The notes under the pieces are model-generated. The model saw nothing but the letters and a program-made list of their open reading frames with translations, had not been told where the DNA came from and searched no databases. The position numbers were made by a program, and so were the translations under genes. Of a DNA stretch of 64,000 nt, positions 1 to 64,000 are shown in pieces. The stretch's first letter is position 1. Each line of letters starts with the position of its first letter. The stretch is from Prorocentrum cordatum. Lineage: Eukaryota; Sar; Dinophyceae; Prorocentrales; Prorocentraceae. The DNA lies in NCBI GenBank assembly GCA_963575745.1, contig CAUYUJ010017861.1:105001-169000 (forward strand), in the 5' to 3' direction.

Positions 1-500
1 CGCCATGCGAACGCTGCCACTGGGGCCTTCGGCGGGGCTCCCTATGGGGCCACGATCCTCGTGAGGGGCGTGCCGAAATGACCCGAGGCCGCCATGCGAA
101 CGCTGCCAGTGGGGCCTTCGGTGGGGCTCCCTATGGGGCCACGATCCTCGTGAGGGCAGGCGAACGCTGCCACTGGGGCCTTCGGTGGAGCTCCCTATGG
201 GGCCACGATCCTCGTGAGGGGTGTGCCGAAATGGCCCGAGGCCGCCATGCGAACGCTGCAACTGGCGCCTTCGGTGGAGCTCCCTATGGGGCCACGATCC
301 TCGTGATGGGGTGTGCCGAAATGGCCCGAGGCCGCCATGCGAACGCTGCCACTGGGGCCTTCGGTGGAGCTCCCTATGGGGCCACGATCCTCGTGAGGGG
401 TGTGCCGAAATGGCCCGGCCGCCATGCGAACGCTGCCACTGGGGCCAACGATGCTGGGCTGCCACTGGGGCCTTCGGTGGAGCTCCCTACGGGGCCACGA
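1..500 (+). repeat. ~88-bp GC-rich minisatellite array (unit I, truncated by window edge)
   Basis: Five to six imperfect tandem copies of a GC-rich unit recognisable by the cores ATGCGAACGCTGCCACTGGG, CTTCGGTGGAGCTCCCTATG and GGGGCCACGATCCTCGTGAG. Adjacent copies vary by deletions, so the period wobbles around 80-90 bp. The same family recurs in both orientations from 46 to 64 kb. The open frames through it on both strands are by-products of high GC content and should not be read as proteins. Confidence 0.95.
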
Positions 501-626
501 AACGCTATACTGGGTGGGTGAAACGCAGGGAGGAGGGGGGAGGAGGGGGAGGAGGAGGAGCGGGAGGAACGCGGGGCACCGTCTCTTCAAAACGAGGACC
601 CAACACCACAGGATGGTTGGGAAAAA
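501..626 (+). other. Purine-rich (GGA)n tract plus hairpin module E (copy 1)
   Basis: The minisatellite runs into a G/A-only tract (about 528-565) and then a conserved ~55-bp module at 571-625. The module contains GTCTCTTCAAAACGAGGACC followed by an imperfect hairpin: CCCAACACCA, loop CAGGA, then TGGTTGGG, an 8-bp stem with a 2-nt bulge. The same module follows purine tracts at 54907, 59542 and 62052 and, reversed, at 56273-56325. It therefore looks like the defined 3' end of a composite element. Function unknown. Confidence 0.8.
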
Positions 627-856
627 CCTGAGAAGGATGGCAAGAAAGGGCTGACAGTAAAGGACCATAATGAGAAGAGGAAGGAGATATGCGAGAACCG
701 GGAAGAGAAAGAAAAGGAGGAGAACATTAGGACGATATCGAAAGCAGTAATCTGGAGACACTAGTGTATGTTGTTAGTTGTACTCTGTCTGATAGTGTTT
801 GTAAGAAACATGTGCTTGCATATTCGTAGGGTGTTTCAATATGCCCCATTGTTGTA
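627..856. other. No recognisable feature
   Basis: A-rich, mildly purine-biased sequence between module E and the CT microsatellite. I see no gene, RNA or repeat. Confidence 0.6.
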
Positions 857-889
857 TCTCCCTCTCTCCTTCTCTCTCTCTCTCTCTCC

Positions 890-927
<38 letters not shown>

Positions 928-932
928 TTCTC

Positions 933-964
<32 letters not shown>

Positions 965-1029
965 ATTTCTCTCTCTCTCTCTCTCTCTCTCTATATCTCT
1001 CTCTCTATAATATATATAATATATATATT

Positions 1030-1061
<32 letters not shown>

Positions 1062-1260
1062 ATATCGCTATATATATATCGCTCATTATAAATATCTGTG
1101 ATTCTGGTTATATATATATATATCTTTCTCTCGCTCTATATTCATGTGTATATCTCTTTAAGTATGCGCATACGTATACATACATACGCATGCATGCATG
1201 CATGCATGCATACGTACGTACGTACGTACATACATACACACGTATGTGTGATGTGCTGCC
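857..1260. repeat. Microsatellite cluster (CT)n, (AT)n, (GCAT)n, (ACGT)n
   Basis: A (CT)n tract with TTT interruptions (about 860-1007) passes into (AT)n (1008-1080), mixed TA/TC sequence, then (GCAT)n at about 1188-1210 and (ACGT)n at about 1210-1228. Both tetranucleotide runs are self-complementary. Ser/Leu and Tyr/Ile repeat frames here are artefacts. Confidence 0.95.
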
Positions 1261-2453
1261 AACATATATTTAAACATACATACGTGCGTAAACATCGATG
1301 TGCAAACCTAAATCATGCGCATAGATGTATGAAGACATTCACGCACACCTAGTTACATATCATTCCGCCAGCATGCAATACTTGAAGGTCCGAGGTGGAT
1401 GGCGCGAAGAGCTACTACAACGTTGAATGATACACGATACATACGTGCATTCACGTATGGAAAAAAAAGGACGCACCAAAATGACCGCAAAACAATGTAC
1501 GCAGCGATCCCCAAGTGCTTTCGCACGCGCGCGCGTCGATAGCCTCGCGACCCACGAGCTTGCAGCAGTCAAAACTGCGCCACGTCTGACGATCACGTGT
1601 TTCCAAAAAGATGGCTGCGAATTAATCCGCCGCCGCGCCCCCTAGCACCGTGAGGCGCGTTAAAATGCCAAGTGAGCTCAGGCATCTGCAAGTCATCGAA
1701 GGGCCACCCCTCCCACTCCCGCCTAACCGCATGCACCACCCCTACCCCTCCTGAGGCTTCTTGGACGCCACAGCCACACCGCCCCCCCCCGCCTGCAAGA
1801 GCCCAAGGAATCCCAAGAGGCCTCCAACAAGCCGAAAGACACCTCCAAAACGTTTTACACGAGGCCCCTGAGGAACCAACAACGACTTTCCTCAAATGTT
1901 CCTTCTTGAGTCTTTCCTCTGAGAATCGGGGTAAGATGCCATAGGAATTAAGGTCTCATGTTTACTACGCTCAGTGGCAGAGGGTATGGGATGAGACATC
2001 GATGAAACAATATGTTATCCGTTAAGCAATTGTACTCAAGTATCGGGAGGAGGCCGGCCGGCCGACGCCCGGACGCGGGCGCGCAGCGGCACGCTCCTTT
2101 TCTCACCCGAGCAGCAAAAGTAGCTGCGGAATACAGTAATACGAATGTCAAGGTATGACAAGGCAGGCATCAGGAGAGGCAACTATATGATGAGGCGGAG
2201 AGGAGCATATTGACTCCCCCCGCGGCGGGCTTCGTAGAATACATCCAGCCACAGCCCGCCCAGCCTGTACATATTTACAGCCACCGGGGCGAATCCCAAA
2301 AGCATTTTACTGCTCAACGGTGGTTGCCAGGGGGCTGAGGGCCGAAGAAACCCGACGAATCCCACCAATAATTAAGATAGAGCCTCTCCGCCGAAACGAC
2401 TGGGTCGTTCCGTCGGCGCCAATACGACTTGGTCGTTTGGCTCGCGTCTTCAG
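1261..2453. other. Intergenic stretch without supported gene
   Basis: Mixed-composition DNA including a C/G-rich patch (1780-1800) and a GGCC/CGCG-rich patch at 2050-2100. Short ORFs lack recognisable domains or consistent codon use. Part of 2183-2453 may be the 3' UTR of the minus-strand coding region that follows. Confidence 0.5.
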
Positions 2454-3244
2454 TCACTCGTTGTACCAGGAGGACTGCGAGTGTGAAGGCGGAGCAGGAG
2501 GTCTCGGAGTTGAAGACGAAGAACTTCCCTTCTGTCCAGCTGTCCGATGAGGCGCAGCTGACTTGCCTCCCTTGCCAGTGCCAGCGTATGGAGCTGGCCG
2601 GACGTTCTTGGACTTGCCCTTGTTCTTGGCGTACCGCTTGCCCTCCTCTCTCGAGAGGTAGTAGGTGTAGTAATTCAGGAACACAAAGTGCCACACATGA
2701 CTGTTGGGGTCTCTGGGTGTCTTCCAGTATATCATGTCACGGTGAACCCAGTCAGTACCCCTGCAACTCGCGGGACGCCGTGTACTGCGGGTAGTGGATC
2801 GCGGGGCCCCAGACGCCATCATCGCGGCCGGCAGCCATGGCCCCGCCGCGCGCGCGCAGTCATTGGCCGATCCCACGTGTCCCCGTCAGAAGAACGTCTC
2901 GAAAACTCCTCACCCGCCGATGCGGTTTGACCGCCGGCGCAGTAAGGAGACTCAGTGATGTCATCACTGGCCCGAGCGTCTTGGACCCTGGGCGGTCTAG
3001 GCGGGGCAGGTGGAGCCGGGCGGCTAGCAGGGCTTGGCCTTTCTGGCGCGGCAGGAGCCCCCTCCGAACCGGCTGGGCCGTCGGAGGGGTCTTCAGCGTC
3101 TCCTTCTTCGCGAAGGCGCTTTTCTTGCTGCAACTTCGCATATCTCACAATACCCATCGCAGCAGTAGTCACATAGGCACCGTATTTCCCACAGGCAGTG
3201 CGAAGGGAGCCTTCGTCACTGTCCTGTTCTTTAATAGATGCCAA
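2454..3244 (-). pseudogene. C-terminal part of an unidentified multidomain coding region
   Basis: Not recognised. One frame from 3244 gives a basic/acidic stretch (GIVRYAKLQQEKRLREEG) and then a Pro/Ala-rich linker down to about 2940. A second frame (about 2760-2454) gives an aromatic-rich block (DMIYWKTPRDPNSHVWHF, then LNYYTYYLSREEGKRYAK) followed by a Lys/Ser/Pro tail. Between them the plausible protein moves among frames, so at least two indels or unseen introns are required. It lies downstream of, and on the same strand as, the segments at 3231-9110, which I take to be one gene or gene remnant. The only real indicators are local amino-acid composition and strand consistency. Assigning a function would be guesswork. 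Confidence 0.4.
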
Positions 3245-4136
3245 AGATGGGAATAAGAAAAAAGACAGCTTCTTGCAACTTCACGCCTTGGCGACGGAGA
3301 TCGGCACGACGCTGTCCGCACAGGTCGCGAGCCCACGCCTCGATGAGGTCGTCTCTATTGACAGCCGTACGAATACGGCGGCCCACCGCATATGCATCGG
3401 TGCGGCGCTGTTGAGTGTCATACCCGTCGTCTTTGTCGCGAGTATGGAGGCCAGTCGTGGGATATGCAATGCAATATCCATCGGCGAGGAAACAACTGAT
3501 GAGCTCGCGGACAAACACAAACACACGCATGACATGAAGGTCCAGGTCGAGCTCTTCAACGGGAATCTTCCAATTCTGCACAATGGCCTCTCTCACATCT
3601 GCAGGAACCACATGTGTCAATTCTCTCGCCAGGCGCGACCTATCGACCGCGCCCGTGCCCGGGTTGTGGCACATGTGCTCCATAACATACTGCGCAGCGA
3701 CAGCGATGGCTTCCTGCGTCGTCGTGGTGACGCGCAATGTGCCATCATCACGTTGAGGGTTCACCAGTCCATCGGGCAGATCAAGGTTGATCTTCCCTTC
3801 GAGCATCTGCTGGGTCTGGGACCCGCAGACGGCGGCGAAATCAAGGGGCATCGGATCAAGCCTCTCGTCACCTGTCGTCTCGGCTTGGCCGGCGACAGGT
3901 TTTACAACACTGAGAGGATGCTCAGAACAAATCTTGTTGCGCCTGGATACTGACTTGGATTGGCGGGCAGGGCGAGCAACAAGCTGATCCGCCCAGGCAA
4001 GAGGCGGACGTCCACAAGGGCTGGGCCCTGTGGCGCCCGCGCCAGTATCCCGTGCATTGGGCATCCAGGCCGCCACTCCAGTCCGTGCGTTTTGCAACGT
4101 CTGGAGAGTCGGCACAAAGGTTCCTGTCCTTTGCAT
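3231..4136 (-). pseudogene. Unidentified coding segment (about 300 aa) of the same region
   Basis: A 301-codon open frame with non-repetitive, protein-like composition. The part from about 3900 down to 3290 has alternating hydrophobic and charged residues (VREAIVQNWKIPVEELDLDL, then ISCFLADGYCIAYPTTGLHT) unlike the shadow frames. It overlaps the next downstream segment by 14 bp in another frame. No domain family is recognised. The N-terminal third (4136-3960) is Pro/Ala-rich linker. It may be a real exon or an intact piece of a decayed gene. There is no obvious start context, and the displayed start is simply the first available codon. Confidence 0.4.
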
Positions 4137-4245
4137 GTTGCCTTCCCATACTTCCCAACCTCCATTGGGGGAAATATGCGATTCATCTACCTCTGGCCAG
4201 TCGAAAGCAGCCAGGGGAGGACAGGAAAAGGGGCGCGCATACTGA

Positions 4246-4704
4246 TCAATATCTGTGGCCCAAATCAGGGGCCACCACTCTGCGATCGTTGGTTATGGAA
4301 CCCCTTCTCTCTGCCAGAAATGCCAGCCATTTTATGAACCTCCTCTTGAGAGGTTGAAGGTACTGGCAGAAAGGTCCGTGACGCGCCAGCGGCTGGGCCG
4401 CGGCGTCGTCAGGGACCCAGGCAGGAACACTGCCCGGGCGGCTGTTGCCAAAGGTTTGCCCTGCAGCAGCCATGGTGGTGCATCCACCGTTCGCCCACTT
4501 ACGCTCAAGCTTCAAATTGTTATTGGCGTTCGTCATGACATCCGCTGACGCTTTGCCCTGCCGTTGTCGTCTCTCTGCAACCGACCGATCTTGTTTCCAG
4601 GGCAAGTTGTCGTAATCACGAACGGTCAGCTTGAAGCCATTATTCCACAGTGACCGCTCAATGGTCCGCGACAGGAATGACTGGAGCCAAAAAAATGTGC
4701 GCAA
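4246..4704 (-). pseudogene. Frame-shifted continuation of the 471-aa ORF
   Basis: This frame continues the protein of the 4658-6073 ORF. Both frames share the run through Tyr-Lys-Tyr-Met, and the switch sits on a seven-T homopolymer (plus-strand A7, about 4688-4694). One T fewer would join the upstream ORF to the block FLSRTIERSLWNNGFKLTVR seen here. The rest (DYDNLPWKQDR onward) is charged, then Ala/Gly/Pro-rich. The homopolymer location makes an assembly or sequencing indel as likely as a real mutation. Confidence 0.45.
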
Positions 4705-6073
4705 CCATGTATTTGTACTTCAGTGCGTTACTGCAGAAGGGGCAACGGCCGAAGCCTGCACGCACCCAATGCAGTTCAGCGCAGAGGAACTGACCATCGT
4801 CGTCCCAGGGGACAGACCGCATGAACTCGTCTGCCCTGTGAGGCCATTCCCTGAATTCTGGCCGCAGCGTCACTGTCTCGTCAGCGTGAATCCATCCAAG
4901 CATGGAACTATCATCGAAATCCACCTCATACGCGGTCCACTCCTGACTGAAGACAAGGGCCCAAGAAGTCAACATTTGGTTCGCATGTATCCAATCCTGT
5001 ACTGTGGCAAGAGTGACAGCTTTGTCTATGTCGGTGAACTTTCGCACCTGATGGGACACAAGGGTCCCGTCGCGGCAAATCCGGTTCGAAAATCGGGTAA
5101 GAACACGGCCATTGAAGACAGGAACGAGCTGCCAGGATGCTCTGTGCGTTGGGAGTTGGTCCCACAGACGGACTGTGTCCACTGTGGGCCATGACCCAAT
5201 CGTAGAAGGCTGTCCCACCTCGGGCGCTTGGCCCATTTGGCGGTGCTCTTTCGCACGAACACTCTCACCATCCCTACACTGGCTAAGCCAGAAAAGAAAG
5301 TGGCGTCGGCTTTGCATGACCGGGTCCCGCTTGGCCCGAAGAAGCCTCAACAATCCATAGTCCGACTCAAAACAAAGTCCCGACGCGCTCTTGGGGAATT
5401 GGATGTCCCCGAGCATCGATGCCTTCAACGCTTCCATGTCCGTAATATGTAGAACAGGGCCATGGCACCTGGCTAGGCCAGGGCCACAAGGCGCATACAT
5501 TCTTTCAATGGAGGCAACTAACGCGGAGTGCCCCTGACACGCTCTATAGAAAACGGGGACGGGACAATTATACCGTTCATCCGCAAATACGGGCCAGCTC
5601 CTAAAGTCCTCCCATTGTTCATGGATCTTGGCGTCGATGGTGCAAGCCAGGTCATCAGAAAGTACGCCCAAGACTTCCACGGTCCCTGGCTGCAACGCGA
5701 CTAGGCCGTGCGCAGCAAGTGCCACCGTTTGGTGTTCGTACCCATCTTCTCGCATCTTGTCGATTAGGTCTCCAAAATAGACCAAACCTCCCGAAGACCT
5801 CGCGTAATCTAAACAATCTCTCGCGAGGTACATGGCAAAAACTCCGATGCGCTTCGCAAATTCATCTACCCGACCACTGTGGCGTCGCCAAAACTCCGCA
5901 CAGCCTAGGGCCGCCGGATGATCGTTGTCGGAGACGCCCACAGCCAACGGAGTCAGGGCCTCGAAGGCCCGAGAATCAAATCCGCGGGGAGTGTCAGCAG
6001 AGTAGAATTCTGCACGAAGGAAATCCCTCGTCTGATCAAAACTCGCTACGTCGAAGGTAAACCCTCCCAACAA
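4658..6073 (-). CDS. Hypothetical protein, best-preserved ORF of the host-type region (471 aa)
   Basis: Long non-repetitive ORF with good protein-like composition: balanced residues, many Trp/Phe/Tyr/Cys and no low-complexity runs. Recognisable blocks are DFLRAEFYSADTPRGFDSRA near the N-terminus, a central FYRACQGHSALVASIERMY, and a C-terminal Cys-rich patch FLCAELHWVRAGFGRCPFC (Cys-x12-Cys-x2-Cys), which could bind zinc. I do not recognise the family. Coding sense extends upstream of the first Met: DTLKRIAELVEDPIFALLGG is readable in the same frame, so the real protein is longer and joins the 6103-7578 segment through a small frame change near 6120. Downstream it runs into the T7 homopolymer noted for 4246-4704. 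With no trans-splice acceptor, SL relic or polyA signal visible, expression is unproven. Confidence 0.55.
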   Translation of the reverse strand: MLGGFTFDVASFDQTRDFLRAEFYSADTPRGFDSRAFEALTPLAVGVSDNDHPAALGCAEFWRRHSGRVDEFAKRIGVFAMYLARDCLDYARSSGGLVYFGDLIDKMREDGYEHQTVALAAHGLVALQPGTVEVLGVLSDDLACTIDAKIHEQWEDFRSWPVFADERYNCPVPVFYRACQGHSALVASIERMYAPCGPGLARCHGPVLHITDMEALKASMLGDIQFPKSASGLCFESDYGLLRLLRAKRDPVMQSRRHFLFWLSQCRDGESVRAKEHRQMGQAPEVGQPSTIGSWPTVDTVRLWDQLPTHRASWQLVPVFNGRVLTRFSNRICRDGTLVSHQVRKFTDIDKAVTLATVQDWIHANQMLTSWALVFSQEWTAYEVDFDDSSMLGWIHADETVTLRPEFREWPHRADEFMRSVPWDDDGQFLCAELHWVRAGFGRCPFCSNALKYKYMVAHIFLAPVIPVADH

Positions 6074-6102
6074 CGCAAATATGGGATCCTCGACGAGCTC
6101 GG

Positions 6103-7578
6103 CTATGCGTTTGAGCGTGTCAAACGTCTATCACGAAGAGCCTCGACATTGGGAGGTACAGGACCAGTAGTATGAGCCTCTCGAATTCGCCGCTTCAACT
6201 GAGCAGGCGTGTTCTGAATAATTCGGTTTCGGTCATTCTCTGAAAGATAAAAATCCTTGCCCTTGAATTTGTCAGCGTGGCCAACGGCAACCTCAGTTCC
6301 GCCCTGACGGGGCGGATCTTCTGTCGGGAGAGGCTGCCGCACATCAGGGGAAGGCGGCAGGGTCGCTCGGCAGAAGAAGTTGGTCACCGTGGGGTCGGAC
6401 TGACAACTATCCTCTTCAGGGTGGACAAGTTGGGGGTCACCCTGATATGAACAAGTAATGAGGTCGGCAAGAGTTGGGCTGGCCTCAAGAGACCCCGGCG
6501 TGTCTGGGACACCCGCGGCTCTGTTCGCTGGAGAAGGCTCCGCAACGTCTTGGCCGCTCGGAGCGGCGACTGGTGGGGCCGCCTTCACAGCCGGCTCAGC
6601 CTCGTCCTCAGGAGAGCTGTCGATCTCCTTGGTAGGGGGCACTTCCGCATCCCTCTCCTGGGGCTCAGTACACTTTACGTCGACAGCTTCCGAATCAACC
6701 TGCATTGGGTCACTCTGCAATGTTGCATTATCAGCTCTGGCTGGGCCAGGCGGAGCACTGGCAGCAGGCTGCGACGCAGATGTCGCATTATCCACCATCG
6801 CTGAATCCTGTGGGCCAGCCGACGGGGGAGCGGGAGCTGAAATCACTGGGACTGCCTTCGCGGCCTCGGCCGCGTCTTGAGCCTCGGCGTCTTTATCCTG
6901 ATCAAAGTCAGGAAGTTCCGCTGCCGCGGCTGAGCCGGGCAGCGGCGCCGACGCTCCTCCAGACACGGCTGGGCCGGGTGGAGTTTTAGGTACATCTACT
7001 GCCGAGGCTGCGCTGGGCGGAGATGGAAGCGCTTCCTCTACCGCCACAGCTGGGCCGGGCAGAGGCGCAGGAGGAGCAGGCACCCTGAACCCACCTATGA
7101 TTGCGCCGCTCTCAGTGCGAGGCTGTGAGCTCTCGCCTTTGGCGGCAATTTCAGGAGTGGGAACGAAATTAGATATCGTCTTCTGGATATTGCCCACAAC
7201 GGTGGCTGCAAATTTCTTCCACGGACTCGAGTAATCACCTGGCTCATGCGCGTTCCTTCTCCGGGCAATCATGCATTTACGCTTTGCGGCGTCAATTCCC
7301 AGGATCTTCCTCGATCGATGGGCCCTGGGAAATGGCATTCCTCCACTGACTGAAGAAGTCACGCTCTTGCTTGAATGCCTTGCGGGCACGTTCTCCGTCA
7401 AAGTGATAATGGGAAAATTCTTTGATGGACCGGACAATGCTGCATGCAGCGTCGCCCCCCTCTGGAGCCGGGAACTCCTCTGACGAAGGATCTCCATCCG
7501 GCTGAGGCGGGCGAGGGGCTGCAAAAACGCCCAGTCCTTCGGTGCCTCCGGGGCGGTTAGAGCCCCCATCCTCGGCAT
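6103..7578 (-). CDS. Hypothetical Ala/Pro-rich linker protein segment (491 aa)
   Basis: Open for 491 codons. The first ~110 residues are in doubt: a better coding frame over 7480-7320 is a neighbouring one carrying SIVRSIKEFSHYHFDGERAR and KAFKQERDFFSQWRNAIS. From about 7320 the annotated frame carries a basic block (DAAKRKCMIARRRNA) and WKKFAATVVGNIQKTISNFV. It then has ~250 residues of acidic Ala/Pro/Glu-rich low-complexity linker and a more ordered C-terminal end (HADKFKGKDFYLSENDRNRI, QLKRRIREAH). It stops 30 bp before the next segment, whose frame starts by overlapping this one. Interpretation: a disordered linker joining two folded parts of a large protein. Family unknown. Confidence 0.45.
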   Translation of the reverse strand: MPRMGALTAPEAPKDWAFLQPLARLSRMEILRQRSSRLQRGATLHAALSGPSKNFPIITLTENVPARHSSKSVTSSVSGGMPFPRAHRSRKILGIDAAKRKCMIARRRNAHEPGDYSSPWKKFAATVVGNIQKTISNFVPTPEIAAKGESSQPRTESGAIIGGFRVPAPPAPLPGPAVAVEEALPSPPSAASAVDVPKTPPGPAVSGGASAPLPGSAAAAELPDFDQDKDAEAQDAAEAAKAVPVISAPAPPSAGPQDSAMVDNATSASQPAASAPPGPARADNATLQSDPMQVDSEAVDVKCTEPQERDAEVPPTKEIDSSPEDEAEPAVKAAPPVAAPSGQDVAEPSPANRAAGVPDTPGSLEASPTLADLITCSYQGDPQLVHPEEDSCQSDPTVTNFFCRATLPPSPDVRQPLPTEDPPRQGGTEVAVGHADKFKGKDFYLSENDRNRIIQNTPAQLKRRIREAHTTGPVPPNVEALRDRRLTRSNA

Positions 7579-7605
7579 CCTTGACTTCCACTTTAGCGAT
7601 CTCAG

Positions 7606-8330
7606 TCATCGCCGCAGCGCCCTCAGCCTTCGCCGGCGGGCTTGCCCCAGCACCGCCTTGGGCGGACGGGGAAAGCGCTGGAGAAGGCTTAAATTGTGGC
7701 TGTCAATGTATTCTGAGCCCCGAACAGTCCATCTAGCACTCTTAGGCCCAGGCGGAGGCGACGGAAGACGCGCGGCCGGTATACTCGGAGGTGTTGGCCA
7801 AGCCTTAGGCTTTACTTCCGTCGTCACTGCGCTGTACAGCCGTAGGTGCTGCACTAGCTGGCCTGGCCAATGGCCGCTCCACTGTCGGCGCGGTGCTAGT
7901 CGACCGTGCTGTTGGGCGTTCTGCTCCAGTAGCAGTGCCAGCCCGCTTGGCCGGCGGCGGCTCCGCCTCTGGAACAACGCTCATCGGCTTGAACGGTGGC
8001 GGATCCTTCTTCGGCATGACGTTCGCCTGCTTAGCCGGTGGGGAATCCTTCTTCGGCATAACGTTCGCCGGCTTGGCCGGCGGCGGCGCTATCTTTGGCA
8101 CGACGTCTGCTGGCCTGTCTGACACCGGCGCCTCCCTTGGCGGAGGCGGAGGCACTACCACGTTCGCGGCTGCGCCTGGCGGAGGAGAAGACACCCCTTC
8201 AGCCCCGGATGGGCCGGGCGGAGAGTGGGGCACTCCCCCTGTGGCGCCGGCCGCCCCAAACGGGGAAAATTCTCGGTCGCTTATAAGTAAGAGCGAGGCG
8301 CCGGACGGCTTGGCCGCCTGCGCCTGAGCG
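7606..8330 (-). pseudogene. Pro-rich repeat-containing linker segment
   Basis: Minus-strand frame from about 8330 to 7805 encodes a proline-rich stretch with an imperfect 15-16 residue repeat (AKPANVMPKKDSPP, AKQANVMPKKDPPP and weaker copies). The frame changes near 7810 to continue as PSPPPGPKSARWTVRGSEYI down to about 7680. This is composition typical of an intrinsically disordered spacer. It lies between the N-terminal domain (8442-9110) and the linker/basic region at 7578, on the same strand. Confidence 0.4.
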
Positions 8331-8441
8331 CGAAAATCAATCGATGTTTTGTCTTTGGCCTTTCCTTCATTTTTCTATTAGCCCGAACGAGCGCCTTGGA
8401 CTCTCCCGAGGCTTCGTCTTCGTACAATGGGTTGATCCTGG

Positions 8442-9110
8442 TCATAATGACTCCCCTGCCTTCAAGCGACGGCCAAATGTCTCAAACTCTGGGCAATATT
8501 TCCGGCATGGGCTACAATCCTTTTGCCACTTGATGGGCTCCAAATTTGGCACCCACTCTCTCTGTGCCTCGCAGACTTGGTCCGTGGCAGCTACTCTCGC
8601 ATCGTCGCCGAAGTCTTGCTCCAGGGCACAGTGGAGAGTATAAGCCTGAATAGCATGAAGGGCCGCGGGCGTCCAATGGCACAAGCGAAGATCGCTCTAC
8701 ACCATCTGGGATCGGTTAAGCGTGCAAAATTGTGAGGCTTGCCCTTGATCTCCCTGGGCTTTACATAGAAAGTAATCTCCGCTGTGACCCAAATGCCATC
8801 TCCAAACGTCTCCTCGGCTACAGAATAAACAATACGCAGAGGGATCGTTAACACAACGGAAAAAATACACGCCCACGTTTCCCATTTTGATGTTCCCGCC
8901 GCACCGGGGATCCGATGGAAGCAGCTCATGGCCCCCCAATATCGACTGGAGGGCATTCACAGACACACCGTGGGACTGCCTGCTCCATCCTGAAGTCGGA
9001 TCCTGGACCTGATAAAGCTTCTCCATTGTTGCGAAGGAGGGCAAAGTGAGCTGCGCGCATCGCATGCCCCCTGCCTTGTGGGTCTTGATCGACAACGTCG
9101 CCCAGTCCAA
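8442..9110 (-). pseudogene. N-terminal folded domain of the unidentified region
   Basis: Three overlapping minus-strand frames together read like one domain: LTLPSFATMEKLYQVQDPTS and SHGVSVNALQSILGGHELLP in the first, VYSVAEETFGDGIWVTAEIT in the second, and CHWTPAALHAIQAYTLHCAL with a Cys-containing end (CSPCRKYCPEF) in the third. Frame changes fall near 8870 and 8690. The layout (short helix, a substrate-pocket-like VNALQSILGG, GVYFF, beta-rich tail) vaguely recalls ADP-ribosyl- or phosphotransferase folds, but no catalytic motif can be defended. Treat as unknown. Coding may begin upstream (to about 9190). Confidence 0.35.
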
Positions 9111-9190
9111 GCGATCAGCAACTGTGGCCTCAGGGCCCTCGCATGATCGATCGGCCTTATTGCTAAAGAACTCTGCCTAATTGGGAACAT

Positions 9191-9780
9191 ATAGAAGGAT
9201 CCAAAAGAGGGGTCTTCGTAGACGTCTGCAGCATCTGATCACTCTTCTCCTGCGGCATGAACCTGGGAGTCTTGAACTCTCTGCTGCGGGCCGGATCTTT
9301 TCCAGTCGTCACCTGTGCAACGGTCGAGAATCGAAATGCTGTGGATGCTTGCTCGAATCACTACGGCAATCTCATAGTGGTCATACAACTGGTGCGCGGG
9401 CCAACCGCTCTCCCAATCGGCATTGATGTTGGGGGCAAACAAAATTGCCCATGTGAATCTTTGTCGGAGCATGGACGGGGCTATTCATCCCAAGATTTCT
9501 ACAAATTTATTTTCCGTGAGGAAGAAGCTTTGTGTGTGAACATCGATTTGTTCCGCGCAATCTCTCCGCTTTTGCTTCCAAATGGGAACACTCTGATTGT
9601 CCACACGCATGCGTGTTCGAAAAGCTGTCGAAGAAACTCCGGCCCAGCCCGCAAGCTTCCCCTTGCCCCAAGACGCCCGGCGAACCGGCGGAAAAAAACA
9701 CCCGCAAGAAATGCCTTGCCGGTGTCGGAGAAAGTCAGCGGAAAAAATCCGGGAGCGCTTCATGTCGGCGGCCGAAAAAT
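9191..9780. other. Junction region, no supported gene
   Basis: Mixed sequence with a plus-strand ORF (9257-9889) that lacks domain-like content and runs into A-rich sequence. It marks the transition from GC-rich to AT-rich DNA at about 9780. Confidence 0.4.
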
Positions 9781-10833
9781 AAAGAGAAGCACAAAAAAAA
9801 ACAATTGTTCAAAACAAGAATTGCTGACTTACATTTATGGACAAAAAAAAAATTTTTCGATGATTTGTCAATCACAACGTAAAACGTAATAACCAAATTT
9901 TGTGTAATATTATATAAAATATATGTTTTAAAAGAAAAAAAATCGCCACACCAACGTTTGCTGGATGTGATTATTCGACAGCCATATGCTCACTTTAGAC
10001 AAATCACAGGATCACATGTTTCTGTCGATACATCACAAAAACTACAAAAACTTACAATTAGTTGGAAAATATGCAATTTTAATATGAAAGTTGCGTTCGT
10101 GTCGCTCTTTTAAGCACACAAAATATCTGCAATAGAAATGTAAAATTAAAAACACAAGTTGAAATCGCTTCTTGTCGTTCTACAAAAGAACCGATAAACT
10201 AAATGGATATCAGAATCCAAAATTAATAAAATCAATGTAAAAAATGTGATTATCATGGATCTTTGTTTTTCATATATCAACCACATACAATAGTTGTTAC
10301 AATGTCTTTGAATTGTCTTATATGCACTCAAAATTTCTATGTCAAACGTGCCGATATTTCGAATTTTCTTTTGAAATTCAGAATATGACTATTTTTTGTA
10401 GAACAACAAATTACAAATGTATATATATATTACAACTGTAAAAACAATATAGTGCACAACTATAACCCACCAAAACATCCAACAACCATAACGCAACGCT
10501 TTTGCAGGGGCTTCATACAAACAATGAGAGCAACAAAAAACACAAACAAAACACACAAAAAACTAGGAAAAACAAAACCATGGAACGACCCGACGACTAA
10601 AAATGCTCGGGAAAACTCTGAAACGTCACGAAATTCGAAAACAAATTCAACTTACAAAAAATGTTAATCACGACCACCCGAAGATAATATTTCACGCGCT
10701 CTGGCTCTATAATTATCGCCTGTTCTAATGTTTGCAATACTAGGCATCACTGTGGGTTTGCCGCTGATTGATGTTCAGTTTTTAATCACTATTTTTTTTT
10801 CAAAAAAATCCAAACACAATTTTTTAAATAAAA

Positions 10834-10878
<45 letters not shown>

Positions 10879-10928
10879 AAAAAAATGGTGACATCTTCTA
10901 AACCTCATACATACCAAAATAAACATGG

Positions 10929-10977
<49 letters not shown>

Positions 10978-11520
10978 AATTTAACACCAAAACAAGACAC
11001 ACCCAATCCAAAAAATAACCGCAACAACGACAGAGAGAATAGGAAACAAATGACAGATGTGACGGACAACCAAAAGAATGTGTGAATGACATAAAGACTG
11101 CAGACAGATTAAAACTCGGACACTGATCCGAGATATTAATGCCATAACACATTAACCTCGTAAATTAATATTATTTCTCAACATGGGTTGCTTCAAGCGT
11201 TTGAACAGTAGTATTGCAACTACGGACCTCAAACTGTGACTGATCGACGCGACATATTCCACTGCAGGTTCGAAAACTGCTCATTGTCACATGAATGTTG
11301 AAATCTTCCACAATCGTCCAGCAAATCGAACTGGGCGGCGGCGATGTAGAACTTCCTTTCCATATCTGTGTTCAAAATTGGCAAAACACGAAGCAATTTT
11401 CCTCAATGCTGATAACAAACTCGTAATTCCAGTCTCTCTATGATTATATATATACAAATAAGATCGTGAAGAAAAGGAGAAACGGGCACAAAGAACAACG
11501 CGAGCATGGGAGACACAATA
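9781..11520. other. AT-rich, gene-free DNA with (AT)n and a long A tract
   Basis: Strongly A-rich on the plus strand, with no ORF of protein-like composition. It contains (AT)n at about 10842-10876 and an uninterrupted A run at about 10930-10974. Composition is sharply different from the GC-rich flanks of the window. Confidence 0.8.
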
Positions 11521-11558
11521 TGTGTGTGTATGTGTGTGTGCATATACGCACACACACC

Positions 11559-11591
<33 letters not shown>

Positions 11592-11592
11592 T
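11521..11592. repeat. (TG)n/(CA)n/(TA)n microsatellite
   Basis: Alternating TG, then CACACA, then TATATA dinucleotides in succession. Confidence 0.95.
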
Positions 11593-11632
11593 TATATGTA
11601 TACCGACAACACTCGAATCACGAGTTACAAAA

Positions 11633-11855
11633 GAATTAACTCGTGAGTTAATACTTTTCATCTCGGGTATGCACATCCCCCTCCAGAAAAGTATTAACTC
11701 GCGAGTTAATACCTTCTCGTGCTCCCACCGACACAAAAAGTATTAACTTACGATTTAATTCTTCTCATTCCCCACCGACAAGAACAAGTATTAACTTGCG
11801 AGTTAATTCTTTTGCTGTCCAACGAGACACAAAGTATTAACTCGCAAGTTAATAA
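11633..11855. repeat. Five spaced copies of a 22-bp palindrome
   Basis: Copies at 11633-11654, 11691-11712, 11740-11761, 11788-11809 and 11834-11855. The 11691 copy is a perfect palindrome: half-site GTATTAACTCG followed by its reverse complement, giving a central CGCG. Others differ by one to a few bases and keep the TTAACT/AGTTAA arms. Start-to-start spacing is 58, 49, 48 and 46 bp, and the spacers are not alike. A related copy lies at 28688-28709. Function unknown; a dimeric protein-binding site or a mobile palindrome are both possible. Confidence 0.85.
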
Positions 11856-11944
11856 TTTTCCTACCCTGGCAAGCGGTAAGAAGATTAGTCTATGCAGGAG
11901 TAACTTCGTGAGAGCAAGTAGTAGTGGTAGTGGCCATAGTGTAG

Positions 11945-11990
11945 CACTAGTAGTAGTAGTAGTAGTAGTAATAGAAGTAGTAGTAGTAGC

Positions 11991-12037
<47 letters not shown>

Positions 12038-12192
12038 TAGTAGTGGTAGTAGTAGTGGTAGTAGTGGGACTAGTCCTAGTAGTAGAGTAGGAGTGGTTAG
12101 TAGTAGTCGTAGTAGTAGTAGTAGTAGTAGCAGTAAAAGTAGTAGTAGCAGTAGTAGTAGTAGAAGTAGTACTTGTAGTAGTAGAAGTAGTT
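11945..12192. repeat. (GTA)n trinucleotide microsatellite
   Basis: About 250 bp of imperfect GTA/TAG repeats. The poly-Val, poly-Ser and poly-Thr frames are artefacts. Confidence 0.95.
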
Positions 12193-12734
12193 CGTCGCTG
12201 TCGTCTGCCGTCGACCTTCTCCCTCCTCTCACTCTCGCTTCTACTCTTCCGCCGTGCTTCCGCGTTTCCCACCTGCTTGCTTCGGTGCTGCACCTAGCTC
12301 TCTGAATCATAATCAGATTTTGAATTTGGTACTACTATACAGAAACACCTGCACGCAATTTCACACACTTACAAATTCAATGTTGTTGGTCGCGGCATTT
12401 TGAAACACCGCGCGCGGCAAAAGCAATTGCCCGGCAGCGAACAAGGCCAGCTACACGACACACCGCAAGCCAGCCGGCCCTTACCAAGCAAAAACGCGGC
12501 GCGCGAGCCTCACACCTGACCTGGGGCATCCAGAAAACCTCAAACACAAAAATGGAAAGCAATTCAATGCGTGCCGTAAATACGCATCCACTGAAAAATC
12601 AAACTGTTATTTCCTCTCAAACTGGAATCTCTCTTACAAAAAAACCAACATGTATCAACTCACATTAAATTGCTGTCGGAAAAATAAACTGAACTTCGAA
12701 TACTTGAACTGATGTAAAAATTAACTGAAAAATA
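12193..12734. other. Spacer before LINE-A, nothing recognised
   Basis: Mixed-composition DNA with no repeat or gene that I can support. LINE-A begins abruptly at about 12735. Confidence 0.5.
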
Positions 12735-13184
12735 TTGCCTGCACAATATTACTGGAAACTTGAGAATTTCGCTTCAATTGAGAATTTCGTGGGATCATTG
12801 CAGAACGTGCCGTCCTATTCAATTGGACATTTCTTTACCGGCCCGCGTAATTCTCATGTTTCCAAGGTGTCTTACTTGGAATTTGGTTCGTCGGATTCGG
12901 CTTCTGCATTTTTAGAGTTGCACAAGACTAAAACATTCGAGTGCAAGGGCGCGTCTATAAAGATGAAAGCAGCCAAGAGCCAGATCAATTTACAGCGGGA
13001 TTGGTCTCTCAGGAAAGCTGCGGATTTGATTAAGTCCCACAGCAGCGTGTCCGATCCAGGTGTCGCGCGCACCGACATGAAAGCACGGAAGGTTATTGTG
13101 GGAGAAACAGTTGCTTTCATTCAGAATCCTGGCGATTTCGAGGGCGAGTTCCGCGACAGATTCGTCGACCTTCGTTTCCCTTAG
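12735..13184 (+). pseudogene. LINE-A ORF1 remnant (RRM-like nucleic-acid-binding domain)
   Basis: About 150 codons aligning with the 3' half of LINE-B ORF1. Shared blocks are IGHFFTGPRN vs IGHFFSGSRN, VSYLEFG vs VSFMEF, and RDWSLRKAADLIK vs RDWALRKAAELVK. The predicted beta-alpha-beta pattern fits the RRM-type fold seen in many LINE ORF1 proteins, which coat the element RNA in the ribonucleoprotein. The N-terminal coiled-coil/linker half present in LINE-B is missing because of the 5' truncation. The upstream Met at 12735 sits at or beyond the insertion junction, so this is not an authentic start. ORF2 begins about 70 bp further on. Confidence 0.8.
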
Positions 13185-13253
13185 GGATGCGGGGGGACTG
13201 TTCATTTTGCACGTTTAAACTCTCCTGTCCTCGCCCGCAGCTCAGCTGCTAGT

Positions 13254-14963
13254 GTGCGGTCCCCGGGCAATGTTGCAGACTCTTCTCTCTTTCCGATGCA
13301 CAGTTCGCGCCGTCTAAGACGGCGCGGTCCTCGTTCATTTGATGCTTTGCAGCGTCGATCTTCTAGAATCAAACCTGGTTCTGCAAGCGAATCGTCGAGG
13401 CCATGTTTTGCGTCTCCGATTCTATTGCCTTTCGAGCCTAATAGAGCTCTTGCGTTGGACTCGAGCGAAGCCGAGCTTCCACATGGCCTTACTCGGCCGA
13501 TCTCCGGAGAATCCGGATTTTCGAGCCGCCTTATCCGGCCGACCTCGGGAGCAGAATTTTCGAGCCGCCGTTCCCCGCCAACCTCCAGAGCTGAAATATC
13601 GAGCCGCCTTACCCGGCCGTCCTCCGGAGCAGAATTTTCGAGCCGCCTTACCCGGCCGTCCTCCGGAGCAGAATTCTCGAGCCGCCTTATCCCGCCGGTC
13701 TCGGGAGCAGATTTCTCGAGCCGCCTTACCCCGCCATCCTCCCGAGCAGAATTTTCGAGCCGCCTTACCCGGCCGGGATCGGGAGCAGATGTTTCGAGCA
13801 GCCTTACCCGGCCGTTTGAACACTTTGTCCGGTCTTCTGAAAGAGGAGTTTCGAGCCTTAGCTCTCGTTCTCAGCGCCAGTTGAGTTTGCACGAGTGTTT
13901 ACTGGAGCCTCTTTCTGATGCACAGCCTTCACCTCGGGGAGGGGACCTTGGCGAATCCAGGTCTCACCCTCCTCAATTCAGTGCGGATTTCACCATTTGG
14001 CATATCAATACTCAGGGTTTTTTCTCGTCCCACTCCGAGCTGGAAGCTCGTATCTCCCTCTTTCCTGCGCCTCCTGCTCTAGTTTGTTTGAACGAAACGC
14101 GGTTTGACCGGGCTTCAGTTCCGAGTTTGCACGGATATACGTGCGTCTGTCGACGAGATCGGAACAGCAGCGGTGGTGGAGTTGCCGCTTTCGCGCTTGA
14201 CCAGTATTGTTCGCTTGTTTCCCCCCTGGCTAATTCTGTTTCTGCCGAGTGCTGTTGGTTTGTATTCCATTTCGATTGCGGGCCCGTTTTGTTTGGCAAT
14301 TTTTACCGTCCTCCCCTCTACGCCGAAGTAGTTTCCATGCAAAGTGTGTTTGCAGAGATGGAAACGCATTTATCTTCAGCCATGGGCGTATTTTTAATTG
14401 GCGACTTTAACGTCCACAACCCCATTTGGCTTCGACATTCTAACAGACAAACTCCAGAGGGAATCGAAGCTGCACGATTGTGTGCTTATCATGGTCTTGA
14501 ACAAATCGTTCGCGAACCTACCAGAGAGCAATATTTAACTGATTTAAATGTAACAGATTTGCACGAGTTTGCCGAAGTGTCAGTTCTACCGAGAATTGCA
14601 GATCATCGGGTTGTCTCTTTGTCTCTCCTCTTTCCCCCTTTGTCTGTCTCCTTATGCACGAGAATGTGTTGGCAGTTTAATGCTTCGAATTTGAAGTGCG
14701 TCTCTCGCGAGCTCAATTGTAAAGATTGGAGTTGCCTTAACGGGGGCCCGGATTTTGGAGCGCAGTTTTTGACGGAGAACATTTTGAATGCTGCGGAGCG
14801 TCACGTTCGCAAAGTCTCTGTGCCGGTCCGGTGGAGCCATCCTTGGCTGACGCAGGAATGTTTCGACGCTGTAGCTCGTAAAGCCGCGGCTGCAGATTCT
14901 CCAGAGTTTCCGCTTGCAGTGCAGGATTGCAGCAGAATTCTTTTAGATTCTTTTAATTCGTAG
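13254..14963 (+). pseudogene. LINE-A ORF2 N-terminus: repeat linker and endonuclease
   Basis: The frame opens at a GTG; the first ATG is at 13294. Residues ~70-190 are eight near-identical 13-residue units (consensus SRLTRPSSGAEFS). From ~residue 240 an endonuclease/exonuclease/phosphatase-fold domain follows, with WHINTQGFFS, CLNETRF (metal-binding Glu), FLIGDFNVHNPIW (Asp-Asn pair) and IADHRVVSLSL (terminal Asp-His). This enzyme nicks target DNA to prime reverse transcription. The frame ends at a TAG (14961-14963). The same frame reopens directly into the RT, and LINE-B has coding sequence at this site, so the TAG is a nonsense lesion rather than the natural end. Confidence 0.88.
13470..13830 (+). 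repeat. 39-bp in-frame tandem repeat inside LINE-A ORF2
   Basis: Eight copies plus a partial, each 39 bp (13 codons), with cores TCGAGCCGCCTTACCCGGCC and TCCGGAGCAGAATTT. LINE-B carries only two recognisable units at the equivalent place (TRLRPLRGEDGFS, TGLRPANSVDGFS), so the repeat is ancestral but has expanded in LINE-A. Because 39 is divisible by three, all frames stay open across it. Confidence 0.9.
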
Positions 14964-14978
14964 TGTAACAGAATTCGT

Positions 14979-16810
14979 TTGAAGCTTCGCTCTTTGCAGC
15001 GCGGTTCGAAAGCTTGGTGGAGGCTTTCAAACCAGTTGTTCGGCAAGACCGTCAAGTCATCTTCGCCTGCTCTTCGCCGAGCCAATGGCGCGCGGGTCGT
15101 CAGAGCTGACGAGAAGGCAGATTTTTTCGCGAATTCGTTTTCTGATCGCTGGACCATCCCGGCTGTGGAGAGGAATTGTTTTTCTGACATTCCTCAGCGC
15201 CTTCCAGTGGAGCAGACTGACTTTTTCCCCGTCCGGGTGACACAAGTCTTTAACGTGCTTACACAGCTCAAACGCGATTCCACTACAGGGCCTGACGAGA
15301 TTCCTGTTCGCATTCTTGTCGCCTGTTCTGCCTCTCTCGCTTTGCCGCTTGCTATTTTGATTAGGTCTATCATTCGCACAGGCAGATGGCCGGAGCCTTG
15401 GCGTTTGCATCATATCTGTCCCCTCCACAAGCGGAGGTCTTTGCATGACCCTGTAAACTATCGCGGTATTCATCTTACTTCTCAGCTGTCCAAGTGCGCC
15501 GAACGTATTATTATTTCTTTCTTGTCTCCTCGTGTGTCCCGCTCCTTGTGTTTTGGTTCTTTTCAATTTGCGTATTGCCCTGGGCGCGGCGCCAGAGACG
15601 CGATTTCATATTTCTTGCTAACATGGCTTGGCCTTCTCGCAGAGGGAGCGCGGATCGGTTTGTACTGTTCCGACGTGTCCGGCGCCTTTGACCGTGTGAA
15701 TTCGGACCTCCTGCTCGCGAAGCTACGCGCTTGGGGTATCCCCCCGGCTCTGTGCGCAGTCTTTTCTAGCTGGCTGGAGGCCCGGAAGGCCCGCATTACA
15801 GTTGGCGGAGCCTTCTCGCGTCTCATTTGCATGACCAACATGGTGTTTCAAGGGACCGTTTTGGGCCCGCCTTTTTGGAACATCTTTTTCGGTGATGCCA
15901 GCGAAGCAATTGCAAGTTTACACTTTCAAGAAGTTGTTTATGCCGACGATCTCAACGCCTTCCGCCCTTTCCTCCCCTCCTCTTCTGACGACGAGATTTT
16001 TGTCACTATTGGGCAGTGCCAGTCGTGTCTGCACGAATGGGGCCGTGCCAACGCTGTTGTGTTTGAAGCTTCGAAGGAGAGCCGGCACATTATTTCACGT
16101 AGCCGCCCTTCTGGTGGCAACTTTAAAATTCTCGGTGTATCTTTTGATTGCAAGCTTGTCATGTCAGATGCGGTATCTGAGTGTGTGCACGAATGTGGTT
16201 GGCGACTTCAGGCCTTGCTTCGCTCGCGGCGCTACCACACTGTCGCCGAGCTTGTTGTCTTATATAAAGCACACATTCTTTCGTTCATAGAATACCGCAC
16301 GCCAGCCTTCTCACACGCTTCGAATACTGTATTGTTGCCGCTTGACCGTGTCCAGACTGGTTTTTTACGAACCCTGGGCATAACTGAGTACGAAGCTTTG
16401 CGCAACTTTAATCTTGCCCCACTTTCTGCCCGCAGAGATATAGCCAGGGCCTTATTCACCGCACTGTACTCGGTTTCAGCCCTCCGTGCTTCGGTGTTTT
16501 TTTCTCCGTTGTCTCCTCCCCTCCTCCTCCCCGCTCCCCTCGTCGCCACTTCCGTCACTTGCGAGACCCGTGTTCTCTCCGTGCCCCTGACTACCTTGTG
16601 CGTTCCGCACTGGGTGGCACGAGAGTGTACAACCTTCTTCCTGACTCAATCATCTCCGCTGACAATGTCAAATTGTTTCAGCGCCTTCTCTGTAAATTGC
16701 TTCGTGCCGATTCCGCCGTAAGGTCGTCTTGGCCACAGCTTTTCAGTTGGCGTGTGCCGATGGTTTCGCACAGCCTTCGTAATTATTTTTCTTGGCAGCC
16801 CGATGAATGA
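14979..16810 (+). pseudogene. LINE-A ORF2 C-terminus: reverse transcriptase
   Basis: In frame with the endonuclease ORF after the TAG. RT signatures in order: TTGPDEIPVRIL, YRGIHLTSQLSKCAERI, palm motif A CSDVSGAFDRVNSD, motif B FQGTVLGPPFWN, motif C VYADDLNAF with both catalytic aspartates, then the thumb region. Near 16443 a short deletion shifts the frame: the true C-terminus (DYLVRSALGGTRVYNLLPD) continues in another frame to 16810, matching LINE-B (DYLLHSAIGATRVYNLLPD). The ORF as read to 16721 therefore has an aberrant tail. The catalytic core is intact; the C-terminal segment would not be made. Confidence 0.9.
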
Positions 16811-17280
16811 GTTGATCCCTCTCCTTTTTCTTCGTTCGCCTCCGTCTCTTTCCCCTTCTCGTCCTCTCGTCCCGTTCTCTTCTTCTCGTCTTCTTCCTTC
16901 TCTCCTCTCTGCTTGCTGCTGTCGCTGCCGTCGTCCGCCGTGCTCCTCCTCTCCCTGGCTCCTCCCCAGTGCGGGTTCTGAGCGGTGCTCGGTCCGCAGG
17001 CGTTTTCTCGCCGGGCGCGCCCGGCGCTTCTCGCTCCTTCTCCTCCTCGCTCTCCTCCTGTCTGCTTGCCTGCCCCTCCTTCCCCTTCCCTCCCTCGTTT
17101 GTTTCTGTCTTTGTCTTCTTCTTTTGTTTCCCCGTCCTCCCTCCGGCAGTGCGCCGCCCGCCGGCCTGCTTAGCTGGCTCCGGCGGCCGCCGCCCCGCCA
17201 TCTATCTTGTCTTGTCTCTGAATTTTAATGTTTGAATTGCCGAATGGTGCCGTGGTGCACTGCAGAGGTCCGATAGAGAG
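16811..17280 (+). other. LINE-A 3' UTR and 3' end
   Basis: T/C-rich sequence with TTCTCGTC-type runs, then a GC-rich patch (CTCCGGCGGCCGCC) and the terminal segment ending GAGGTCCGATAGA. The same order is present in the truncated copy at 24203-24560 (minus). Such conserved 3' ends normally serve as the RT recognition site. Confidence 0.8.
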
Positions 17281-19217
17281 ATAAATAAATATATATATAT
17301 ATAAATGGAAAACTAAAAAACTGAGAACTTGATAAAAAAAATCAAATGAAGAACTGCATTGCATGTGACAGAATTTCCAGGGCACAAAAAGAAAATCGCA
17401 GCGACGCAATTCAAGCATTTCCTGCGCCTGAACTTTCACCGAAACCCATTATTTTTTCCAACAAAAAAAAAACAAAACCAAAAAAAAAAAAACTCAAATT
17501 TATGACGTTTTGGTATTCCCCGTTATTTTGGTGCTGGAATGTGTTCTCAAATCCTTATTCATATTTGACGCTCAAATCTGTTGAAATCTGCAGCGAATTT
17601 GAGCAGACAGGAAAAAATCACAACAATTCAAGCATTCCCTGCGCCTGAACATTCCACCGAACGTTACCTGTTTTGAGAAAAGAAAAGAAAAGAAAACAAA
17701 AAAAAAAAAAAAAAAAAAAAAAATGTCATGCAACAAATTTGTGGCATGTCGATGTTCCCTGTCGTTTTGGTGCTGCAATGTGTTTTAACGTATCCTCTCA
17801 TTTGGTGCTGAAATCTCCTCTTCGCAACGTTTCGAAACCAAAATTCATTAACGTAATTTCTGCTCCGGCATTTTGGTGCTCAAATTTGTGGCTGCTCCGT
17901 GATTCTGGTGCTGAAATGTGTCCTGGCATATCGTTTCAAATCTGTCCTTTGCGGGGTGTAGAGACCAAAATATAGAATAACGTAATGTCTCCTACGGCAT
18001 TTTGGTGCTAAAATTTGTAGCGTTTCCGCACTTAATATATTTCTGTTGTTAAACTGCTCGAATCTGTCTCACATTTGCCATATGGACGTTTCGGTATACA
18101 AATCCGGCGTTCCCGTGCTTAAAATTGCTCCAGTTTCCAACTCTGGCCTGTGGCGCTTTCTGCTTCAATTTGTTTTTTTCTACGCTGGTGCTGCGCTGAT
18201 ACTTCTGAAAACTTGATGTTTTTTTGGGTACTTTTTTATATGAAAATTTCAAAATTGAAAACGCAAAAAGCAAAAACAAAAAAAAAAAAAAAAAAAAAAA
18301 AAATACTCGGTTCTGGGAAAAATAGAATTACTGCCGACACCATCGAAACAATCAGAAAAAGAAACATAAACAAATACTGCAGGAAAAAAATAAATTTGAG
18401 AAAATCTGCATTGCCCGGAACTCATTCATCTATTCTTTTGAAAAATCTGCATTGCCCGCACTTTTCCGCAACAACATCAAATTATGATGATTCGTTTTTG
18501 CGGGGCGATGTCACAAAAAATACTTCAAAACTGCGCGCGGATTCTCAAATTCAACCGCGCTCTGCTGCGTCTGCGTTTCTGCAATACAAGCAAAAAATGC
18601 ACTCGAAAGAAAGAACGCCACAAAAAAAACATAAATCGGTGGATCACCTGCATTGCCGAACGAAATCGCGAATTCATGCCGTTTTCGTTCGCGTGTCGCC
18701 CGCTGAGCCAACACTAAACCACGCTAATCAAGATTGGCTGCTTCCTCCAACTCTTCCTGATTGGCGAGGTCTGCAGATTTGCTCTGCATCAAACGTCCAG
18801 GAATGCTTGTGAAACCTGGCCGCTTCATCCAACACGTTTTTCCCACAATTCCTCTGCAATGAATTCCGGTGGGCCGACGGGTATCTCTTCAGCAATTCTT
18901 TGTGATTATCACAGCTTGATTTGTACTTTCGGTCCGCTGCGTTGGAGAGAGTACACGTCCATATCATGTTTATGTTTCTTTTCTTTATGGTGGCGGATGG
19001 ACTGGTGTTATGGCGTCGGCCACCTGCACAAGGCGTTCGCATCCAATGCCCAAATTTCATGAACCGCATCTTGAAAATCGGTGGCCCCCTCTCCAAAAGA
19101 TTCGTGCGCTCCTGGAGTTGGGTCGAGCAGCACAGGCCAACCTCTCGATGTCTTTTTTATATTTTTTATTTTTTTCTTGTTTTACTTGTTTTTTGATTTC
19201 TTTTTTATGTTTTAATG
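17281..19217. other. AT-rich spacer with diverged tandem repeats, no gene
   Basis: Begins with (AT)n. About 17377-17550 and 17600-17790 are two copies of a ~220-240-bp unit: both contain AATTCAAGCATT, CCTGCGCCTGAAC, an A-rich tract and TTTTGGTGCTG. Downstream to about 18030 the motif TTTTGGTGCT followed by AAAT recurs several more times. A-runs occur at 17698-17722 and 18278-18301. From 18700 to 19140 the sequence is less AT-rich but I recognise no gene in it. Confidence 0.7.
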
Positions 19218-19489
19218 TTTTTTTTTTTTTATTTTTTTAACGACCTCAGCAGAACTTGATTATCTCACCAATGATCATGCGACTCGATGCATCTGTGCTA
19301 CACACAGCGGCAACCGGATTCGAACCTGCAGCGGACGGAGCCAAGAGGAGAGAGGGGAGGGAGGAAAGAGAACACCCCAAAAGCGTGCATCGTGTCATCC
19401 AGACACCACACTCAGGAGCGAGGCCTCCAATCCCTGAAAGGCCGGAGAGGGTGCGACGCAAGCGGGAGCCGGGGGGACAGCGTCTGCTC

Positions 19490-21370
19490 CTAGTCGAGGG
19501 AAGCGTCGGCTCTGCAACGCACCAGCAGCTGGAGCCGCCGTTGAAATGAAGGTACAGATCTGGCGCGAATGACAAAGTCAGGTAGCAAGTTGTACACCCT
19601 TGTGGCTCCTATGGCTGAGTGCAACAAGTAATCTGGGCTTTGGAACGGCGGCTCTACGAGATGACGCCCGTGGCGCCTGGGGGCACGAGGAGGAGGAGGA
19701 GGAGAATCAAGACGGAAAAAACGCGAAAAACACGCCGGACCAGATCCCAAGACAGTGCGGTGAATCACGCCCAGAATGCTGATGTCTCTGCGAGTGCTCA
19801 GTGGCGCGAGATTAAAATGCCCCAAGGCATCGCGTGGCGAAATGCCCAAGGAATGCAGAAACTGTGTTTGCAAAGAATTTAAAGGAGCAAGGACAGAAGA
19901 GGAAGCATGATATATGGCAGACGTGCGATATTCAAGGTATGACAAAACGTGAGATTTGTACAAATTCACAAGTTCCGCGTCACAATAATAACGGCGGGTG
20001 CGAATAAGTGAATGAATTTTCCACGAAGCAGCTGCTACGCAGCTCTCTACAGCATCGCACATAACAAGTTTAGGGTCAAAAGGTACACCCAAAATCTTAA
20101 AAGTATCGCCTGCCGGCCGCGTCCGGGAGACAACATGAAAATGTTCTTTCCCAGCATCGAAAATCACCCTGTTAGCGCGGCCCCATTCATGCAAGGACGA
20201 CTGGCAGGAACGCAATTGGGAATACGCTTCCTCGTGCGACGTTGTCGCAGGCAGCGCTCTCCATGCATTAAGATCGTCTGCAAAAACGACCTCTTCAAAG
20301 TTGACTGCTCTTGTTGCTATGCAAGTGTCTGCGCAATGACAATTCCACACGGAAGGACCGAAAACTGCGCCCTGATACGCCATGTGTTGCATAGCAATTG
20401 GCTGGGACTGTTGCCCACCAACTACCACGCGACCCACACGAGGACGCAACCAGCTTTTTAACAAGGACAGTATACAATCGGGCACAGTGAATGCTCTGAG
20501 CTTAGAGAGTAAGATGTCGGAATCGACGTGGTCAAAGGCACCTGATACATCTGAGCAGTACAGAGCAACGATCATCCCTAGTGACAGTGCCAGAAGCCAG
20601 GAAAGCATGAAATAAAGAATGGCATCTCTGGCACCATGTTCTTCTCTGTAAGCGAATTGGAAAGGACCATAAGCCCCGACTCTTTCCAGACGAGGTAAAA
20701 ACAAAGTGCCCAGCAATCGTTCCACCACTTTCGAAAGCTGCGAAGTAAGCTGGAGCCCTCTGTAGTGGTCAGGGTCTGTGACCGCACCACGTTTAAACAA
20801 AGGGAAAATCCAGTGCTGGCACCATGCTTCCGGCCAACGCCCACGCCGAAGGAGAAGCCGTGCAATTAAAGCAACTGGTAAAGCAAGCTCCCGAGCACAT
20901 GCTTTCAAAACACGCGTCGGCACTTCGTCCGGCCCCGTGCCGCTGCCCGCTCTGAGAGCAGCTAAAACAAAGCGCGCGGCACGAACCCGGATGCGGAAGA
21001 AAGAGGTAGAGTCAGGAGGAGCCATACTCCAAGAGAGATCAGAAAAGGCATTCTGCTCTCCGGCTGGCAGATTCCACTTGCCCCTGAAGGAATTAGCAAA
21101 CAAGTTCGCTTTATCTACAGAAGAAACAGCCCAGCTCCCGTCTTCCCTCTTCAAAGGAGAGCTAACCGTTTTACCCTTCTTGCTTAAAATTTGCTCTGCA
21201 AGCCGCCACCACTTATTACTTCCACGCCGCTGTTGCGAGAACTGCCAGCGCGTGCGCGTGATAAAATCATTGTGAACGGTCATTAGAGTTTGGCTACACT
21301 GCAGACAGTGGAACGGATAGTGCTCAGTACCCGCAGCGGCAGCTTTCGCCTGAACAGCTTCAATACAGTC
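19490..21370 (-). pseudogene. LINE-B ORF2 C-terminus: reverse transcriptase
   Basis: Same frame as the endonuclease, past the TAA. Motifs: GSGTGPDEVPTRVL, YRGLQLTSQLSKVVERLL, A = YCSDVSGAFDHVDSD, B = YQGAVFGPSVWN, C = VFADDLNAW, then KILGVPFDPKLVMCD and the thumb. The C-terminus (DYLLHSAIGATRVYNLLPDF, then SFQRRLQLLVRCRADASLD) is complete and shows what the shifted LINE-A tail should look like. RT catalytic residues are intact, but expression with the endonuclease would need readthrough of TAA. Confidence 0.88.
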
Positions 21371-21373
21371 TTA

Positions 21374-22720
21374 TGTAAGCCAAGGGTGCGACGGCCTATA
21401 AGAAAGAGGGGCGCTAGGAATGCAAGTACGAATAAACTGAAGTAAGATGGATGTAAAACGCTGCACGACTCCGTCGGGCTCTCCGCTGGATATCCAATCC
21501 CAGCTTGCACTCCGAATTAGTGCCTTCAGACCCCGCCAGTTCGCACTCCCGTAGAGCCACACATCACGCCTCAGAGTCTCCAGCGCAAGAGGGGGAGCAG
21601 AGAAACGAATCGAAAGAGCACGATGGTCCGTGATTTCGCTTAGAACCTCAATTGTCAGCGACTCTCGGGCGTCACTCAAAACAAGATCAAGCAAATAAAC
21701 GCCCCGAGTCGGAGAACGAACGCACTGTTTCAATCCCTCCTCGTATGCAAAACGTTTCAAATGTGACCCCTCCGGTGTCACAGAATGACTAAAACGCAGC
21801 CAATGGGTGTGATGGACATTGAAATCACCTACTATTATACTATTCACTGCGTGTGCGCGAAGGGAATTCCATTCCTCTCGTAAAGTATCAAGTGAAGCAA
21901 TCTCTCCGTAGCATGGATGTCTATACAAGCATCCAAGCAACAAAGGGCCAGAACTGCAATGCACTAAAATCCATACTATCTCTGCTGAGGGAGATTCAAA
22001 GAGCAAGGAACAGGAAGAGACTAAAGAATCAATGACAAACACAATTACGCCACCAGCCTGCTGATTACTGTCCTTCCTCGCAAGAGCTGTATACCCGTGC
22101 AGCTGCGGATGCGTCACTGAAGCATTCAACCAAGATTCGGAAAGACAAACAACGTGGGGAAGAGAAGCGAATAGAGAGAGTCGAGCTGATAATTCACCGG
22201 AATGAGCGCTAAAAGAACGAATATTCGCATAAAAAATGGTGAAGTCCAGGTCATACACAGGCGGCGTTAGCTGGGAGTTGCCACAGCTACCGCCTGGAGG
22301 GAAAGATTGTCCATCAAAATGGCTTTCGACATTTCGACGGTTAAAAAACTCATGGAGAGAGGTTTGCCGACCGTGAAAAGAAACAGCTGCTGGAGATACG
22401 GAAACCGATCTCGACAGCGAACTCAGGGGCCTCCTGTTTCGAATTACACCTGAAGCCTGACAAGTGAGCCCACTGGCACTATCAGCCGGGACGGCCGAGG
22501 ACGGAGAAGTAAAAGCAATACGAGTAGTGAAGAGGCCGGCATTCGGGAACGAAAATCCGTCCACCGAATTCGCCGGCCTAAGGCCTGTCGAAAATCCGTC
22601 CTCTCCGCGCAGAGGCCTAAGGCGGGTCGAAGAACAGTTAAGACGGCTCGAACTGCCGACCGAGACTGCCGAGTGACGACTACGAGACACCTGACATCTG
22701 ACATTCTGACATCTACGCAA
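21374..22720 (-). pseudogene. LINE-B ORF2 N-terminus: endonuclease
   Basis: The frame opens at a TTG, so the true start is uncertain. Two 13-residue linker units (see 13470-13830) are followed by the endonuclease fold: FYANIRSFSAHSGELSAR, VVCLSESWLN (metal-binding Glu), SIIVGDFNVHHTHWL, EITDHRALSIRFS. All key residues appear intact. The ORF ends SHPWLT then TAA at 21371-21373. LINE-A has Gln at the same position (SHPWLTQE), so this is a CAA-to-TAA nonsense change. Confidence 0.85.
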
Positions 22721-22858
22721 AATGCTCTCGAACGAACGCGGTCCGCGTCGACGGAATCGTCGATTGGAACCCGGGAGCCGCTCACTAACGGTTAAACCGT
22801 GGGCGGAACGCAGTGCAGAAAATGCAAATGCACTGGGTGAACGCGCTCCCCCGCCTCC

Positions 22859-24112
22859 CTAACGGAGCGAAAGACGCGAGAAAACAACGAGAAAACGACC
22901 CTCCAGGTCACCATCCCCCTGCTCAAAAACAGAAGACTCGCCGAGCTTAACAACCCGGGCCCGGAAATCAATCCGACATTCCTGACCAGAATCAGTTTTG
23001 ACAAGTTCGGCAGCCTTGCGCAGAGCCCAGTCTCTGGCCAAATCAACCTGCGACTTCGCGTACTTTATGTTGATTGTCTGACCGCTGGATGTACGGATAG
23101 GCTTCGCTTTGGCAAGCTCGATGAAATCAAAAGCCAAATTTGGCGCAACGAATTCCATGAAGGAAACCCGGGTCATCTTCTGGTTGTTCCGCGACCCGCT
23201 GAAGAAATGACCAATATTGCCAGAGGGAGGAACACTCGCCAACGAAGACACGTACTGCCGAATTTCGTTCGTCCGGAACTGGCCATCGACACTGTCGAAA
23301 CCGATGAAGGCGACCCGCCGATTAGAAGCATCCATCTTGCGCATCAGCGACTAATTCTGCTCACCTCCAATGCTTGAAGAACCTCCACGGTTTTCAACAG
23401 CAGTAAGTCTGGCACGAAAATCGGCCAACTCATCACGAATAGGATCGACAGCTTCTGAAATTGCAATTTCTGTCTCTGCCGAAATCCGTGCGTGCAGATG
23501 GTGGCTATCGTCCTTCGTGGCCGTCTCAGCCTTCAAACTCATGTTTGTCATGATGAACGTGAGTTTCTCATCCATTGAAGCAGAAGGAAGAGGAACTGCT
23601 GGACTCGTAGCCACCACATGCGCAGCCGCATGCACCGGGGGGACAAGACCCGCGCCCGGGCATGCACCTGGGGCCGACGCCACACCAGGGACTGCTGCAC
23701 TGGGGGACGCACCCGCACCAGGAGCAGTCGGCACGCCGCTCGCCGCCGCATGCCCCAGGGGGACGACACCCGCGCCTGGGCATGCACCGCTCGAACTGCC
23801 AAAAGCAGGAGCGGGAGCGCCAACCAAAATGGAGGCGCTCGGCGGGGGGCCCGGCGGAGCGACGCCTGGAAGCGTGCTCGGCGGGACCGCACTGCTCTGA
23901 CTGCCTGGAAAGACAGGAGCAGGAGCAAAATTGCCGGCCAAAGGGCCGGTTGACTCGTCCATCTGCGTCACTGTCTCAGCACGACGTTTGCTCTCTGGAC
24001 TGAGCGCCTGTTTCACCTCGTTGACCCTGACCGTCAGACGTCGTGCCTGCTCCACAGCTGGTTTTGCAAACTTGTTCTGCACTCCAGCCGTCGCAGCGCC
24101 CGAGGGAGCCAT
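22859..24112 (-). pseudogene. LINE-B ORF1 (coiled-coil/linker plus RRM) with in-frame TAG
   Basis: ATG at 24112 (MAPSGAATAG). Residues ~1-60 are basic/alanine-rich. An Ala/Pro/Gly/Val linker with GACPGAG-type repeats follows (~60-175), then a charged helical segment (AVDPIRDELADFRARLTAVE) that may trimerise. A TAG at 23351-23353 interrupts the frame, which reopens at once into the RRM-like domain (RRVAFIGFDSVDGQFRTNEI, IGHFFSGSRN, RDWALRKAAELVK) ending at 22859. The encoded product would bind LINE RNA. The stop separates oligomerisation and RNA-binding halves; whether it is a mutation or read through is unknown. Confidence 0.8.
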
Positions 24113-24202
24113 GACTTGAAGGGAACTGAAGAGTCTGTGATGGTTTGTGAAAAAATGCTGGAGGCCAGCCGCCCCGGCGACACACAAAAGATGTACCTTG
24201 AC

Positions 24203-25318
24203 TTTTTTTTTCTATCGGACCTCTGCGGTACACCACGGCACCAATCGGCAATTCAAACATTAAAATTCAGGGACAGGACAAGATAGATGGCGGGACGGCG
24301 GCCGCCGGAGCCAGCTAAGCAGGCCGGCGGGCGGCGCACTGCCGGAGGGAGGACGGGGAAACGAAAGAAGAAGACAAGGACAGGAGCAGAGCGAGGAGGA
24401 GAAGGAGCGAGAAGCGCCGGACGCGCCCGGCGAGAAAACGCCTGCGGACCGAGCACCGCTCAGAACCCGCACGGGGGGAGGAGCCAGGGAGCGGAGGAGG
24501 ACGGAGGAGGGGAAAGAGACAGGCAAACGAAGAAAAAGGAGAGGGATCAACCCATTCATCGGGCTGCCAAGAAATATAATTACGAAGGCTGTGCGAAGCC
24601 ATCGGCACACGCCAACTGAAAACCTGTGGCCAAGACGACCCCACGGCGGAATCGGCACGAAGCAATTTACGAAGGCGCTGAAACAATTTGACATTGTCAC
24701 CAGAGATGATTGAGTCAGGAAGAAGGTTGTACTCTCGTGCCATCCAATGCGTGAACGCACGAGGTAGTCAGGGGCACGGAGAGAACACGGGTCTCGCAAG
24801 TGACGGAAGTGGCGACGAGGGGAGGGGGGAGGAAGAGGGGAGGAGTCAACGGAGAATAATACACGAGGGCTGAAACCAAGTACAATGCGGCGAATAAGGC
24901 CCAAGTTGGCTATATCTCTGCGGGCAGGAAGTGGGGCAGGATTAAAGTTGCGCAAAACTTCGTACTCAGGTTGGCCCAGGGCTCGTAAAAAACCAGTCTG
25001 GACACGGTCAAGCGGCAACAATACAGAATTCAAAGCGTGTGAGAAGGCTGGCGTGTGGTATTCTATGAACGACAGAATGTGTGCTTTATAAGACAACATT
25101 CTCGGCAACAGTGTGGTAGCGCCGCGAGCGAAGCAAAGCCTGAAATCGCCAACCACATTCGTGCACACACTCAGATACCGCACCTGACATGACAAACTTG
25201 CAATCAAAAGAAACCCCGAGAATTTTAAACTTGCCACCAGAAAGGCGGCTACGTGAAATAATGTACCGGCTCTCCTTGGAAGCTTCAAACACAACAGCGT
25301 TGGCCCCATTCGTGCAAA
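24203..25318 (-). mobile_element. 5'-truncated LINE-A copy (RT C-terminus plus 3' UTR)
   Basis: Corresponds to LINE-A from about 16030 to 17275: it starts at GCACGAATGGGGCC within the RT domain after motif C, continues through the thumb and the DYLVRS block, the C/T-rich 3' UTR (with internal deletions relative to LINE-A), and ends at GGTCCGATAG plus nine A residues (T run, 24203-24211). The reading frame is partly open (25330-24260) but changes frame relative to the true protein. At this point the A tail meets the 5' leader of LINE-B. Confidence 0.9.
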
Positions 25319-26980
25319 ATCATTTTTCATTTTGTGTCGTGCTTGAATGTTGTTTACAGAAGTTGAGTCGGTTTACGTTCCTGTTTACAACAATCATTTC
25401 GACGCGGGTCATACATAACAAGTTATGCGAATTTTAATTCGAAATTCCGATCGTATTGCGCAACAAAATTTGATGTATCGAGCAACGCAAAAAAAAATGT
25501 TTGATCAATTGTGCATGCGCTTGATTTTTCAGTATGTGATCACACATTATGTATTGCCAAGTCACGGACAGAGGGACGCAAGATGTTTTTCAAATTTGTC
25601 AATGCTTTGGTTTTTGGTTGTTTTCTATTTTGCAATTTCGAATTTGAGGGCCTAACGAAATACGGTTTCGAAATTCGATCGACTAAATTATCGTTACTTG
25701 ACAGTTCGAGCAAACATTATTTCATATATTTGTGTCATAAGTTTGTTGCATTGAATGTGTTCTTTTGTTTGACGTCGAACAATCTCTGAATAATCGATGT
25801 TTCGATTCGATTGGTTGCCGCACATTTCATAAAACCGTGCAGAACCGCACCAGACCGGATGGTCATGTTGCACGGATATACATTTTGTTTTGCAAATAAG
25901 AAATAATTTTGAAATAGTTTGAAATTTATTTAATTGTTTGAACCCCATATTTCGTGTGAATATTTCATTTAAATGCGTTTCGAACCGTAAATCGTTCGGC
26001 ATTTATGTTGATAGACGCGTCAAAATATAGTAGTACTATGTTACATCGTACTCGTAAATTTCCAATTTATCTATTTGTTCCAAAATTGTTGTTTCCAGAC
26101 GTGTGCGTATATGCTTCAAAAATCGATATGAACATTAATTTGTGACATGTTCGTTCTCTATATTATAAAACATGCGTAATTCAGCATTTCGTATTGCCAT
26201 GCCTACATATTTAGCGATTTCGAAAAACGAATCGGCAAGCATAATGTAGGCATCTTCGTTTCCCCCATTTGCGAACATGAACACGCATGCGATTTCAAAT
26301 CTTCGATTGTGCCACAAGCCGGATTTGTAGCGTTCAAAACCAAACCGGGGTAATTTGTTTTAACGTGAAATTCATTATGAAATTCAATAAATGATTCAAA
26401 TTTCTTAATTTATCGACGTTTGCAAAGAAACGAGAACAAAATGCGTAATTATTTGCAATTAGAATTCTTCTCATGATAAATCTGTACTTAATTCGGAGGA
26501 TTTTCCAGAACCATAGTGGAAATACCAAGGCATTATATAACATAATGATTCATATTTTATATTTGGTTTGTTGGTTCGTGATTTCATTTTTTGTCGTCCA
26601 ATACTTTGGATCCACTCCATTTTCTAATTTGAATTCGTCTGTTTGATTGTTGTTTTTTTTTTGCCGTGGTGATTTTGGTTGTTGCGTTAATTCACCATGT
26701 TAGTACATTGTTTTAGTAATCTGAATTATTATTGTGTTATTTTTTCCACGTTTTCTTACAATCGTTATATTGTTACAAGCCGTTTGAAATTGTTAGTCCC
26801 GTTGTGAGATGATTGTGTGCATATACTCACAATTTCACGTGACGACATATTTGACGATGTAAAATCGACTGCTGAAACGGGCGCCGTTATCACCCTCTAC
26901 TCTGCTTTTTTTTGTTTGGCTTTTGTTGCTCGAGCTGTTGTGGCACGATGTGAGAAACTATTTTTGCCTGTCGCCGGGGC
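25319..26980. other. AT-rich, gene-free DNA
   Basis: Strongly AT-rich with scattered TTCGAAAT/ATTTCGAA words. No ORF with protein-like content and no repeat that I could define. Confidence 0.7.
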
Positions 26981-27125
26981 GGTGATGCCAGCGAAGCAAT
27001 TGCCAATTTACACTTTCACAAATTGTTTATGCCGACGATTTTAACGCTTTCCGTATGTTCCTCTCCTCCTCTCCTGACGACGAGATTTTTGCCACTACTG
27101 GGCAATGTCAGTCGTGTTTACATGG
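26981..27125 (+). mobile_element. Short LINE-A fragment (RT motif C region), inverted relative to the 24203-25318 copy
   Basis: About 145 bp matching LINE-A 15894-16037: GGTGATGCCAGCGAAGCAAT, TTTACACTTTCA, TTGTTTATGCCGACGAT, then CTGACGACGAGATTTTTGCC and GTCAGTCGTGTTTACATGG. It encodes the YADD motif region with substitutions mostly towards A/T. It ends exactly where the 24203-25318 copy begins in element coordinates, on the opposite strand. Confidence 0.85.
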
Positions 27126-27690
27126 ATTTTGAATCATCAAACTATTATCCGATACTATGTTTGATGATCAATTGAATCGAATAAACCTTCTGGCGCTTTA
27201 CGTGTTATACAAGCACAATGACGAAAACATGATTTGCAAAAAAAACGAAATCTAAAAAAAAATGGCTATTGTGAACTTTATAATTTTGTTGAAATCAAAA
27301 TCTCGATTTGAATGCACATTCAATGCAATGATTAATTAATCACCGTTTCTGAAATATTAAGAATATATCGACAAAAAATACATGAATAAAGATATAGACA
27401 TCTTTTTATTCGTTTCCTAACGACGCTCTGGGATTCGTAACTTTGATTAAAAAATCTCCGCAGAGGTTTATATAGAGCGATTTCGTGCTGCCACAATTCT
27501 GCCCGAAAACTGCTACGAATGCTCTATAGGGCATGTAATCTTAATCGGAAATACTTCCGGAAGACCAATCAAGAGAATAAGCTTTACAAACACTCTCTGA
27601 AATTCGATGCTCTCTAAAACTGAGCCTGAAACTTGAAACCAATCCTCGAGAAAAAAAACGATTTATCGCTGATTCTGTCGTTCTTGCGTC
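27126..27690. other. AT-rich spacer, nothing recognised
   Basis: AT-rich DNA between the LINE fragment and the satellite-like repeats; the last part may be a very diverged repeat copy. Confidence 0.5.
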
Positions 27691-27699
27691 TAGTCTCGT

Positions 27700-28450
27700 T
27701 CTCGACATGGCGAGAAACAATAGAATTTGAAACTTTCGCCAACCTCTGAATGCGACAGGCGTGCGCGTCTGATCTCTACAACACCATTTGTCATGACCAA
27801 CCCTGCAACCCCCTACAACCCGAATTAAGTGCAAAAAAACGCGGACACGTCTCAGGATGACTCGACCAATACAGTAGTTTCGGACTAATTTAGGCATCAA
27901 ACCGAAATCTGAACTCTAAATTCGACAAGCGGACGCAAATCTTGTTCAATTGATTACTGTGAACAAAACTGTAGCCCCTCAACGCGAATTGAGTGAAACA
28001 AAAACGGAAGAACACACCCCAAAATGACTCGGCCAATACAAATAATTTTGTCTTTCTAGATCGGACAACAAATCAAAATTCAGAGCTCTGGATTCGACAA
28101 ACAAACTCAACTGATAATTCTGAATCAATGTCTGTAATTATCGCCTCTGTAGCTGCTGAACTCGAATTAAATACAAAAAACCGAGAATTCCTATCAAGAT
28201 CACTCGAATAGCATGAAAAAAAAGTACAAACTTAGCTCGGCTAACAGACCGAATTGAAACCTCTGGATCCCACAAACGAACGCGCCTAATGATTCTACAT
28301 CGATTAGCTGTGCTTACCAGCTCTGTATCTGTTCTAAAGCTCGAATTATGTCCAGAAAACCGTCGGCGCGCATCAAAATGACTCGAAACGGCCGATCCCG
28401 CCACAATGCTTTTCGACAATAATATTCACCTGATCGAGCTGAAATCAAGA
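27700..28450. repeat. Diverged ~175-bp satellite-like tandem repeat, four copies
   Basis: Landmark 1 (CTCT followed by GGATTCGACAAAC or a variant) occurs at about 27740, 27908, 28083 and 28259. Landmark 2 (CTCGAATTAA or CCGAATTAAG, then A-rich, then ATGACTCG) occurs at about 27818, 27980, 28160 and 28340. Spacings are therefore about 162-180 bp. Copies are considerably diverged, so the array is old. No ORF runs through it. Confidence 0.75.
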
Positions 28451-28687
28451 TGGCGAGCGAGAATAAAATCGAATATTTCGGGAACAAATACTAGAGCTAC
28501 GAATTGTCACATTTCGCGAACAAAATTTGTAACCGAACAAAATTTATAAAACATTCAGTTTTTTTTTTTCCGAGCCAACTAGCCTGCCAGCGTTTTCGAA
28601 TTACTCTCAAGCTTCGCCGCTGCGCTCTCAAGGAAACTCTACAATTTACTTTTCTATACGTGATATGTGTATACAAACAAACCTCAA

Positions 28688-28740
28688 GTATAAACTCGCA
28701 AGTGAATACATTCTATCCGGGGTATGTGTAAACTCGTGAT
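28688..28740. repeat. Dispersed copies of the 22-bp palindrome family
   Basis: GTATAAACTCGCAAGTGAAT at 28688-28707 (ending TAC at 28709) is a degraded version of the palindrome at 11633-11855, and GTGTAAACTCGTGATTAG follows at about 28726. As in the first cluster, they neighbour TG/AT microsatellites and a CCGGGGTATG or CTCGGGTATG spacer word. Confidence 0.7.
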
Positions 28741-28742
28741 TA

Positions 28743-28798
<56 letters not shown>

Positions 28799-28799
28799 A

Positions 28800-28843
<44 letters not shown>

Positions 28844-28851
28844 AATATATA

Positions 28852-28926
<75 letters not shown>

Positions 28927-29034
28927 CAACGAATTCGCGTCGCGTGTGTATATTATATATATATGTATGTATGTGGATGTGTGTGTATGTATGTATGTGT
29001 ATGTATGTATATGTATGTATGTGTGTGTGTATAT

Positions 29035-29115
<81 letters not shown>

Positions 29116-29116
29116 C
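28741..29116. repeat. (AT)n and (TG)n microsatellite block
   Basis: Long (AT)n, GTATAT variants, (TG)n at about 28867-28923, TGTATG runs, then (AT)n to 29115. It marks the right edge of the AT-rich island. Confidence 0.95.
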
Positions 29117-29327
29117 GCGCGCTAGGACATTCTAGCTGCGCTTGATGGAACACACCTTGGAATCGCGTTGTCGCGGCTTGCATCCAAGGTCTCTCTTGGA
29201 GACCTTGCGCAAGCCTGGGGGCCTTCTAGGAGGGCTGGAAGGTATTCAGCAAATTCTTTTCTGGGAGTGACAGGGGCGTGAACTTGTGATTTTTTCGTGC
29301 AGGAATAAGGAGGCGAACGAAACAAGA

Positions 29328-29950
29328 AGGGAATCCCACCAGCCCTCTGGGCGTCGGTGGTTTAGGGCGTTTCCTCTTCCACCCCTCCCTCTTCCCCTTC
29401 GGGGAGGGGTTTACCCCTCCCCCTGCCCCGTCCCCACTGACCTGGACAGGAGGGGCCGGAAACGGTCAGAGCGTCCAAGACGGCCTCGGCGAGGAAGCCA
29501 AAATCATTGATTATACCATGGTTTTGGCCCCATTTTGGCCTTCTGAGGGGGCAGCGCTAATTAGAGCTCCCCTCTTCTTTGATCGATTTCCTCCACGATG
29601 GCCGCAAGAGGCCCCCAGGATGCCCCAAGAGGCCGCAGGATGGCCCCAAGATGGCCCCAAGAGGCCCCCCAAGAGGCACCCAGGAGGCCCCCAAGAGACC
29701 CCCAAGAGGCCCCAAGAGACCCCCCAGAGGCACCCAAGGGGCAAAGATGGCCCCAAGAAGCGCCCAGGAGGCCCCCAAAGGCCCCAAGATGGCCCCAAGA
29801 GGCCCCAAGAGGCCCCCAGGAGGCTCCAAAGAGGATCCCGAACGGCCCACAGAGGCCCTCCCGAGGCACCCAAGACGCCGAAAAGCCCCTCAGGACGACC
29901 CTCTACTCGCCTGGGCGTCGTTTCTGGACGGGCTGGTGGGGATACGCGAA
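29328..29950 (+). mobile_element. Candidate terminal-inverted-repeat unit 1 (~0.62 kb)
   Basis: Left end AATCCCACCAGCCCTCTGGG; right end GGACGGGCTGGTGGGGATAC, whose complement begins with ATCCCCACCAGCCC. Inside: a C/T-rich segment with a small hairpin (CCCTTCGGGGAGGGG region), GAGCGTCCAAGACGGCC, then a tandem array of AAGAGGCCCCCAAGAGGCCC type (29590-29860). Unit 2 at 33009-34105 has the same ends and interior words. No transposase is encoded, so at best a non-autonomous element. Target duplications could not be defined. Confidence 0.5.
29590..29880 (+). repeat. CCAAGAGGCC / CAAGATGGCC short tandem array
   Basis: Imperfect repetition of a 9-18-bp theme (GCCCCAAGATGGCCCCAAGA and variants). 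It gives open frames rich in Pro/Arg/Lys on one strand and Gly/Leu/Trp on the other; none is likely to be coding. Confidence 0.9.
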
Positions 29951-30440
29951 GCGTTTAGAATTGTGGGATTCCTACTTTTTCAAGCTGCCGTGCGTGGGCT
30001 GTGGGTTAGAAGCCTTCCGGAGATACAAACCACGGTTCGTTGGGATGCCTCTCGGGACCTTCGGGCAAGGGTGAGCAGGTGGTGAGTTTGAAACGAAAAG
30101 AATTGAAGATTTTCAGCTCGTGGGATCGTGTGCCGTGGGTGGTTTCAGGGGCAGCCAAAAGGACGCGAAGACGATCCAAGGGGGTGGCTGGGGGACGCAT
30201 GGTTGGGGCGGGGGGCAGAAGCCTGAGGAATCATGCTGCCGGAAGGCTTTCTGGGAACATAATTTGTTGGGGTGTCGTTGGGCGGCTCCGGAGGCTTCGG
30301 GGCCTGGCGCGTTTCTGAGCGTGGCGGCGGGTGGCGCTGCTTGGGACTCTTGTTTTTTCCCCAAACAGCGTGCTGAACGGGGTACTGTTGTGATAAAAAC
30401 TAACTCCGGCCGAGGGAAAGGGGAGCAGAGACTTCCTCAC
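29951..30440. other. Unique-looking spacer with one dispersed 75-bp repeat
   Basis: No gene recognised. At about 30199-30270 it holds copy 1 of a dispersed repeat (GGTTGGGGCGG, then GAATCATG, then GGCTTTCTGGGAACATAATT) also present at 32438-32510 and 32570-32642. Confidence 0.6.
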
Positions 30441-30444
30441 AAAA

Positions 30445-31085
30445 AAATGATGGTCCGGGCCGTTTCGCTTGAGACATCCTCACATCTCTCGTTTCTGAGT
30501 TGGCCGGGATTGGCCGTTTCGCCTGAGACATCCTCGAAAAGTTGCTCTCCAGGACGCCGCGCGAGAGGTGGTCCGGGCCGTTTCGCTTGAGACATCCTCG
30601 AAAATCCGAACCCCGAAGTGCTGTGCAACAGGTGGTCCGGCCCATTTCGCCTTAGACATCCTCGCAACTCCGGGCTCCGAGATAACGCTTGCGAGGTGGT
30701 TCGGCCCGTTTCGCCTGAGGTATCCTCGAAACTCTGAGCCCCGAGATGCCGTGCGAGAGGTGGTCCGGCCCGCTTTGCATGAGACATCCTCGCAACTCTG
30801 GGCCACGAGATGCCGCTTGCGAGGTGGTCCGGCCCGTTTCGCCTGAGACATCCTCGCAACTCTGGGCCCCGAGGTGCAGCGCAAGAGGTGGTCCGGCCCG
30901 TTTCGCCTGAGACATCCTCGCAACTCTGAGCTGAGATGCCCTGCGCGAGGTGGTATAGCCCGTCTCGCCGGAGACATCCTCGCAACTCTGAGTTCTGAGA
31001 CGCTGTGCGCAAGGTGGTCCGGCCCGTTTCGCACAAGACATTCTCGCAACTCTGAGCTCCCAGATGCCGCGCAAGAGGTGGTCCA
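30445..31085. repeat. 64-bp tandem array, about ten copies
   Basis: The core GAGACATCCTCGCAACTCTG recurs at 30471, 30525, 30589, 30653, 30717, 30781, 30845, 30909, 30971 and 31035, linked by AGGTGGTCCGGCCCGTTTCG. The period is 62-64 bp apart from the first interval. Shorter blocks of the same unit lie at 31441-31730 and 32085-32240. Confidence 0.95.
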
Positions 31086-32240
31086 GCCTGGGGGCCCAGA
31101 AGACCATATCTTACATATCCCCCCTGGGACCCTGGGAGCCCCAGGAGGCCCCAGAGAGCTTCAGAAGGCCGCAGGACGCCCAGGACAGGCCCCAGGGGTC
31201 CCAGGACATCCCCAGGAGGCTCCCAGGAGGCTCCAGGAGGCCCCCTATCAGAACGTAACAAATTAATACACATCCAGTGTCGATTCGTTGATTTTTCCTG
31301 CTCTTGTGCCCCCCCCCCCCTCCTATTTTGGGGGGCTCCGACGGCCACTTGTTAGATATCCCCCCCTGGGAGCCCCAAGAGGCTTCAGGAAGCCCCAGGT
31401 GGGGTCCAGGAGGCCCCAGGAGGCCCCCGCAACTCGGACCTCTGAGACGCCGCGCTCGAGGTGGTCCGGCCCGTTTCGCCTGAGACTTCCTCGCAACACG
31501 TTTCGCAAGAGACGAGATGCCGCGCGAGAGGTGGTCCAACCCGTTACGCTGGAGACATCCTCGCAACTTTGGGCTCCGAGATGCCCTGCGCGAGGTGGTC
31601 CGGCCCGTTTCGCCTGAGACATCCACGCAACTCTGAGCTCTGAGACGCCGTGCGCAAGGTGGTCTGGCCGGTTTCGCATAAGACATTCTCGCAACTCTGA
31701 CTGAGCTCCCAGATGCCGCGCAAGAGGTGGTCCAGCCTGGGGGCCGAGACGACCACATGTTACACATCCCCCCTGGGAGCCCCAGGAGGCCCCACAGAGC
31801 TTCGGGAGGCCGCAAGACGACCAGGACAGGCCCCAAGGGTCCCCAGGAGATTCCCAGGAGGCTCCCAAGAGGCCCCAGGAGGCCCCCTATCAGCACGTGT
31901 CAATTTAATACACATCCGGTGCCGATTCGTTGAGTTTTCCTGCTCTTGTTGGCCCCCCCCCCATTTTGGGTGGCCCCGACGGCCACATGTTAGATATCCC
32001 CCCCTGGGAGCCCCAAGAGGCTTCAGGAAGCCCCAGGTGGGGTCCAGGAGGCCCCAGGAGGCCCCCGCAACTCGGACCTCTGAGACGCCGCGCTCGTGGG
32101 GGTCTGGCCCGTTTCGCCTGAGACTTCCTTGCAGTACGTTCGCCCGAGACATCGTCGCAACTCTGGGGTCCGAGATGCCGCGCGGGAGATGATCCAGCCC
32201 GTTACGCTGGAGACATCCTCGCAACTCAGGGCTCCGAGAT
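31083..32240. repeat. Higher-order repeat, ~645-bp period, two copies
   Basis: Each copy consists of a ~355-bp segment (start CCAGCCTGGGGGCC at 31083 and 31732; AGATATCCCCCCCTGGGAGC at about 31355 and 31993) plus a block of the 64-bp unit. Landmark offsets are 649 and 638 bp. Inside is CCCCAGGAGGCCCC-type repetition and a C-run. Confidence 0.9.
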
Positions 32241-33008
32241 GCCGTTCGGGATGAAGAGGAGGTGGGGGAGGAAGAGGACGAGGAGGAGGAGGAGGAGGCA
32301 TGTTCTAACGTGCCATACTAGCCCGCACTGGACGGGCGCGCAATTGACCTTGGAAACCGCAGTGGGTTTAAAAACCCTGTTTGGGGATACTGCACTCCGG
32401 CTCCAATTTTTGTTCCCTGGCAAGCGTTTAATGAACATGGTTTGGGCAGAGGGCGGCAACCCGAGAATCGAATCGTGTTTCCGGGAAACTTTCTGGGAGC
32501 ATGATTTGTCCTGCTCTCTTGGGACTTACCGAGGGGCCCCTTTTGGCCTTGTCGGCAAGCCTATTGGAAACATGGTTGGGGCGGTGGGCAAAAGGCCACG
32601 GAATCATGTTCCCGGAAAGCTGTTTGGGAAGTGCGATTTACCGAGGTCTCTTGGGGGCCCCTTGGGGGGCCCCTTGGGGGACTCACGGGGGGCCCCTTGG
32701 GGGCCTAGTGGGGCTTCCAGGGGACCTCTTGGGAACCTCACGGGGCTTCTTGGGAGCCTCTTGATGGCCTTCGGTGGCGTCCCAGGAGCCTCTCAGGCCT
32801 GAGGCCTTGAAATGTCGCGCTCTTCGGGCCCTCTTGGGGCGCTGTTGGGACTCTCTTGGGGCGCTCTCCGAGCCCTATTGAATTATCTGGGGGGCCTCCT
32901 GGGCCGCCCCTGGGCTGTCGTGGGGGCCTCTTCGGCCGTCTTAGAACGAGTTGAAAAGTCTCTGACGCCGTCTGGGACCGTGGGGCGGCGGAACATGCGA
33001 GAGCGCAA
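32241..33008. other. (GGA)n tract, dispersed repeats, GGGCCCCTTGGGGG-type tandem sequence; no gene
   Basis: GGA-rich tract at 32250-32300. Two copies of the dispersed ~75-bp repeat (32438-32510, 32570-32642). From 32645 to 32900 there is short repetition of GGGGGCCCCTTGGG/CTCTTGGGAGCCTC. No coding sequence supported. Confidence 0.7.
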
Positions 33009-34108
33009 AAATCCCACCAGCCCTCTGGGCTTAGGTGGTATAGCGCGTTTTTTCTTCTCTCTTCCACTGAAGCCCCTCCCTCTCGGCCAGGAAAGGGGGG
33101 GTACCGAGTCGTTAGAGCGTCCAAGATGGCCCAATATTGCTCCAAGAGGGCTTCGAAGTCGCAAGATGGCCTCCAAGATGGCCCATGCTACTTCAAGATG
33201 GGTCCAGATAGGCTCCGACATACCCCCAAGAGGCCCCAAGACAGCCCCAAGACGGATCCAAGTGCCCTTCGAGCCCTCCACGGCGCCCTCCAAGATGCCA
33301 ACACCGTTCAAAAGCCTATGGGAAATCATTGTGTTTGGCATTCTCGCCTTTTCGCTTCCGATGGGCTTTGGAAGCCTCAAGATGGCCCCAAGATGGCCCA
33401 AAAGAGGCCCAAGAGGAGCCCAAGAAGGTCGAAGACGGCCCCAAGATCGCCCAAAAGGCGCCCAAAAGCGCTCCAAGAGGGCCCCAAGATGTCGTTTGAG
33501 AGCCTCCGAAGGGGGGGGGGGGGGGGGGGCGAATTCCTTCCACCCTTCTTTTTGAGCCATGGTGCCCAAGACGGCTCCAAGAGGCGTCCCGGACCCCCCA
33601 AAGAGCCCCAAGAGGGCTCCAAGATGGCCGAAAAGAGGCCCAAGAGGGGCCCAAGAAGGCCGAAGACGGCCCCAAGATCGCCCAAGAGGCGCCCAAGAAC
33701 GCTCCCAAAGCGCCCCAAGATGCGGTTTGAGAGCCTCCGAGGGGGCGATGCTAATTGAGGAACCTCCTTGTTCTTTTTGAGCCATTGGGCCCAAGATGAC
33801 CCCAAGAGGCCTCCCAGCCTGTCCCCAAAGACCCTCCACCCTGCCCTGTTTGGCCCAATACGGCTCCAAGAGAACCCTAGATAGGCAAATCTGGTTTTCA
33901 AAATGGCCTAAGATAGCCAAGCGTGGCTCAAGATAGCCTCCGACCGACCTTCAAGAGGCCTCAAGGCAGCCTCAAGATGGCCCAAGATAACCGAACATGG
34001 CTCAACATAGCTACCGACAGCGTCTAGCCGAACATGGCTCAAGATAGCCTCCAAAGAGGCCTCAAGAAGACTTGCAATCAATTCTGGAAGGGCTGGTGGG
34101 GATACTTT
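33009..34108 (+). mobile_element. Candidate terminal-inverted-repeat unit 2 (~1.1 kb)
   Basis: Left end AAATCCCACCAGCCCTCTGG and right end GGAAGGGCTGGTGGGGATAC match the ends of unit 1, as do the interior GAGCGTCCAAGATGGCC and the CCAAGATGGCC array. It includes a ~230-bp internal duplication (33380-33555 vs 33610-33780; GTTTGAGAGCCTCCGA at 33494 and 33725) and a run of 19 G at 33511-33529. No transposase visible. Confidence 0.5.
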
Positions 34109-34369
34109 TTTGGTTGGCGGCTCCTAGGCGACCGTCTAGGAGCGGAAGCGACGTCTGGGACGGCGGAACGGTGCGAATTTGCGAACACAGCCGCCAGTGT
34201 CGGCAAGCCAGCTCGCAATACTACGACAGGCAACACACCTGCAGGAAAAACAAACAATGAATGCAAGTGCACGTACAAACAACAAAATGCTCCTCATTCG
34301 GCAGCGGAAAGTCGCCCTATTGGCGCCAGTCCGCGCGGCCGACCTATCCCGGACAGGTAGTGCCAGGGT
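34109..34369. other. Spacer, nothing recognised
   Basis: Mixed composition, short ORFs only, no repeat or domain seen. Confidence 0.5.
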
Positions 34370-35215
34370 GCCGCAGCCGTATCGATGTCGGCTAAGACAG
34401 GGGCAGAAGAGGCAGGAACCTACCGAGTGCTCACTCCGCGATCCACACCGTTGCCCATGGTGGGGCCGACCAGCCAGCGAATCCGAAACCACTCGCGATT
34501 CTGAACCACGATGACAAGACGCGCCTGCCCAAGCGTCAGTACTGCTGCCATCGGGTAACGGGTGAGGGCTGCCAAGGTACGCTGCAGCCGCAGCCAGCTT
34601 GAAGGCGTAGAGGTGTAGCCAAGACTGGACCTGCCACAACCAGACCACAGTGAGAGGCGGTGAACTGCAGGTGCAGAACCGCCCGCACACTCCGCGGCTG
34701 TGGGAGGGGGGGCAGGCGTGTCGTCATCGGACCGATGACAGTAACAGGTCGGGGTCGCAACGATGAGCAAGAAGACGCTGGCACGGGGCCGGTGTGCTGC
34801 AACTCGCATGCCAGATGCAGATAGAACCGGGCCGACGCGTTGAAGGCTGAACCGCTCAACGCGAGGACCGTGCCACCGCCGTGTACGGGGCCGGCTGGGA
34901 CAGAGGCAGAAGCAGAATGGGGGTTGAACGGAGCCCTCGCTCCACGAACCACGCCGCTGCCCATGGTGGGGCCAATGCGCCAGCCATCGTCTATGGGCAC
35001 AGCCAGGAAGCAACGATGGACGAGGTCGCGAAGGGCCAAGCGCCAGTACTGCCGCCAAGCGGAAACGGCCGAAGACCGCCAGGTTCGCTGCAGCCGTGGC
35101 TAGCTCGAAGGCGCTGGGGTGTAGTCAAGGCTGAATCTGACGTCAGGGGGGGCCTGGGAGTACCACTCCGCGGACCCCGCTGCAGCCCGGAAGGGGCAGG
35201 TGTGCGTCATCGTAC
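34370..35215. repeat. Diverged ~506-bp tandem duplication
   Basis: Paired landmarks: CCCATGGTGGGGCC at about 34454 and 34960; AGTACTGC followed by a CTGCAGCCG block and GAAGGCG, GGTGTAG at 34537 and 35045; GGGGCAGG then GTCATCG at about 34710 and 35190. The offset is ~506 bp (somewhat less at the far end). Copies differ by many substitutions, so the event is old. Short open frames on both strands have no recognised domain. Confidence 0.7.
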
Positions 35216-36630
35216 CCGAAACCAATGACGGGACCGTATCAGATGAGCGAGGACACACTGGCCCAGGGCTGGTCTACTGCCGCCCCGCAGGTACCGGGAA
35301 ATACGCTGAGACCCACGGGGCAGAGAGGGGGTGCAGCCAATAGCTGCAAAGTACACAAGCGAGGGAAGGGAGAAGAGGAAGAAGAGGGGAGGCGCGGCCA
35401 ACAGCCACAATCACATGTGTTTGACGCAGGAGGAGAGGGGTGCCACTTCCCACGACAATGGCGGTCTCATGGGGGGGAGACCCGCCACTGCGCTGGGCGG
35501 TGCAGGCGCCTGTCCCCATGGTGGGTGGACAGCGCAATCCGCATCGGTGAGCTGGCTGGCCTCCTCATGGCCCTTTCTAACATTCCCGACACTACCGCTT
35601 CGCGGTACTAGGGGGGGTTCTGTGGGCTGCACACGGACCTCCGTTAACTGAGTGGTGCGCAGTGGGAGGACTATTCCAATCAACTGTCCTCCGCCGACTA
35701 AAGTGGCTGTCGGGAGACAGCAAAGGGAGTGGAGTCTGGGGAGGCGTCTGCGTCCGTCCCCAGTCCCCAACCGCGCAGTCAGCCGTCGTAGAGGGCGGCT
35801 GTTGGCCATGGGACGGTGGGGCCTACGGGCTCGCCCTCCAGCCACTGGGGGGGGCAAGAAGGCAAGGCAAGGTCCACTTATCCAGTGTGGGCTGTCTAGC
35901 TATGCAGCGCCTTGGGTGAGATGTGGGGAGATCCCCACCCCAGCGGGAGATGCCCAGGGTATTGCGGCCAAGGCCGGGCGCTGCTCGGTGAAACAGTCCC
36001 CCGCGGGGAGAGGGCGGCTAGCGCCTGGGGGGTTCGCCGTCGCTGAGGGCGGGGGCACCCCGACGGGCGGGCCTGTCCCTGCGTGCCCTTGGCCCACTGG
36101 TGAGGTCAATCCCACCGTCGTGCGCGCTTGTCGGTGTATGGATCTTCTCCCCTGGGGGAGTAGCGTTAGCCTTTGGCTTTCCAATCGGTATCTGTCCACG
36201 GTGCGCCCTGGTGATTCCAGGAACCCCATTCCCGCCAACCGTGCCGCGGGTTGGCGGAGCCGGATGCACCAGTCCATTGCTCCTGCGGCGACGCCTCTGT
36301 CGGCCTCTTGGCCTCCTTGGTCCATGGGGTGGGGCCGCTGCTGCCGTCGGTCAAGCGCTGAGTGTGGGGCCTGGGCTCGCGTTGCAAGAGCCGGGTATGT
36401 CTGTCCTTGGCCGTTGGCCAATCGACGCGGAGCCCTAGGTCTCTCTCCATCTTGTCTGCGTCATACGCTGCGTTGCCCCATGCCTGGAGGAATTCGCCGC
36501 AAAGCTGCGCGGAGTTCAGCTTGGGGTCATTCTTCACAGTCTCGGTGGTCCCCTGTCTCACGGCGTCCTCCTCACCCATGCGACCCAGACCCCGTTGAAC
36601 GCACCTCCCAGGGTCTTTTGTAGGCGTGAT
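35216..36630. other. GC-rich region, no supported gene
   Basis: Several overlapping ORFs on both strands. The only stretch with somewhat protein-like content is minus 36560-36400 (NSAQLCGEFLQAWGNAAYDA), which I cannot assign. At 36632-36652 TGGTGGGGATACGCGAAGCG recurs from the right end of TIR unit 1 (about 29935). Confidence 0.4.
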
Positions 36631-36899
36631 ATGTGGTGGGGATACGCGAAGCGTCAATACTTTTCAAAAAAACCATCGGAAAATACATGATTTTCGGCTT
36701 CCGGAGCGCTTTGGAAGGGCCTACGGAGGCGCTCGGGCGTTTTGGCGGCGTCGTCGGCCGTCCTGAGGCCATCTTCGGCGTGTCCCGGGCTTCTTGGGGC
36801 TGTCTTGGCATTCTTTAGGGCCCTCTGGGCGTGTTGTTGCGTGTTTGGGAGCGGGCCGGGCAATCCCGGGAGGCCTGGGACCCCGGCCTATGCCGATAC

Positions 36900-36935
<36 letters not shown>
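36631..36935. other. Spacer with (AT)n bordering the YR element
   Basis: Starts with the dispersed end-repeat, continues as unique sequence, and finishes in (AT)n (about 36898-36933) directly against the B2 repeat of the YR retrotransposon. Confidence 0.7.
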
Positions 36936-37040
36936 CAGCGGATAACATATGTCTCGTGGAAACCACGCGCGTCTTGGCGGCTGCGACCCGGCCGCCGAAG
37001 GGATTAGGCCAGCACCCCTGGAACGAGCCTTAAAAAATCC
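36936..37040 (-). repeat. Split direct repeat B2
   Basis: 105 bp from CAGCGGATAACATATGTC to GAGCCTTAAAAAATCC, about 90% identical by eye to B1. It contains the palindrome-like CGGCTGCGACCCGGCCGCCG. Outermost 3' end of the YR element. Confidence 0.9.
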
Positions 37041-37057
37041 TGGTGTGGGTGGGTGGG

Positions 37058-37125
37058 CCGAAACAGCAGACTTGAGAGAGAGACGTTGCGGACGAACCTC
37101 GTTTTAAAGCACGTCGAGTTTCACG
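37058..37125 (-). repeat. Split direct repeat A2
   Basis: 68 bp from CCGAAACAGCAGACTTGAGA to GCACGTCGAGTTTCACG. Identical to A1 except for a shorter (AG)n run. It is separated from B1 by 55 bp that hold an AGCCCC/GGGGCT inverted repeat. Confidence 0.92.
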
Positions 37126-37180
37126 AGCCCCTTGAAGATAGTTATGTGCACGCACCCCTCTATCAGCGGGGCTTCTTTTC

Positions 37181-37284
37181 CAGCGGATAACACATGTCTT
37201 GTAGAAACCGCGCGCGTCTTGGCGGCTGCGACCCGGCCGCCGAATGGATTGGGCCAGCACCCCTGGACCGAGCCTTAAAAATCC
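37181..37284 (-). repeat. Split direct repeat B1
   Basis: 104 bp from CAGCGGATAACACATGTC to GAGCCTTAAAAATCC; partner of B2. It lies just beyond the end of the methyltransferase-like frame. Confidence 0.9.
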
Positions 37285-37315
37285 AGAAAACACCAGAAAA
37301 GGGGACGTTCTCGAA

Positions 37316-38154
37316 TTAAAGAGGGTCTGGGCTAGGGCGGGTCGCGAGAGCAAGATCGGAATAGTTGATCATGGTATTCCGAATACGATGCAGCAGCGAG
37401 TGGGCGAACGATTCACACAACCTCCACGGATATGGTTGGGCTCTACGTGCCATGGCGGATCCTTCTAACTGGTGGTGCTTACATCCAATCGTACTGCAAA
37501 AACCTTTTTCCCTGTGCAGACGCGCCTCAAACTGACCAGGTCTTCTCCTGGGATTCCCCCGCAAATAAAACAAGTGCGCTTCCTCCAAGGAGCGCCAAAC
37601 TGGCAAACGTCGCTCACAACCATGCACCTCGACGCCTTCCCAAGACAGCATCGCTTGCACATGCGGGATCGTCCACATCTTAGACGAGCTTGAATTCTCG
37701 AGAATCCACGGAATCTTCCGAGCATGCACATACGTTATAATATTCAAGCACGCGTTGGGACACGCGTTTCCTTGCGCCAGCTTTACCGCATCCCGTGTGC
37801 TACACCAGGGGGCTCACCAGGGACACTGGGGCGTTCGCATGACCGCGTGCGGTCTCTGGCAACCGAGAACGTCTGACAAGGTGGGGCGAACGTGGCTGCC
37901 AGGAGACGGCCCAAGCAGGCGTCTTGGCGTATGCACCTGGGCACAGGCGGGCGAATTAAATCGCCCTGGGGCCCCTCTCGGACGTCCCAGGTCCGGGCAG
38001 GCGCACCTCGTCGGCGGCTGGCGCGGGCAACCCCGCCTTCGCCCGAGAAAAAATCGCCGAGATATTGGCCTTTCAGTGCCGCTCCATGCCGCCCGCTGCG
38101 CGGCTGGCGCCTCGCAGCAGCAGCTCCTCGAGGCGCGCGTCGAGCACCTCGCAA
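37316..38154 (-). pseudogene. YR element methyltransferase-like domain (cytosine-C5 type motifs), two frames
   Basis: Frame 1 (38154-37783): YLGDFFSGEGGVARA resembles the AdoMet-binding motif I, and ATFAPPCQTFSVARDR (about 37890-37845) resembles the motif IV Pro-Cys loop containing the catalytic Cys of C5-cytosine methyltransferases. Frame 2 (from about 37800 to 37316): VPTRAC-region Ala/Asn-rich helix, then IPWILENSSSSKMW, a motif VI-like Glu-Asn, and CERRLPVWRSLEEAHLFYLR with a Cys/His-containing tail. Cytosine methyltransferase capture by dinoflagellate retrotransposons is reported in the literature, and DIRS-type elements can carry other methyltransferases. The family call here is tentative, by motif only. 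Confidence 0.6.
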
Positions 38155-39427
38155 CGCGTCCGGGTCGCCAAGGGAAGGTCGTGCCAGGCCTTGCTGAGCC
38201 TCGCCGCCTTTCGTGCCGAACGACCGACTTTCGGCTTGCCCAGCGCACCCTCTTGCGCACCTCGTCGAGGGGGCGGAACTGCAGGGCCCTGTCGATGCTG
38301 GGGCCGCTGTGCCGCATCATGTAGGGCACCGCTGGGGCGCCGAGCCCCGCGCACGTCCCCTTGAACTGTCTTGCCGGCTCTGGGTGCGTGAACGCCCAGA
38401 CGGGCTTGCCCTTGGGGGCTCCCGCCAGCGCAGACCGCAGCGGCGTCAGCTCCAGCTGCCACTTGCACTCAAGAACCACGCTGTCGTCCATCGCCCCCGT
38501 CTTGGTGGTGATGCCCCTTTTCTGCGGGCAGATGATGAAAGACCAGAGTGCCCCGACGCCCCCCGCGCTGGGGGGGACAGGTCCTCGGGCTGAATTTTCA
38601 TCAGCTCGTGGGGCCGCAGGTATGCCCCCGCGCCCAGGAGGACGGCCACGGCTATCAGCTTGTGTCCCCGCAGGCAGAGGTCTGCGGCGATCGCCCTCCA
38701 CGCCGCCTGAGGCAGAGGGCGCCTGGAGCGGCCGGGCGCAAGGCGGCGCCAGCCCCGCAGGCAGCGCCAGGCCCGGGGGAGCCGCCGCTTGCCAGCCTTG
38801 CTGAAGGCCGGGTGGCGGTCGGCAAACGCTGCCAACACCTTCTCCCCATAGTCCGGCTGCCGGCCAGAGAGGAAGCTCGCGTTGAAGAAACACGAGCCAG
38901 TCGTCCACGTCGTCGTCACCCGCGAGCGTTGGGTCTAGCCCCTTTGCGAACGTCTCGAAGTCCTGGAGGTCGCTCGAGTAGTAGCGCCGCACGTTGGCCG
39001 TCACCGCCTTGTCCTCCAGCAAGCTCAGGCCCTCCTGCTCGAAACCCAGCGCCGCTCCCAAATGCTTCGCCAGCCGCCGCCGCGACCGCCTCGCCAGCCC
39101 CCTTGCCCTTCCGCCGACGGCGTCGGGCTTGGGCTCGGACGAGGAGCTGCCGCTCGAGCTGGAACCGGCGGGAACCAGCGGCGCCGGCCCCAGGGCGGCA
39201 AGGCCGTCCAGCAGGTTCGGCCCCGTGGTCGGCAGACGGTGCGCCAGGTCGCCTGGCGGGCCCAGCGTCCGGGAAGACCGTCTAGGCGCCGTCGGCCCGA
39301 GAGACGCATCCCCAGCTCTGCCGCTCGAAGGGGGCCTCGGGGCTCGCCGACGCTTCGGGCTCGGCGCATCCTGGGGCTCTGGTCGAGACAAAACACGAGT
39401 CCGAGGAGCTGCCTGGCGAGGCGGCAT
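38100..39427 (-). pseudogene. YR element tyrosine recombinase, frameshifted, catalytic Tyr replaced
   Basis: N-terminal part (39427-38890) holds a basic/Pro/Ser linker and a SAM-like core-binding region (VRRYYSSDLQDFETFAKGLD). The catalytic domain then continues in another frame (38890-38550: YGEKVLAAFADRHPAFSKAG, AYLRPHELMKIQPEDL with the first Arg near 38615). It returns to the first frame (FIICPQKRGITTKTGAMDDS, PYMMRHSGPSIDRAL = His-box, EVRKRVRWASRKSVVRHERR). The family's nucleophilic Tyr (VRRYE-type) reads His here: codon CAC at 38215-38213, one transition from TAC. Immediately after, another one-base shift moves the tail (ARLSKAWHDLPLATRTRCEV) to the third frame. Inactive as read. Confidence 0.85.
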
Positions 39428-40037
39428 CCGAGAAAATTTCGAGCCGAACTAAGCACGGAGGAGAAAGGTGAGAGCAGCAAGCAGTCGGTCTCTTAGGAAA
39501 TTCGGGGTCATGTCGACGCGAGGGTTCGTCCGCTGAATTCAATTCACTTGGAATCCACCTAAAAGAGAAAGCTGCATTACGAGAAAGGCAGTGCGCCACG
39601 GCCCGACGGATATGAATGCGGAGCCGAAGTTCGCGTGAGCGGGACGGTGCAAAGGCCAAAACAATACTCATATTGTCGCTAAGCATCAGAGCCCTACAGT
39701 GACACCCACGGGAGTTCAAAACAAAACGACGGACCCCCAGCCCCAAGGCCCGAGCCTCGAGAATGAGGATGTCCTCGGCGAAACTCCATTTGCCCCAGAC
39801 GCGAGGGGCCCAGAGGCCTTTGTAGAGGAGCCCCGCTGGGACCTCAGGAAAATCGGGCGCGACAGAAAACTCGGCGCTCTCGTCCTCTGGGGATTCCCAA
39901 GCACCAGATCGAGGGTCCCGAACGAGGCCGGCCGCCCTGAGCGCCGACTCGCGAGCACTGTGGCCCTTGAGCTGAAACCTGCTCCTCACCGAAACACGGC
40001 CGACGGAGGACACTTGCGCCGGGCGCCAGAATGACGT
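39282..40037 (-). pseudogene. YR element RNase H-like domain after an in-frame TGA
   Basis: Continuation of the RT frame beyond TGA 40040-40038, with no frame change. VGRVSVRSRFQLKGHSARES, WGKWSFAEDILILEARALGL (catalytic Glu), MLSDNMSIVLAFAPSRSREL (catalytic Asp), then FRWIPSELNSADEPSRRHDP (terminal Asp). The spacing of Asp (SDAS before the stop), Glu, Asp and Asp follows the RNase H pattern used to remove RNA from the cDNA hybrid. The TGA falls between the first Asp and the rest and would abolish the domain unless read through. The frame overlaps the YR ORF by ~145 bp. Confidence 0.8.
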
Positions 40038-41732
40038 TCAGACTCCATATCCCTGCTCACTGGCATCGCTCTCAGTCACAAGTTCACTCCAACCGCGTCC
40101 CCAGTCCCGAACCAGAAAAATCATCAGTCCTTTCCAAGCTCGGATCTCATCACGAACGGAATGCCGCAGAGGAGCGACCTCCGAGTAATGGGCACAACAA
40201 AATCGATAGCACGTGTGGAAGTTCGACAAGAGGCCTCTCTGGATCAGACTCAGGAAGGTAGCGTGACCAAGACAACATTCGAGAGCCCAACCTGCGCATT
40301 TACCACGACGGAGTAATTCCTCACTCGCAGCCCACACCTTCCAAAAACGTTCGGGCGTGGCGGCGGTCCGCAGCCGCTGGCCGTCAAGCCGGCAGCCCAG
40401 GGCGCGGATGTCCCTGCTCACCACCTCCCCGCCGTGGAGCTCCAGCCCGTGGTCAGCGAAGCTCGCCTCGCACTCGTGGACCGCGCGCTGGACCAGGCCC
40501 TGGTCCTGGGCGAAGGCGCCCAGGTTGTCCACGTACACGCGGTGGCGGGGGCGGCCCTCGGCCAGCGCCAGGGGGGGCGACCTGTCGTGCAGCAGCGTCG
40601 ACCCGCGCAGGCTGGGCGCCGCAGCCGCCAGCCGCTCGTCAGCCTTCTGGGCGAAGTACGACGACCCAGCGAAACCCATGCACATGGGGGCGGAGGTGGG
40701 CCACGCAGCGTCGGTGGGCCTGAGCCGTACTCCGTCCAGCTCGCGCAGCCCCAGCACCCGCGCGGGCACCTCCGGCCAGGCGAAGTAGGGCCTGAGCCAG
40801 GCAGGGGCCTTGAGGCGGTGGAAACAGTCCTTTACGTCAGCCATGCCGAGGTGCAGCCTGACAGCCTCCAGGCCCGCTAAGACGCCGTCGCCAATCTCGA
40901 TGTTTGCGAAGGCCTCCGAAGTGCACGAGCGGACGCCTGGCGGGGCACGGAACCAACAGTTGCTCCTCCGAGCATCGATGATCAGCCTGAGACGTGTCTT
41001 GTTGCTCTTCCAGACGAAGAAGATCCCGACCCTCTCCAATGGCCTGGGGGGGGCATCCAGCAATCTAAGATCCCAGAGCCGTCTGACGAAGCCGTGGTAG
41101 GCCATCTTATTGTACAGCAGCTTTCTATCGGTGTAGGGTGTGATCCCACGTGTCTCGAATTCAATATTCTCCAAGTCAGTAGCGGGCCGCAGCATCAGGT
41201 CATGATGGGCCTCGAAGTAGCGAGAGACCTCGGCGTCCAGCAGCGACTCGATCGGAGGGGACCCCGACACATCGCTCGGCAGGGACACCAGGTCGGCGTC
41301 GAATGCCGCGAGGTTCGCGGGGCCAGTCTCCAGCTCGTACAAGGGCCGGCCGTGCAGGAGGTCTCGGAGGGCCTCCCGCCCCGAGAGGGCCACAGGCATG
41401 AGCTCCCAGTCCTTGACCAGGCCTTCCACGCAGGCCATCACCTCTGGCGTCAAAACTCCCGGCGCCGCAGGCTCCTGAGAAGGGCCCCAGGTGTCGTAGC
41501 TGGCGAGCCAGTTCAGTCCGTGGACCGCCTCTTGCACCATCCTTGTGCGCCGCCTGGCCTGACCCCAAGCCTTCTTTGCCGAACGTGTCGAAGTGGCAGG
41601 GCCTGCAGGCGCGGCAGGAACAGACCGAAGAAAGAAGTCCTTCCGAGGACGGCCACCTGGGGAAGGAACCCCAGCGCCCCGCGCTTGCCCGCCAAGGGAG
41701 GGCCGAGTCCCTTTGGCGGTGCTGCCGATCAT
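40038..41732 (-). pseudogene. YR element reverse transcriptase
   Basis: ATG at 41732 overlaps the Gag stop (ATGA). Residues ~1-150 are a linker with a basic N-terminus. The RT domain follows: FFVWKSNKTRLRLIIDARRS (fingers), VRLHLGMADVKDCFHRLKAP (motif A, Asp present), MGFAGSSYFAQKADERL (motif B), HRVYVDNLGAF (motif C, Tyr-Val-Asp-Asn in place of YxDD), then GLELHGGEVVSRDIRALGCR. It runs into the RNase H start (VTESDASEQGYGV) and stops at TGA 40040-40038. The second motif C Asp is Asn, as in some YR-element RTs, so activity cannot be excluded on that ground. Together with the Asp of motif A the fold is secure. Confidence 0.85.
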
Positions 41733-43175
41733 TGCGGATCGGCGGCAGCGGGCGCGAGTCCGCGCCGGCCTCGGCCGCCGCCGCCGCGCCCCCCGCCGCC
41801 GCGACCTCCACGTGCGCCGCGACCTCCAGCGCCGGCCGCGGCGTCGCCCGCGTCGGCGCCCTCCGCCGCCGTAGTGGGGCTGCCGAGGAGCCCCCGCGCG
41901 CCGTCGCGCGCCGCCCTGGCCCAGAGAGCTGCAATCGCGTCAGCCCGATCCTTAGCCCGCCGCGCAGCGAACGACTGGAGGGCCGGGCTCGCGGGGTTCT
42001 CGGGGGTGCCAGTGCCCATGTGCAGCTTGGCGTGCTCCCAGGTGACCTTCTGCGGGTTCGCGTGCGCGTCGATGATGATCTGGATACGGCGGCGCAAGGT
42101 CTCAACTGATGCGATCGCTCCAACATTCAATTGATCATAAGCCCCCGCAAAGTACAGAGCGTCGCACAGCACCCTCATCTCATGGTAAGTCCGATCCGAC
42201 CCATCTATCTTGCGCTCCCTCAACCACATGAGGAGCCACTGCCGAGGGTCGCCGCCGTGGCGGTCGAAGTGCTTTGCCAAGAACAGGGCGGTGCCGGGGC
42301 CCTCCAGGGGCGTGTCCGAGAAAGTCTCCTGAGTACTCTCGTGGGTCACGTCCCGCCGGTACTTGAATCTCTCTCCCTGGTTGTCGTAGTCGACCCAGCG
42401 TGCGAATGTCGACGGCGGGATCTGCATCCCTGGGAGCGGTCGCGTCGGCCTCCAGGCCCAGCGCGTCCCGCAGCGAGCCGTCCGAAGGCCTCGGGCGCCC
42501 GTCTCCGCCCTTCGCCGCCTCGGCCTTGTCGGCCTCGGCGGCAGAGGGGTCCGCCAGAGGCGGGGTCGAGGTGCCCCCGACGGCCGCGCCGTCTCCAGGC
42601 TGCCAGCGAGCCCGCACCGTGGCCACCACGTCGGGCGCCGCCTCTGATCGCATCAGCCAGCAGTGGACGTGGGACGACCCGTCCAGCACCAGAGCGTCGT
42701 GGTCGCCAGCCGCGACGAAGGCCTGGCCGCGCAGCGTCGCCTCGTCGCCCGGCGAGAGCGACTCACCATCGCCCATCGCATGCCAGCGAAGGCCTGGCGG
42801 CGGCGCGCTGGCATCCGCCGGCGCCGCCGGCGGGGTGGCCGACGGGGGCGGCAAGGGCAACCCGCCTCTCTCGGGCCCGGGGGCCGAGGTCCGCTTGCCC
42901 CGCGCTCGGCGAGCCGGCGCGGGCCAGTGCGGGATCAGCCCGCTGATCGGCGCCATCTCGCCCGCGGACAGGAGCACGTCGTCCAGCGCAGGAGGCGCCG
43001 GCCCAGAGCCAGGGTCGCGCGCCACCGCCGCCCGATACCCACGCTTGATCACGAGCTCCTCGCGGCCCGGGAACACTCGGAACCGATAGAGCTTCCTGCC
43101 CAGCCGAGCGGGCTTCGAGCCGTCATCTGGCAGCGGGTACGTTCTGGCGATGTCCTCATCCACTCCTGTCGCCAC
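41729..43175 (-). pseudogene. YR element Gag-like ORF, one frameshift
   Basis: First part (43175-~42430; opens at GTG) holds LYRFRVFPGREELVIKRGYR, a Pro/Ala linker, and WHAMGDGESLSPGDEATLRG then VHCWLMRSEAAPDVVATVRA. Near 42430 the coding frame switches to the 42427-41729 frame: FKYRRDVTHESTQETFSDTP, GTALFLAKHFDRHGGDPRQW, YHEMRVLCDALYFAGAYDQL, ASVETLRRRIQIIIDAHANP. It ends in a Gly/Arg-rich tail that may bind nucleic acid. Both frames overlap around the switch, so a one- or two-base indel suffices. Its stop (TGA 41731-41729) overlaps the RT start as ATGA. Confidence 0.75.
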
Positions 43176-43716
43176 CGCCTCTGGCCTTCTCGGGGGTGCA
43201 CGGGTGAAGCAGCAGCCGCTCGTGGTCCACCGCGCCCCCGCGGTGCTGAACGCCGATCGTCTGGCCCTGCTTCAGCTCGCTCCACCGCGGCCCGCCGTCC
43301 TCGAACATCAGCAGCGACATCGCGAGGAGGACGGTCGCCGACCGGCGCGCGCCTCGCCGCGGGCCGGCGCCGTCCCCCCGCAGCCCGCGCCGCCGCTCGC
43401 GCCAGAGGCCTCCCGCAAGCAAATGCGAGGCCACCTGCTCCGCCGCGCCGGTTCCGCTAGCCGTCGGCGCCGGGCGACTCGGGCAGACTGGGCAGGCTGG
43501 CGCCAAACGGCAGTCGGGGCAGCCCCACGCCCGCGGCACCTCGCCGGTGGGGAGGGGCGGCGGAGGAGCTGCGGCCGCCGCGACTGCCGGCACCTCGAGC
43601 TCGAGCAGCTCCACACCCCAGAGGCCGCCCACGGCAGCCGCCAGGAGCGCCGCCAGCGCCAAATGGGCCAGGCGAGGCCCGGGGGCGTCGACGGGGCCGG
43701 GGAGCGCGAGAGGCAT
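43156..43716 (-). CDS. YR element ORF1: membrane-anchored, Cys-rich leader protein
   Basis: True ATG at 43716, immediately downstream of A1. Residues ~17-40 form a hydrophobic Ala/Leu-rich stretch (LAHLALAALLAAAVGGLWGV) compatible with one membrane segment or signal anchor. Residues ~70-85 contain CPDCRLAPACPVC (Cys-x2-Cys-x5-Cys-x2-Cys), a possible zinc-binding knot. The remainder is Arg/Gly-rich, then SATVLLAMSLLMFEDGGPRW and LKQGQTIGVQHRGGAVDHER. It ends at 43156 while the next ORF overlaps it by ~20 bp in another frame. Function is not established; N-terminal placement suggests a particle or membrane role. Confidence 0.55.
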   Translation of the reverse strand: MPLALPGPVDAPGPRLAHLALAALLAAAVGGLWGVELLELEVPAVAAAAAPPPPLPTGEVPRAWGCPDCRLAPACPVCPSRPAPTASGTGAAEQVASHLLAGGLWRERRRGLRGDGAGPRRGARRSATVLLAMSLLMFEDGGPRWSELKQGQTIGVQHRGGAVDHERLLLHPCTPEKARGGGDRSG

Positions 43717-43723
43717 CCGCTAT

Positions 43724-43801
43724 CCGAAACAGCAGACTTGAGAGAGAGAGAGAGAGAGACGTTGCGGACGAACCTCGTTTTAAAGCACGTCGAGTTTCAC
43801 G
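43724..43801 (-). repeat. Split direct repeat A1 (5' terminus)
   Basis: 78 bp, same sequence as A2 with an expanded (AG)n. The first ORF's ATG (43716) lies 8 bp inside it. Confidence 0.92.
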
Positions 43802-44335
43802 CCCTATGTATGTATGTATGTATGCATGCATGTATGTATGTATGTATGTATGTATGTATGTATGTTTGTATGTCTACATTTATAGTTATACATATATATA
43901 TATATATATATGTGTATGCGCATATATAGATATCTATATCTATAGCTATATCTATTGTTATATGCATATATATGTGTATTGAACGATGCCGTTTCCCTGC
44001 TGAAGAACCCATGCACATCCCAAGGCCGATGCACTTTTCCGGGCTCACCGATGCCTCCTCAAACATTATGAAATGAGACGGCCGCCATGTATGTATGTAT
44101 GTATGTATGTAAGTATATCTGTGTGTGTAGATATATGTATATATAGTGGGGCATATCTATGTACTTATACATGTGTATGTATGTATGTCTGTATGCATGT
44201 ATCGCTGCAATCAGCGATGCCCTTACTCTGCTGAAAAAGCTCCTCTATATCCCAAGGCCTATGCACTTTTCCGGGCTCGTGGATGCCTCTGCGAACATTA
44301 TGACAAGAAGCGGCCGCCACATGGGCCGGCTACGC
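43802..44335. repeat. (GTAT)n microsatellites with a ~90-bp direct repeat at ~232-bp spacing
   Basis: (GTAT)n at 43806-43870, AT/TA variants, and (GTAT)n again near 44087-44110 and 44170-44200. Two copies of a ~90-bp sequence (ATCCCAAGGC, ATGCACTTTTCCGGGCTC, GATGCCTC, AACATTATGA) lie at 43998-44087 and 44230-44325. The right-hand copy adjoins the second YR remnant, so they may be its terminal repeats. Confidence 0.85.
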
Positions 44336-44339
44336 AAGC

Positions 44340-44995
44340 CGCGACCACTCATGGTGGAAGAAGGGGCGGGGGCGGGGGGGGCGAAGAGGGCGCCGATGAG
44401 CACAATGCGCAGGGGCGGTGGATCTTGAGCGCGGGGGCCCGAAGGGCGAGGTCCGCCGACGCTGGGCCTCGGCGAACGACTCGAAGCCAGAAGCTGCCAG
44501 GTTGCCTCCGCGAAAAAGCGGATCTTGCCACGGAGGGGCGCTGAGAGGTCGGCGAGACGCCTGGTCGCGCCTGACTTTTGGATATAGATCTCCTGATATG
44601 CTCGCGGCGCGTGCAACCGCTCGAGAGAGCGAGCGGGGAACGAGTCCCCAAACCTCCGTCCCAGGAACTCGAAGGGCCTCATCATGCCGAAGAAGACCAG
44701 GAGCAGGCCGCCGGCCACGTCGAGACGGCCCCAGGCCAATGCCAAGCTCACGGACACGAAAAGCAGCGCCTCTGGCATTGCCTCGTGGTTCGAGCCCGGC
44801 GTGATGTGCTTCCCAATGAAGGCGATGTCCCATGCCGCGTCGAGGCGGTGTCGCAGGGCAGGGTTGACATCCACCGCAGCGTTGATCGTCTCGTGGTGGC
44901 TCCCCATCGTGTCGTGCAGGAACTGGCCGTTCTTGGCCAAATAGCGAGCCGCAGGGTCCATCAAGATGTTCCAGCAGGCGGCTGGACCTGGCGGC
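44340..44995 (-). pseudogene. Tyrosine recombinase remnant of a second YR element
   Basis: Minus frame 45408-44245 over 44995-44560 shows a recombinase core: GQFLHDTMGSHHETINAAVD, LDAAWDIAFIGKHITPGSNH, ALLFVSVSLALAWGRLDVAG, LLLVFFGMMRPFEFLGRRFG (catalytic-Arg segment GMMRPFEFL), then YQEIYIQKSGATRRLADLSA. The His/Arg and Tyr boxes expected further on are not visible before the frame degrades at about 44450, so the protein is truncated. The different sequence around the Arg box shows it is not a copy of the 38.1-39.4 kb recombinase. Confidence 0.7.
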
Positions 44996-46009
44996 GGCGG
45001 AGCTCCAATGCGGCGGCGCCGCGCGCGCCTCCTAGCCTCATGCCGGCGCTCTCGCCAGTCCCGTCGTCGGGCGCGCCGTCCGCCAGGTGGGCCCGCGCGC
45101 CCGGCGCAGGCGCCCCACCTCCGCGGGCCTCGGTCGCTGGCCCGGGCGGGGGCGGATGGCCGAGCAGGCCCCGCCGAGGCGCCGAGCCGGGGTGCGGGGC
45201 GGCCGGGGGTGGCCTGCGGGCAGCGGGCGGGGCCGCTGGCGTCCTGGGCAGGGCCCTGCCGGCCTCCAAAGCCGAGACCTGCTCCAAGAACGCACTCTGG
45301 CCCGCGGGGATCTGTTCCAAGACCTGCTGCTGCTGGAGAGCCTCCCCGGGACCTTGCGCAGGCCTGCCATCGGCTGCGCTGGGCCCGCTGGCCCCACCTG
45401 CGGGGCATCGCGCTGCCACTTCAGGTCCTCCACCTCGGCGGCGAGCCTCCGCGCCTCCTCGCGAGCTTAGGCCCGCTGCTGCTCCGCGAGCTCGACCAGC
45501 TGCGTCGTGGCGGCGGCTGGGAAAGGGGCGGCCTCCCCGGAGGGCTACGCGGCGGGCCCGACCCCGGCGGCCGCTGGCTGCAGGCCCGGTGCCAGGGGAG
45601 GGCGGAGCATCGACCCGAGGCTTGGCTGGGGGCCCCCCCGCGCGGACAAGCCTCCGCGCCCTGCAGGGAGGCCAGGGTTGCCGGCATCTCGGGGGGTGCG
45701 GCTCCCAGGGCGGACATCGGCTCGGGCCACCAGCCATCGTCGTGGGAGGCGAAAACCTGGCCGTCGGCGGGCCGTGTAATGGCGATCCGCCGCACCCAGG
45801 CGCTCGGAGTCTCCGTGAACTCGGCAGAGAAGAACTGGCCATCGAGCGGCACGACGACGCGGTCCCAAGCAGGCAGCTGCACTGTCTCGGAGGCCGCGTC
45901 GAGCCGCCCAACTAGCATCACCGCCACCGTCGAAGGGTCATCGGAGAGCACCCTGCAACGCCGCCCTCGTGGCCTCGTGGACCGAGTCGCCACTGTCCTT
46001 CAAGGTCAT
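44996..46009 (-). pseudogene. N-terminal ORF of the second YR element (unknown plus coiled coil)
   Basis: ATG at 46009 (TLKDSGDSVHEATRAALQG), then a one-base shift to the 45993 frame: VAVMLVGRLDAASETVQLPA, VVVPLDGQFFSAEFTETPSA, WVRRIAITRPADGQVFASHD. After ~130 residues it turns Pro/Ala/Arg-rich, and the frame changes again near 45430. A Gln-rich helical block (LQQQQVLEQIPAGQSAFLEQ, VSALEAG) follows, apparently a coiled coil, before the Pro/Arg linker that leads to the recombinase. No RT lies between, so this is either an internally deleted element or a recombinase-only element. Confidence 0.5.
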
Positions 46010-46120
46010 GCAAGCTCCCCGGGCATGCTTTCCAGCGTTCCTTTGATTACTCCCCACCGGCATGTCGTACGTTTTGGACTGCGCTGCTATCGTGTATCGT
46101 GGCCGCCAAAAGAGAAGAGC

Positions 46121-46905
46121 TCAACCGAAGTCCCCAGTCGGAAGGTTCGAGAGCGGCACCCGCCTCCATTTCGGCAGACACATCACGCGTTTCGTGGTCC
46201 CGTAGGGGAATCCGCTGAAGGCGCCAATGGCAAAGTTTGCGTGTGGTTCCCGCCTTCATGTCGGCCAGCGCTTCGCACGTTTCGTGGCCACATGCGGTGC
46301 TCCACCGAAGGCCTCAATGGCAAGGTCTGCTTGCGGTGCCCGCCTCCATGACGGCACATCCCTCATGTCTTTCGTCTTCCCAGTAAGTAGCTCCACCGAA
46401 GGCCCCAGTGGCAGGGTTCGCATGCGGTACCCGCATCCATGTCAGCACACCCGTCACACGCTTAGGGGCCCAATGCGGAGCTCCACTGAAGGCTCCAATG
46501 GCAAGGTTCACATGTGGTGTCCGCCTCCATGCTGGCACATCCCTCACGCGTTTCGTGGCCCCACGGGGGGGCTCCATTGAAGCCTGTACACCCTCGCGCG
46601 TTTCGTGGCCCCATACGGAACTCCACTGAAGGCCCCAGTGGCAGGGTTCGCATGCGGTGCCCGCCTCTATTTCGGCAGACCCCTCACACGTTTCGTGGCC
46701 CCATAAAGAGAAGGCCCTAGCTCGAGGAATCGCATGGGTGACCTCGCCCATCTCGGCGCACTCCGCTCGCGTTTCGTGGCCCCATCGGGATCTCCTCCGA
46801 AAGCCCACATGGCAGGACTAGCATGCGTGACCGCGCCCAAACCGGCACACTCCTCACGCGTTTCGTGGCCCCATAACGACCTCCACCGAAAGCCCCACCG
46901 CATGC
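46121..46905 (-). repeat. ~88-bp minisatellite array, minus orientation
   Basis: Eight to nine diverged units reading, on the plus strand, CCTCACACGTTTCGTGGCCC, GAGCTCCACCGAAGGCCCCA and GTGGCAGGGTTCGCATGCGG, the complement of the arrays at 1-500 and 47-49 kb. The units end at about 46905 in unrelated sequence; no (GGA)n tract or module E is visible at its left edge near 46040. Confidence 0.9.
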
Positions 46906-47304
46906 TGCTCCCCAAGGCCGCGTCGACAAACGTGCAAATCAGCCGTGACGGTTACATCCAAATGTAACCCGTCACGGCCGACCCATGCGACCCCATCGGC
47001 AACGTCACGTCGCTCAACCTTTTCACGTACGCCTTGGTCCCCTTTTGCTAATTTGTTTCGCGGTACTCACAACTGCATCTGGGTGGGCCCGCCAGGCTAC
47101 TTCGAATTTGGACAATCCCCAAATGCTCTCGGAAAATATGCACTCCGCGGACGGCATTGGGGTTCCAGAAACCGACAACCGAGTCTTTGGAAACTGGGGC
47201 TGGGGGGCCCCGACAGAGCCCCAGCGGACTGCAGACTCCGTCACCCAAAGGACGACCCTCGAAACCTAGAGTCCACTGCCCAATAACCGGGCGCCGTCAG
47301 CCCC
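46906..47304. other. Spacer with dispersed repeats, no gene
   Basis: Contains CTCTCGGAAAATATGCACTC (47127) and a ~95-bp segment (47190-47285: AACTGGGGCTGGGGGGCCCC, GGACGACCCTCG, AGAGTCCAC) both of which recur, diverged, at 59771 and 59608-59702. Confidence 0.7.
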
Positions 47305-48982
47305 AATTTAAAAACTAGCCTGTCGCAGGACCCATCCATATGCAGCCGCGAGTAACGAAAGATATTGCCTTCTCATCATGGGCAGCGCGCCGCGAGAGGG
47401 ATGGAACACGGGGCAACGCGGATGGGAACCCCGACGTGCGGGGTGTGCCGAAGTGGGCTGGGGGACGCATGCGAGCGCTGCCACTGGGGCCTTCGGCGGA
47501 GCTCCCCATGGGCCACGAAACAATGTGAGAGGTGTGTCGGAATAGGCAGAGGAAGGCACACGAACCCTGCCATTGGGGCCTTCGTTGGAGCTCTCTATAT
47601 GAGGCTGCGAGGCGTGTGAAGGGTGTGCCGACATGGAAGCGACGCCGCCATGCGAACCCTGTCGCTGAGGCCTGCAATGGAGCTTCCATGGGACCACGAA
47701 AAGTGCAGGGTGTGTGCCGAAATGAAGCGGGGCCGCCATGCGAACCGTGCCACTGTGCCCTTCGGTGGAGTCCCCAGTGGGGCCATGAGACGTGTGAGGG
47801 GTGTGCCGCAATGGAGGCGGGGCCGCCATGCGAATCTTGCCTCTGGGGCCTTCGGTGGAGCTCCCTATGGGGCATCGAAACGTGTGAGGGGTGTGCCGAA
47901 ATGGGGCGGGGCCGCCATGCGAACCCTGCCACCGGGGCCTTTGGTGGAGCCCCCGATGGGGCCACGAAGCGTGTGAGGGGTGTGCCGAACTGGGGCGGGG
48001 CCGCCATGCGAGCCCTACCACTGGGGCCTTGGGTGGAGCTACCTATGGGGCCACGAAACGTTTGAGGGGTGTGCCGCAATGGAGGCGGGGCCGCCATGCG
48101 AACCCTGCCACTGGGACCTTCGGTGGAGCTCCCTGTGGGGCGATGAGAAGTGTAAGGGGTGTGCTGAAATGGGTCGCGGCCGCCATGCGAACCCTGCCAC
48201 TCGGGCCTTCGGTGGAGCTCGCTATGAGGCCACGAAGCGTGTGAGGGGTCTGCCGAAATCGGGCGTGGCAGCGATGCGGTGGGGCCCCCGTTGGGGTCAC
48301 CAAACTTGTGAGGGGTGTACCGAAATGGGGAAAGGCCGCCATGCGAACCCTGCCACCGGGGCCTTCGGTGGAGCCCCCTATGGGGCCACGAAGCGTTTGC
48401 GAGGGGTGTGCCGCAATGGAGGCGGGGCCGCCATGCGAACCTTGCAAGTGGGGCCTTCGGTGGAGCTCCCTTTGGGGCCAAAACGTGTGAATAGTCGAAC
48501 TGGGACGGGGCCGCCATGCGAACCCTGCCACTTGGGCCTTCGGTGGAACTCCCCATGGGGCCACGAAACGTGTGAGGGGTGTGCTGAAATTCGGCGGGGC
48601 CGCCATGCGAACCTTGCCACTGGGGCCTTCGGTGGAGCTTCCTATGAGGCCACGAAGCGTGCGAGTGGTGTGCCGAGGTGGGGCGGGGCCGCCATGCGAA
48701 CCCTGCCACTCGGGCCTTCGGTAGAAATTTCCATACGACGCCACGAAGCGTGTGAGAGGTGTGCCGACATGGGGCGGGGCCGCCGTGCGAACCCTGCCAT
48801 GGGGGCCTTCGGTGGAGCTCCCTACGGGGCCACGAAGCGTGTGAGGGGTGTGCCGAAATGGGGCGGGGCCGCCATGCGAACCCTGCCACTTGGGCCTTCG
48901 GTGGACCCCCCGATTGGTACGAAGGGTGTGCTGAAACAAAGACATGTGGAGGGCAGAGGCACAGAGGCGGAGGAGGGAGGAG
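47305..48982 (+). repeat. Composite minisatellite element, unit II left part: leader F plus ~88-bp array
   Basis: Leader F (47305-47440): AAACTAGCCTGTCGCAGGAC, CAGCCGCGAGTAACGAAAG, GGCAGCGCGCCGCGAGAGGG. About 16 tandem units follow (47450-48930); landmark GTGTGAGGGGTGTGCC is spaced 88-89 bp. The array exits into GACATGTGGAGGGCAGAGGC, then CGGAGGAGGGAGGAG (48968-48982), where LINE-C interrupts. The purine tract and module E of this unit resume at 54842. Reverse-complement counterparts of F and of the exit sequence flank unit III at 57260 and about 56430. Confidence 0.9.
48968..48982. repeat. LINE-C target-site duplication, left copy
   Basis: CGGAGGAGGGAGGAG. The right copy is at 54842-54856, 14 of 15 identical. 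Low complexity of the site means the exact length is uncertain. Confidence 0.7.
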
Positions 48983-49017
48983 CAAACGACACGCTGGGGA
49001 GAGCGTGCGTCTGTCGC

Positions 49018-49751
49018 TTAGCGGCGCAGCGGCCCCGCGCCGCCCACGAGGCAACGGGGGGGCCTCAGAGCGCGGCGGGCGGCGGCAACCACCTCCTTGT
49101 GGTAGATGTAATCGCTGTGGTCGGTGTGCATGTCGTTCACGTGGCGGATCCGCATGATGTTGTAGGTGCGGTAGGCGACGGCCATGCGCACTATGGTGTG
49201 CTTCGGGTGGTCGCCGAAGATGTCATTCTGGTGGAGGCCCAGGCGCGTGAGGGCATCGCCAGCAGGACGTCCTCGTGGTTGTGCCGAAAGCGCTCACAGC
49301 CGTGGGCACGAGATGTAGTGGCTGATGTCGTCTGTGTTCTTAGCCTGCAAGTCTTTGTCGCAGCCGAACAAACAGTTCTTCTTGTGGGGGTTGATGTGCA
49401 TGCGGTGCGAGGTCGTCCATGCGCCTGATAATGTCTTGACCGTGGGCCAGAAAAGAGATGCCGTGGAGTTCGCCAGGTGGGGCCGTAGATCGCGCCAAGC
49501 GTGTTCAACACTAGCGGGGAGAGCAGAGCGGCCAAGAAGTCCGTCACGGTCGGAAGTATCGGAGTTCATCATGATGTCGCTGGTTGAGTGGGCGGGAAGC
49601 ATGGTGGTAGTCGAAGTTGTAGACGCGGTGTCACCATCATCCTGCGGGAAGTTCCGGTTGGTGGCACGCTCGCGTTCGATCCAGCGACGACGGGCACGGT
49701 GTTCAGCAGCTTCGTCAGCAAGTTCTCGCTGGGTGGTAGTCGACATGACAT
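49018..49751 (-). pseudogene. LINE-C polyprotein: C-terminal zinc-knuckle-like end
   Basis: Resumes the true frame after the 5-bp duplication: TTTQRELADEAAEHRARRRW, an STSTTT linker, HAWRDLRPHLANSTASLFWP, then HKKNCLFGCDKDLQ and TDDISHYISCPRL. This is a Cys/Cys/His/Cys arrangement typical of LINE C-termini (CLFGC ... HYISC). A TGA at about 49303-49301 follows CPRL where Trp would be expected (TGG to TGA). The same frame then continues through GLHQNDIFGDHPKHTIVRMA and VAYRTYNIMRIRH to a TAA at 49020-49018. Without the TGA the protein would end there. Confidence 0.8.
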
Positions 49752-51545
49752 GTGCTCGTTGTTGTAGATCTCCAGGCGGTGATTACGAGGGCGGTCGGCT
49801 CGATGCCATGCGCCGTAACAGATCTCCGTCGCCATGTCACGGCGGGCACTAGGAGACCCATGCTCGTCGTCGAGGCTGAAGTGCGCGTTGAACTGGGGGC
49901 GATGTAGTACAGCCGTGACGTAGGGGACGCACCAGTCCATCCAGTCGTTGAAGTTGTCCATGTCGCGGCCGAAGAACACGCTTGGGATCCATCTCGCAGC
50001 CCATGCTTCAGCGCGTTCGTTCAGGTACTTCATGGGGTCGTGGTTGTCACTCCCAGTCAGTTGCTCGGATGTGGAAGGCGCCATCGGAGAGCCACTGTCG
50101 ACAGGAAGTAGTGGGAACCAGGCACGAAGACGAAGATGAATGGTCTTGTGGAGGGAGTCGCGGTACAGCTGACGTTGTAGTTCACGTAGGTAGGCTTGTT
50201 GTGGGGAAGTTCGTGATGAGGCGCTCGGGGAAGTAGTGCTCGAAGAGCTGGGCCCAGCTTGTCTCTGATGAAGTCCGCCAATCCTGTCACGACTGGGTGT
50301 GTAACGGCCACCAGCCCTGTCACGACTTGGTGCCCGGTAATCACCAGTCCTGTCGCGACTGGGTGTACGGGGATCCTCCGCCATGTCACGGCGAGAGGCC
50401 TGGAGAGCGTGCCGTCCAGCTGCAGCAGCTTGCGCATGGGCTCGTTGAAGTGCACGGGCAGCATTCACCGTAGAGCCTGTGGATCGCGTGAGAGTCTTGA
50501 AGACGGAGCCTTTGCCTGTCACGATCAGCTTGTTGTGGTAAATGGCGTCGAAGCGCTGCACAATGGAGGTGGCGTCAATCCAACAAGAGGCAGACCAGCT
50601 GCCAGCCACAACGTCGCATCGTGGGAGGAGGTCTTCAGCATGAGCACGGAGTCCATGAAGCAGAGGCTGCCAGTCAGGAGTGGTCGTAGTGGAGGCGCGC
50701 CACATAGTCGCAGCAAGAAGCGTTTCGATGCCCTGCGGGATCGTGGCCGACGCCCGCAGCGTGAACGACAGGATGTCCATCTTTTTGAAGCTCGATGGGG
50801 CAGCACGGTTCAACTTGTGGAGGCCATGAATCTCCTTGGACAGGAATGCTGGGGATGGCGGGTAGAGCTGGCCCACGTACGAGAGACAAGTTATGGCAGC
50901 GGAGTTGTACATCTTGATGCTCTGCTGGATGGGGGCGTTGGAGTCGCTCGGAATCTGAATGCGTTCCCACCACTTGTTGGCAGGTCCTTGCCATTGACGG
51001 TCAAGAGATGCGCCAGGGCCGATGTGCACACCGAGGTATCGCGCAAAGCTGTTGATGGAGAAAGCTTGCCACGGCTCGTATATCTGGGTTAGAATAGCAC
51101 GCATGTTCGCGATGATCTCGGGCGTCGGCAAGGACCAGGTGGGCACGAGGACGCACTTCTTCGGTTGGAGGCGGAGGCCAGCGTGGTGGTGAGCAGCTTG
51201 TAGGTGTGGGAGAAGAGCACCAAGATCCCGAAGTGCAGCAAGAACGATACCCAAGTCGTCGGCGCAGGCGCTGAGAAGGCCTCTGCCCAGGGCGGTGAGT
51301 TCCAGCTTGAGGCCCTTGATGATGGGATCGAAGACTAGCGCCCAGAGCGTGCCGCTCAAGGGACAACCTTGAGCAACCCCTGGTTCTGCGAGAAGCAGCG
51401 GCCGGCGGATCCCACCAAGTTCGAGAAAGGCAAGTGGCATGTTGTAGCAACTTTTGCAGGAGATTGAGAAAGACGCCGTGGATGCCCCATCGCCGTAGAG
51501 TGGCCCACAACCACGCGTGCGTAAGACTCGGAAGCGCAGCCGCAA
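49700..51545 (-). pseudogene. LINE-C polyprotein: RT motifs B-C, thumb and C-terminal linker
   Basis: Continues the RT after a frameshift near 51475: YNMPLAFLELGGIRRPLLLA, motif B PGVAQGCPLSGTLWALVFDP, motif C LLSACADDLGIVL with both Asp, FARYLGVHIGPGASLDRQWQ, SFTLRASATIPQGIETLLAA. A tandem peptide repeat (TPSRDRTGDYRA, PSRDRAGGRYT, PSRDRIGG) and Ser-rich linker follow, then WIPSVFFGRDMDNFNDWMDW and ATEICYGAWHRADRPRNHRL. At 49742-49751 a 5-bp tandem duplication (ATGTC twice, minus strand) throws the frame; the annotated tail after EHMS is out of frame. Confidence 0.85.
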
Positions 51546-54500
51546 TGCCCATGCTGGCGAAGCAGGGCATCAGGGTGGGGGCGTCGCTGTTGATGCTGGT
51601 GAGACGGGCGATGGTGTCAACCTTGGCGATGTTGGATAGGAATTGGCGGCCATTGACAAAGCCTTGTAGCTCTTCTTCGGTGTCCGACGCGACGGAGCTG
51701 AGGATGCGATTCGCGGCGGCGGCGATGATCTTGATGTCACTGTTCTTCATGGCGAGGGGGCGGAGACAGTCAGGGCTGCGAGAGCACTCGTAGTTGCCCA
51801 TGGGCTCGTCACCCTTGGGAAGCATGGCCATGAGCGCGTCGTTCAGGTCGTAGGGGATCGGGCCGCCGTGAGCAATGGAGTGGAGGAGGTCGTGGAGGAT
51901 AGCTATGCTGCCGTCGGATCGTACCCATGCGCGGTAGGGAAGTCCGTCAGGTCCAGGAGCTGAGTCACTGGCGAGCTTAGCTGCGGCTTGGAGTTCATCA
52001 ATCCCAGGTAGAGGCAGATGCCGTGGAGGTGCTAGTGGGAGGACCCAATCCAGGTACTGCTGCATCGCTGGGGTGTCTACTGGCTTGGCGGCAAACACCT
52101 TCGACCAGTGAGATTGAATAGCGCTGTGCATGCTCATGGGGTCTTTGGCGTGAGTCGGGCCACTGCTGTCGGTGATGCGGACGCCTGCTGGGATCAGGCG
52201 CTTCGAGAACGGCTTCCAGATTTCACTGCGCTGTCCAATACGGTGGGCACGACGTCTCCGTTGTTCTCCTAGGTCGGGCCGTTGTTCAGCGTAGGCTGCT
52301 CGCGAGCGGGCGGCAGCAGCACGACGACGCTGTTCCGCGATCTGATGTTGCATGGCGGAATGCTCAGTCTCGAAGGCGGTGCGGTCGACAAGAGAGATCG
52401 TGTGGTGGTGGATGTCGATGTGCTGTGCCCCGGCGGTGGTGTCGTTACGAAGCCGCTGGGCAAGAGTGAGGTCCTGGTGCCAGATGGCCCTGGCAATACC
52501 GCGGAGCGTACGCGCACGTGCCTCTGCTGTGACATGAGAGTCTTCCCTCTGGCTCTCGATCGGCATGAGCTCGGAGGCGGACAAGGTGGTGATGGTAACG
52601 CGAGACTTACGCGCCGCCAGCTTCATTATGTGCTTCATGGTCCCCCAATTCGAGATGGGGTCGGCAGAGAGGTCGGCCATCTCGACAAGGCGCTGGAAGT
52701 AGAACTTGTAGTGCTTGGACTCGACGGGTAAGGCAGGGGTGCCACGCTCGCTGACTGGACGTGGGTGTCGAGGTCGGAGTCGTAGATGTATAAGTTTATG
52801 ATCGCTGATGGGCTCTCCTTCACGATCAAGCGGTCTGCCATCAGCAACAAGCAGGGACTCGATGTGCGGGATGTTGGACGCGTTGATCGAGACGAAGCAT
52901 CTGTCGATGGTCGCCTCCGTTAGGTTGGCAGCGCATGGATGAGTGGTGGCCTTCGTTGTGATCTCCATCATCTGCGAGAATATGTTCTTCCAGAAGACGG
53001 GCTGGTAGTGGTAGCGCTCGGCAGTGGAGTCCGCGGTGGGGTGGGGCGCGCTCTTCGGCGGCGTCTGTGCGATGTTGAAGTCGGCGACCATGAAGTAGTC
53101 GTGGTTGTCAGGGTGGAGGGCAGAACGTTGAGCGGCTGCCTGCCACGCAGCTCTGAAGCGCTGTCGACCAAGGTCGCTGAGGTCGTAGTTGTGGATGTTG
53201 AAGATGGTCGTCTCGTGCTGCCTAGCTCCATCTTGTGCGCGACGTTCACCAATGCGGCCAGGGACGCTCGCGCGACATGTGCGTAGGGGCCGTTGATCGG
53301 GTGGTAGTTGTTGTTCTGCTCGATCAAAGGGAACCAGGAATGCGATGCCGCCTGCGGTCTCCGAGGAGTGGCCGTCTGTCACGAGTGCTGAGTGGAAGGC
53401 AATGTACTTGTGGTCGGTGCTCGCGGCCAGGATGTCCATGTCGATGCTGCTGCCGTGAGTCTCTTGGAGGGCGATGACAGCACGTTGCCGCATGTAGGAG
53501 AGCAGCAACTGGCGCTTGACGGCGCGCCGAGATGCCGATCTGCCGTTCAGCGCCTGTGTGTTCCACGTAACCAGGTTGAAGCCATCGGGGTGTGGTTTCG
53601 TGAGCCACGGCGACCATCGCGTGCTAAAGCCACCGTGCTGCCTCCAGCGGGTTGGCGAAAGCAGCAGCCAGCGCGGCAGCCAGGGCTCGTGCTCGGTGAT
53701 GGGGGTGCCAACGGGAACAGCAGCGTCGGACCAGCGGATTCGGGTCGCTTCATCAGGAGTGGCTCCAGCCGTGACCTGAACGATGGGGGCGCCGTTGATG
53801 GACAGGAAGCCGCCAGTACGGTGGACCCGAGTCTCGAGCATGGGGAACTTGTCATTGATGAGCTTGTTGAGCTTCTTGAGTTGTACTTCCTGTCGGACCA
53901 TGCGTGGTGATTTGTCCGCAGAGACGTAGAAGGCGGTGGTGCCAGATTCGGATTCAACATGGAAGCGACGCCATTCACGACCTTGTCGAAGTGCGCGGTG
54001 TAGTGCCTGGGCTCGCGGAAGAGCAACCGTGTTGCCACCCGTAAGCGTGAACGAGATCCTCCGTGCTGGGCCTTCCGAGTTGATGCGGAGCGCGTTGATG
54101 TCCACCTCCGCAGCGTCGAACCAGGGGGCCAGCGCGATCTTGAGCGAGGCGACGGGGAACTCTGAGGCAGCACCGCACCAGAAAGTAGCTGCATTCGGTG
54201 GCCGGTCCCAGGCACCGATGGCGTCCATGTCCATGGCTGGGTGGAGAGCTTCAGCATGTCGTAGAGCTTGTTGAAGAGCGTCCACGCTGGTCTTGAGGTC
54301 GCCTTGGAGTCGTTCAGCTCGGTCAGCTCGGCCTTTGAGTTCGGCGATGTCCCGCTCGGAAGACTCCTGGCGGGTGCTGAGCTGCTCGGTGACCTTCGTG
54401 ATGTTTGCCAGGAACTCGGCTTGTGCTGCAGCAGCGACTTGCTTGGAGGTGGCTTCGAAGGCGGCGGTGGCTTTGTCGACCTGGGTCTGGAGAAGGTCGG

Positions 54501-54819
54501 TGAGCGCCTTCCGCTGGTGTGCAGGTAGATAGATTGCGGAAAGCTTTTGAGCGCCAGCGGCCCAGGGGTCGGCCACGGAGGAGTCCTTGCCCTTGCCCTT
54601 GTCGACGGCGTCGGCAGAGCCAGAGACGCCAGGCAGACCCATCGCGAGGCGAGCGAGTACAGGGCCAGCGCTGCTGGCGAGTGATATGTAAGCTGCGTCT
54701 CTGCAGCAAAGAATATGGAGATGCTCAACGCCGCGGGCACGGCGAAGGCGGAAAGCAGTGGTCCTAGCAATCCCCGGACCAGGGGTCTCCGTGCTCTGCC
54801 ACGGGGCACAAACATACAT
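51475..54819 (-). pseudogene. LINE-C polyprotein: N-terminal region, endonuclease and RT fingers/palm A
   Basis: ATG at 54819 directly follows the SL; a second candidate start is MGLPGVSGSADAVDKGKGKD about 60 codons in, so the first stretch may be former 5' UTR. Residues ~95-190 are an Ala/Gln/Glu-rich coiled coil (ATSKQVAAAAQAEFLANITK, RQESSERDIAELKGRADRAE). A ~150-residue domain with GPARRISFTLTGGNT follows. The endonuclease (~415-690) has NLVTWNTQALNGR, VIALQETHGSS (metal-binding Glu), YFMVADFNIA, EPISDHKLIHLRL. RT begins near residue 940 (DSAPGPDGLPYRAW, FVNGRQFLSNIAKVDTIARL). Motif A reads MGIAAALPSL, with Gly (codon 51549-51547) where an Asp is expected. The frame is lost at about 51475. 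Confidence 0.88.
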
Positions 54820-54841
54820 CTTGAGCCAAAATGGCTACGGA
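54820..54841 (-). other. DinoSL spliced-leader relic, perfect 22 nt
   Basis: On the minus strand: T, then CCGTAGCCATTTT, then GGCTCAAG, identical to the conserved dinoflagellate spliced leader with T at the variable first base. The next bases on the minus strand are ATGTATGTTTG, not a GT donor, so this is the exon portion on a retro-copied mRNA and not an SL RNA gene. It sits exactly between LINE-C coding sequence and the target-site duplication. Confidence 0.97.
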
Positions 54842-54990
54842 CGGAGGGGGGAGGAGGAGGAGGAGGAGGAGGAGGAGAGGAGAGGAGAGGAGAGGAGATG
54901 AGAGAAGCGCGGGACACTGTCTCTTCAAAACGAAGACCCAACACCACAGGAAGGTTGGGACATTTTTTTGCCCATCTCATCCTATGGTGG
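54842..54990 (+). other. Composite element unit II, right part: purine tract and module E (copy 2)
   Basis: (GGA)n/(GGAGA)n tract 54842-54905, then module E at 54907-54967: GACACTGTCTCTTCAAAACG, AAGACCCAACACCACAGGAA, GGTTGGGAC. It is the displaced 3' end of unit II, separated from its array by LINE-C. Confidence 0.9.
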
Positions 54991-55290
54991 TGGGCCACCC
55001 TTTTGAATCAGCAGCGCCCCCCGACACTTCTTTCTGCTTCCTTCTTCTTCCTCCCCCTCCTCCTCCTTCTCCTCCTGCTCCTCCTGCTCCATTTCCTCCT
55101 CCTCCTGCTCCTCCTCTCCCTCCTCCTCTCTGCTTGTTTTTTTATAATCATCGTCACTTTTGTCATCATCACCATCAACGGCAACAACATGATCATCATC
55201 ATCGTCATCATCATCACCATCAGCATCATCATCATCATCACCAGCAGCAGCAATAACAAAAACATCATCACCACCATCACCACGGCCACA

Positions 55291-55321
<31 letters not shown>

Positions 55322-56200
55322 TCATCAGCAACACCACCATCATCATCATCACCATCATAATCAACATCATCATCATCATAGCCACCACCATCATCACCAC
55401 CACCATCACCATCATCATCAACACCACGACCTTCACCATCATCACCACCATCGTACTCATCATCGTCAGCATCATCACGAACTTCATCACCAACATCATC
55501 ATCATCATCAGCAACACCACCATCATCATCACCATCATCATCAACATCATCATCATAGCCACCACCATCATCACCACCACCATCACCATCATCATCAACA
55601 CCACGACCTTCACATTCATCACCACCATCGTACTCATCATCGCCATCACCATCACCACCACCACGATCATCAGCATCATCACCAGTATCGTCACCACTAC
55701 CATCACCATCACCACCATCGTGATCACCATCATCACCATCATCACCATCATCACCATCATCATCGCTATCTTCAGCACCATTAGCAGCACCATCACCACC
55801 ATTACCATCATCACCACACCGACACCACCTCTATACTCATCATCATCATCACCATCACCACCAACACCACCATCGTCATCATCATCATTATTATCATCAC
55901 CATCATCATCACCAACAGCATCACCACCACCACCATCGCCATCATCATCATCATCGTCATCGTCATGCGCATCATCATCATCATCATCATAATCGTCGTC
56001 GTCGTCGTCGTCACCACCATCATCACCATCATCATCATCATCATCACCACAATCATCACCATCATCAGCATTATCATAATCGTCATAATCACCATCACCA
56101 TTACCATCACCATCACCATCACCATCATCATCACCATCACCATCACCATCACCATCACCATCACCATCACCATCACCATCACCATCACCATCACCATCAC

Positions 56201-56248
<48 letters not shown>

Positions 56249-56272
56249 AACCATCACCACCACCACCTTTAT
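54991..56272. repeat. (CAT)n/(CAC)n trinucleotide array, ~1.2 kb
   Basis: After a C/T-rich lead-in (TCCTCC repeats, 55045-55130), 55138-56272 is almost wholly CAT/CAC/CATCAC repetition with internal ~215-bp duplications (for example the run around CACCACGACCTTCACCATCA at about 55425 and again near 55605). It ends in a pure (CACCAT)n and (CAT)n stretch. Frames of poly-His/Ile/Thr/Asp/Met through it are artefacts. Confidence 0.95.
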
Positions 56273-57262
56273 TCCCAACCATGCTGTGGTGTTGCGCCTT
56301 CGAATTTGAAGAGACAGCGCCCCGCGTTTCTCTCCTCTCATCTCCTCTCCTCTCCTCCCCCTCCTCCTCTTCCTCCTCCTCCTCCTCCCTCTTCCGCCTC
56401 TGTGCCTCTGTCCTCCGCATGTCTCTGTTTCGGCACACCCCTCACACGTTTCGTGGCCCCATAGTGAGCTCCACCGAAGGCCCCACTGACAGGGTTCGCA
56501 TGGCGGCCCCGCCCCATGTCGGCACACTCCTCACAAGTTTCGTGGCCCCAACGGGGGCTCCACCGCATGGCGGCCCCGCCCCATGTCGGCAGACCCCTCA
56601 CAAGTTTCGTGGCCTCAGATGCAGCTCCACCGAAGGCCCCAGTGGCAAGGTTCGCATGGCGGCCCCGCCCCATTTCGGCACGCCCCTCATACGTCTCGTT
56701 GCCCCATAAGGAGCTCCACCGAAGGCCCCAATGACACGGTTCGCATTGCGGCCCCGCCCAATTTCGGCCCCCCCCCCCGCGCGTTTCGTTGCCTCGAAGG
56801 AGCTCCACCGAAGGCCGCAAAGGCAGGGTTCGCATGGCGGCCTCGCCCCATTCCGGCACACCACTCACACGTTTTGTGGCCCCATAGGGAGCCCACTGCA
56901 GGCCTCAGCGGCAGGGTTCGCATGGTGGCGTCGCTTCAATTTCGGCACACCCTTCACACGCCTCGCAGCCTCATGTAGAGCTTCACCGAAGGGCCCCAAT
57001 GGAAGGGTTCGTATGCCTTCTTCTGCCTACTTCGACACACCCCTCACATGTTTCGTGGCCCATAGAGAGCTCCGCCGAAGGCCCCAATGGCAACGCCCGC
57101 ATGCGTCCCCCAGCCCATTCCGGCACACCCCGCACACGTTTCCGGGTTCTCATCCGCGTTGCCCCGTGCTCCATCCCTCTCGCGGCGCGCTGCCTATGAT
57201 GAGAGGGTGATATCCTTCGTTAGTCGCAGCTGCACATGGTTGGGTCCTACACCAGGCTAATA
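56273..57262 (-). repeat. Composite minisatellite element, unit III (complete, minus)
   Basis: Read on the minus strand: leader F (57262-57130; TTAGCCTGGTGTAGGACCCA, CAGCTGCGACTAACGAAGG, GGCAGCGCGCCGCGAGAGGG), about eight ~88-bp units (57120-56440), exit sequence GACATGCGGAGGACAGAGGC, (GGA)n tract (56395-56330), module E (56325-56273). It is the only copy in the window with all four parts in uninterrupted order. Confidence 0.88.
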
Positions 57263-57555
57263 ATCATAATCATCATCACCATCACCATCACCACCATCAC
57301 CGTCACCACCACCATCACCATATTCATCTTCATCATCATCACCACCACCTTTATAATCAGCATCATCATCAGCATCAGCATCAACATAAGCATGAACATC
57401 AACATTAACATCATCAACATCACCACCATCATCATCATCATGATCATCATCACCATCACCATCACCGTCATCATCATCGTCATCATCACCATCGTCATCA
57501 TCAACATACTCATCGAAAACATAATCAACATCGAAATCATCATCACCGTCATCAC

Positions 57556-57588
<33 letters not shown>

Positions 57589-57905
57589 TTTCATCATGCT
57601 CATCCTCTTCCTCATCCTCATCCGGATCCTCATCCTCATTCACGTCATCCATCATTATCATTATCCTTCTCCTCCTCCTCTTCCTCCTCCTCCACTTCCT
57701 CATTATTATCATATCATGGGCGTCATCATTATCACCACCATCCTCATCCTCATGCTCATCCTCATTCTCATCCACATCCTCATCATCATCCTCATCCTTC
57801 TGCTCCACCTTCTCCTCCTCCTTATCCTCATCCTCATCCTCATCTTTATCTTCATCCTCCTCCTCCTCTTCCTCCTCCTCCTCCTCCTCCCCCTGCACTT
57901 CAGCG
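57263..57905. repeat. Second (CAT)n/(CTC)n array
   Basis: CAT/CAC/CATCAT repeats to about 57660, then mixed TCCTCA/TCATCC and (CTC)n to 57900. Bounded by unit III on the left and unit V on the right. Confidence 0.95.
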
Positions 57906-57924
57906 TCACTAGCGATACCATCCC

Positions 57925-59115
57925 TCGAATGTTTCGTGCCCCACAGGTAGCTCTACCGAAAGCCCCAGTGGCAGGGTTCACATTGCGCCACCGCGCCCAT
58001 GTCGGCACAACCCTTACACGTTTCGTGGACCCATACGGGGCTCCACCGAAGGCCCCAGAGGCAGGGTCCGCATGGCGCCAGCACGCCCATTTTGGCAGAC
58101 CCCTCACGCATTGCGTGGCTCCATGGGGAGTTCCAAAAAAGGCGGCAATGGCAAGGTTCGCATGGCGCCACCGCCTCCATTTCGGCACGCCTCTCACACG
58201 TTTCATGGACGCATGGGGAGCTCCGCCGAAGGCCCCAATGACAAAATTCGCATGGTGCCACCGTGCTCATTCCGGCACACCCGTGAACACTTTTCGTGGC
58301 CCCATATCGGGAGCTCCACCAGGGACTCCATAGGCAAGGTTCGCATGGCGCGACCACGCCTATGTCGTTAAATCGCTCACACGTTTCGTTGCCCCGAAGG
58401 GAGCTACACCGAAGGCCCCAATGGCAAGGTTCGCATGGAGCCACCGGGTATATTTCGCCAGACCTCCCATGCGTTGCGTGGCCCCAGTGGGAGCCACCGA
58501 AGGCCCCAGTGGTGGGCTTCGCATGGCGCCACCGCGCCCATGTCGGCACATACCTCACACGTTTCGTGGCCAAATTGGGTGCCCAACCGACGGCCCCAGT
58601 GGCAGGGCTCGCATGGCACCACCGCGCTAATGTCGGCTCACCTGTCACACATTTCGTGGCCCCATATGTAGCTCCACGGAAGGTCCCAATGGCAAGGTTC
58701 GCTTGGCGCCACCGCGCCCATGTCGGCACACCTCTCACATGTTTCGTGGCCCCATACGGAACTCCACCGAAGGCCCTTGTACCAAACTTTGCACGGCGCC
58801 ACCACGCCCATGTCGGCACACCCGTCGCACGTTTCGTGGCCCCCATACGGGGCCCCACCGAAGCCCCCAGTGGCAGGGTTCGAATGGCGCCAGCGAGCCT
58901 ATCTCGGCAAATCCCTCGCACGTTTCGTGGCCCCAAAAGTAGCTCCATCGAGGGCCCAAACAGCAAGGTTCGCATGGCGCCACGGCGCCCGTTACGGCAC
59001 ACCCTCACATGTTTCGCGGCCCCATAAAGAACTGTCCCTTTTTCGTCCCACCTGGGTTGCGGGACTATACCCACATACCGCATACGGGTGGGTTCTTCGC
59101 CTGGGTAACTCGAAT
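57925..59115 (-). repeat. Composite minisatellite element, unit V (minus): leader-like F plus ~88-bp array
   Basis: About 13 units between 57925 and 59035 with GTTCGCATGGCGCCACCGCG in place of the GCATGGCGGCCCCGCC of unit III, so a distinct subfamily. At its right end 59038-59115 (read minus) AACCCAGGCGAAGAACCCAC is a diverged leader F. It abuts the (CTC)n array directly on the left without a visible module E. Confidence 0.8.
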
Positions 59116-59224
59116 TGGAGAAACCCAGAAACTCTATCAACATATGTTCTCAGCGGCCAGCTTTGGGTTTCCACAACTGGAAATGATCCTGGCGAAAGAC
59201 CCAAGCATATGCAATTATGAATAC

Positions 59225-59602
59225 CGCAGTTGTGAGCCCCGCCTTGGGTGGAGCTTCCTGTGGGGCCACGGAACGCGTGAGGGGTGTGCCGAGATGGGTG
59301 CGGTGACGCCATGCGAACCCTGCCAGTGGGGCCTTCGGTGGAACTCCCTATGGGGCCACGAAATGTGTGAGGGGTGCGCCGAGATGGGGCGGGGCCGCTA
59401 CGCGAACTTTGCCACTGATGCCTTCGGTGGAACTCCCTATGGGGCCACGAACCGTGTGGGGTGTGTGCCGAAATAGATACATGCAGAGGCCAGGGGCAAG
59501 GGAGGGAGGAGGGCGAGGATGAAGGAAGGAAGGAGGTGGGACGCGGGGTGCTGTCTCGCCAAAACGAGGACCCAACACCACAGGATGGTTGGGAAAAACA
59601 AA
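59225..59602 (+). repeat. Composite minisatellite element, unit IV (short, plus)
   Basis: Three ~88-bp units (59225-59460), exit ATACATGCAGAGGCCAGGGG, a purine tract (59498-59540) and module E (59542-59602: CTGTCTCGCCAAAACGAGGA, CCCAACACCACAGGATGGTT). No clear F immediately upstream. Confidence 0.88.
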
Positions 59603-60010
59603 TGTTGGGAAATTGGGGCTGGGGGGCCCCACCAAGACCCCAATGGACTCCAAAGTCTGCCCCCGAGAGGACGACCCTCGGGGCGCGGACTCTAGAGTCC
59701 ACGGGGGCCGCCCTGGGGCCGCCGAGCCGAGATGTCCAAACATGCATTTCCCGAATTGAGGAAAACCCAAAGACTCTCGGAAAATCTGCGCTCTGCGGCA
59801 GGTTTTCGATGTCCACAATAAGGACACAGTTTTTTGGGAAGCTGAAGCTGGGGGGTCCCAAGTAACTCTGGCGCGCCCCGAGGGTCGATCGAGGTTGTTG
59901 TCCTCAACATCATTGAACGTAATCACATTGGAAGATCACCCAAATCGCCCCCGGGCACGAAGAGTCCAAATATCACTTGTCCCTTCTATCTTAGTATTGC
60001 TGCGCCCCAG
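59603..60010. other. Spacer with dispersed repeats, no gene
   Basis: 59608-59702 matches 47190-47285 (TTGGGGCTGGGGGGCCCCAC, GGACGACCCTCG, AGAGTCCAC); 59765-59790 matches 47127. GGGGCTGGGGGGCCCC-type words are repeated within it. No coding potential recognised. Confidence 0.7.
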
Positions 60011-61829
60011 AACTTTTTAAACAATTAGCCTGGCGAAGGACCCAACACCGCATTCGGAGAAGCTCCCTGTAGGGCCTCGAAACGCGTGAGGGGTGTGCCA
60101 GAATTTGTCCAGTAGGCGCATGCGACAGCAGCCAGTGGGGCCGTCAGTGGAATTCCCTATGGGACCACGAAGCGCGTGAGAGGTGTGCCGAAATAGGTGC
60201 GGTGGGCGCATGCGAACGCAACCACTGGGGCCCTTGGTGGAGCTCCCTATGGGGCCGCGAAACGTGTGATGGGTGTGCCGAAATGGGTGCGGTGGGCGCA
60301 TGCGAACTTTGCCACTGGCGCCTTCGGTGGAGCTCCCTATGGGGCCACGAAGCGCGTAAGGGGTGTGCAAGAATGTGCGTGGGTGACGCATGCGGGCGGT
60401 GGCACTGGGGCCTTCGTTGGAGCTCCCTATGTGGCCACGAAACGTGTGAAGGGTGTGACGAAATGTGCGTGGGTGACGCATGCGGGAGGTGGCATTGGTG
60501 CCTTCGGTGGAACTCCCTACGGGGCCACGAAGCGCGTGAGGGGTGTGCCGGAGTGGGCGTGGGTGGCACATGCGTGCGGTGGCACCGGGGCCTGCGATGG
60601 AGCTCCCTATGATGCCACGAAGCGCGTGAGGGGTGTGCCGACCTGGGGTGGCGCCGCCACGCGAACTGCGCCACTGGGACCTTTGGTGGAGCTCCTTATG
60701 GGGCCACGAAAACGTGTGAAAGGTGTACCACAAGCGCCGCCATGTGCAGTTCGCTACTGGGACCTTCGGTGGAACTCCCTACGGGGCCACGAAGCGTGTG
60801 AGGGGTGTGCCAAAATGGGGCGGCGCCGCCATGCGAACTGTGCCATGGGGCCCTGAGGTGGACCTCCTGTGGGGCCACGAAACGTGTGAGGGGTGTGCCA
60901 AAATGGGACGGCGCCGCCACGCGAACTGCGCCATTTGGACCTTCGATGGAGCTCCCTATGGGGCCACAAAGCGTGTGAGGGGTGTGCCAAAATGGGGCGG
61001 CGCCGCCAAGCGAACTGCGCCACTGGGACTTGGGTGAAGCTCCCTATGGGGCCACGAAACGTGTCAAGTGTTTGCCAAAATGGAGCGGCGCCGCCAGGCG
61101 CTGAGCTCCCTACGGGGCCACGAAACGTGTGAGGGGTGTGCCAAAATGGGACGGCGCCGCAATGCGAACTGTACCATGGGGCCCTGAGGTGGACCTCCTG
61201 TGGGGCCACGAAGCGTGTCAGGTGTGTGCCACAATGGGGCGGCGCCGCCACGCGAACTGCGCCATTTGGACCTTAGATGGATCTCCCAATGGGGCCGCGA
61301 AGCGTGTGAGGGGTGTGCCAAAATGGGGCGGCGCCGCCATGCGAGCTGTGCCATGGGGCCCTGAGGTGGACCTCCTGTGGGGCCACGGAACGTGTCAGGG
61401 GTGTGCCAAAATGGGACGGCGCCGCCACGCGAACTGCGCCATTTGAATCTTAGGGTGAAACTCCCTGTGGGGCCACGAAACGTGTCAGTTGTGTGCCAGA
61501 ATGGAACGGCGCCGCCAGGCGCTGAGCTCCCTATGGGGCCACGAAACGTTTGATGGGTGTGCCAAAATGGAACGGCGCCGCCATGCGAGCTGCACCACTG
61601 GGATCTGAAGTGGAGCTCCCTCTGGGGCCACGACGCGTGTGACGGGTGTGCCAAAATGGGACGGCGCAGCCATGCGAACTGCACCATTGGGATCTGAATT
61701 GGAGCTCCCTATGGGGCCACGAAACGTGTGAGGGGTGTGCCAACATGGGGCGGCGCCGCCGTTGAACTGCGCCACTGGGACCTTCAGTGGAACTTCCTGT
61801 TGGGGCCACGAAATGTGTGGTGTGGTGTG

Positions 61830-61872
<43 letters not shown>

Positions 61873-62112
61873 GCCAAAATTGGGCGGCGCCGCCAGGCGA
61901 ACAGCGCCACTGGGACATTAGGTGGAGCTCCCTATGGGACCACGAAGCGAATGATCGGTGTGCCAATCTGAGAGGGTGACGAGAGGAGAGAGGGGTAGGA
62001 ATGAGGATGGGGCATAAAAAGGAGGGAGGAGAGGAGAAGAGGAAAAGAGGGGCGCGGGGAGCGTCTCTTCAAGACGAGGACCCACCACCGCAAGATGGTT
62101 GGGAATAACCAC
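60011..62112 (+). repeat. Composite minisatellite element, unit VI (complete, longest)
   Basis: Leader F (60011-60050: AATTAGCCTGGCGAAGGACC, CAACACC), then about 22 units to 61975 spaced 88-89 bp (GAGGGGTGTGCC at 60801, 60889, 60978). The array shows internal sub-types: units with GGGTGACGCATGCGG (60370-60570) and, later, units with GGGGCGGCGCCGCCATGCG. A (GT)n/(AT)n microsatellite sits in one unit at 61830-61871. A purine tract (61980-62050) and module E (62052-62110) close it. Confidence 0.92.
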
Positions 62113-62584
62113 TCAATGGAGCTTAAGGTTTCCGTATGCAGTTGTGAGTGTCGCGATTTTGAATATCAACTTCGGTGGCGCTCCCTATGGGGCCACGGAC
62201 CGCGTGAGAGCGTGCCGAAATTCGTGGCGGGGTATACAGCGCGAGCGAATGCGATAAGTCTGAGTACGAGAGACTGAGCGCGGGTGAATCTGAGCGCGAG
62301 TGAATATGATTGTGGATGAGTCTGCGTGCGAGTCAATCTATTTGCGTGAGTGCCACCGTGACTACACCCAATGTGACGTGTATGGATGTGTTCTCTTTGG
62401 GTGTGCCTGGCGTGAACACTCGCGGCGCGGAGCGTGGATGCCGCAGGGGGCTCCCCCGGAATCCCCGATGGCAGCGCCCGCGCGCCGCGACGCCAATGTC
62501 GGCGCGCCCCTCGCGAGGATCGCGACCGCTTCCTTCCCTTGTTCTCCTCCCTCATTGCCCCTGCGCTCCAAAGTCCAAGGCTGC
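62113..62584. other. Single minisatellite unit and GC-rich spacer
   Basis: One isolated ~75-bp unit (62155-62230: TTCGGTGGCGCTCCCTATGG) followed by GAATCTGAGCGCGAGTGA-type short repetition and GC-rich DNA. No gene recognised. Confidence 0.6.
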
Positions 62585-63025
62585 AAACGCAGCGCGGCGC
62601 GGAGCCCCCTCGACGCGCGCCGGTCGCCCCGAAGGGGCCCCGGCGACGCGAGCGGGTCGTCTGCTGCGCGGAGCGAAGAGAGCAAGCTGGCTGGCTGATG
62701 GCGAGCAAGGATCCGGCCGCTGGGCAGAGCGACGACGGGCGAGCGAGGCGCTGGGCAGAGCGCCGCGCGGAGTACCCGCGGCGCGCGTTGGTCGCCCCAA
62801 GAGGGCCTCAGCGACGCGCGCGGGTCGTCCGCGTCGTGGAGCAAAGAGGGTGGCCGGCTGATGGCGGGCAAGGATCTGGCCGCTGGGCAGAGCGACAACG
62901 GGCGAGCGAAGCGCTGGGCAGAGCGCCGCGCGGAATTCCCGCGGCGCGCGTTCTTCGCCCCGAGAGGATCCCAGCGACGCGCGCGGGTCGTCCGCAGCGC
63001 GAGGCAAAACGGTTGGGCAATCGAG
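62585..63025. repeat. 164-bp tandem repeat, about 2.7 copies
   Basis: GATGGCG, GCAAGGATC, GGCCGCTGGGCAGAGCGAC occur at about 62697 and 62861 (offset 164), with a partial third copy from 62585. Units also share GCGACGCGCGCGGGTCGTCC. It lies just downstream of the helicase fragment (minus) and keeps its frame open for long stretches. Confidence 0.85.
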
Positions 63026-63059
63026 AGAAGGTGCGGCTTGGGCGGGCCGCTCCTCAAGG

Positions 63060-63580
63060 CAACACTCAGTAAAGGCCAGCTCCCTGGCGAAGGCCGTCGC
63101 CTCCCTCCTGCGCCGCTTCGCGCGCGCCGCAAACTGCTGCAGCTGCTTCCGCAAGCCCTCCGGCGGCCTGGCCAGGAAGAACTCGATGCGCGGCGCCCGC
63201 ACGAGTAGGAGGTCCTCGTGGCGGGTGGCGCGCGAGAGCAGCGCGTATTGCTCCAGCCGCCAATCGTCGTCCTTCTTCTTGCCGCTCCCCACCTCGTGGC
63301 GGCCGCAGTCCAGGATCGCGCCTAGGCGACGTCGACCGAGGGGGCAGCGCGCCGGACAGCCGACGGCCCAAGGCGAGAGTCCACAAAACCGAAAGAAAAT
63401 CTGACTGCGGACCGCTCGCGACCAGTCGGTTCGGCCGTAGACTGTCCAGGAGTGCCGTTCCCTCGCCCCGTCGCCTTCTCGCATGGTGCGCCCCTGGCAC
63501 GCCGCCGTGGTGATGATCCTGCCGTGCGAGAGCGGGAAGCCCGTCCCGGTGGCCCTGGAATTGCGGTCTTCGGTGGAGCT
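63060..63580 (-). pseudogene. C-terminal fragment of a PIF1-like DNA helicase
   Basis: Minus-strand frame with GFPLSHGRIITTAACQGRTM REG (the conserved Gln-Gly helicase segment), then AILDCGRHEVGSGKKKDDDW and YALLSRATRHEDLLLVRAPR (motif VI-like, catalytic Arg), then the C-terminal tail PPEGLRKQLQQFAARAKRRR and ATAFARELAF. PIF1-type helicases unwind DNA 5' to 3' and are expanded in dinoflagellates. The Walker A/B part is absent: upstream lies the ~88-bp minisatellite, so the gene is truncated. A 153-nt insertion (63474-63322) interrupts the conserved sequence and may be an intron. Not functional as present. Confidence 0.7.
63322..63474 (-). other. Putative GC-AG intron (153 nt) in the helicase fragment
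   Basis: Conserved helicase sequence stops after TMREG and resumes at AILDCGRHE. On the minus strand the exon ends GAAG, the insert starts GCGACG and ends CGCCTAG, and the next exon starts GCGCGATCC. Non-canonical GC-AG borders and a short repeat (GGCG) at both junctions match known dinoflagellate introns. It is 51 codons long with no stop, so a retained coding insert is the alternative. Confidence 0.5.
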
Positions 63581-64000
63581 GGCCGCTGGGTGTGCCGAAA
63601 TGGGTGCGGGGACGCATGCGGGCACACCCGCTGGGACCTTTGGTGGGGCTCCCTATGGGGCCACGAAACGTGTGAGGGGTGTGCCGACATGCGTGTGGAG
63701 GACGCATGCGGTCACACCCACACGAAGCGTGTGAGGGGTGTCTCTAAATGGGTCGGCGCCGCCACGCGAACTGCGCAACTGGGACCTTAGGTGGAGCTCC
63801 CTATGGGGCAACGGAAACGTGTGAGGGGTGTGCCAAAATGGGGCGGCGCCGCCATGCGCAGTTCGCCACTAGGACCTTAGGTGGAGCTCCCTATGGGGCC
63901 ACGAAGCGTGTGAGGGGTGTGCCAAAATGGGGCGGCGCCGCCATGCCAACTGCGCCACTGGGACCTTAGGTGGAACTCCCTATGGGGCCACCAAACGTGT
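63560..64000 (+). repeat. ~88-bp minisatellite array, unit VII (runs off window)
   Basis: At least four units with GTGTGAGGGGTGTGCC and GGGGCGGCGCCGCCATGCG, most like the end of unit VI. The array begins inside the helicase gene remnant and continues past position 64000. Confidence 0.9.

Follow-up and report, generated by a model that had tools for sequence, protein, structure and literature searches.

How does a complete host spliced leader come to stand at the very tip of a LINE? The question is raised by a single retrotransposon, here called LINE-C, in 64 kb of Prorocentrum cordatum DNA (the window, that is, the whole stretch that was analysed), where positions 54820-54841 of the minus strand are identical in 22/22 letters to the dinoflagellate spliced leader (DinoSL). 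This is the sole match at up to 3 mismatches in the window, no match at this threshold appeared in any of 100 dinucleotide shuffles of the window, and the next-best 22-mers reach 15/22; elsewhere in the window no SL-like sequence was found at up to 5 mismatches. The leader and its immediate surroundings are as follows.

54820..54841, minus strand: complete 22-nt DinoSL, an exact match, at the 5' terminus of the inserted element and with an ATG directly after it
54643..54819, minus strand: 177 nt from the SL to the second in-frame ATG, open, with a weak codon-phase signal, possibly 5' UTR
54842..54901, minus strand: pyrimidine tract, 58/60 nt C or T, directly before the SL

The letters 3' of the leader read ATGTATG, so that the ATG of the LINE follows without a spacer. 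A GT donor directly after the leader is absent, and so is a simple Sm-like pattern in the 88 nt after it; as in DinoSL-tagged retrocopies, the SL stands at the 5' end of the copied RNA with no GT donor behind it. The 5' end of LINE-C carries no stacked SL relic. The SL-adjacent ATG may not be the true start, since codon phase is only faintly visible in the 177 nt that follow the leader: GC by codon position is 0.64/0.63/0.58 at 54643-54819 (59 codons only), against 0.68/0.49/0.67 over the 900 nt beyond. A 40-nt tract that is at least 95% pyrimidine, the kind of sequence that precedes the leader, begins at 0.15% of the minus-strand positions of the window.

Where the element begins and ends was established from its flanks and from a copy of the target repeat that has received no insertion.

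48983..54841, minus strand: full LINE-C insert, 5,859 nt from SL to 3' hairpin, with bounds from the unoccupied paralogue and the duplication
54842..54856, minus strand: 5' copy of the 15-nt target-site duplication (CTCCTCCCCCCTCCG), which ends the pyrimidine tract
48968..48982, minus strand: 3' copy of the 15-nt target-site duplication (CTCCTCCCTCCTCCG), 14/15 to the 5' copy
56273..56520, plus strand: unoccupied paralogue of the target repeat, 1.4 kb from the insert, the shared 15 nt being 56382-56396

Since the target of LINE-C is low-complexity pyrimidine sequence, the 15-mer alone was not relied on for the bounds; beyond the two duplicates, the window contains one further 14/15 match to the 5' copy (at 545, minus strand). 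In blastn comparisons the upstream flank of LINE-C matches 56273-56396 (plus strand) and the match of the downstream flank begins at 56382 (plus strand); both fall in one unoccupied paralogue and share 15 nt of it, 56382-56396. Under harsher gap and mismatch costs the upstream match ends 5 nt earlier, at 56391, and the downstream match still starts at 56382. The shared segment agrees with the two duplicates at 13/15 and 14/15 positions, and three other sites with the upstream part of the repeat (59.4-59.6, 0.4-0.6 and 61.9-62.1 kb) align worse across the junction. A chance 15-nt duplication in a pyrimidine tract is disfavoured by this overlap of the flanks, which also places the start of the insert at the first SL base, 54841. 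The sequence-only reading had put a 22-nt DinoSL directly between the LINE-C coding sequence and a 15-bp duplication, and this arrangement is borne out by the identity of the leader (22/22), by the duplicates (14/15) and by the unoccupied paralogue. Because the paralogue carries a similar pyrimidine tract, the tract before the SL probably predates the insertion. TCCG is present twice at the 5' junction, one copy coming from the target and one from the SL; judging from these letters, no end homology appears to have been consumed there. The window's direct repeats of at least 24 nt include no terminal repeats of LINE-C, which thus shows a target-site duplication without terminal repeats, as APE-type LINEs do.

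The surroundings of the insertion are themselves repetitive. A repeat of about 89 nt (GGGGCCGCCATGCGAACCCTGCCAC...), present in both orientations, takes up a large share of the window's right-hand part; it adjoins the pyrimidine linker both at the LINE-C insertion and at the unoccupied paralogue. Between the upstream flank of LINE-C and that paralogue, positions 55140-56250 hold about 1.1 kb of degenerate CAT/CAC trinucleotide repeat. No Rfam matches were obtained in the window.

1-504, and 46.1-46.9, 47.4-48.9, 56.4-57.1, 57.9-59.0, 59.2-62.2 (with gaps) and 63.6-64.0 kb, both strands: repeat of about 89 nt

The coding content identifies the insert as an APE-type LINE, with an APE-like endonuclease (PF03372, E 1.3e-9, in the 1,272-codon ORF 51001-54819) upstream of a LINE reverse transcriptase (PF00078, E 1.5e-7, in the ORF 49569-51545).

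52798..53571, minus strand: APE-type endonuclease domain (PF03372, residues 417-674)
50541..52131, minus strand: reverse transcriptase and following region according to the coverage of the relatives, in two frames, with the motif A aspartate changed to glycine near 51.55 kb
51421..51470, minus strand: first frame change, frame 2 to frame 3, from the matches to P0002 and P0003
49572..49782, minus strand: stretch within which the second frame change lies, frame 3 to frame 2, from the open-frame ends and the flanking frames
49294..49296, minus strand: in-frame TGA in the C-terminal region, spanned by the similarity to P0002 and P0004

Protein-database relatives were found for both ORFs, one for the first and three for the second (P0001-P0004), each within 8000 scored candidates; they share 24-40% identity with LINE-C over the matched pieces and jointly span the endonuclease, the reverse transcriptase and the C-terminal region in that order, the identities of the reverse transcriptase relatives in the protein-database table being 32-35%. 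None of the four provides DNA 5' ends for comparison. Motif A of the reverse transcriptase reads SMGIAAALPS in LINE-C, and P0001, P0002 and P0003 have an aspartate at the position of the glycine. A peptide pattern searched against viral contigs matched 7 stretches, none of them a relative, and tblastn detected no second copy of the LINE-C family within the 64-kb window. With two frame changes, a stop and the motif A aspartate lost, the copy would now hardly be able to move by itself; being decayed, it is uninformative in its present behaviour on the original event. Its DinoSL has stayed unchanged, which for modest decay over 22 nt is unsurprising.

At the other end of the element, 35 nt lie between the last stop codon (49018-49020) and the 3' boundary, and these were folded with the cut made at the boundary fixed from the flanks.

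48983..49013, minus strand: terminal 3' hairpin that ends at the last base of the element, with no poly(A); -15.6 kcal/mol, z -4.2 (last 35 nt)

None of 200 shuffles of the last 35 nt was equally stable (the hairpin is the final 31 nt), and 1.3% of 1942 windows of 35 nt taken along LINE-C are as stable as the terminal one. When 20 more upstream bases are included the hairpin is kept, with a z of -1.2 and 22/200 shuffles as stable. A hairpin at a flank-defined 3' boundary in an element without an A-tail suggests that the element's own 3' end is recognised, rather than that a poly(A)-seeking machinery was at work. Stringent-type LINEs, zebrafish ZfL2 among them, are marked by a 3' stem-loop to which the LINE protein likely binds, according to the part of PMC4176376 available; in a stringent-type family the stem-loop would also be conserved from copy to copy. 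LINE-C, known here from one copy, ends in a 3' stem-loop, and stringent-type 3' recognition may be taken as a lead for this element.

Other LINEs in the window belong to a family different from that of LINE-C.

about 12.8-17.3 kb, plus strand: LINE-A, outer limits estimated
about 19.2-24.2 kb, minus strand: LINE-B, outer limits estimated, first ATG at 24112
24203-25316, minus strand: 5'-truncated LINE fragment, identity to LINE-A 91% across 843 nt and 82% across another 353 nt

LINE-A, LINE-B and the truncated fragment form one family; in tblastx, LINE-B has no similarity to LINE-C, and the LINE-A region gives two marginal matches (E 3e-5 and 1e-4), both in a simple repeat before LINE-A. The best SL-like remains before LINE-A and LINE-B reach 12/22 and 13/22, below the best chance matches in the window (15/22), their 5' bounds not being fixed. 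Because they are of a different family, have 5' bounds that are not fixed and include a truncated fragment, these elements are weak controls that do not decide the SL question. In both of the 3' ends of this family that could be compared, GATAG precedes A-rich sequence. The start region of LINE-B directly adjoins the A-tail of the truncated fragment (window 24110-25316), and LINE-B may have inserted at that tail. LINE-B may begin just after GTCAAG (24202-24197), which has 5 nt in common with the end of the SL, too few to weigh at a boundary that is not fixed.

Outside the window, an exact search with 21 letters of DinoSL returned one viral contig (L001) and two genome contigs (L002 and L003); bases 1-600 of L002 and bases 3300-5151 of L003 show no LINE. 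L003 (GTDB contig JAKUNN010000063.1) is filed under a Dehalococcoidia MAG and carries a eukaryotic rDNA repeat (SSU, 5.8S, LSU), an apparent contamination; at 4334-4354, in the LSU-SSU spacer, its DinoSL is followed by GTACGC and probably represents an SL RNA gene within rDNA. L002 (GTDB contig CAJXDJ010000191.1, also from a Dehalococcoidia MAG) begins with a (TCA)n run, has an exact DinoSL at 31-52 and is possibly chimeric. L001 (IMG/VR contig IMGVR_UViG_3300045993_001077) is listed as viral and has a GC of 0.17 outside 1791-2950; within it, a piece at 1791-2768 with a GC of 0.49 contains a complete ORF of 254 aa (1936-2700, minus strand), led by an exact 21-nt DinoSL at 2746-2766; 126 bp upstream of this leader, at 2893-2913, there is another exact DinoSL. 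The 254-aa ORF has no Pfam family above the cut-off and its neighbouring ORF is a glycosyltransferase; the piece has the look of an SL-tagged retrocopy that a large DNA virus took up from a dinoflagellate.

What process, then, placed the leader on LINE-C? It is very probable that the RNA of LINE-C was trans-spliced by the host, copied from its hairpin up to the very first nucleotide of the SL, mobilised by its own machinery and inserted with a 15-nt duplication. DinoSL would replace everything upstream of an AG acceptor in or before the LINE-C 5' UTR; the LINE machinery would start at the 3' hairpin of the capped RNA and read through to the first SL nucleotide; the product would insert with its duplication into the pyrimidine linker of the local repeat, and the copy would have decayed afterwards. 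From the SL exon, the bounds, the duplication, the unoccupied site and the hairpin, all of which are seen in the sequence, we infer that trans-splicing was the source of the SL and that the element mobilised itself. Where a LINE is tipped by an exact SL exon and flanked by a duplication, the simplest explanation is a trans-spliced LINE RNA that was copied from its hairpin to its capped end. The earlier proposal, in which the RNA of the LINE itself was trans-spliced before being reverse-transcribed as far as its very end, is thus supported: the exon boundary is exact, the duplication and the unoccupied paralogue fix the insert, and the 3' end is a hairpin. Counted against it are the single copy, the fact that the SL is not on every dinoflagellate mRNA, the hairpin z of -1.2 in the extended fold, and the lack of an SL at LINE-A and LINE-B, which are of another family and have 5' bounds that are not fixed. 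DinoSL is attached to mRNAs by trans-splicing. In the parts of the literature available, DinoSL-bearing mRNAs of dinoflagellates are described as returning to the genome as retrocopies (PMC7245778, PMC6050394, PMC12014239), and full-length transcripts with the SL amount to 13.5% and 50.4% in two Polarella isolates (PMC7245778).

The same letters could have arisen in other ways. It is rather unlikely that the machinery of another element acted in trans on the messenger of LINE-C, as on that of a host retrogene, which would make the SL uninformative on the life cycle of LINE-C: a great many host mRNAs have been copied back into the genome (PMC6050394 and PMC12014239, in the text available), LTR elements are regarded as the likelier machinery in the available part of PMC6050394, and the window holds another LINE family of which two 3' ends are A-rich; against this, LINE-C ends at its terminal hairpin without an A-tail. 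A template switch, in which the reverse transcriptase left the LINE RNA for an SL RNA or for a different mRNA capped with the SL, has a precedent in the chimeras of mammalian LINE-1 with other RNAs (PMC13174262, from the portion available), but it is improbable here, for the junction is the exact end of the SL exon with the ATG immediately after it, and a jump to SL RNA should leave intron bases after CAAG, a jump to an mRNA other mRNA sequence. That SL letters adjoin a LINE also speaks for an SL gene array, or for a site-specific element of the SLACS/CZAR/CRE type inserted in an SL gene. A dinoflagellate SL RNA gene consists of an SL exon, a GT donor and a short intron with an Sm site; SLACS, CZAR and CRE elements are inserted inside SL RNA genes and have a restriction-like endonuclease. 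The window has a single SL, with neither a GT donor nor an Sm-like pattern, which excludes that the DinoSL of LINE-C is part of an SL RNA gene or array, the case named beforehand as refuting the sequence-only reading; the SL in the rDNA spacer of L003, by its GTACGC, is unlike that of LINE-C. The endonuclease of LINE-C is of the APE type and its duplication is a pyrimidine tract without SL letters, so that it is not a SLACS/CZAR/CRE element either. Both variants together are left with an almost negligible probability.

If the RNA of LINE-C was indeed trans-spliced, does the leader play any part in the cycle of the element? A LINE must carry its promoter within the RNA that gets copied. Trans-splicing strips everything before the acceptor, a promoter located there included, and the LINE-C event may therefore be a dead end; in trans-splicing hosts each new LINE copy would be killed in this way, unless the leader replaces the lost role. 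The further proposal of the sequence-only reading, that the leader has become part of the mobile element and may supply its 5' UTR or cap for mobilisation, gains no support from this one decayed copy. A self-renewing SL cycle of LINE-C is possible, although we think it doubtful that the SL is the regular, regenerating 5' end of the family, with no need for an internal promoter. In such a routine, a read-through transcript would be trans-spliced at an AG in or at the end of the genomic SL, and the capped mRNA would be translated, copied and reinserted. In its favour, the genomic SL retains two AGs (TCCGTAG and CTCAAG) and is directly preceded by the tract of 58/60 pyrimidines; splicing at the last AG would give back the single SL that LINE-C has, and the 15-nt retrogene relic CCATTTTGGCTCAAG, taken from the available part of PMC12014239, is the remainder expected of splicing at TAG, a splice site proposed here. 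Against it, there is one copy only, which is decayed and lacks a stacked relic, and PMC12014239, in the same part, reads some of the relic pattern as a TG non-canonical acceptor. That paper surveyed a transcriptome for the 37-nt tandem of SL and relic and, as far as its available text goes, assigned one relic to 95% of 6,544 retrogenes and more than one to 5%. Still somewhat less likely than a routine SL end is a promoterless LINE family living on host trans-splicing, whose copies would start with the SL and land in pyrimidine tracts, the tract and the AGs of the SL then serving as the next acceptor and the leader as both a regenerating 5' end and a source of the cap. As the LINE-C copy indicates, a LINE RNA that had been trans-spliced was taken as a template and copied in full; the leader may be a tombstone or else the family's means of regaining a 5' end.

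Among known systems, DinoSL-tagged retrogenes of dinoflagellates, reportedly treated by Slamovits and Keeling in 2008 (cited in PMC6050394), are the closest. A literature search, with Song et al. 2017 and Slamovits and Keeling 2008 outside its scope, found no dinoflagellate LINE with an SL. In a Symbiodinium genome, SL relics lie within 500 bp of viral RdRp insertions in 6/26 cases and are taken as a sign of retroposition (PMC10235124, in the part available). Trypanosomatid L1Tc/ingi elements resemble LINE-C in being LINEs that encode an AP endonuclease and live in a host whose mRNAs are trans-spliced, but the available text on trypanosome L1Tc describes an internal promoter (Pr77) and unspliced transcripts, by which L1Tc avoids the loss of its promoter, whereas the copied RNA of LINE-C would have been trans-spliced (PMC4748587). 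Transposon RNAs of Hydra also make use of host trans-splicing, the SL being found on 30.9% and 29.7% of TE Iso-Seq reads; this evidence, as given in the part of PMC12220107 available, is from RNA only, whereas LINE-C is an SL-tipped genomic copy. In flatworms, 597 loci with partial leaders are associated mainly with LTR and LINE elements, and retrotransposon transcripts that were trans-spliced and then integrated have been offered as a possible explanation (PMC12582326, from its available text); these loci share with LINE-C the presence of SL letters in retrotransposon DNA and differ in phylum, in the SL itself and in the partial state of the leader, which in LINE-C is complete and accompanied by a duplication. 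In DinoSL-tagged retrogenes, in turn, the DNA copy of an mRNA keeps the host leader at its 5' end, as described in the accessible parts of PMC12014239 and PMC7245778, and LINE-C is like them in this respect; it differs in being a copied LINE RNA with a leader complete to the first nucleotide, a hairpin and no A-tail, and in having both ends, the duplication and the unoccupied site resolved. SL-tagged retrocopies are thus already known, and what is new in LINE-C is a complete case that is resolved from end to end.
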